From: an uncultured Arenicella sp.
GTDB taxonomy: Bacteria > Pseudomonadota > Gammaproteobacteria > Arenicellales > Arenicellaceae
NCBI GenBank assembly: GCA_937974565.1
Contig: CALJWL010000059.1
Span: 1-34,151 of the forward strand
Length of the DNA stretch: 34,151 bases
Reading direction: 5' to 3'
Within the stretch, counting starts at the first letter, position 1, and each line of letters opens with the position of its first letter. A program made the position numbers and the translations under genes. Below are positions 1 to 34,151 of the stretch, in pieces. The notes under the pieces were generated by a model that saw nothing but the letters and a program-made list of their open reading frames with translations, searched no databases and had not been told where the DNA came from.

Positions 1-725
1 TCTAGGTCGGCTTCTTTGCGCTCAAAATATTCTTCTAATTTTTCTAAAGACCATTCACCTCGGCGAATCGACTTCAACTGTTCGGAGTTCTTTGTTAGGT
101 CTAGAGTTTCTTCAACCAGTAACTGCTCCACTTCATTCAGCAGCCGAACGACATGGTATGCAAACTTAACATCGTACCCGAACTGCTCAACAATCGGCTT
201 ACGCTTACCTTCCGGCTTTTTAGTGCGTATCTTATGCATTTGACCATACGCGTAACCTTTAAACGTTGACCAACACCCTTTATGCAAGAACATTTTTCGG
301 TTCTCTCGAATTCGATCAGCAATAGGTGTTGAATACAGCACACAGCTATCAGGTACATACAGGCTGTCGATAATATTGGGGTTGTTCTCCATAAGAAGGC
401 GAAAGTACTTAACGATAGAGTAGATCGTCATGTCATAAACTCGGCCTTTACCACCCAGTGCCGCTGCATCTTTTATATGGTGCTTTTGAAACTGAGAAAA
501 CTGAATTTCGTAATCATCAAACCCGAGAATCTCCCCCCGCAAACTAGGGAAAATGATCTCCTTCGGCGGTATCGAAAAACCGTAGACGTCCATATCGGAA
601 TTATCATTGCTTACGCCATAGGCAAGCGACCCCATCACGACTTCATATTGAATTCCATCACGAACATGATGCGGCAGTTCAGGCAATAACCCCTTGAGGG
701 CAAGTTGTTGTGTGTAGCTTGACAT
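1..725 (-). CDS. RlaP-like DNA polymerase beta superfamily nucleotidyltransferase (3' end outside window)
   Basis: The frame read leftward from the ATG at 725 stays open for 241 codons to the window edge, so the C-terminus is missing. An in-frame TAA lies a few codons upstream and no other start falls between, which fixes the start; the ribosome site is weak. Near residues 32-46 a GS is followed by a DMD (G32, S33, D44, D46), the classical nucleotidyltransferase signature that binds metal and NTP. Further on, a segment with a GYAYGQMHKI core (about 157-166) and a basic stretch resemble the PF10127/RlaP family, which often accompanies RNA-repair genes such as RtcB. Substrate is unknown. No RtcB or archease gene is visible in the window, though the downstream neighbour lies outside it. 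Family call is moderately sure, function is inference. Confidence 0.8.
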   Translation of the reverse strand, partial: MSSYTQQLALKGLLPELPHHVRDGIQYEVVMGSLAYGVSNDNSDMDVYGFSIPPKEIIFPSLRGEILGFDDYEIQFSQFQKHHIKDAAALGGKGRVYDMTIYSIVKYFRLLMENNPNIIDSLYVPDSCVLYSTPIADRIRENRKMFLHKGCWSTFKGYAYGQMHKIRTKKPEGKRKPIVEQFGYDVKFAYHVVRLLNEVEQLLVEETLDLTKNSEQLKSIRRGEWSLEKLEEYFERKEADL

Positions 726-861
726 ATCCGTATTGTAGTCTGAGTTTTATTGGGAGCCTAACATCAATAAATTCTAATTCAATACTCAACATGCATGTGG
801 ATGTGATCTTTATAGGAGCAAAGTTTACAACTCACGGGCAAATTATATTGTCATTACCCAT

Positions 862-2094
862 TCACGCATTTGACCCTGCCACATACCCTGATGACCAAGC
901 CCATTGAAAGTTGAAACCACCCAACTGCCCTGTAACGTCCAATACTTCACCAACAAAGAATAAACCTTCAATCTCTTTGTGACGCATGGTTTTAGATGAG
1001 ATTTGATCAACACTCACCCCTCCTTTAGTCACTTCGGCGGTTCTGTACCCTTCTGTACCAGAAGGGGTGATCGACCATCGATTTAGGTCATTGCCTATCT
1101 TTACAAGCCGCTGAGATTTGAGTTCATGTAATACTTTGCCTACTACGTCTGGCCACCAAGCGTTTATTAGGCTTGATGCCAGTGATTTACCTAAATGCTG
1201 GCCTAGCACATTGCCCAAACTTTTATTCGGCGTTTCGGCTTTCGCTTGCAACAGCTCTTCTCTCATCACATAACTTGGTATTAGATCGACCTCCACCGTA
1301 TCGCCCAGACCCCAATAGTTTGATAATTGCAAAATCGCTGGGCCACTCAACCCTCGGTGAGTGAACAGCATACTTTCTGAAAACCCCTTGTTAGCCACAC
1401 TCGCATACACCGGCAGCGATACGCCTGACAAACTCGATGCCAGCTCGTGCCAATGACCACTTAAGGTAAACGGCACAAGCGATGCGCTCCTGGGCAATAG
1501 GTCTAACCCAAATTGCTCAGCTAATTTGTACCCCAGACCAGTTGCACCACCCAAGGTCGGGATAGATAGACCACCAGTGGCCACAATGACACTCTGACAT
1601 TGGTATTGCGATGACTCGGTCGACAGCAAAAATTGATTGCCACACAAGCGGTCTTCCGCCATTGCTTCTACTCGAGAAACGTTGGTATTGATCATACAAT
1701 CCACATCGGCTTGATCGCATTCGGTGAGCAACATGTTAAGAATGTCCTTAGATGAATTATCGCAAAACAGTTGCCCATGACCTTTTTCATGGTAGTCAAT
1801 ACCATGGGTTGCGACCAAGCTAATGAAATCCCAATTTGTGTATTGGTTTAAAGCTGACTTAACGAAATGAGCATTTTCACAAATAAAATGCTCGGCTTTG
1901 ACTTCTAAGTTGGTGAAGTTACAACGCCCACCACCGGACATTAAGATTTTTTTCCCTAACTTATTACTCACCTCAATCACCAGCACTGACCGACCACGTT
2001 TGCCAGCCGTAATAGCCGCCATAAGGCCAGCCGCGCCGCCGCCTATCACGATTACGTCATAGGAAGTTTGATGAGGTTTTTTTGATAATTGCAC
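862..2094 (-). CDS. BaiN/HI0933-family NAD(P)/FAD-dependent oxidoreductase
   Basis: A flavoprotein of the HI0933/BaiN (aminoacetone-oxidase-like) family. The N-terminal Rossmann dinucleotide motif is VIGGGAAGLMAA, followed by SGGGRCNFTN, which is highly characteristic of this family. The C-terminal FAD motif reads GLFFVGEVLDVTGQLGG, then a GGFNFQWAWSSG end. With the GTG start at 2094 the protein is 410 residues, the usual family length. The frame is open to a TTG at 2241, but the 49 extra residues do not resemble the family start and would occupy the divergent promoter space before the ABC operon. Neither start has a good Shine-Dalgarno. Members are probably cytosolic; the natural substrate is generally unknown. 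The gene is divergent from the yadG-like gene. Confidence 0.9.
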   Translation of the reverse strand: MQLSKKPHQTSYDVIVIGGGAAGLMAAITAGKRGRSVLVIEVSNKLGKKILMSGGGRCNFTNLEVKAEHFICENAHFVKSALNQYTNWDFISLVATHGIDYHEKGHGQLFCDNSSKDILNMLLTECDQADVDCMINTNVSRVEAMAEDRLCGNQFLLSTESSQYQCQSVIVATGGLSIPTLGGATGLGYKLAEQFGLDLLPRSASLVPFTLSGHWHELASSLSGVSLPVYASVANKGFSESMLFTHRGLSGPAILQLSNYWGLGDTVEVDLIPSYVMREELLQAKAETPNKSLGNVLGQHLGKSLASSLINAWWPDVVGKVLHELKSQRLVKIGNDLNRWSITPSGTEGYRTAEVTKGGVSVDQISSKTMRHKEIEGLFFVGEVLDVTGQLGGFNFQWAWSSGYVAGSNA

Positions 2095-2291
2095 GGTGAT
2101 GTTAATCTTATTGCTTGCTTTTAAACGATAAATTAATGGGCCTAGACTTCCAAAGTATAATTTATTCGAACACAAAGAATGTCGCAAGTTCCAACGCCAA
2201 TCAGCGACCACCTCACCGTCAAATGCTACACTGTCTTCCAATCTTTAATCAGAGTTTCTCGATCACCCACTAAACCCAACCTTGGCCAAGC

Positions 2292-3236
2292 ATGGACAAC
2301 ATCGTCTCAGTACAGAACGTCTCTAAAGTCTACGACAATGGCTTTCAAGCACTCAAAAATATAAATCTAAACATTCGGCGCGGAGAGATTTTAGCTCTTT
2401 TGGGGCCTAATGGTGCTGGAAAAACCACATTGATATCCACGATTACTGGCATAGTGAATCATACGTCAGGTCACATATTAGTCGATGGGTTCGACAATAA
2501 AAAACAATTCAGAGAAACCCGCCGCCGCATTGGTCTAGTGCCTCAAGAATTGACGATTGGAGCGTTTGAAACGGTTTGGAATACCGTGCGCTTTAGTCGC
2601 GGGCTATTTGGTAAGCATTACGATGTAAATCTAATAACAAGCTTACTTGAAAAGCTGTCACTGCTTGATAAAAAAGACGATCAGTTACGCATGTTGTCTG
2701 GTGGAATGAAGCGCCGAGTATTGATTGCCAAGGCCTTATCTCACGAACCAATGATTTTATTTCTCGACGAACCCACAGCTGGGGTTGATGTCGAATTGCG
2801 CAAAGATATGTGGCATGTAATTTCAGAGTTACAAGCCCAAGGCGTGACCATTATTTTAACCACCCACTATATTGAAGAAGCCGAAGAAATAGCGGACAGA
2901 ATTGGTGTGATTAATAACGGCGAACTTATGTTGGTGGAAGACAAAGACGTGTTGATGAGTCAATTGGGGAAAAAGCAACTGATCATCGATTTGAAAGGGG
3001 CCACAAAAGAGTTACCATCGTCTATAAAGAGCCGAAACATAGAACTTAGCTCTGATGGTCTGACTATTACCTATACTTACGATATCAACGCAGATGCTGT
3101 CGGCATTACCTCGTTACTACAACAACTCAAGGACAACGGCTTAGTATTGAAAGATCTAAACACCAAACAAAGCTCATTAGAAGAAATATTCGTGGGCTTA
3201 GTAAAAGACAGTTCCAGCAGTAGGAAAAACCAATGA
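2292..3236 (+). CDS. yadG: ABC-2 type exporter, ATP-binding subunit (YadG-like)
   Basis: ATPase subunit of an ABC-2 type exporter, 314 residues, close to the usual ~310 of YadG/DrrA/NodI-like proteins. All nucleotide-binding motifs are intact: Walker [10 protein letters not shown] at 38-46, Q-loop Q85, signature LSGGMKRR at 135-142, Walker B ILFLDEP at 155-161 with catalytic E160, and switch histidine H192 in [10 protein letters not shown]. The C-terminal ~100 residues form the accessory region typical of this subfamily. It overlaps the next gene by four bases (ATGA), so the two are translationally coupled and form the transporter together. The exported substrate is unknown; the symbol rests on similarity to E. 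coli YadGH. Confidence 0.92.
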
Positions 3237-3994
3237 ATATCAACGCCATCGCCGTGATCTATCGCGCTGAAATGATGCGCGCGGTTAACACGTTATTTCA
3301 GACAATCGCATCACCAGTCATCTCAACATCGTTGTATTTCGTGGTATTCGGTTCGGCTATAGGTTCGCGTATCGAAACCATTGACGGCGTTAGTTATGGG
3401 CTGTTTATTGTGCCAGGGCTTACCATGTTAACTCTGCTTACCCAAAGTATTTCGAACGCGTCCTTTGGCATCTATTTTCCCAAATTCACGGGCACTATTT
3501 ACGAAATACTTTCCGCCCCTCTGAGCTTTCACGAAGCTCTTATTGGTTATGTGGGGGCCGCAGCCACCAAGTCGCTTGTAGTGGGCACCATCATTTTGTT
3601 AACGGCCAGCCTGTTTGTTGAAATGCGCATAGAACACCCTGTATGGATGCTTGTGTTCTTATTTCTTACCTGCATCACTTTCAGTTTATTCGGTTTTATT
3701 ATTGGGATCTGGGCCGACAGTTTTGAGAAACTGCAAATCGTGCCCATTTTGGTTATCACTCCTTTGGTGTTCCTTGGCGGAAGTTTTTATTCCATCAATA
3801 TGTTACCGCCGTTTTGGCAAACCGTTTCGTTTTTCAACCCAGTGGTCTATCTGGTAAGTGGGTTTCGTTGGAGCTTTTTTGAAGTATCTGACGTTAATGT
3901 GTGGACGAGTTTTAGCGTGATTGCAATATTTTTGGTGCTTTGCTTGGCTATGGTTTCATGGATGTTTAGAACGGGTTATAAACTCAGACAATGA
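3233..3994 (+). CDS. yadH: ABC-2 type exporter, permease subunit (YadH-like)
   Basis: Membrane subunit of the exporter encoded with the preceding ATPase. The 253 residues contain about six hydrophobic segments (roughly 20-40, 55-75, 105-130, 140-160, 170-190, 225-245). The conserved ABC-2 region between helices five and six reads [16 protein letters not shown], then [13 protein letters not shown]. Length matches YadH (about 256). It acts in the inner membrane. The start codon lies inside the stop of the upstream gene, which argues for stoichiometric co-translation. It is followed by a 104-base convergent gap before the sixA-like gene. Substrate unknown. Confidence 0.92.
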
Positions 3995-4098
3995 CGCCTC
4001 GGCTGCACGACACATCGTCACATTGATTAAGCAACGTTTTAACACTCAAACACAAGCTAAGTTCAATTCAACTAGGCCTTACTTGGGTAGAAGTACGG

Positions 4099-4617
4099 TT
4101 ATTGCGTATGGTCTTTAAATAAACCTATGGCTTTAGGTTTGGCAAAATCGGCTACCGTGCCACTGTTCTTTGTTATCTGAGCCCAACGCTCTTGAACAAA
4201 CTCAATTTTAATTACCGCGGCGGTTGGCAAATTCACTATCTTGTCATCGGCACCCAAATTGGATAAATGATTAATCGTTTCGGTGGCTGCTGGATTATGA
4301 GTAACGACCGCAATGTGGTCCTTATCTTCCGGCAGTTGATACACTGCGTCTAACAATTCAAGGCAACTAAACGTGTACAGACTTTCGTCGACTTCCAAAG
4401 GTACATTGGTGTATTGGTGAATACTGACCGCGTAGTCCAGCGCTCTGGTGGCCGTACTTGAGACAATCAGTTCGATCTCTTTAAAGTTGGATCGAATGAA
4501 TTTAGCCATAACCACCTTATCCCGTTCCCCTCTGCCGTTCAAGGGACGGTCATGATCCCTCAAGTTTGGATTAGACCAACTCGATTTGGCATGTCGTATA
4601 AGATAGAGAGTTTTCAT
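4099..4617 (-). CDS. SixA-type histidine phosphatase
   Basis: A histidine phosphatase (phosphoglycerate-mutase-like fold) of the short SixA type, 172 residues. The catalytic start is LYLIRHAKSSW with R8 and phospho-accepting H9. A second arginine, R58, sits in SSTATRALDYA, and the second histidine, H107, in IAVVTHNPA. SixA removes phosphate from phosphohistidine in HPt or PTS-related proteins, but substrates of individual homologues vary, so I give no gene symbol. No partner kinase is adjacent. It is cytosolic, with no signal peptide. It lies on the same strand as the PDZ/anti-sigma/sigma genes but is separated from them by 254 bases with hairpins, so it is probably a separate transcript. Confidence 0.9.
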   Translation of the reverse strand: MKTLYLIRHAKSSWSNPNLRDHDRPLNGRGERDKVVMAKFIRSNFKEIELIVSSTATRALDYAVSIHQYTNVPLEVDESLYTFSCLELLDAVYQLPEDKDHIAVVTHNPAATETINHLSNLGADDKIVNLPTAAVIKIEFVQERWAQITKNSGTVADFAKPKAIGLFKDHTQ

Positions 4618-4747
4618 CAGTTACCCCGCAGCTTATCACACCTCGGCCGCACTCAAAAACAGCCTCAATAAAGAAAATAGGGCTCTAAATGAGTAACCCC
4701 ACTGTTCGCAAAGTAAAAGTCAGACATGCTATTTTCCAATGTGGTTG

Positions 4748-4840
4748 GGGCGGTTCAACAACGCTTGAACCGTCCACCCTTGTCATTAAAAAATAACGTT
4801 TACATCATTTTTTAACCACGACTTACCCAGTCGTTGTTAA
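4748..4840. repeat. Two inverted repeats between the PDZ gene and sixA-like gene
   Basis: Two hairpin-forming repeats lie in the 254-base gap. The first has perfect 8-base arms CGGTTCAA and TTGAACCG at 4751-4758 and 4765-4772 around a 6-base loop. The second has 11-base arms at 4812-4822 and 4830-4840 with one mismatch and a 7-base loop. Neither is followed by a clean T-tract on the minus strand. They could still end the sigma/anti-sigma/PDZ transcript or protect its 3' end; this is inference. Confidence 0.4.
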
Positions 4841-4871
4841 GCCTTCAAGCAAGCCAAGCACACCCAATGGT

Positions 4872-5456
4872 TTAGCGCTTTACCTCTAACGTATAAGCTG
4901 GATGGCTTAATGACCCAACCGTTACGTCTATTTCTAACGTCGTTCCAGCGCGAATAAGCTCTATTTTAAGAACGTCACCAACGTCCATGTTTTTCACCAC
5001 ATCCCAGTAAGCGTATACGTGTTCTTTGTTGCCTTCTTTATTCATAGAAACATCGTTGATCGATGTTATTAAGTCTCCCGTTTTTAACCCGTTTTTATCC
5101 GCTTGAGAATCTGGCGTAATGCACGTAAGTCTAACGCCTTTATTTTCTATATTGGAACACACACCAATAAATGGCTTGATCACCGCTGGGGATGTAACCA
5201 CGACTGACTTTTCACCGCTCATATCCAACAGTTTTTTAGCTAAAAAACTGATCTCTTGCATAATCTCTTGTTTCTTATCTTGTTTTTCTTTTTTGGATTT
5301 AGAGTAAGATTTCGCTTCGTTATGCGATTCGTTTTTTTCATACAGCTTAGATTTTTCATCAGCCGACAATGTGAAGCTCATACTCAGCAACAATCCAACC
5401 AACATACTTCGCATAATTGAACGCTTATACAAGCGTCCCAAACAAAAGATATTCAT
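4872..5456 (-). CDS. Secreted PDZ-domain protein of the ECF sigma operon
   Basis: With the ATG at 5456 the protein is 194 residues. The open frame reaches 5492, but a Shine-Dalgarno AAGGTG sits seven bases before the 5456 ATG. Residues 1-32 form a signal peptide: basic KRS, a hydrophobic core around MLVGLLLSMSFTL, then a SADE cleavage area. Residues 33-65 are Lys/Glu/Ser-rich and charged, probably helical. About 94-183 is a PDZ domain, with a FIGVC carboxylate-binding loop, then KNGLKTGDLITSIND and a beta-rich end. No protease catalytic domain is present. As third gene of the cassette it most likely acts in the periplasm or envelope, perhaps sensing or presenting a signal to the anti-sigma factor, but nothing proves that. 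Confidence 0.85.
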   Translation of the reverse strand: MNIFCLGRLYKRSIMRSMLVGLLLSMSFTLSADEKSKLYEKNESHNEAKSYSKSKKEKQDKKQEIMQEISFLAKKLLDMSGEKSVVVTSPAVIKPFIGVCSNIENKGVRLTCITPDSQADKNGLKTGDLITSINDVSMNKEGNKEHVYAYWDVVKNMDVGDVLKIELIRAGTTLEIDVTVGSLSHPAYTLEVKR

Positions 5457-5462
5457 AGTAAT

Positions 5463-5468
5463 CACCTT
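5463..5468 (-). promoter_or_regulatory. Ribosome binding site of the PDZ gene, overlapping the anti-sigma stop codon
   Basis: AAGGTG on the minus strand lies seven bases before the ATG at 5456 and shares two bases with the anti-sigma stop codon (5467-5469). This decides the PDZ start and implies translational coupling between the two genes. Confidence 0.7.
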
Positions 5469-6237
5469 AAAACTCACCGCTACTGGAAGCAACTTGATTC
5501 GTGTAATACAACTGGTTTAACTCAGTGAGCGCGTCAATACGCGCCGCCCACAAAGCCTTAATTTGCTCATAACTTATGTCATCCGTAGACTCACTTTCGT
5601 GAATCTTTTCATCAACTAACATAAGCCGCCATTGCAATCGTTCGACCGTCGACTGATCTGACAGCGTTAAGACACTATTGCGCGCGGCCACTTGCTGCAA
5701 CACACTCTCCAAGCCCCGCGAATTATCCATCAAACTTTGAATGCTTGCTTGCAACGCTTGAGTCTCCACTCTTGAGCCTTGCTGACCATGAAAAGTATAC
5801 AAACTCACCGCACCCGTAAACATAACTGCGGCGGCCAAACTGTAAATAGCACTGTTAATCGAAGTCCAAAATGACGGCTTTAGCGCCAAGTGGCCACTGA
5901 GTTGATCACCATGCGATTGAGGCCCAAAAAACGTTTTGTCACGAGGGACATAAGCCTCAGTGTTAACGTGCCCAAATTCGACTGATGACTGGTTTTCTAA
6001 TTGAGTTTCTAACTTAGTCCAAACAGCTGATGGCACAGGTAACTCAGCCTCAAACAGTAAGGCTTCTTGCAAGGACCGCGCAGTGCAATGAACTTCTTCC
6101 AATCGCGCCTGACAAAATACACATTCATCCACATGCGCTGCCACGGCAGAGATGTCGCCATCGCGTATCGCCACCAACTCTTCAAGCAAGGCGTGTTCGT
6201 TCGGCTCCACATTAGTATTGTGTGTTGAATCACTCAT
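5467..6237 (-). CDS. Zinc-finger transmembrane anti-sigma factor
   Basis: 256 residues. The N-terminal region holds the ZAS/zf-HC2 motif H35-x3-C39-x2-C42 (HVDECVFC), the zinc site of anti-sigma factors that clamp ECF sigma factors. A linker (about 60-125) leads to one transmembrane segment at about 128-147 (SLAAAVMFTGAVSLYTF). A mostly helical C-terminal domain of about 105 residues follows, expected in the periplasm. The topology, cytoplasmic clamp plus periplasmic sensor, is the RseA-like arrangement. The gene follows the sigma gene by 91 bases and directly precedes the PDZ gene. The sensor half has no motif I recognise. It would hold the sigma factor at the membrane until a signal, possibly proteolysis, frees it; that mechanism is inferred from the family. 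Confidence 0.88.
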   Translation of the reverse strand: MSDSTHNTNVEPNEHALLEELVAIRDGDISAVAAHVDECVFCQARLEEVHCTARSLQEALLFEAELPVPSAVWTKLETQLENQSSVEFGHVNTEAYVPRDKTFFGPQSHGDQLSGHLALKPSFWTSINSAIYSLAAAVMFTGAVSLYTFHGQQGSRVETQALQASIQSLMDNSRGLESVLQQVAARNSVLTLSDQSTVERLQWRLMLVDEKIHESESTDDISYEQIKALWAARIDALTELNQLYYTNQVASSSGEF

Positions 6238-6328
6238 AAGTTTCTCGTAGTTTCATGGGCTCTTTCGGGCTTTAATAAAGCTCGCCATCGCCACTATACC
6301 TAAATCGGTTTTAAGCTATGTTCATTGC

Positions 6329-6946
6329 TTACACCATTTGCATGTTCAATGACGCTTTTTTTGCCAGTAACTTAAAAGCACGATGGGTTATCGACTTTGA
6401 ATAGCTGGGTGACTTATTCACCAATACGGCTATCTCATCGTGGGTATAGCCCTCTATCTCTTTTAGCCACAGCACCAATCTCACATCACTGGGAAGGCTC
6501 TCTAGCATCTTCGACAAATCGTGTTGACTGTTGAACAACTCCGCCATGTTCGATTGCTTCTCATGGTTCGCTCCAACGGCTTGTGTTTCCTGATAATTGG
6601 TAAACTCGTACTCATCAGTCGATAAGGTGTCGCTGTGTTTTTTACGCTTACGCAAATACATCAAACACTCGTTTACCGCTATTTGGCGTAGCCACATACC
6701 AAACGGTGCGCGAAACCCAAAAGACCCAACTTTATCGAAAAGCTTGAGAAAAATGCTCTGCAGCAAATCCTCGGCACAATGGGGGTCTCGGCATATTCCG
6801 TTGGCTAGCGTATAAATAGCTTGAGCGAACATTTTATACAACTCACTGTGCGCACCCATATCACCACCTTGGGCGCGACGAACTAGACCCTCAGGTACAT
6901 CCTGTTGGAAACGCTGATATTGAATCGTCGTACTCTGGCTATGCAT
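6329..6946 (-). CDS. ECF-family RNA polymerase sigma factor
   Basis: With the ATG at 6946 the protein is 205 residues, normal for an ECF sigma factor. The frame is open further upstream, but the added residues do not look like sigma sequence; the ribosome site at 6946 is weak. Region 2 spans about 18-102, including AEDLLQSIFLKLF and the promoter-melting helix APFGMWLRQIAVNECLMYLR. Region 4 spans about 143-196 (SLPSDVRLVLWLKEIEGYTHDEIA core) with an unusual recognition helix, KSPSYSKSITHRAFKLL, in place of the common GTVxSRLxRAR. An acidic linker separates them. It heads the sigma/anti-sigma/PDZ cassette and probably autoregulates it. Whether this is an RpoE-equivalent envelope stress factor cannot be told from sequence. 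Confidence 0.9.
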   Translation of the reverse strand: MHSQSTTIQYQRFQQDVPEGLVRRAQGGDMGAHSELYKMFAQAIYTLANGICRDPHCAEDLLQSIFLKLFDKVGSFGFRAPFGMWLRQIAVNECLMYLRKRKKHSDTLSTDEYEFTNYQETQAVGANHEKQSNMAELFNSQHDLSKMLESLPSDVRLVLWLKEIEGYTHDEIAVLVNKSPSYSKSITHRAFKLLAKKASLNMQMV

Positions 6947-7147
6947 GATTTTAATGATGCCGTAAAAATGGGCGAGGTCGCAAAGAATTTGAAAAATTTG
7001 CGAGGAAAAGCCCGCATTCGAACAAATCCCCTCTTCACGTGACACCCTCTGGCCCAAAAAAACACGATCCTTGGCCGTTTTAAGCTTTAATTACTCATAA
7101 TCTGCTCTAACAAGCCACACAAACTCCCACGGAAGCATCAATGAAAC

Positions 7148-7176
7148 TTTCTTACAAAACTGGGGCACGGTATAAT
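7148..7176 (+). promoter_or_regulatory. Putative ppc promoter
   Basis: A perfect TATAAT lies at 7171-7176. The -35 position 17 bases upstream is a poor TTTCTT at 7148-7153. Transcription would start near 7183, which would leave almost no leader before the TTG at 7185 but about 29 bases before the GTG at 7212. Confidence 0.45.
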
Positions 7177-7211
7177 TCAGCGGTTTGAAACCAATATTCG
7201 GTAGTATTCAC

Positions 7212-9977
7212 GTGAATCCCCCTATTAGTGCCCTCGGCGAAAATGCCAAACTGTTACCCGATTTACTGGGTGAAGTAATCTTAGAACAAGAAGGCCAAGC
7301 CGTTTTCGATGCCGTTGAACTGTTAAGAAAAGGCTTTATTCAGCAACGCCAGCAAGCCAACGCGCAAACGCATGACGAGCTAATTCAGTCCATAGAAGCC
7401 ATGGACATTGATTCAGTGGATCGGGTAATCCATGCCTTCAGTACATTTTTTCATCTGGCTAACATTAATGAGGAGCAAGCAAACCAGCACGCGCGAATAC
7501 AGCGTGAAGAAGCAGGGGAAACTTGGTCAAATTCCTTCTTAGATACGGTTACCCGATTTAAGCAAGAAGGTAAAAGCCTTGAGGAAGTACTAAAACTCAT
7601 AGAAAACCTGAATTACTACCCGACGTTCACAGCCCACCCAACCGAGGCAAAACGCCCGATTGTACTGGAGGCGTTACAACGCATACACAAAGAGTACCAG
7701 GCGCTAAACAACGGTCATGTTCCTGAAGCTGAAATTGCCGAATACAGACATCGTTTAAAGGCGATGATCCAAATCTTTTGGAAAACCGAAGCAATTCGAC
7801 CCGCAAAGCCTACTGTGTATGATGAAATTGAAAACTCCTTATACTATTTCCGTGAGAGTATTTTCGCCTGTTTGCCCGAAATTTACCGCGATTTAGAAAG
7901 TGCGATTAAGCATGTTTATCCGGAAGCTCGTGGTGACTCACTGAATCTGCCTAAAATTGTGCAATTCGGCACCTGGGTTGGTGGTGACCGGGATGGCAAC
8001 CCGTTTGTTACTCCTGAAATCACTCGCAACGCTTTACGCATGCAACAGTTGGAGGTGCTTCAGGAATACACTCGTCGTGTTGAACATTTGAGCAAAATTT
8101 TCACCCACAGTGCGGACCAAGTAACGCTGTCTCCAGACTTTGTCAGTTCCATGGAGCGCGATGAAATTCGCATGACAAAATACCTAGGTCAAAAGCACAT
8201 TACCGAGCCGTATCGCCGTAAACTGACTTTCGTTAAATTGCGATTGGAAAAAACCATTCATCAAGTTGAAACTCACCTTGGTGATGCCACGCCGTTCTTT
8301 GATCCGCTGGCATTTAAAAACGAGGCCGAGTTTCGCCAAGAAATCATGTTGGTGCGCGATTCACTAAGGCATCACAACGAAGGCAACATAACGCGTGGCA
8401 GCCTAAAAGCGCTATTACGCATACTTGATACCTGCGGCTTTTATCTATCCAAGATGGATATTCGCCAAGAATCCACTCTGCACTCGCAGGCGATTCACGA
8501 AATTGGCTTGACCTTGGACGAGCCGATTAACTACTTCTCAATGAGTGAGTTCGAAAGGCAAGCGTGGCTAACAGAGCGCCTTCTCGAAACCGAAGCGCTG
8601 TCGTATGACCGCCGTCAAATCACCATTCAAAGTGCTGATATTATCGAAGTCTTTGAGTTGATGAGCGATATGCGTGAAGAAGTCTCAAAGGACTGCTTCG
8701 GCAGCTATATTATTTCAATGACTCACGAGGCCAGCCATTTACTAGAAGTGGCGTTACTGGCCAAAATGTCTGGGCTGATCATCGCCGACAAAAACGGTAA
8801 AATCGAAAGCCAAATACACATCGCACCGTTATTCGAGACCGTCAAAGATTTAGAACACGCTGAGCCCACTCTTGAAAGTTTATTTCAAAACCCAGTGTAC
8901 CGCCAGCTGCTTGACTTCACGAACGACACGCAAGAAATCATGCTCGGCTATTCGGATTCTTGTAAAGATGGTGGCATCTTGGCGTCTAGCTGGAATCTCT
9001 ACAAAGCCCAACAAAACATTGTGTCGGTCAGCACCAAACACAACATTCATTGCTTATTATTCCATGGCCGTGGCGGCACCATTGGTCGTGGCGGTGGCCC
9101 AACACACGAAGCCATTCTGAGCCAACCCAAAGGCACGGTGCAAGGCGGCATCAAGTTCACTGAGCAAGGGGAAGTCTTATCATTTAAGTACAACTTTCAA
9201 GACACCGCTCGCTATGAATTAACCGTGGGCATCACTGGCCTGATGAAAGCCAGCGCCTCTGAAAGCGTGACCGACAAGCCTGAGCATGTGGCCATGATGG
9301 AGCAGCTTACCGAGCAAGGTGAAGCCGCCTTTCGTAAGCTCACTGATGATAATGTTGCCACCATGCAATATTTCTACGAGACCACTCCGTCCAGCGAAAT
9401 TGCGTTATTGAATATTGGCTCTCGACCATCACACCGCAAAAAAGCCGATTATTCTAAGAAGTCTATTCGCGCTATAGGCTGGGTATTTGGTTGGTCACAA
9501 TCACGGCAAAATATTCCAGGTTGGTACGGACTGGGAAGCGCCTTGCAACACGCCATCGAAAACGGTGGCCTAGCCACTTTGCATGACATGCAAGAGAACT
9601 GGCGCTACTTCCGCACGCTGCTCAGTAACTCACAAATGGTCATTCTAAAAACAGATCAAAAAGTGGCGGCTGAATACGCTAAGTTGTGCAGTGATGAAGG
9701 TATCGCTAACGATACCTACGACACGATATCCGGTGAATACAAGCTAGCCATAGCACAAATTTGTGAAGTGACTGGCGAGAATGAAATGATGGCCGATTTT
9801 CCAGAAATTGGTCAATCTGTGCGCTGGAGAAACGCCTATTTAGACCCTCTAAACTATATTCAGATACTGCTACTAAGACGGCTAAACCAAGCCGACAACC
9901 GCATGGAGTCTCCGTGGTTAAAACCAGCCTTAGACAGTATTAATGGCATAGCCACCGGACTTCGCAATACTGGGTAA
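7212..9977 (+). CDS. ppc: Phosphoenolpyruvate carboxylase
   Basis: Carboxylates phosphoenolpyruvate with bicarbonate to oxaloacetate, refilling the TCA cycle in the cytosol. All hallmark motifs are present: TFTAHPTEAKRP near residue 140 with the catalytic histidine (about H142), GGDRDGNP at about 257-264, and the mobile loop FHGRGGTIGRGGGPTHEA near 617. The conserved C-terminal GLRNTG end is complete. With the GTG at 7212 it is 921 residues, slightly longer than the 883 of E. coli. The frame is also open from a TTG at 7185, but the -10 box at 7171-7176 sits too close to that codon, so I prefer GTG, giving an N-terminus that aligns with the E. coli protein. A strong hairpin follows, so it is monocistronic. 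Confidence 0.96.
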   Translation: MNPPISALGENAKLLPDLLGEVILEQEGQAVFDAVELLRKGFIQQRQQANAQTHDELIQSIEAMDIDSVDRVIHAFSTFFHLANINEEQANQHARIQREEAGETWSNSFLDTVTRFKQEGKSLEEVLKLIENLNYYPTFTAHPTEAKRPIVLEALQRIHKEYQALNNGHVPEAEIAEYRHRLKAMIQIFWKTEAIRPAKPTVYDEIENSLYYFRESIFACLPEIYRDLESAIKHVYPEARGDSLNLPKIVQFGTWVGGDRDGNPFVTPEITRNALRMQQLEVLQEYTRRVEHLSKIFTHSADQVTLSPDFVSSMERDEIRMTKYLGQKHITEPYRRKLTFVKLRLEKTIHQVETHLGDATPFFDPLAFKNEAEFRQEIMLVRDSLRHHNEGNITRGSLKALLRILDTCGFYLSKMDIRQESTLHSQAIHEIGLTLDEPINYFSMSEFERQAWLTERLLETEALSYDRRQITIQSADIIEVFELMSDMREEVSKDCFGSYIISMTHEASHLLEVALLAKMSGLIIADKNGKIESQIHIAPLFETVKDLEHAEPTLESLFQNPVYRQLLDFTNDTQEIMLGYSDSCKDGGILASSWNLYKAQQNIVSVSTKHNIHCLLFHGRGGTIGRGGGPTHEAILSQPKGTVQGGIKFTEQGEVLSFKYNFQDTARYELTVGITGLMKASASESVTDKPEHVAMMEQLTEQGEAAFRKLTDDNVATMQYFYETTPSSEIALLNIGSRPSHRKKADYSKKSIRAIGWVFGWSQSRQNIPGWYGLGSALQHAIENGGLATLHDMQENWRYFRTLLSNSQMVILKTDQKVAAEYAKLCSDEGIANDTYDTISGEYKLAIAQICEVTGENEMMADFPEIGQSVRWRNAYLDPLNYIQILLLRRLNQADNRMESPWLKPALDSINGIATGLRNTG

Positions 9978-9991
9978 TAGAACGAACATAC

Positions 9992-10031
9992 AAGTCAGTC
10001 TTACGACGCAATAACGTAAGACTGACTTTCT
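9992..10031 (+). terminator. ppc terminator hairpin
   Basis: A perfect 14-base inverted repeat, arms 9992-10005 (AAGTCAGTCTTACG) and 10015-10028, encloses a 9-base loop and is followed by a short T/C-rich tract. It lies 15 bases after the ppc stop and in the convergent gap before the sodium channel gene, so it may serve both strands. Confidence 0.8.
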
Positions 10032-10101
10032 CTTTCCTTGATTACCCAGCTGAAAGTCGGCCTTAAAAACCATTTTTAGCATCAAAACGGCCAAAATGAA
10101 G

Positions 10102-10884
10102 TCACTTCTGCTGCGCTAGCTCCTTTCTTAGTTGCCTCACCTCTTCATGCAAATTAGCAATCATACTCTCAATATCATCATGTTCTTGGTGCAGCTCTTC
10201 GGCTTCAGACTCTTTAACGGTGGCCATCGCATCCACCACAATACCAATAAATAAATTCAATACCGTAAACGTAGTAACGGTGATAAAAGGAATAAAAAAC
10301 AGCCAAGCGTAAGGCTGCACCTCCATTACTGGGCGCACGATACCCATCGACCATGATTCTAAGGTCATAATTTGAAACAGCGAATACATTGATTTACCTA
10401 AGGTGCCAAACCATTGAGGAAAATCATCACCAAACAGCATGGTACTCAACACACCTGAAATATAAAACACCAACAACAACAACCCAGCCACTGAGCCAAC
10501 ACCCGGGATGGCCAACAGCATCCCAGACACCACACGGCGAAACGAATCGACGGCCGTTACTAAACGTAACACCCGCAGTATTCGAAAAGCTCGCAATATC
10601 GATAAGCCCCCCGAAGAGGGCACCAAAGCAATAACCACGATCAACAAATCAAACACATTCCAACCTTGCTTAAAGAAACTCAATCTGTAAATCGCAAACT
10701 TGATTAGAATCTCAACACAAAAAATCACTAAACACGCGATATCAATCATGTCCATCAATTGCATGGTCGCAGGGCTTAGTGTCTTGGAGGTCTGCACGCC
10801 CAACACTATTCCATTAAGAACAATCACAGCAATGATAAAGGTTTGAAACCCTTTGGACTCAATCAGTTTTTTTAGCGCAGACAT
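10102..10884 (-). CDS. Single-domain voltage-gated sodium channel (NavBac, NavMs-like)
   Basis: A 260-residue six-helix cation channel subunit that would assemble as a tetramer in the inner membrane. S1-S3 lie within about 10-90. S4 (98-110, RAFRILRVLRLV) carries arginines at every third position (R98, R101, R104, R107). The S4-S5 linker and S5 span about 113-150. The pore helix and selectivity filter read FQIMTLESWSMGIVRP, with TLESWS at 174-179, identical in the filter core to bacterial sodium channels. S6 spans about 195-222, followed by an acidic neck and a heptad-like coiled coil to the C-terminus (about 225-258). The best resemblance I recall is NavMs. Such channels are linked to sodium-based motility or pH homeostasis in marine and alkaliphilic bacteria; the role here is inference. 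It is monocistronic and convergent with ppc. Confidence 0.95.
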   Translation of the reverse strand: MSALKKLIESKGFQTFIIAVIVLNGIVLGVQTSKTLSPATMQLMDMIDIACLVIFCVEILIKFAIYRLSFFKQGWNVFDLLIVVIALVPSSGGLSILRAFRILRVLRLVTAVDSFRRVVSGMLLAIPGVGSVAGLLLLVFYISGVLSTMLFGDDFPQWFGTLGKSMYSLFQIMTLESWSMGIVRPVMEVQPYAWLFFIPFITVTTFTVLNLFIGIVVDAMATVKESEAEELHQEHDDIESMIANLHEEVRQLRKELAQQK

Positions 10885-11041
10885 AAGGCAAAGTAAAAGT
10901 TAGAAGAGTATTGAAGTTTGTAAAAACTGCTGGAAATATAGGGGCTGAATTTAAAACTAAAAGGTGTCAAATGATTGAATCGCGGTGAGACTTTTAAATA
11001 AGCATCATGACAAATCCCATTTAAAAACCACTTCTACTACT

Positions 11042-11070
11042 TTAAAATAAAGTTAGAATTGACATATTAT
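11042..11070 (+). promoter_or_regulatory. Putative promoter of the SPFH gene
   Basis: TTAAAA at 11042-11047 and TATTAT at 11065-11070 are 17 bases apart, matching sigma-70 spacing. The predicted start near 11077 leaves a 26-base leader with GGAG at 11093-11096 before the ATG at 11103. An overlapping TTGACA at 11059-11064 has no good partner -10. Confidence 0.4.
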
Positions 11071-11102
11071 GTCGATTATTCAATTCAATAGCGGAGTCAT
11101 TT

Positions 11103-12056
11103 ATGTTCGAAAATATACAAACAGTCGCATTTTTTGTGATTATGGTGTCCATTATTATTCTATTCACAGGCAAGCAAAATACGAAATTGGGCGCGTTTAC
11201 CGGTTTAGCCAAAATGGCGATAGCTCCGGCCATTGTCTTGTTTAGTGCGCTGTTCTTCGTCCAACAAGTTCCAGCGGGCCACGTCAAAGTAGCCGCCCTA
11301 TTTGGTAAGGTGCAAGAACAAGTCTACGCTGAAGGTCTACATTTCCCAGTTAACCCTTTGTATGCCTGGAACAAGTACGATGTGCGCCAAAAAACCATTA
11401 AATTTGACAAAATGGGGGTTCCTTCTCAGGATCAATTGATTTCCCATTTCGACGTGTCACTTCAGTACCGTTTGATTGGCTCACGCACACCTGAAATTAA
11501 GAAAAATACCGGCACAGCCATCGATGTTGTCAACATTCACGTGGTCCCCTATTTTCGGTCACTCATTCGAGAGCAAGGTAAAACCGTGGCTAACGCTGAA
11601 GAGTTCTACTCAGAATCAGTGCAAAATCGTATGCAAATTGAGATGATGAGTGCGCTTACACAAAAGTTAGAGCCGATCGGCATTGAGATGCAAGGCATTC
11701 TGATCCGCAACGTAATCTTGCCACCCTTTATTGCCAAAGCCGTGGAAGACAAAAAACGCCGCGAACAAGAAGCCGAAAAACAAAAAGCCGAGCTAAAACG
11801 TTTTAGCACCGAGCAAGAGCAAAAGATTGCCACCGCCAACGCTGAGTTCGAAGCAGCAAAATTAGAAGAACAAAAAATTCGTCTGCTTGCTGACGCCGAA
11901 GCCTATAAAATCGAAAAGATCAATAAAGCCGCTCAGCAGAGCCCAGCCTACATCCAACTTAAACAAATCGAAGCATGGAATGGCATTCTTCCTAAATACG
12001 TTGGTGGTGAAAACATGCCTATTCTGGATTTAAGAACCCAAGCGCAGAGAAATTAA
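11103..12056 (+). CDS. SPFH/prohibitin (Band 7) family membrane protein
   Basis: 317 residues. Two N-terminal hydrophobic segments (about 8-22 and 36-54) are followed by an SPFH/PHB domain beginning QQVPAGHVKVAALFGKVQ and running to about 230, with the prohibitin-type GLHFPVNP and an ILIRNVILPPFI region. A long charged helix (about 210-290, KKRREQEAEKQKAELKRF) gives coiled-coil assembly. Such proteins form large rings in the inner membrane that scaffold proteases or lipid microdomains, like HflK/HflC or prohibitin. It stands alone, without an hflK/hflC or NfeD partner, so the specific role is open. A GGAG ribosome site precedes the ATG. It converges on ffh. Confidence 0.92.
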   Translation: MFENIQTVAFFVIMVSIIILFTGKQNTKLGAFTGLAKMAIAPAIVLFSALFFVQQVPAGHVKVAALFGKVQEQVYAEGLHFPVNPLYAWNKYDVRQKTIKFDKMGVPSQDQLISHFDVSLQYRLIGSRTPEIKKNTGTAIDVVNIHVVPYFRSLIREQGKTVANAEEFYSESVQNRMQIEMMSALTQKLEPIGIEMQGILIRNVILPPFIAKAVEDKKRREQEAEKQKAELKRFSTEQEQKIATANAEFEAAKLEEQKIRLLADAEAYKIEKINKAAQQSPAYIQLKQIEAWNGILPKYVGGENMPILDLRTQAQRN

Positions 12057-12084
12057 CTCTTAACCATCGCAATGGAGCAGCAAC

Positions 12085-12237
12085 CTACTGATACGTTGAA
12101 GGTGGTTTAATGACGCGCAAGTGATTTACAAACTGTCTTGCCGTTTCAATCGCCTTCAACTCAACCGTCCCTGGAGTAATGTCAAGATTGGATAGAGTAT
12201 GATGAATAAGCTCAAGAGGTGACATGCGCAAGTACAT
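12085..12237 (-). CDS. Possible small ORF or gene remnant downstream of ffh
   Basis: In the 310-base gap between the SPFH gene and ffh, the minus strand has a 50-codon frame from an ATG at 12237 (a second ATG is at 12225) to a TAG at 12085. The product contains SPLELIHHTLSNLDI and ETARQFVNHLRVIKPPSTYQ, which reads like plausible helical protein. The frame also stays open about 13 codons upstream of the ATG (including LFWLLTVPKARV), which suggests a 3' fragment of a longer gene. No good ribosome site and no recognised family. It may be chance. The rest of this gap holds nothing I can support. Confidence 0.25.
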   Translation of the reverse strand: MYLRMSPLELIHHTLSNLDITPGTVELKAIETARQFVNHLRVIKPPSTYQ

Positions 12238-12366
12238 CAATACTCGCGCTTTAGGCACCGTTAAAAGCCAAAAGAGTCAGGGACGTCTGGTACGTGAATT
12301 AACGATACGACTTTTCTATCATGAACTTATTGTTCTTGTTATTTCTTGCAAACAACGTGACTGAAA

Positions 12367-13773
12367 TTAAAACGGCATTCCGCCACCGGGGCCACCCATG
12401 CCACCCGGAGGAAATTTTCCACCCATGCCAGGCATTCCTCCCATGCCACGCATCATTTTGGCCATTTTGCCTTTACCGCCCATTTTTTTCATCATTTTTT
12501 GCATCTGAGTGAATTGTTTTAGCGTTTTGTTAACGTCTTGTATTGTCGTTCCCGAACCCGCTGCGATGCGCTTTTTACGCCCACCTTGAATTAGATTTGG
12601 AAATTGACGCTCTTTACTTGTCATTGAGTTAATGATCGCAACACTTTTATTCATATCACCCATTGCTGATGACATTGCATTATTAGGCAATTTTATGTTT
12701 CCCATGCCCGGCAGCTTATCCATCATACTTTCAATGCCACCCAAATTATTCATTTGCATTACTTGGTCACGATAATCCTCAAGATCAAAACCTTTGCCCT
12801 TCTTTAGTTTTCTAACCAGTTTTTCGGCTTTCTTCTTATCGACCTTTTGCTCGGCTTCCTCGATCAAGGTCATCACATCACCCATCCCAAGGATTCGCGA
12901 TGCTAAGCGATCTGGGTGAAAGGCCTCAATACCATCAATTTTTTCACCAATACCTAAGAACTTGATTGGTTTGCCGGTAACCGCACGAATTGAAAGTGCC
13001 GCGCCACCACGAGCATCACCGTCGGTCTTAGTTAAAATAACACCAGTCAATGGCAAAGCCTCGTCAAATGCCTTGGCACTGATCACGGCATCCTGACCGG
13101 TCATGGAATCGACCACGAACAGGGTTTCAATTGGGTTTGCAGCCTTGTGTACAAGTTGAATTTCGCCCATCAACTCATTGTCGACGTGCAATCGGCCAGC
13201 GGTATCCACAATCAAAACATCGTAAACACCATTTTTCGCAGCTTGCTTTGCGTTTTCGACAATTTGAACTGGGTTTTGGTCTGCCGCACTAGGACACCAT
13301 GTAACGTCAATGCTCTCAGCTAAGGTCTTAAGCTGCTCAATCGCCGCTGGACGATAGATGTCCGCGCTAACCACCATGACCTTTTTACCTTCGCGTTGCT
13401 GAAGCCGATTTGCCAGCTTACCCACGGTGGTGGTTTTACCGGCACCTTGCAAACCGGCGACCAAAATGACCGCAGGCGGTGTCTGCGCAAGGTTCAGTGC
13501 GTCGTTTTCAGCCCCCATTAATTGCACAAGTTCATCTTGCACAATTTTAATCACCATTTGACCTGGGTTGAGGCTCTTGGAGACGTCGGTACCAACGGCC
13601 TTTTCTTTCACCCGTTTAACAAATGATTTAACCACGGCTAAAGACACATCAGCTTCAAGCAAGGCTATGCGAACCTCGCGCATAGCCTCTGAAATATTGT
13701 CTTCAGTCAGGCGTGCCTGACCACGCAGCTTCTTGAGGGTGCCTTGTAAACGATCACCGAGTTGTTCAAACAT
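12367..13773 (-). CDS. ffh: Signal recognition particle protein Ffh
   Basis: GTPase that, with 4.5S RNA, delivers nascent membrane proteins to FtsY. With the ATG at 13773 the protein is 468 residues, starting MFEQLGDRLQGTLKKLRG, the standard Ffh N-terminus; the frame is open 66 bases further but that part is not conserved. The N domain covers about 1-85. The G domain carries VAGLQGAGKTTTVGKLA (about 104-120), DTAGRLHVD (about 189) and TKTDGDARGG (about 243). The methionine-rich M domain starts near 300 and ends with MMKKMGGKGKMAKMMRG and a Gly/Met/Pro tail that binds signal sequences and RNA. In many gammaproteobacteria rpsP follows ffh; here a 310-base gap and the convergent SPFH gene follow instead. 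Confidence 0.97.
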   Translation of the reverse strand: MFEQLGDRLQGTLKKLRGQARLTEDNISEAMREVRIALLEADVSLAVVKSFVKRVKEKAVGTDVSKSLNPGQMVIKIVQDELVQLMGAENDALNLAQTPPAVILVAGLQGAGKTTTVGKLANRLQQREGKKVMVVSADIYRPAAIEQLKTLAESIDVTWCPSAADQNPVQIVENAKQAAKNGVYDVLIVDTAGRLHVDNELMGEIQLVHKAANPIETLFVVDSMTGQDAVISAKAFDEALPLTGVILTKTDGDARGGAALSIRAVTGKPIKFLGIGEKIDGIEAFHPDRLASRILGMGDVMTLIEEAEQKVDKKKAEKLVRKLKKGKGFDLEDYRDQVMQMNNLGGIESMMDKLPGMGNIKLPNNAMSSAMGDMNKSVAIINSMTSKERQFPNLIQGGRKKRIAAGSGTTIQDVNKTLKQFTQMQKMMKKMGGKGKMAKMMRGMGGMPGMGGKFPPGGMGGPGGGMPF

Positions 13774-13870
13774 AATAATGAAAGCCATTGGATGCGAATT
13801 AAGGTGTGATATTCTACCTGCACTACCACTAAATCTCACCCACTTCTGACATCAAAGCAACGCTAATCGC

Positions 13871-14725
13871 ATGTTAATGACTGTGTTTATGACAGCGCTA
13901 CTAATTAGCGCCATCGGCCTCTATACTGGCGCCTCGGCTTTTATCGCAAAGTATCTTCGGTCACCAGAGGCATCATCGAGGTCTTCTAAAACCATTAATC
14001 TGGGTTTTAGTCTCGGCTGGGGCGCGACCTTAGCACACCTGACTTTTGCTTATTATTTTTGCTTTCAACATCAGACCATGAATTTTAGTTTGGGTTCGAT
14101 GACCGTCTTAATCAGCGGCCTTTTGTCTTTGATATTTGTGCTTGGAGGCTTGAATCTACCAATAAGACGCCTAGGCATTATTGTATTTCCATTAGTTGTA
14201 GTGTGTTTACTCTTTTCACAGTTGTGGGGCAAAGATGTCTCGACGTTAACCACTTCAGACACAAGCGTGGGGCCTCACAGCCCTGCGGCGAGTTTTCATA
14301 TTGTCATTTCAATTCTAGCGTATTGCCTACTCGCCATCGCAGCAATTCAATCCATGCTTTATCAATACCAAGAGCGGCAAATCAAACAACGGGCTACACC
14401 AGCCATGTTGATGGCATTACCACCACTGCTGACAATGGAGCAACTGCTCTTTCGACTGATTTGGACAGGCTTTATCCTGCTTACTTTCACCCTACTCAGC
14501 GGCGTTGTATTCAGTCATGAAATATTTGGCAAACCTTTTGAATTTAAACACCACACCATTCTTGCATCTTTGAGTTGGTTGGTGTTCGCCATATTACTCA
14601 TTAAACGCGTAACACAGGGATTGCGCGGCTCGCAAGCGGTCTACTGGACCATTGGTGGCTTTGTATTAATACAATTAGGTTATTTTGGTACTAAAATCGT
14701 GTCAGAAAGCTTGGCGGTGCAGTAA
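13871..14725 (+). CDS. ypjD: YpjD-type inner membrane protein (cytochrome c assembly / CcsA-HemX family)
   Basis: 284 residues with about eight hydrophobic segments. The central conserved stretch SPAASFHIVISILAYCLLAI and the following QSMLYQYQERQIK are typical of the CcsA/HemX-like family in the YpjD subgroup. The late H-containing helix, ending GVVFSHEIFGKPFEFKHHTI, supplies the second conserved histidine region. These proteins lie in the inner membrane and are annotated as cytochrome c assembly relatives, but the biochemical role of YpjD is not well established. Divergent placement next to ffh is the usual gammaproteobacterial arrangement and supports the call. The start is not fixed: ATGs lie at 13871 and 13877 and neither has a clear ribosome site. 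Confidence 0.88.
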   Translation: MLMTVFMTALLISAIGLYTGASAFIAKYLRSPEASSRSSKTINLGFSLGWGATLAHLTFAYYFCFQHQTMNFSLGSMTVLISGLLSLIFVLGGLNLPIRRLGIIVFPLVVVCLLFSQLWGKDVSTLTTSDTSVGPHSPAASFHIVISILAYCLLAIAAIQSMLYQYQERQIKQRATPAMLMALPPLLTMEQLLFRLIWTGFILLTFTLLSGVVFSHEIFGKPFEFKHHTILASLSWLVFAILLIKRVTQGLRGSQAVYWTIGGFVLIQLGYFGTKIVSESLAVQ

Positions 14726-14893
14726 ACTAGCGCCGCTTTGTATGAAGCATCGGCATGAACTGTATTTAACGTCCGCACCCAATCGGCTAATCTCATTTTC
14801 AGAAAAGCCGTTATCGATAAAAAAGGCATTGGCTAAACAGAAATCATCGGCTACACCTTGCGGATCTTTCTTATTTGATTTTAAACACTGAGC
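14702..14893 (-). pseudogene. Start-less ORF between ypjD and ispG, possible remnant
   Basis: The minus strand is open for 63 codons from just after a TAA at 14894-14896 to a TGA at 14702, overlapping the ypjD 3' end by 24 bases. The translation includes DPQGVADDFCLANAFFIDNG and NEISRLGADVKYSSCRCFI, with amino-acid use that looks coding, but there is no ATG or GTG near its 5' end. It may be the remnant of a gene replaced by ispG, or chance. I recognise no family. Confidence 0.22.
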
Positions 14894-14900
14894 TTACATT

Positions 14901-16037
14901 GTGAATATAACGCGTAACCCGACCAGAGAAGTTGCTGTTGGCAACGGAAAAATTGGCAACAACAACCCAATTTTGGTGCAAAGTATGTGCGCCACGCGAA
15001 CTCAAGATATTGACGCCACGATCGAGCAAACTAATGCATTGCATGAACGCAAAGCAGGCGTGGTGCGTATCGCTGTTGATAACAAGCAAGACGCCGCGGC
15101 ACTGATGGAAATCAGAAAAGCCACCAACGCCACTTTGTCAGTAGACTTACAAGAAAACTACCGCATGGCTGAGTTGGTGGCACCGCACGTAGATAAAATA
15201 CGCTACAACCCTGGTCATTTGTTTCATCACGAACGAAAAAAGACATGGCAAGAGAAAGTAAGCTACCTCGCCGATATTGCTGCAAACAACGATTGCGCAA
15301 TGAGGGTTGGGGTAAATTGCGGATCGGTGGACCCTGATAAATTGGATAAATACGACCCCAGAGATTCAGTCTCACCAATGCTTGACAGCGCGCTGGAACA
15401 CTGTGAATACCTAGACTCTATTGGCTTCACACAATACGTGGTATCGCTAAAAGACTCCGATCCTCAAAAAGTCATCACTGCCAACATTCGCTTTGCCGAA
15501 GCGCGCCCCGACGTACCACTACATCTGGGCGTAACCGAAGCCGGAATGCCCCCCATGGGCATCGTCAAAACGCGAATCGCCTTTGAACAATTAATTGGGC
15601 GTGGCATCGGCGACACCGTTAGAGTATCGCTGACTCTGCCAAACAAAATTAAGGCTGACGAAGTGGATGCCGGTCACGAGATAGTAGACGATATATACGC
15701 AGGCCGAGTTCGCAGTGTGGTTGCCTTTGACCCCAACAAATTGAATATCATCAGCTGCCCCAGCTGCTCTAGAGTAGAAAATGAGGCGTTTATCGAGCTG
15801 GCACAAGACGTTAAAGAGATGACCACTTACGCCGAAGAACACAACATCACTATCGCGGTCATGGGCTGTCGTGTAAACGGTCCAGGCGAAACCGACGACG
15901 CCGATCTAGGCTTGTGGTGTGGCCCAAGGCAAGTCAACCTTAAACGCCAAGGTGAAAAGCTGGGAGCGTTTGGTTACGACACGATACTAGACAAGCTTAA
16001 GATAGAGCTGGATGCCCTTATAGCAAATAAAGGTTAA
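14901..16037 (+). CDS. ispG: 4-hydroxy-3-methylbut-2-en-1-yl diphosphate synthase
   Basis: Iron-sulfur enzyme of the MEP isoprenoid pathway, converting methylerythritol cyclodiphosphate to HMBPP in the cytosol. 378 residues, close to E. coli IspG (372). The TIM-barrel part begins [12 protein letters not shown] and [15 protein letters not shown]. The three cluster ligands are C286 and C289 in IISCPSCSR and C323 in GCRVNGPGE, with the essential glutamate of the GPGE motif. The substrate-binding stretch [13 protein letters not shown] is clear. The start is a GTG at 14901 with no visible Shine-Dalgarno. In many relatives rodZ and hisS flank ispG; here its neighbours are ypjD and a small unknown gene. 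Confidence 0.95.
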
Positions 16038-16077
16038 CGGGTTCCCAGTGTATTAAGTAAATACGCTTTCACATTGA

Positions 16078-16308
16078 TTAGTGCAAACTTAAGAGTATCT
16101 GTATCTCCCTAAGCTCAAGTGGTTTAACCAGCGCTTGCTCTTCAAGCGAGAGTTCGCCCGTCTCGTCTATGTGGCGTTTAATTTGGTTTGCTATTTCAAC
16201 CGTTGATAAATAGTACATCGACGGGTGCCGCTCAGACAGAGTTTGCAAGATTTTATTAAGCACCTGCTTTTGTTTGACGCTGGTTAAGTCTTTCTGTTTT
16301 TCCTGCAT
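16078..16308 (-). CDS. Small hypothetical protein
   Basis: 76 residues from the ATG at 16308. An excellent AGGAGA at 16313-16318 sits four bases before the ATG and decides this start over an upstream one at 16362. The N-terminal third is Lys/Gln-rich (EKQKDLTSVKQKQVLNKIL). The rest is predicted helical, including MYYLSTVEIANQIKRHIDE and LVKPLELREIQILLSL. No cysteine pair, signal peptide or membrane segment. I recognise no family. It lies between ispG (convergent) and the RNase P RNA gene (same strand, with a terminator between). Possibly a small regulator or partner protein; function unknown. Confidence 0.7.
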   Translation of the reverse strand: MQEKQKDLTSVKQKQVLNKILQTLSERHPSMYYLSTVEIANQIKRHIDETGELSLEEQALVKPLELREIQILLSLH

Positions 16309-16312
16309 TACG

Positions 16313-16318
16313 TCTCCT
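16313..16318 (-). promoter_or_regulatory. Strong ribosome binding site of the small hypothetical gene
   Basis: AGGAGA on the minus strand, four bases before the ATG at 16308. It is among the strongest Shine-Dalgarno sites in the window and supports the gene being real. Confidence 0.65.
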
Positions 16319-16449
16319 GATATTCGCCAAACGGTACATTTCGTACTATTTGTAGTGGTCATTCGGCTATGGCGTCTTTGATTAATAGCATAACAGTGCG
16401 CTTGTCACCTTAGAGTATAAACGTCTCATTTAAAACGCCAGCGGGCATA

Positions 16450-16487
16450 AAAAAACACGCATCTAAAAAATTAAACGCGTGTTTTTT
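16450..16487 (-). terminator. RNase P RNA terminator
   Basis: An 11-base perfect inverted repeat, arms 16450-16460 (AAAAAACACGC) and 16477-16487 (GCGTGTTTTTT), around a 16-base loop. The A/T part of the stem gives a T-tract on both strands, so it can terminate rnpB on the minus strand just beyond its 3' end. Confidence 0.8.
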
Positions 16488-16490
16488 ATA

Positions 16491-16920
<430 letters not shown>

Positions 16921-16925
16921 CGTGG

Positions 16926-16954
16926 AGAATACGCGGGTTAATCGATTTGGGCAA
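16926..16954 (-). promoter_or_regulatory. rnpB: rnpB promoter
   Basis: On the minus strand TTGCCC (16949-16954) and TATTCT (16926-16931) are exactly 17 bases apart. Transcription would start near 16919-16920, at the 5' end of helix P1. It lies in the short gap after the pyrD stop, so rnpB has its own promoter. Confidence 0.65.
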
Positions 16955-16977
16955 GGCCCGCGCGATAAAGCGTGAAT

Positions 16978-18066
16978 TTATTTGCGTTCGGCCTCTAAAG
17001 CTTCAGCAACAGAAGAATAACCACCAAGCTCAACCTTACGCTTTAAGCCGGTTACAATGTCTTTGATCATCGCTGGGCCTTGATAAATAAACTGGCTGTA
17101 GACCTGCACATAATCGGCGCCAGCGACCATTTTCTCCCACGCATCATCCGCGTTTTTAATGCCACCCACGCCAATGATTTGTACCAGCCCTTTAAGGTGC
17201 TTATAAAATTCACGCACACAATCCGTAGACATGTCTTTAACCGGCGCGCCACTCAAACCGCCTGCCTCAGATTTATGTTGGCTTTTGAGGTAATTCGGTC
17301 GTGCGACCGTGGTGTTGGTCGCAATCAGCGCGTCAAATTTGTGTGAGATAACCAGCTCCGCAATGGTTTCAATTTCATCGACATCTAAATCCGGCGCCAC
17401 TTTTAATGCAATCGGCACGTAAGCCTTGTGCGCTTTTTCACACTTTAATTGAGCTTGCTTGATATTCAACAATAAAGAATCTAAAAAGTCGGCATTTTGC
17501 AAATCACGCAGAGATTTAGTATTTGGAGAGGAAATATTAGCGGTGATGTAATCGGCATGCGAATACACTCGTTGCATCGCATTCACGTAATCGTGCGCGG
17601 CATTCTCAATGGGCGTCACGGCGTTTTTACCCACATTAACACCCGCCACCGAGGTGCGATCGGTCTTTTTAAGGTTGCACAAAAAATCATCAACGCCACC
17701 AGAATTAAACCCCATACGATTAATGATGGCTTCATCTTCTAGCAAACGAAACATTCGAGGTTTATCATTTCCGGGTTGTGGCAGCGGTGTAACAGTGCCC
17801 ATCTCAACTGCGCTAAAACCAAAGGCCGACAAGGCTGGAAAGGCTTTGGCTTCTTTATCTAAACCGGCTGCCAACCCCACTGGGTGTCTAAAATCAATGC
17901 CCATGCATTTTACCGGCAAATCGGGCACAAGGTCGCCGTTGACACGCTCGATTTGGCGCGTAACAAAACCTGACTTGGATATCTTGGCAAGCCCTCCCAT
18001 GGTCACATCGTGTGCTGTTTCAGGATCCATTGCGAACAGGGCAGGTTTGGCGAATGAGTAAAGCAT
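16978..18066 (-). CDS. pyrD: Dihydroorotate dehydrogenase (quinone), class 2
   Basis: Oxidises dihydroorotate to orotate with FMN and passes electrons to quinone at the inner membrane; fourth step of UMP synthesis. 362 residues. An N-terminal helix typical of class 2 (LYSFAKPALFAMDPETAHDV) binds membrane and quinone. FMN and substrate motifs: PVGLAAGLDKEAKAFPAL, GTVTPLPQPGNDKPRMFRL, INRMGFNS and NISSPNT with the class 2 catalytic serine. KVAPDLDVDE, ATNTT and the phosphate loop IGVGGIKNADDA complete the barrel. ATG at 18066. The gene is transcribed toward rnpB. Confidence 0.96.
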   Translation of the reverse strand: MLYSFAKPALFAMDPETAHDVTMGGLAKISKSGFVTRQIERVNGDLVPDLPVKCMGIDFRHPVGLAAGLDKEAKAFPALSAFGFSAVEMGTVTPLPQPGNDKPRMFRLLEDEAIINRMGFNSGGVDDFLCNLKKTDRTSVAGVNVGKNAVTPIENAAHDYVNAMQRVYSHADYITANISSPNTKSLRDLQNADFLDSLLLNIKQAQLKCEKAHKAYVPIALKVAPDLDVDEIETIAELVISHKFDALIATNTTVARPNYLKSQHKSEAGGLSGAPVKDMSTDCVREFYKHLKGLVQIIGVGGIKNADDAWEKMVAGADYVQVYSQFIYQGPAMIKDIVTGLKRKVELGGYSSVAEALEAERK

Positions 18067-18160
18067 AGGGTATCAGTTAAAATGCAGTGTTTGGGTCGAA
18101 CGCGATGGGAGTCTATCAGAGCGGGCATGATAATGCCGCTAGAATCCACGTCAAGCTAAA

Positions 18161-19414
18161 TCAAGGCGCCACCGTTTGCATCAACAGGCCACACAGCCAT
18201 GCACCATAGGTTCCTAAGACATAACCAAAGACAGCCAGTAATACGCCAACTGGCGCTAAAGCGGGATGAAAGGCTGCGGCCAATACCGGTGCCGAAGCAG
18301 CTCCGCCAATATTGGCCTTACTGCCAATAGCTAAAAAGAAATACGGCGCTCGAATCAGTTTGCCAACGATCACCAAAAGAACAATGTGAATGAGCATCCA
18401 CAAGCCACCCACGGCAAACAAACCGGGGTGGTCACCCAATGCGCGGACATCCATTTTCATGCCAATAGTGGCCACCAAAATAAATATGAATATTGTGCCG
18501 ATTTTTGATGCGCCGGCGCCTTCATAATTACGTGCCTTCGTAAATGACAGGATGACACCAATGGTGGTTGCAATCACAATAAGCCAGAAAAACTTTGACG
18601 TTAAGCTGAACTTCTTTAGCTCTGGTGCGTGCTCATTGATCGCTGGCGCAATTAAATCGGCACCAAAGTGTGATAACCCAGTGGCGGCAAAAGCAATGCC
18701 CAGCATTACCATCAGGTCGGTGGCACTGGGGTTACGCGCTATGCTGTTTCCATAGGTTTCCATTTTTTGCTGTAAGCGAGTAACCGAACTCGAATCAGCT
18801 TTAAAGAATTGATCAAGCTGATCTTTTTTACCAATGCCAATCAATAATAAGGCCATCCAGACTTCGGCAACAATGATGTCCACGGTCACCATAATGCCAA
18901 ACATGTCATCCGAAACGTCAAACACTTCTTTCATCGCGGCCTGATTCGCCCCCCCACCAATCCAACTACCAGCAACAGTGGCCATACCCCGCCATACCGC
19001 TTCTGGCCCAGCCCCCCCCACTAAATCGGGGTTAATCGCCGAGGCGGCTAACATGGCTAATGGCCCACCGATGATAATGCCGACGGTGGCGGTAAAAAAC
19101 ATCACCAAAGGCTTAAAACCTAGGCGGGCTATCTCTCTTAAATCCACACTTAACGTTAAAAGCACTAGGCAGGCGGGCAATAAATACCGCGAGGCGACGA
19201 AATACAGTTGCGAATTTTCACCGTCGACAAGGCCTAACGAATTCAATAACGATGGAATAAAGTAACACAGCAACAACATTGGCACGACGCTGTAAAACTT
19301 TTTAAACTTGGGATTGCGGCTGTTAGATGTATGAAAAACGGCGGCAAGTATGGCCAACAATAAACCGAAAATGACGGCATCGTTGGTAATGAGTGGGGTT
19401 GCATGTTCCATCAA
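18161..19414 (-). CDS. DUF819 family membrane protein
   Basis: 417 residues with about ten to twelve hydrophobic segments, matching the DUF819 (YjcL-like) family. Diagnostic stretches are MATVAGSWIGGGANQAAMKE, the following TVDIIVAEVWMALLL, and near the end GSKANIGGAASAPVLAAAF. The two halves have similar glycine-rich GGGAN and NIGGAAS motifs, suggesting an inverted-repeat transporter fold. It would lie in the inner membrane; transport function is assumed, substrate unknown. It is 94 bases downstream of nothing on its own strand and seems monocistronic, with the decay zone upstream. Confidence 0.85.
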   Translation of the reverse strand: MMEHATPLITNDAVIFGLLLAILAAVFHTSNSRNPKFKKFYSVVPMLLLCYFIPSLLNSLGLVDGENSQLYFVASRYLLPACLVLLTLSVDLREIARLGFKPLVMFFTATVGIIIGGPLAMLAASAINPDLVGGAGPEAVWRGMATVAGSWIGGGANQAAMKEVFDVSDDMFGIMVTVDIIVAEVWMALLLIGIGKKDQLDQFFKADSSSVTRLQQKMETYGNSIARNPSATDLMVMLGIAFAATGLSHFGADLIAPAINEHAPELKKFSLTSKFFWLIVIATTIGVILSFTKARNYEGAGASKIGTIFIFILVATIGMKMDVRALGDHPGLFAVGGLWMLIHIVLLVIVGKLIRAPYFFLAIGSKANIGGAASAPVLAAAFHPALAPVGVLLAVFGYVLGTYGAWLCGLLMQTVAP

Positions 19415-19549
19415 GCAATGCTATCAAGCGCCGCGGCATAGCTCAAACTAAAGATACTACTCAGAAGGTAAATCGATCAGGGGCTTTAAAATGTAAATAT
19501 AGGAACTCGGTCTGATAGCCCAAATTACGAGTTTCGACACCATCTGACA

Positions 19550-19672
19550 ATGTTCTGGTCAAGCCAATTCGAACATAGAGAAGTTGAGGCACAATCAATT
19601 GTAACAAGAATTGGTTATACCCCAGAAACTCTAAGAACTTGCATTAACAAATCAGAATTTAGAAAGTCCTAA
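19550..19672 (+). pseudogene. Fragment of IS3-family transposase OrfA
   Basis: A 40-codon frame from an ATG at 19550 to a TAA at 19672. The stretch VEAQSIVTRIGYTPETLRT closely resembles the helix-turn-helix of IS3-group OrfA proteins, which commonly read like AIxSIAxKIGCTPETLRKWV. The usual tryptophan positions are lost and there is neither OrfB nor visible terminal repeats, so this is a decayed remnant. It overlaps the 3' end of the broken GNAT gene on the opposite strand by 21 bases. Recognition is by eye. Confidence 0.5.
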
Positions 19673-20128
19673 TTTCACCATATACAAACAATCTTCCATG
19701 CCATCGTTCATTGGGTAATCTTTACCAACAAAGCCCATTTTTTCATAGGCTTTGATCGCGACAGCATTGTCATGATAAACAAAAAGAGAGTACGCATTTA
19801 CACCCAGTTTGTGCTTCCCTTGTGCTGCAATTAGTTCGATTAGTGTTTGCACAACCCCTTTGCCTCGATGCTTAGGCGATACAATCAACCCACATAAATG
19901 ACAGCGCTCAAGTCTGAGATAGTATTGACCAAAACCCAGAAATTCCTTGTCGTCTGATTCCAATGCAAACGAAGGCCAGGCTTGGATCAATAGATCTTGC
20001 TTTAGAACAGCAACATTGGTGGGGTAATGCATATTGGGCCCGCCCCATTCAACTCACTGCTTTTGCGTATTGGCCCATGTGAGTCACTCAGACCAATGTG
20101 AGCCTGTGGGCTGTACCAATTGCATCAT
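19652..20128 (-). pseudogene. GNAT-family N-acetyltransferase gene interrupted by two in-frame TGA codons
   Basis: From the ATG at 20128 the frame reads MMQLVQPTGSHWSE, TGA (20084-20086), LTWANTQKQ, TGA (20054-20056), then VEWGGPN and continues to 19652. The segments on both sides of the stops look like the N-terminus of a GNAT, where a WxGP motif is common, so the full gene would be 158 codons. The intact part from the ATG at 20032 (126 residues) has the acetyl-CoA loop VSPKHRGKGVVQTLIE and the C-terminal AIKAYEKMGFVG motif. A shortened protein starting at 20032 could be made but would lack the first strand and helix. Most likely a recent pseudogene; sequencing error at two sites is the alternative. 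Its end overlaps an IS remnant. Confidence 0.7.
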
Positions 20129-20182
20129 CAATTCTAAGAAATACGTTTACGGTACCATTTCATTATTAACCGCTAAACCTCG

Positions 20183-21991
20183 CTAATTAGCGCCTTGGTT
20201 TTGCAACTCCCAAGCAGCGGCATATAACCCATTTCTAACCAACAGCTCTTCGTGGGTGCCTTGCTCTGCTATTCGACCTTGATCCAGCACTAAAATTAAA
20301 TCCGCATCAACGATGGTTGATAATCTATGTGCGATCACAACGCTGGTGTATTGACCACGAACGCTTTCCATTGCCTGTAAAATTCGCTTCTCAGCCTGGC
20401 TGTCTAACGATGATGTGGCTTCATCAAAGACCATAATTTTTGGCTTTTTAAGGAGGGCTCTGGCAATCGCAACTCGTTGCTTCTCACCACCAGAAAGCTT
20501 TAATCCACGCTCCCCTACTTGGGTATTTTCTCGCTCTGGCAAGCTGTTAATGAAGTCTTCTAAATAAGCCATGCGAATGACTTGCCTAACTTGTTCTTCG
20601 CTGGCCTGTACGTTGCCATACTTAATGTTATCGAAGATACTGGCATTGAATAAAACGGTGTCTTGCGGCACCACGCTGATCGCACGGCGCAAGCTTTGCT
20701 GACTTACCTGACTAATGTCTTGCCCGTCAATTTCTATTTTCCCACTCGTTAAATCATAAAAACGGAACAGCGTTTTAGAAACGGTAGACTTACCCGAACC
20801 ACTGCCCCCCACGATGGCCACTTTTTGCTTAGGCTCAACGTTAAAGCTGATGTCTTTAAGTATTGGGCGCGCCGAATGATACGCGAAAGCTGCATTTTTA
20901 AACTCGATTCGACCGTTGTCGACCACAAGCTCTTTTGCGCCTTCGATGTCTCGCACCATTGGCTTTACTTTCAGTAAAGCGAACATCGCGTCTATGTTTG
21001 CCATTGAGCCTTTCATTTCCCGATACACAAAGCCCAGAAAATTCAGTGGCACAAATATTTGCATCATTAGCGCATTAATGAGTACAAACTCGCCAATGCT
21101 CATTTCGCCACTATCCACACGGTATGCGGCCAATACCATGGCCACCGCCATCGCCGCTGAGATGATAAAACTTTGCCCTGCGTTCAAACCAAATAGCGTT
21201 AAACGATTGGCTCGTCTGGCTTGCTCCCAGTCAGCAAGGTTGTTGTCGTATCGTTGAGCTTCGTAGGTTTCGTTATTGAAATATTTAACCGTTTCAAAGT
21301 TCAGCAAACTGTCCACTGAACGTGTGCTGGATTTACTCTCAGCGCGGTTCATTTGTCGTATGGTTTCGGTTCGCCATTCTGTGGCGACCACAGAGAACCC
21401 AACATAAGCAACCACTGACACCAATACAATCAGCGCAAACCAAGGGGAATATTTTACGAATAAAATGCCGACAATCATGCCAATTTCAATGAACGTCGGC
21501 ACAATGTTGAACACCATAAAACGCATCAAAAAGCTTACGCCATTTACCCCACGCTCTATATCTCTGGAAACCCCGCCCGTGCGTCGATTTAGATGGTAAG
21601 CCAAATCAAGTGAGTGCAAGTGTTTGAATACCGCATGCCCAATTCGGCGCATGGCGCGCTCGGTTACGCGACCAAAAAGTGTGTCGCGCAACTCGCCAAA
21701 GAGTACATTTACAAAACGCACTAACCCGTATGCGATCAATAATGCCAATGGAATAACAAGAAGAGAGCTTGAGTTGAGTTGATCAACAATATCCTTAAGG
21801 ATGAACGGCAAGCCCACGCTGGCCACCTTGGCACCCACAAGGCACAACATCGCTAAGAAGATACGCCCCTTGAACTCACTCAGATACGGCACCAGCTGAC
21901 TTAAGCTGGCCCAATTCATTTTATCTGGTTTGCCCAGCCCGTCTTCTTCAGAGCCATGAAGGCTGCTTCGTTTACCGCCAAATCCGCGCAT
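20183..21991 (-). CDS. Atm1/ABCB7-type ABC exporter (fused membrane and ATPase domains)
   Basis: 602 residues. A six-helix ABC transmembrane domain (about 30-330) precedes a nucleotide-binding domain (about 355-590). Atm1-type features are VGLPFILKDIVDQLN, FGELRDTLFGRVTERAMRRI and GGVSRDIERGVNGVSFLMRF. ATPase motifs are GGSGSGKST (Walker A), Q-loop in VVPQDTVLF, LSGGEKQRVAIA (signature), IMVFDEATSSLD (Walker B) and the H-loop in VIAHRLSTI. Bacterial Atm1 homologues export glutathione conjugates or metal-thiol species through the inner membrane and act as homodimers. No iron-sulfur or glutathione gene is adjacent. The first ~24 residues are polar; a start at the internal methionine at residue 25 is possible. 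Confidence 0.92.
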   Translation of the reverse strand: MRGFGGKRSSLHGSEEDGLGKPDKMNWASLSQLVPYLSEFKGRIFLAMLCLVGAKVASVGLPFILKDIVDQLNSSSLLVIPLALLIAYGLVRFVNVLFGELRDTLFGRVTERAMRRIGHAVFKHLHSLDLAYHLNRRTGGVSRDIERGVNGVSFLMRFMVFNIVPTFIEIGMIVGILFVKYSPWFALIVLVSVVAYVGFSVVATEWRTETIRQMNRAESKSSTRSVDSLLNFETVKYFNNETYEAQRYDNNLADWEQARRANRLTLFGLNAGQSFIISAAMAVAMVLAAYRVDSGEMSIGEFVLINALMMQIFVPLNFLGFVYREMKGSMANIDAMFALLKVKPMVRDIEGAKELVVDNGRIEFKNAAFAYHSARPILKDISFNVEPKQKVAIVGGSGSGKSTVSKTLFRFYDLTSGKIEIDGQDISQVSQQSLRRAISVVPQDTVLFNASIFDNIKYGNVQASEEQVRQVIRMAYLEDFINSLPERENTQVGERGLKLSGGEKQRVAIARALLKKPKIMVFDEATSSLDSQAEKRILQAMESVRGQYTSVVIAHRLSTIVDADLILVLDQGRIAEQGTHEELLVRNGLYAAAWELQNQGAN

Positions 21992-22050
21992 ACATCCGTC
22001 AATAAGTGATTTTAATAGTGGTGGTTCTCAGAGAATCGTTCCACGCGCCG

Positions 22051-23328
22051 TTAGCGCTGACTTAATTGTCTAACAAGCTTTTCGAGCAACTCCTCACGGT
22101 ACTTATATGGGACCTTACGGTTAAAATTGAAGACAAATTGATACTCAGACTCACCAATCGTAATGTACCCCGCAAAGCTGTGAACGCCATTTAAGGTGCC
22201 CGTTTTGGCTCTCACTGAAACGCCTTTAACTTTTGAATCGTAGCGTTTAAATAAGTTTTTATTAGGCGCTAAAGCACTCAGTAAGTCATTCAACTGATTG
22301 GCGGTCAATCTGTTTGCTCGAGATAAGCCAGAACCTTCGACCAATATAAGCGATTCCCAAGAAAAAACGCCCTTGAGTTTTGCAAGAACCGCTTTTGACG
22401 CACCATCAAAAGACGCTTGAGGTTCGCCAAGCAGCATCAAAAAAATCTGGTTCGCCATAAAGTTATTCGAATACTCCAAGGTGCCACGAAGCATGTCAGA
22501 AATCGTGCGAGAGTTACTGTGCCGATAAAATAATGCGGCCCTCTTCGGAACCGGTTCTGTCACCACCACAACATCACGGTTGTTAAGCGCTAATTTCTTC
22601 ACGAGTAGCTCGCCAAAATTCCGCGCTGCATTATCCGCATTGATTAGATTGATTCTTTCGGTTTCACCGTTTTTCGGCCGACCTAACTGCTTTGCCGCGC
22701 TGATTGCCGTGTGGGTAATGGGCGTCTGCGGCTCAGCACTCATAAACCGATCATTTTGTTTACTCAGTTTGGCTGTATTAAAATTCGCCGCCACAGCGGA
22801 CAATGGCGCATTGTAAGGGTCGGCAACATTGGAACGCCCAGGCACACGCTGATCGCTGAAATGAGTAGCGTCAATAGCGATTCGTTGCACCCAATCAAGC
22901 TTTTTATCATGCAGAGCCTTGGCAATCACGCCCAGCTCTTCAGACACCAAAAATGGGTCGCCATAGCCTTTAACCCAAAGTGTGTGGTGATCACGAAAAA
23001 AGTCGGTTTCAAACCGTTTATCCAACCCCCACTTATCTATCGCCATATAAGCCGTAACCAACTTAACCAAAGAGGCTGACACCAACTGTTTATCCGGCTG
23101 CCAGTCGAATAAAACCGTCTTGCCCTGCTCAGACGTCAATATTACGGCATCTTGAGTACCCAGCTTTTCCTGTTGGAAGAACGCCTCTAACGCATCTGAA
23201 ATCGCAATCGTTTTGGGGTGTACCGATAGGCTGGCTAACAAAAAAGAAGAACAAAGAAAGAGCAACAGCGTCTTTTTATTTGCCCTGGTATTTATGCTCA
23301 GCAAGGTGATCTTATGTCTGCTCATATC
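22051..23328 (-). CDS. dacB: Penicillin-binding protein 4-type D-Ala-D-Ala carboxypeptidase/endopeptidase (S13)
   Basis: Periplasmic peptidase that trims or cuts peptidoglycan cross-links. From the ATG at 23328 it is 425 residues, a little shorter than E. coli PBP4 (477). A GTG at 23358 is also possible. A signal peptide core (TLLLFLCSSFLLASLSV, about 19-35) follows a rather long n-region, so a later TTG start cannot be excluded. The three serine-peptidase motifs are intact: SLVK at 85-88, SNN within TLEYSNNFMANQ, and KTG within RAKTGTLNG. The insertion domain between motifs 1 and 2 is present. It begins about 40 bases after the rsmI stop on the same strand and may be co-transcribed with it. 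Confidence 0.93.
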   Translation of the reverse strand, partial: DMSRHKITLLSINTRANKKTLLLFLCSSFLLASLSVHPKTIAISDALEAFFQQEKLGTQDAVILTSEQGKTVLFDWQPDKQLVSASLVKLVTAYMAIDKWGLDKRFETDFFRDHHTLWVKGYGDPFLVSEELGVIAKALHDKKLDWVQRIAIDATHFSDQRVPGRSNVADPYNAPLSAVAANFNTAKLSKQNDRFMSAEPQTPITHTAISAAKQLGRPKNGETERINLINADNAARNFGELLVKKLALNNRDVVVVTEPVPKRAALFYRHSNSRTISDMLRGTLEYSNNFMANQIFLMLLGEPQASFDGASKAVLAKLKGVFSWESLILVEGSGLSRANRLTANQLNDLLSALAPNKNLFKRYDSKVKGVSVRAKTGTLNGVHSFAGYITIGESEYQFVFNFNRKVPYKYREELLEKLVRQLSQR

Positions 23329-23367
23329 GAAGTTGCAACAGGCGTTGATAAGTACCACTGAATGGCG

Positions 23368-24249
23368 TCACAAAGCATCTTTGATTTCCTGCGCCATACT
23401 GTAAGCCTCATTTTTACGTACCCCAAGGATTTGCACGGCAAGGTTTGCCGCTTGCTTGACAGGAAGTTCCACCACCAACACGGATAAGAGTTCACGAAGG
23501 TTCACGCTGGTTTCATCCTCTTTTTCAGTTTCAGGCGCACCGGCAATCATTACAACAAACTCGCCACGAGTTTGGTCGGCATCCGCTTGAATTAAGTGAC
23601 AGAGTGCTTCAACTCGCCCACTCAGAACGGTTTCAAAACGCTTGGTAAGTTCACGTGCAACCACCACGTATCGATCACCACCCAACGTATTTCGGATACT
23701 ATTAATGCAGGCTTGAATGCGGTGCGATGATTCCAACAATACAATGGTTCGTTGTTCAGTTAAGTATCGCTCAAGCCATTTTTCACGCGCCACGTTTTTT
23801 GCCGGTAAAAAACCATCGTACACGAAACTGTCGGTCGGTAACCCGGCAACGGATAATGCCGCGATAATGGAACTTGGGCCCGGCACAGTCACTATTTCAA
23901 ACCCTTTTTGGCGCAAAGCTCGAACCAAAACAAAACCAGGATCGCTGATAAGTGGAGTGCCCGCATCGCTAATTAAAGCTATACTCTGCCCTTGACTAAG
24001 CGCATTGGCGACCCATTCGATTTGTGACTCTTCATTGTGTTCATGACACGACCGTAAGCGCGTGTTAATCCCATAGTGGTGCAAAAGTCGTTTGCTGTGC
24101 CGAGTGTCTTCAGCCAATACACAGTCAGCCGTTTTTAAAACCGCAATAGCTCGCTGAGTAATATCAGCCAAATTGCCGATCGGCGTTGCCACAACGGACA
24201 ACTGTCCTGCACTAGTATTAGCATCAGCGGTAGACTCAAAATAATTCAT
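23368..24249 (-). CDS. rsmI: 16S rRNA (cytidine(1402)-2'-O)-methyltransferase
   Basis: SAM-dependent tetrapyrrole-methylase-fold enzyme that 2'-O-methylates C1402 in the ribosomal decoding centre. 293 residues. Characteristic sequence: SVVATPIGNLADITQRA, LAEDTRHSKRLLHHYGI, the SAM-binding IALISDAGTPLISDPGF, VPGPSSIIAALSVAGLPTD and FYDGFLP-like YDGFLPAKN, then VARELTKRFET. All are intact. It is divergent from lpoA across 113 bases, the classical gammaproteobacterial arrangement, and precedes dacB on the same strand. Confidence 0.96.
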   Translation of the reverse strand: MNYFESTADANTSAGQLSVVATPIGNLADITQRAIAVLKTADCVLAEDTRHSKRLLHHYGINTRLRSCHEHNEESQIEWVANALSQGQSIALISDAGTPLISDPGFVLVRALRQKGFEIVTVPGPSSIIAALSVAGLPTDSFVYDGFLPAKNVAREKWLERYLTEQRTIVLLESSHRIQACINSIRNTLGGDRYVVVARELTKRFETVLSGRVEALCHLIQADADQTRGEFVVMIAGAPETEKEDETSVNLRELLSVLVVELPVKQAANLAVQILGVRKNEAYSMAQEIKDAL

Positions 24250-24362
24250 CGTAGAGTTTCTTTGCTATCAGGGTGGCTCACTCGGTATACTTCCTAATTT
24301 TGTGATCGATCTTTGCAGCTTCAATAGATAAGAATAGAGCGCCGTACAAAGATTGGCACATA

Positions 24363-26663
24363 ATGGCGGTTATCGGCGCTCAGAATAATCGGAATCACAG
24401 CAAAATGCACTCTCTATTACAAGCACTTCAGCCAAATCTTGCACCGCTTTCGGGCAAGTCAGCCAAATTACTAGCGACCTCACTTACGGTGGCCCTATTA
24501 AGCAGTTGCGCCAGCACACCGCCGCCTCAACAAGCTGAGGTTGAGGTAAGGAACATTCCGCCCCAATCCGACACCTCTGGATCATTGAGCGATGACGAAT
24601 CAAAAGCGCTCGACGACGAACCGATCTTGGTTGCCACTGACATTGAAGCTGAAAACGCCGCTCGCCGTGTTTCTCAAGCTGAGCATTATCAACGTCAAGC
24701 GCAAAGCCAGTCTGATGCGACGGCCAAAGTTGAGGCCACACTCAGCTCAGCTGAGTACTTTGTACAAGCCAACGAACACCGTAAAGCTGCGGAATTAATT
24801 AATTCAATCCGACCATTTATTAGCACGAAAGAACATTCTGATCGCGCAACAATCGTTTTGGCCTACGCTGATTACGCTGAAAATAACTGTGGTTCAGCAT
24901 TGACCAGACTCGACCCGTTAACTCGAATGGAAACCGTCGTTCGTGCGACAGAGTTCGAAGAAACAGCCACCGACGACATTGATTATGCATTGGACAACGA
25001 CCATGATTCCACCGATGACTTTTTTGCGGACGACGACACCGTCAAACGTGAATACATTGACGCCGATAAAACATTGGCAACTGAAGAAGCGCTAACCACT
25101 CAACAAGTGGACGCCCTGCTCCTTAGTTCTTTTTGCTATCAACGTTTAAACGATTCTGAAAACGCCGTCTGGGCTTTAATACGACGCGAATCGGCTCTTT
25201 ATGGTGCTTCACGAGCCGAAACCACGCGTTACCTATGGCAAGTAATTAACACCATCTCGATTGAAGATCGCCAACTCATAGTACAAGAAAGCCAAAACAC
25301 CAAAGTGCGTAACCGCGTACAGCAAAGTTTAAGAGGAGAAATTGGCGACACCGTAGCAGCACCTCAACAATTCACTCAGTGGCGCGAAGAACTCACTCCA
25401 TTGACAACCAGCACGGTGGTTGATAATACATGGAACATTGACTCACCTCGTTCAATATTCGTATTACTGCCATTAAGTTCGCGTTTTAACAAAGCCGCAG
25501 AAGCACTAAAAGCCGGTATTGAGCGTGAACACCAACTAAATCAATCTTCCTACAAACCAGATTTGCGTTATTACGATATTGGCGATAACCCACTGCAAGC
25601 TGGGCAGTACTATGCCGCAGCAGTGCGTGCAGGGGCTGATTTTATTATTGGCCCTATCGGCAAAAGCTTTAGTAACGAAACCAACAACACACATAATTAC
25701 ACTCAATATTCAGGCCATAGACCGCGCCCACCTCTGTTGTTGTTAGGGGGTGATCAGGCTCTTGCCGCTGGCAATTACCGCCTGAGCATGAGCCCGGAGA
25801 TGGAGGGCCGCCGAGTTGCAGAGCGAGCTTGGCAAGATGGCCACTTAAGTGCAGGAGTATTGCTGGCTAACGACCTCACCAGTAAACGAGTATTAAACGG
25901 GTTTAATGAACGCTGGTTATCGCTGGGTGGCAAGTTGAGTAAGACCATAGAGTATTCACCACAACAATTTGATCACAGTGTGGAATTGAAACAACTCTTT
26001 GATATCAGCCGCAGCGAGTTTCGACACCGCCAGCTCAGTCAAACGCTGGGATTTAAGCCTAAGTTTTCACCTTACCAACGCGGCGATATCGACTTTGTTT
26101 TTATGGTGGCAAAGAACCAGACTGGCCGGATTGTGCGCCCACAAATCAACTTTTTTACTAATTCACAAATGCCGGTGTACGCAACCTCATCCATTTATAA
26201 CGGAATTGAAGACACCATAAACAACATTGATTTAGATAAAACATACTTCCCAGTTATGCCTTGGGTAGTACGCTCAGGAAACGTTGCACAGTACGCTGGT
26301 CAACTCAACATGCTTCACGCCATGGGCATGGATGCTTATAGGTTAGCCGGCAATATTAGCAAGCTACGCTCTCAACGTAATGTTGTCATTAATGGCAACA
26401 TGGGGCAGTTGCAATTGCAAACAAATGGCGAACTGGTTTACCAACCGATGTGGGCTGAATTTAAGGAAGGGGCATTACATGTAATTGACCGTCGTGGACT
26501 TGATACCACTCCCTTAGAACTTGAACTTTCAGAGGAGGGTATTTTAAACTACCCCCAAGGCAATACAGAGAACGACAATGGAAGCTCTCCTCAAAGCCGC
26601 AAAGGAAGTTACAATGATCAAAACTGGAATACTCGGGAGTCGCGCCGAAAAGTTGGCGGCTAA
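24363..26663 (+). CDS. lpoA: LpoA, outer-membrane lipoprotein activator of PBP1A
   Basis: Outer-membrane lipoprotein that reaches through the periplasm to activate PBP1A. 766 residues. The lipobox is LLSSC with lipidated C49; the preceding n-region is long, and an ATG at 24405 (residue 15) is an alternative start. Next is an acidic, low-complexity linker, then a TPR-like helical N-domain (about 95-345, with a very acidic insertion near 200-240 containing DDIDYALDNDHDSTDDFFAD). The C-domain (about 360-700) has a periplasmic-binding-protein fold: FVLLPLSSRFNKAAEALKAG, FIIGPIGKS and MDAYRLAGNI match LpoA/COG3107. The usual order rsmI-lpoA-yraN supports it. The gene overlaps yraN by 50 bases, implying coupling. 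Confidence 0.94.
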   Translation: MAVIGAQNNRNHSKMHSLLQALQPNLAPLSGKSAKLLATSLTVALLSSCASTPPPQQAEVEVRNIPPQSDTSGSLSDDESKALDDEPILVATDIEAENAARRVSQAEHYQRQAQSQSDATAKVEATLSSAEYFVQANEHRKAAELINSIRPFISTKEHSDRATIVLAYADYAENNCGSALTRLDPLTRMETVVRATEFEETATDDIDYALDNDHDSTDDFFADDDTVKREYIDADKTLATEEALTTQQVDALLLSSFCYQRLNDSENAVWALIRRESALYGASRAETTRYLWQVINTISIEDRQLIVQESQNTKVRNRVQQSLRGEIGDTVAAPQQFTQWREELTPLTTSTVVDNTWNIDSPRSIFVLLPLSSRFNKAAEALKAGIEREHQLNQSSYKPDLRYYDIGDNPLQAGQYYAAAVRAGADFIIGPIGKSFSNETNNTHNYTQYSGHRPRPPLLLLGGDQALAAGNYRLSMSPEMEGRRVAERAWQDGHLSAGVLLANDLTSKRVLNGFNERWLSLGGKLSKTIEYSPQQFDHSVELKQLFDISRSEFRHRQLSQTLGFKPKFSPYQRGDIDFVFMVAKNQTGRIVRPQINFFTNSQMPVYATSSIYNGIEDTINNIDLDKTYFPVMPWVVRSGNVAQYAGQLNMLHAMGMDAYRLAGNISKLRSQRNVVINGNMGQLQLQTNGELVYQPMWAEFKEGALHVIDRRGLDTTPLELELSEEGILNYPQGNTENDNGSSPQSRKGSYNDQNWNTRESRRKVGG
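26604..26608 (+). promoter_or_regulatory. Ribosome binding site of yraN inside lpoA
   Basis: GGAAG five bases before the ATG at 26614, within the 3' end of lpoA. It favours 26614 as the start over an upstream ATG at 26578. Confidence 0.55.
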
Positions 26664-26967
26664 GTACTTAATCAATAATCGCCTAACGCTGTTGGAAAAA
26701 AATTATCGATGTAAATTGGGCGAAATAGACTTGGTGATGCAACACGCAGACAGCCTAGTGTTTGTCGAAGTTAGGCACCGAAAGTCACAGAAGTTCGGCG
26801 GTGCATTAGAAAGCGTGGGCCATCAAAAACAAGTTAAACTGCGGCGTGCGGCCGAACACTATCTTGTACATCACAAACTTAACGATTGTGCTGCTCGCTT
26901 TGATATTCTTTGCGTTAACGGCAATTTAAATAACCCAGAGTATCATTGGGTGAAAAATGCTTTTTGA
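26614..26967 (+). CDS. yraN: UPF0102 family protein YraN
   Basis: 117 residues from the ATG at 26614, the usual UPF0102 length. An endonuclease-like fold is suggested by the conserved order: GSRAEKLAAKYL at the start, NYRCKLGEIDLVM with the acidic GEIDLV core, and VFVEVRHRKSQKFGG with the E-x-K/R-like pair. These match the Holliday-junction-resolvase-related UPF0102 family; activity in vivo is unproven. It overlaps the 3' end of lpoA by 50 bases and is presumably co-transcribed. In E. coli diaA comes next; here dolP follows after a 252-base gap, so diaA is absent from the cluster. Confidence 0.93.
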   Translation: MIKTGILGSRAEKLAAKYLINNRLTLLEKNYRCKLGEIDLVMQHADSLVFVEVRHRKSQKFGGALESVGHQKQVKLRRAAEHYLVHHKLNDCAARFDILCVNGNLNNPEYHWVKNAF

Positions 26968-27127
26968 TGTCAGGCATGAGCTTTTTCTGCGGTCTTTCAA
27001 AAAGTCCGAAACTCTCACAGCACCATGAGCCCTAATTATGAGATACGTTATATAACAGATCATCCAAACTTGTTTCACCGTGACGCAGTTATCACCTCCA
27101 TCACCTCTGCGTAATAGTAAGCAACCA

Positions 27128-27144
27128 TTCTCATTACATGAGAA
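27128..27144. promoter_or_regulatory. Perfect palindrome upstream of dolP, possible operator
   Basis: TTCTCAT-TAC-ATGAGAA, two perfect 7-base arms around three bases, 76 bases before the dolP start. Its size and symmetry fit a dimeric repressor site. It is not long enough and lacks a T-tract for a terminator. The regulator is unknown. Confidence 0.4.
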
Positions 27145-27219
27145 CAATTGTTAAACTAACAAAAACCAATAAACCGCTGCCTAACCGCCCTAATCAAAAT
27201 TCACTCAGAGAAAGACGAC

Positions 27220-27873
27220 ATGAATTTAATCCACCCCCAAGTATTACTTCAACTCACGTCACCTACTAAGATACGTCAAACAGTGCCTAAAACTTTAAAA
27301 GCGCTTATCATGGCCGCCGCCTTAATAACAGGCTTAAGTGGATGTGTGGCGGCCCTAGTTGCAGGCGTGGCTATCACCACGGTAGACATCATTCATGATC
27401 GCAGAACCGTTGGCGAATACATCGACGATGGCGCAATTGAAGTTACCGCACGCAACGTCGTACTTTCCAAACCAGAGTATCGAAAAGTAGCGCATGTAAA
27501 GCCTCAATCTTGGAATGGTATTCTGCTCATTACAGGTGAAATTGACTCTCCTGAAGTTAAACAAGAGTTGCTGGAAAAATTCCGCAACATTCAAGGTGTG
27601 CGACAAGTGGTAGACGAAACCACCATCATTGACAAAACACGCTTAGGCACACGTGCAAACGACGCTTGGATAAGCAGTAAAGTTAAAAGCCGGTTAATCC
27701 TGAAAACTGGCCTAAACGCAAACCGTGTAAAGGTGGTCACCACTCGCGCTAGTGTTTATTTGATGGGGATTGTGACCCGTGAAGAAGCCGATAAAGCCAC
27801 CGATGTTGCTAGCCGCGTTCGTGGTGTTAAGCGCGTGGTGCGCGTATTTGAGTATAAGGATCAGCGAAAATAG
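27220..27873 (+). CDS. dolP: DolP-like dual BON-domain lipoprotein
   Basis: 217 residues. The lipobox LSGC gives lipidated C42 after a hydrophobic segment ([15 protein letters not shown]); the n-region is unusually long. Two BON domains follow: the first about 75-135 ([20 protein letters not shown], then [11 protein letters not shown]), the second about 145-215 ([20 protein letters not shown], then [15 protein letters not shown]). This is the architecture of DolP (YraP), an outer-membrane lipoprotein that binds anionic phospholipid and supports envelope integrity. In E. coli it is under sigma E. A palindrome at 27128-27144 lies in the long leader. rfaE2 starts five bases after its stop, so they form an operon. 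Confidence 0.92.
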
Positions 27874-27878
27874 CAAAC

Positions 27879-28364
27879 ATGCTAAATCATCAAGAAAAAA
27901 TTATCGCCTCAGCGACTAATAGGCAAGATATCGCTGAGTTCATTACAACGTTACCCAGGCCATTAGTGTTCACAAATGGCTGCTTTGATATCCTTCACCG
28001 AGGTCACGCAACTTACCTAGAACAAGCCCGAAACCTTGGTGCATCGTTGATCGTAGCCGTGAATACCGACGCCTCGGTGAAACGTCAAGGCAAAGGCGAT
28101 GATCGCCCCGTCAATAGTTTAGAAGATCGCATGGCCGTGCTTGCCAGTTTGCATTGCGTTGATGCGGTCATTGGGTTTGATGAAGACACGCCGCTTAATG
28201 TAATTAATGACATCATGCCTGACCACTTAGTAAAAGGCGGTGACTGGAGTATTGAGGACATTGTTGGCGCAGACGTGGTGGTCGGGAATGGTGGGCAAGT
28301 TCACTCAATTAAGTTTAAGCACGAGCGCTCAACAACTCAACTGATCAATAAAATTCGGAGCTAA
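27879..28364 (+). CDS. rfaE2: D-glycero-beta-D-manno-heptose 1-phosphate adenylyltransferase
   Basis: Stand-alone cytidylyltransferase-fold enzyme, 161 residues, corresponding to the C-terminal half of E. coli HldE. It makes ADP-heptose precursor for the LPS inner core. The nucleotide-binding signature is [17 protein letters not shown] with the HxGH motif, followed by [14 protein letters not shown], the [14 protein letters not shown] stretch, VIGFDEDTP and the C-terminal ERSTT motif. The kinase half (RfaE1) is not in this window, so the organism has a split heptose pathway. The gene follows dolP by five bases, tying LPS core synthesis to the outer-membrane lipoprotein. Confidence 0.95.
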
Positions 28365-28405
28365 GCTTTGGTCACCACTTAAACCTAAAACAACGTCTTA
28401 GATAA

Positions 28406-29713
28406 TTATTCGGTCACCGCCGACTCGCGTAAGGCCACTCTGTTTGCTTGTTCTGTAAAATAGTGATAGATAAATTGCCGTGCAACGTAGGCACTTCGTA
28501 CATACCACTTTTCTTTGTTAATGATCAACGATGCGTAAGCTACCTTACGGCCATTTTTTTGTGCATAGCCAACAAACCAATCGTGCCTTCCTTTAGGAGA
28601 GTAGCCCGTCAAAGACCCTGTTTTTCCACCGATCTCCATGTTTTTATAGACTTTATAACGACTCAAATCTGAGAATGATTTTCGTGCGGACCCAATGCGA
28701 GCCGTCTCACGCATTAAATCACGCATGGCCTTAGCAGACTCTGGTTTAATAACAGGGTGATTACTTATCTCAGTGTTTTTTGTGTACAAGCTTTGTCCTT
28801 TCGAATCAACAACAGATTTAACCATATAAGGTGTGACCATCTTTCCGTCGTTAGCAACAATCGCCGCCAACTGAGCGGCGTGTATTGGGCTGAGAGTAAT
28901 GTCTTTGGTATAACCTGAAGCAGCCTCAGCAATCTCCCATTTGTCGTCAAATGCCAACCTTACGCGACTTTCGGGAATATGAAAGTCCGTCAACATGGGT
29001 TTATCAAAACCAAAGCGATCTGCGTAATCCAGCAACTTTTCTTTACCAAGATCAAACATACCTATACGCGCAAAAACAGGGTTAATAGACTTAGCAAAAG
29101 ATTCTTTAAGCGTTGGGTTTCGAGTCCATTTATTAGTTTTGTGGCGCAACACCTGACTTTTATACAGTGAGGTTGATTTACCGTTAAATGGGATCACTGT
29201 GTCAGTTTTAAGTTTGCCTGTATCCAAGCCAGCCGCCGCGGTGATCATCTTAAATACCGAAGCCGCAGGGTAATCAGCGCGCATGACCAAGTTGTCCCAC
29301 TGTTCATCGGCTTTCACAAAGCTACTGAGATTCAGTATCGCACCCGTTTCAACGTCAATGGCAACAAAACAAGCATAATCCGGCTGGTAACGAAGATACA
29401 CGTCCGCCAAATTATCATGTACCGCTTGATCAAATGTGTAGTCAACATAACCTTTAACTGGCTCTCCATCGCTGCCTGAAAAAATCATTTTATTAGGGAA
29501 GCGATTTTTGATCGCGTGTGCCGTTAACGCTTCTGACACTTGCTCTTTGCTTAAACTGTTTGTGGTTGCCAAGTTTTCTGTCTTAGAATTATTTACTTGG
29601 GAGTGCTGGGCAGCCAAATCAGAAACCATCAGCAACGGCATAATAATTAAAAACAGTAGAGGGCCTAGCGCCAACGTTTTGCAATTGGTCGCAAGGAGAT
29701 TAGACGAAATCAT
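28406..29713 (-). CDS. Short penicillin-binding transpeptidase-domain protein
   Basis: 435 residues. An N-terminal hydrophobic segment (about 14-31) acts as signal anchor. No classical PBP dimerisation domain is present; a ~75-residue linker leads straight into the transpeptidase domain. Catalytic motifs are SVFK at 152-155 (nucleophile S152), SIN at 209-211 and KTG at 364-366, in the order and spacing of penicillin-binding transpeptidases. YACFVAIDVETGAIL and DITLSPIHAAQLAAIVANDG are typical flanks. It resembles PbpA-type enzymes more than class D beta-lactamases, judging from length and the second motif. It would act in the periplasm on peptidoglycan. It directly follows rppH on the same strand with 3 bases between, so they may share a transcript. 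Confidence 0.88.
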   Translation of the reverse strand: MISSNLLATNCKTLALGPLLFLIIMPLLMVSDLAAQHSQVNNSKTENLATTNSLSKEQVSEALTAHAIKNRFPNKMIFSGSDGEPVKGYVDYTFDQAVHDNLADVYLRYQPDYACFVAIDVETGAILNLSSFVKADEQWDNLVMRADYPAASVFKMITAAAGLDTGKLKTDTVIPFNGKSTSLYKSQVLRHKTNKWTRNPTLKESFAKSINPVFARIGMFDLGKEKLLDYADRFGFDKPMLTDFHIPESRVRLAFDDKWEIAEAASGYTKDITLSPIHAAQLAAIVANDGKMVTPYMVKSVVDSKGQSLYTKNTEISNHPVIKPESAKAMRDLMRETARIGSARKSFSDLSRYKVYKNMEIGGKTGSLTGYSPKGRHDWFVGYAQKNGRKVAYASLIINKEKWYVRSAYVARQFIYHYFTEQANRVALRESAVTE

Positions 29714-29716
29714 AAT

Positions 29717-30244
29717 TTAATTAAAATTAGGCAGGAATTGCTCAAGTTCACCAATGGCTTTTTGGTAGACGCTACGCTTAAAATCGACAATGTTATCAAT
29801 GGCATGATTTAAATCAACCCAACGCCAATCGTCAAATTCTGGCTGTTCTAAACCGGCTTGCAAGTTAACGGCTGAATCATCGTCAATCAGTTCTACCAAA
29901 AACCAAACTTGTTTTTGCCCCTTAAAACTCACTCGTTTACGCCCTCCTATTGGTGAACGACGCCGTTGGTTACGCAACAGTTTTTGTGGTAAGTCATAGT
30001 GTAGCCAGCGCTTAGTGTGTGCGACTATTTTGACTTGCCCACTCAATAAGCCGGTTTCTTCTTGAAGCTCGCGATACATCGCATCAATCAAACCTTCATT
30101 ACGGCTAATACCACCTTGAGGAAACTGCCAACCGTCATTATTAATTCGATGCGCCCAAAACACTTGACCTTCACGATTGCAAATAATAATGCCAACGTTC
30201 GGCCGATAACCGTCATTAGCAAAAATGGGTTCGAAATTAATCAT
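29717..30244 (-). CDS. rppH: RNA pyrophosphohydrolase
   Basis: Nudix hydrolase that converts 5'-triphosphate mRNA ends to monophosphates and so triggers RNase E decay. 175 residues. The Nudix box lies at 44-66 (GGISRNEGLIDAMYRELQEE, then TGL), with catalytic E62 and E63 in REL-QEE. RppH-specific sequence surrounds it: DGYRPNVGIIICNREGQVFWAHR, WQFPQGGI and QKVWF-like KQVWFLVEL. The N-terminus carries about eight extra residues (MINFEPIFA) compared with E. coli; no internal ATG exists to shorten it. It is divergent from a HAD-IB phosphatase. Confidence 0.94.
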   Translation of the reverse strand: MINFEPIFANDGYRPNVGIIICNREGQVFWAHRINNDGWQFPQGGISRNEGLIDAMYRELQEETGLLSGQVKIVAHTKRWLHYDLPQKLLRNQRRRSPIGGRKRVSFKGQKQVWFLVELIDDDSAVNLQAGLEQPEFDDWRWVDLNHAIDNIVDFKRSVYQKAIGELEQFLPNFN

Positions 30245-30283
30245 TTAGCTGAGTGATAGTGCTCAATCTTGTAACCTTTTGGC

Positions 30284-30289
30284 ATTATA
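30284..30289 (-). promoter_or_regulatory. Putative -10 box of rppH
   Basis: A perfect TATAAT on the minus strand, with a TG two bases upstream of it. The -35 region 17 bases away is poor. It would start transcription near 30277, giving a leader of about 33 bases before the rppH ATG at 30244. Confidence 0.4.
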
Positions 30290-30424
30290 ATCAGAAGCGC
30301 AGTAATTTTGCATTAGTTTAACGTAAGCTAACCATATCGAGCATAAAAGATCACGGTCACAAGTGCTAACACAGCTCATCAATGATAAGATTTTTCAACT
30401 CGCTCTTGCTTAATGAAGTCACAT

Positions 30425-30429
30425 AGGAG
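30425..30429 (+). promoter_or_regulatory. Ribosome binding site supporting a TTG start
   Basis: AGGAG eight bases before the TTG at 30438. It justifies the rare start codon of the HAD phosphatase gene. Confidence 0.6.
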
Positions 30430-30437
30430 TTTCTACC

Positions 30438-31097
30438 TTGGCACTTGCACTCTTTGATCTAGATAACACCCTGCTTAACGGCGACAGCGATCACGGTTGG
30501 GGCATGTTTTTGGCTTCTGTGGGTGCAGTAGACCCGATTCAACAAAAAGAAAAACAAGATTACTTCTACCAGCAGTACGTAGACGGAAAACTTGATATTC
30601 ACGAATTTTGCGAATATCAATTTGATATCTTGACCCAGACTTCCATAGAGCAATTGCAAACGTGGCATACACAGTTCATGTCTGATGTGATTGAACCAAT
30701 GATAGTAAATGGAAAAGCGGACTTGTTGATTAAACACCAACAAGCCGGAGACACAGTACTCATCATCACCGCGACCAATGACTTTGTCACCACCCCCATT
30801 GCTACACGTTTGGGCGTCGACACGATTCTTGCCACCACCGCTGAGTTCAAACATGGTCGATACACCGGCAAAGTTGCAGGCACCCCATGCTTTCAGCACG
30901 GTAAAATCACCCGCCTAAAACAATGGCTTAAATCGAAAGGCCTAAACGAAAAAAACGCGCTGCAAGACAGCACGTTTTACAGTGACTCTATCAACGATCT
31001 ACCCTTACTTGAACTTGTAGACAACCCTGTGGCGGTCACACCCGATGACAAACTTCGAGCTCACGCCGAACAGTTTCACTGGCCAATCATCGACTGA
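30438..31097 (+). CDS. HAD-IB family phosphatase (SerB-like)
   Basis: 219 residues, starting with TTG at 30438 after a good AGGAG. The HAD nucleophile motif is LFDLDNTLL with D7 and D9. Motif II is the threonine/serine in VLIITATNDF (about 112-120), the lysine is in the HGKITRL area, and motif IV is FYSDSINDLPLLELVDNP. These and the helical cap (about 20-95) match the HAD-IB subfamily that sits opposite rppH in many gammaproteobacteria. Known members dephosphorylate phosphoserine or other small phosphates; the substrate here is not determined. Cytosolic. The peroxiredoxin gene follows after 47 bases and may be co-transcribed. Confidence 0.9.
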   Translation: MALALFDLDNTLLNGDSDHGWGMFLASVGAVDPIQQKEKQDYFYQQYVDGKLDIHEFCEYQFDILTQTSIEQLQTWHTQFMSDVIEPMIVNGKADLLIKHQQAGDTVLIITATNDFVTTPIATRLGVDTILATTAEFKHGRYTGKVAGTPCFQHGKITRLKQWLKSKGLNEKNALQDSTFYSDSINDLPLLELVDNPVAVTPDDKLRAHAEQFHWPIID

Positions 31098-31144
31098 TTT
31101 TATAATCAAACGATCAACTAACCTAACACACTTAAACACGGCTC

Positions 31145-31612
31145 ATGACCATCCAAATCGGCGATCTTATCCCAGATCTAATCGTAACCACCACGCAAAA
31201 CAACGCCTTATCTCTTCGCTCTGACCTAAAAGGTAAAAACCTAGTGCTTTACTTTTACCCAAAAGACAGTACCCCTGGCTGCACCACTCAAGGCCAGAAC
31301 TTTCGCGACAGCAAAGATGAGTTTGACGCTGGAAATACAATGATTCTAGGCTGCTCACGTGAAAGCATCCGTTCACATAATAACTTTATCAACAAACAAG
31401 AATTCAACTTCGATTTAATTTCTGACCCTGACGAAGTATTGTGCAAAGCCATGGATGTGATTAAAGAAAAAAACATGTATGGAAAAAAGTACATGGGCAT
31501 CGAACGCAGCACGTTTGTCTTTGATACTAAAGGTGTATTAAAACACGAAATTCGCAAAGTCAAAGTCAAAGGCCATGTGGATGAAGTTTTGGGGCTGGTT
31601 AAGGCGCTTTAG
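31145..31612 (+). CDS. bcp: Bcp-type peroxiredoxin (thiol peroxidase)
   Basis: 155 residues of the Bcp/PrxQ family, which reduces hydrogen peroxide and organic peroxides in the cytosol. The active-site stretch is YFYPKDSTPGCTTQGQNFRD with peroxidatic C46. The typical Bcp resolving cysteine five residues later is a glutamine (Q51). Other cysteines are C70 (MILGCSRES) and one near residue 100 (DEVLCKAMD), so the enzyme is either 1-Cys or uses a different partner cysteine. The rest of the fold is complete, including FDLISDPDE and RSTFVFDTKG. The nearest upstream gene on this strand is the HAD phosphatase. Confidence 0.93.
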   Translation: MTIQIGDLIPDLIVTTTQNNALSLRSDLKGKNLVLYFYPKDSTPGCTTQGQNFRDSKDEFDAGNTMILGCSRESIRSHNNFINKQEFNFDLISDPDEVLCKAMDVIKEKNMYGKKYMGIERSTFVFDTKGVLKHEIRKVKVKGHVDEVLGLVKAL

Positions 31613-31628
31613 CAGCTATCTGGGCACC

Positions 31629-31644
31629 AATAAATTAATTTATT
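31629..31644. repeat. AT-rich perfect palindrome between convergent genes
   Basis: AATAAATTAATTTATT is a 16-base perfect palindrome 17 bases after the bcp stop. Too AT-rich to be a stable terminator on its own. Function unknown. Confidence 0.35.
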
Positions 31645-31693
31645 AATCAATCGCAGATTGCTCTTAACGTAACAATGCGAACTTATTCTTTTT

Positions 31694-31723
31694 CGATATA
31701 GGCCACATAACTGGCCTATATCG
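31694..31723. terminator. Perfect inverted repeat, possible bidirectional terminator
   Basis: Arms CGATATAGGCCA (31694-31705) and TGGCCTATATCG (31712-31723), 12 perfect bases with a 6-base loop. It lies between two converging genes (bcp and the beta-helix gene). A CTTTTT run precedes it on the plus strand, so a T-tract after the hairpin is absent in either direction. It may still be a terminator or a binding site. Confidence 0.45.
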
Positions 31724-31746
31724 ATCGTAAGGCCTTTAAATTTAGC

Positions 31747-33669
31747 TTAAAATAGTTTTTCCTTTGAACACATCACTCCCCCGTTACCAACACTGGCACT
31801 CCCTAAATGATATCGCCACAGCTTTTGGCCACTCCCACACTTACCGTAGTAACCAAAATCAGCGTATCCGTCATTGTTAAAATCTCCCACACCAATCTCA
31901 TTACTGAATGTTTCATTGGAAAAATACGCAGCGCTATGGGTAAATGTATAATCAGTAAATTTAAGCTCACTGCTATTTTTTGAACCCGTTATTAGAACCC
32001 TCAAACAGGTTCGACTAGAATTGTCGTCACACGTACCAGAATAGATAAGATCAGATTTACCATCTTTGTTGAAATCCCCACTATGCACTCCAATATTTAA
32101 CGTGCTGCTGTTTGTGCGAAATGAGTTGCCAAAGTTTTTAGGCAATTCGTTAGAGTGATTTAGTTTGCCTTTATGGTTTATTTGCACTCTCCAACACGGG
32201 TTAGTCGCGCTACCACAACTCCCTCGATACGCAATATCATCCAGACCGTCGTCATTAAAATCCCCGACCTGAAGGCCATACTTAGCGCTATCACTAGAAA
32301 AGTAGGCACCATTACCCCAATTCTCTGCTTTGATTGTCGTGGTTCTGGTTTCTTTATTAAAGAACCAACGCTGGGCTCTCCAGCACCTATTACTTCTCGA
32401 TCCACAAAACCCTCTATTCACTCTAACAGGAATATTGTCTCCATGAAGGTCAGCGTAAACAGCACCAAATACATTTGTCTCATTGCTCACATAATCACGC
32501 CACAAATTTATGGAATATTCATTTCCCATAAAATTTTCGGCACTGGGGCTGGGGGAACGATGATCAAAATGATGTGCATTCCTTTCGGTCTGTGCAAAAC
32601 TATTTTTTTGGATCTTAAACACACCCTCAGGTTTACCACGAATCGAAATTGCACGCGGCTCAGCACTGTTTAAAAAAGTGTTTTCTTCAATAATAATATC
32701 TTTGCCAGCCTTTATGGAACCTTCAGGGCAAATTTCTCTATCATTGATGTCGCGACAACCGTGCATATCAAAACTATGTTCTGTTTGACCACGCTCAGAT
32801 ACATTATAACGCGCCTGATAACCACTGTTATTTTTTCCTGTGCCCGCAATATCGTGCCTATTGTGACTGAAAAAATTCGCTTCTATTAGTGCAGAGGCAT
32901 TATTTACTAATACTCCATAACCCAACCCATGATTTTTTCTATCACCGCAGTCCGTGTTTCCTTGTTCCGATCTTTGATTATGGTGTATGTGGTTGTTTAT
33001 AATCTTACCTGCGTTCGTTTCATGAGCGCTTACCGCAGCATGAGACCAATTAAAAATTTCGTTGTTATCAACAACAGCATCGTTATCGACAACGGCATTA
33101 CTATCTTTCGGCTTTCCAATATGAATGCCTACGGTTTCATAGCTAGTACAACCATTACGATTACGATGCGGTGTTGGGCCTTGGATCCTAAGGCCCGTTA
33201 TTCTTGACCCTTTTTCCATCCTAAATAAAGCCGGAAAACTATTCGTTTCTGGATTAAAAGATTTACTAAACATTAACGCCCCCAGCGAACCTAATGTTCC
33301 CCGATCAGAGGCCAGAGTAACCCCGGGAGGAATTTTTATATTCCATCGGCCTGATAAATCAAGACTTAAATCCCCTCTAACAAAAACAGTATCACCATAA
33401 CTGGCCATGTCTAAAGCATAAATCAACTGCTCTTCAATGGTTTTGTATGCGGCCTGATTCTCAATGGGCAAATTTATTCGAACCGAGCTACTCGGCACTA
33501 GACTTACGTACTCTCTGGTTCGTTCTTCATCATAATATTTTCCCCCACCAATCGGGTTACCGGTTTTGTTTTTGAGTTCCTCAATCATGGTTGCACTGGC
33601 GACTTGCCCCAAGAAAAAACTCGTTAGTAATACAATAAAAAAAGAGAGTTTCTTTAAATTTAAATACAT
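31747..33669 (-). CDS. Secreted right-handed beta-helix protein with C-terminal VCBS/FG-GAP calcium repeats
   Basis: 640 residues from the ATG at 33669; AGGA sits six bases before it, whereas the ATG at 33675 has AGGA directly abutting it. A signal peptide covers about 1-26 (LKKLSFFIVLLTSFFLGQVASA). Residues ~75-400 form a parallel beta-helix with PbH1-like repeats (IDNNEIFNWSHAAVSAHET type turns, HNQ/HNRHDIAG and NTFLNSAEPRAISIRG), comparable to polysaccharide lyases. The C-terminus has three repeats of a calcium-loop motif, GDFNDDGLDDI, GDFNKDGKSDL and GDFNNDGYADF, spaced 62 and 64 residues (about 469, 531, 595). After the first two a cysteine pair and CWR/CLR follow (for example CGSATNPCWRVQ); the third keeps CGSGQKLWRY. 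Substrate and partner unknown. Confidence 0.85.
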   Translation of the reverse strand: MYLNLKKLSFFIVLLTSFFLGQVASATMIEELKNKTGNPIGGGKYYDEERTREYVSLVPSSSVRINLPIENQAAYKTIEEQLIYALDMASYGDTVFVRGDLSLDLSGRWNIKIPPGVTLASDRGTLGSLGALMFSKSFNPETNSFPALFRMEKGSRITGLRIQGPTPHRNRNGCTSYETVGIHIGKPKDSNAVVDNDAVVDNNEIFNWSHAAVSAHETNAGKIINNHIHHNQRSEQGNTDCGDRKNHGLGYGVLVNNASALIEANFFSHNRHDIAGTGKNNSGYQARYNVSERGQTEHSFDMHGCRDINDREICPEGSIKAGKDIIIEENTFLNSAEPRAISIRGKPEGVFKIQKNSFAQTERNAHHFDHRSPSPSAENFMGNEYSINLWRDYVSNETNVFGAVYADLHGDNIPVRVNRGFCGSRSNRCWRAQRWFFNKETRTTTIKAENWGNGAYFSSDSAKYGLQVGDFNDDGLDDIAYRGSCGSATNPCWRVQINHKGKLNHSNELPKNFGNSFRTNSSTLNIGVHSGDFNKDGKSDLIYSGTCDDNSSRTCLRVLITGSKNSSELKFTDYTFTHSAAYFSNETFSNEIGVGDFNNDGYADFGYYGKCGSGQKLWRYHLGSASVGNGGVMCSKEKLF

Positions 33670-33675
33670 ATTCAT

Positions 33676-33679
33676 TCCT
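33676..33679 (-). promoter_or_regulatory. Ribosome binding site deciding the beta-helix start
   Basis: AGGA on the minus strand, six bases before the ATG at 33669 and touching the ATG at 33675. The spacing favours the second ATG. Confidence 0.5.
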
Positions 33680-34151
33680 AAAACAGCTTATTACTTAAAT
33701 GATAATAGTTTGGTTATGCCCATATTTTTTTTACGGCAGAGACAATATTACCTTCGTTTATTTAATGAAGTTTGTCTACATAACAATATCCTTATCCAAG
33801 TGGTTCGGTACCATACCGAGAGGAGGTCACTTTAGGTTTTCTAACTATAACACAACTGTATGTAAAAAAGGCTATGTTTTTAGAACCGTGAAGCGGAATC
33901 ATTAGCTATTTAGTTCGCAATATCCTGATAAGTGATAGGTGCAGACAACAGCCTGTGAAATTAGACGATAAAGCAGCAAGCCTCTTGAGGTTGATGTTCT
34001 GCGATTAAACCTAAGGAACCTCTGATTTAATCGTTTTCACCGAGCCGTTTTCTCATTATTCGGTTTTCACTGGCAATATTTCCCCTTAAGTTGTTGATTT
34101 AGCTTGCAATCTGGCACTTTTACCAAATTGCAGGCGCACTGCGGCCTAGGC
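33680..34151. other. Gene-free right edge; hairpin and possible IS terminus
   Basis: No convincing gene in about 470 bases. Short frames exist but have no recognisable product. At 34002-34033 an inverted repeat (CGATTAAA ... TTTAATCG, 16-base loop) is followed by TTTT. Between the arms lies GGAACCTCTGA, which resembles the ends of some insertion sequences, so an element may start here and continue beyond the window; this is a weak impression. On the minus strand a frame open from the window edge ends in a stop near 34074. Confidence 0.3.

Follow-up and report, generated by a model that had tools for sequence, protein, structure and literature searches.

The closest described counterparts of the locus reported here are the sigma-E/RseA/RseB system of E. 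coli, which is joined by DegS, and the AlgU/MucA/MucB system of P. aeruginosa, which is joined by AlgW. In both, as at our locus, an ECF sigma factor, a transmembrane anti-sigma factor and an exported third protein are encoded in one operon. The PDZ domains of DegS (PMC8103513) and AlgW (PMC8545111) recognise outer-membrane proteins that are misplaced, by reading their C-termini, and RseA is bound by RseB (PMC8103513, PMC8545111). A PDZ domain that reads C-termini has its place in the DegS and AlgW circuits as well (PMC8103513, PMC8545111); here, a PDZ domain is found in the cassette itself.

The likeness ends with the third gene, which unlike that of the sigma-E and AlgU systems codes for a PDZ protein without a match to the RseB/MucB family. 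Unlike in DegS and AlgW, this PDZ domain is not fused to a protease, and the cassette sigma factor is not a canonical RpoE/AlgU, scoring 66 bits with the RpoE equivalog TIGR02939 where 236 are required. The Pfam families of RseA and RseB have no match in any of the three cassette proteins. The contrast with RpoE/RseA/RseB drawn in the first-pass annotation is supported. Among the matches listed by a literature search that mostly covered papers outside subscription journals, none described an operon of ECF sigma, anti-sigma and PDZ genes; none is described in the passages found in PMC8103513, PMC8545111 and PMC6085468 either, and a text find in PMC7406223 returned no match. Since the cassette recurs in relatives, it may well be a sensor of envelope stress whose third component is unusual.

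The window, by which we mean the whole stretch of 34,151 nucleotides analysed, is contig C59 of an assembly that comprises 72 contigs and 3.37 Mb. On its minus strand follow, in this order, the genes of an ECF sigma factor of 205 aa (6329..6946), a transmembrane anti-sigma factor of 256 aa with an HxxxCxxC N-terminus of the zinc-finger type (5467..6237) and an exported PDZ protein of 194 aa (4872..5456), whose N-terminus is of the signal type as judged by sequence. Three co-directional genes had been proposed at exactly these positions and were confirmed; a chance arrangement is unlikely, for 15 of the 18 genus genomes repeat the gene order. For the PDZ gene a 206-aa frame opening with TTG was considered as well, and the ATG at 5456, 10 nt past the stop codon of the anti-sigma gene, was preferred as start. 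The gap between the sigma and anti-sigma genes measures 91 nt in the window (6238-6328), whereas none of the 14 genus relatives exceeds 30 nt; promoter and Rfam scans of this gap gave no element. Around the cassette, Rfam at gathering score yielded no match in 4600-7300, and the counts of sigma-70 promoters and terminators in 4600-7200 were no higher than in shuffles.

The sigma protein has two Pfam matches over cut-off, to Sigma70_r2 at E 2.3e-12 and to Sigma70_r4_2 at E 3.8e-10, and its 77.6 bits against TIGR02937 (cut-off 42.9) make it an ECF sigma factor, that is, a member of group 4 of the sigma-70 family. RpoE as defined by TIGR02939 was found over cut-off in none of the 18 genus genomes, some of which are only 78-90% complete, and in 1 of 14 control genomes. 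The helix of region 4 that the first-pass annotation called atypical turned out to be the mark of a sigma group: S[YF]SK[ST] occurs in all 25 cassette sigmas, including ten from more distant genomes of the class, and in none of 17 further ECF sigmas that the genus encodes. In a tree with these 17, a branch supported at 98/98 sets all 25 apart from them, although the tree is midpoint-rooted only and several long branches call for caution on the deep order. As judged by motif and tree, the cassette sigmas form one group, which the ECF Hub classification may already include.

Just upstream of the sigma gene lies a putative ECF promoter, proposed to be autoregulatory (6955..6982, minus strand, with the exact match at 6956-6982). 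It consists of the -35 element TGCGAC at 6977-6982, a spacer of 16 nt and the -10 element GCATC at 6956-6960, with an A at 6955. The pattern TGCGAC-N16-GCATC precedes 25/25 cassette sigma genes, 23 times exactly and twice with one mismatch, and the spacer is 16 in all of them. Within the genus the site is exact before 14 of 15 sigma genes and has one mismatch in the remaining one (all within 60 nt of the start), and nine of the ten distant cassettes are exact over 11 bases while L149 has GTATC. In three loci (L105, L109 and L150) the site falls just before or inside an over-long ORF, and there we assumed a start further in. In a control of 162 other ORFs of at least 150 aa from the same genus loci, taken from both strands and with chance ORFs included, none carried the motif with up to one mismatch in the 60 nt upstream. 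Sixteen ORFs with SYSK in their product had been set aside from this control; eleven of them have an exact site, one a site with one mismatch and four a site with six. This promoter sequence common to all 25 cassettes, found by sequence comparison, is a finding beyond the first-pass annotation, and it is presumably the one that the cassette sigma uses.

No second exact copy of the motif exists in the window, and one conserved promoter stands before the sigma gene, so that nothing at the level of sequence points to separate transcription of the three genes. The start codon of the window sigma lies 8 nt past the -10 hexamer, and the measured start codons of the cassettes lie 7-12 nt past it (L105 is outside the measured set, and for L052 the script gave an earlier, out-of-frame ATG at 2). 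Because the promoter is so near to the start codon, the sigma mRNA is probably near-leaderless.

The anti-sigma protein has no family in Pfam (best E 0.062), and its match to the NCBIfam model 'antisigma' (E 3.9e-5) is below cut-off. Like ZAS (HxxxCxxC zinc) anti-sigma factors it carries H15, H35, C39 and C42 in its cytoplasmic domain, and these putative zinc ligands are invariant in the alignment of all 15 genus members. It departs from the ZAS proteins in the missing Pfam match and in that, on reading the alignment by eye, HxxxCxxC is absent from 6/10 distant anti-sigmas though the remainder aligns. A structure model of low confidence (mean pLDDT 60.1) contains a helix at 123-147, of membrane type by its sequence, followed by helices at 155-186, 192-217 and 223-253. 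The predicted periplasmic domain is thus helical (155-253), and the tail ends SGEF. The initial description of a transmembrane ZAS anti-sigma with a helical periplasmic part outside any Pfam family agrees with these data.

The tail deserves a closer look, as its hydrophobic end had been taken as a clue for PDZ binding. In 23/25 cassette anti-sigmas the C-terminal residue is large and hydrophobic, compared with 6/25 of the sigmas, 5/23 of the PDZ proteins and 6/25 hand-picked other window genes, sets in which many rows are close relatives. A better control is offered by the TM-bearing proteins encoded directly after other ECF genes of the genus, which were called by script with a rough hydropathy test; none of their neighbours matched in the PDZ protein search. 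Fourteen of these 16 anti-sigma candidates have a hydrophobic end; by eye, ten belong to the family of a second ECF module (10/10 hydrophobic), and of the other six, four end likewise. Because 14/16 controls share it, the hydrophobic tail fits PDZ recognition but is not specific to the cassette, and we rejected it as proof. The PDZ protein may bind misfolded proteins or the anti-sigma C-terminus, as the first-pass annotation suggested; what is supported of that interpretation is the three-gene unit unlike RpoE/RseA/RseB.

The third protein matches Pfam PDZ_2 (E 3.7e-8), and up to an E-value of 1 Pfam lists solely PDZ families, with no protease and no MucB/RseB domain among them. Its AlphaFold2 model (mean pLDDT 82.4) shows a long helix at 40-80 and a single PDZ domain at about 84-193. 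With one long helix, one PDZ and no trypsin-like domain in 194 aa, the protein is not an HtrA/DegS protease, and the earlier claim that it lacks a protease domain was borne out by both family search and model. The Foldseek list is headed by PDZ domains of DegS (4rqy_B, Z 13.6, rmsd 2.1, 87 residues aligned), and the peptide-bound DegS PDZ 6ew9_C follows with Z 13.5, rmsd 2.0 and 86 aligned, many other HtrA PDZs being within 1 Z of the top match. As modelled, the domain has the HtrA-type PDZ fold, similar to those of DegS, DegP, DegQ and HtrA2 with Z between about 12 and 13.6 for alignments of roughly 80-90 residues. Unlike the HtrA PDZs, it stands alone, is preceded by the long N-terminal helix and carries two cysteines, Cys100 and Cys112, that are invariant in 14/14 genus sequences. 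Their positions have no cysteine counterpart in six longer PDZ forms, as read by eye.

To follow the cassette through the genus, anti-sigma and PDZ proteins were searched independently in 109 genomes of the order, 18 of them from the genus. The anti-sigma was found in 15 of the 109, all 15 in the window's genus, and the PDZ search picked out these very genomes, at E 3.8e-12 or better. Sigma, anti-sigma and PDZ genes follow in identical order in 14/14 relatives examined, with the PDZ gene of G008 cut by a contig end. Absence of the PDZ gene from most relatives, which would have spoken against the first-pass interpretation, was not seen in the genus: all 15 genomes with the anti-sigma carry the PDZ gene beside it. 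The remaining genomes, G002, G007 and G014, have neither an anti-sigma nor a PDZ match, and the sigma profile finds at best weak matches there (2.8e-25, 1.6e-23 and 2.2e-12 versus 2.8e-101 for the window gene). The neighbours of the cassette mostly differ between genus genomes: only G006 has the PEPC/SixA surroundings in common with the window, and common flanks also occur within subsets of the other relatives.

Profile searches at the level of the class (369 genomes) and of the phylum (398 genomes) extended the picture. Ten distant cassettes have the same order (G274, G288, G201, G438, G381, G120, G432, G472, G738 and G851, with the PDZ protein of G201 cut by a contig end). Most were found via PDZ profiles, which makes the presence of the PDZ gene outside the genus an unfair test, and its occurrence in 10/10 of them was dropped from the case for co-occurrence. 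G288, G381 and G438 are also matched with the anti-sigma profile alone, and all three have the PDZ gene. Genus and distant anti-sigma profiles align over 166 columns that include the periplasmic helices (97.8%, E 1.1e-12); the PDZ profiles align with 99.1% and E 2e-18, a similarity that taken alone is a weak argument. The anti-sigma profile matched 19/369 class genomes, namely four genus members, three cassettes and 12 others, and in the two of these 12 that were examined (G274:C8 and G294) there was no PDZ match and the sigma profile reached only about 1e-9.

The distant PDZ proteins are longer, with about 330-360 aa and a second PDZ-like segment in the six that were aligned; in the one run through Pfam (L106) two PDZ stretches were counted. 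The PDZ profile matched 12/369 class genomes, where the matches in G233, G319 and G419 are frames of 457-530 aa, and the phylum search, whose 398 genomes include an unstated share of other classes, gave four matches, all in the window's class. A profile of the long form at 1e-20 matched 9/369 class genomes: eight full cassettes and G125. In the latter, a lone one-PDZ relative of the long protein (L148:4975-5562) lies next to genes resembling queA/tgt, and the 10.5 kb covered there contain no match to the sigma or the anti-sigma; it is possibly a decayed cassette. At L105, L106 and L107, the cassette stands just before a gene that we take from its sequence to be queA-like.

Our preferred reading, to which we assign a probability of just under one half (about 0.48), is that the cassette is an autoregulated envelope-stress switch with the PDZ protein as periplasmic co-regulator of the anti-sigma. 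At rest, the anti-sigma would keep the sigma factor at the membrane, and the PDZ protein, with a peptide groove of the DegS type and in the place of RseB, would guard the periplasmic domain and the free hydrophobic tail of the anti-sigma. Exposed C-termini of unfolded exported proteins might then compete for the groove or alter the complex of PDZ protein and anti-sigma, upon which general envelope proteases would cleave the anti-sigma. The freed sigma factor would transcribe its own operon from TGCGAC-N16-GCATC, perhaps together with a few exported peptidases (M13, DUF885).

Alternatively, the PDZ protein could be an output of the switch, a periplasmic holdase or adaptor for misfolded exported proteins made together with an autoregulated sigma. 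We regard this as rather unlikely, if worth weighing: its gene is the last in a unit with one conserved promoter, the regulon candidates below are exported peptidases or lipoproteins, and the PDZ relative of G125 does without a sigma or anti-sigma match nearby. However, PDZ protein and anti-sigma keep together in 15/15 genus genomes and are both missing from the same three, where the sigma-profile matches are weak too, a pattern that argues against this alternative.

The promoter pattern also offers a view on further targets. Outside the cassette, exact sites number 48 in the 15 cassette-bearing genus genomes versus 31 for the reversed control pattern, an excess that is modest and uneven among genomes. 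The window's genome has three such sites (four including that of the cassette) versus five for the control, and the three cassette-less genomes have five versus two. We examined 40 of the 48, leaving out three in G015, one in G016 and four in G017; 29 of the 40 lie inside a stop-free stretch of at least 200 codons, which in G011 and G012 is the frame of the downstream gene. An M13 peptidase was matched in 8/18 genus genomes, seven of them cassette-bearing, and in the window's own genome none was found at the cut-off used. Exact sites precede the M13 genes of G016 and G017; those of G004 and G001 have one-mismatch sites (11/13 positions), a score equalled by the best of 30 shuffles for G004. 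In G009 the M13 gene follows 58 nt after the PDZ gene, G008 and G013 have an M13 gene with no promoter site, and the M13 gene of the cassette-less G007 has a one-mismatch site. Among 71 matches to DUF885 lipoprotein genes, 30 were scanned and sites appeared only in G011 and G012; in G012 another DUF885-like gene is divergent to the sigma gene. A regulon of exported peptidases (M13, DUF885) is proposed only tentatively. In the window's genome, an exact site outside long ORFs was also noted 95 nt before a glucose/sorbosone-dehydrogenase-like gene with an export-type N-terminus (L215:347-1594).

That the PDZ protein is an adaptor which brings a periplasmic protease to the anti-sigma and so promotes release, as in a site-1 protease split from its PDZ sensor, seems distinctly improbable to us. 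In favour are its fold, nearest to that of the site-1 protease DegS (with other HtrA PDZs tied), the lack of a protease family in the PDZ protein itself, and an M13 gene that in some genomes adjoins the cassette or is preceded by the promoter motif. Against it, no protease has a constant link: M13 was matched in only 8/18 genus genomes, and the window's own is not one of them.

Returning to the PDZ protein as co-regulator, one may speculate how it arose. Where a canonical RpoE is missing, the C-terminus-reading PDZ of a site-1 protease might have become a separate protein under control of the sigma factor, which binds the anti-sigma and unfolded envelope proteins competitively; the single-PDZ form of the genus, with a possible Cys100-Cys112 disulfide, could add redox sensing. 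We consider this split of sensor and protease unlikely as a whole. The module itself is well defined by its PDZ partner, its promoter, the group to which its sigma belongs and an anti-sigma whose periplasmic domain has no name yet. It occurs in a genus where no RpoE was found over cut-off, and through it the ways in which such bacteria might detect misfolded envelope proteins become open to test. Its promoter, whose spacer stays at 16 nt from Arenicella out to the distant members of the class, also forms with the sigma a candidate for an orthogonal pair.

Across the genus (loci L124-L147 and L262-L291), anti-sigma candidates are generally hydrophobic-ended, 14/16 with ten in one family, which may indicate a common PDZ-type protease that reads their tails. 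A periplasmic domain common to the cassette anti-sigma and the second module was considered and rejected, as only the region near and across the membrane helix aligned (78.2%, 1.8e-5; 20.6%). This second recurrent ECF cassette of the genus encodes an ECF sigma, a membrane anti-sigma candidate and an exported DUF4097 protein. It is represented by L152:5211-7280 (G000:C32), the one locus run through Pfam for the DUF4097 match, and L151:3159-5181, L153:5639-7732 and L050:3812-5821 look like it.
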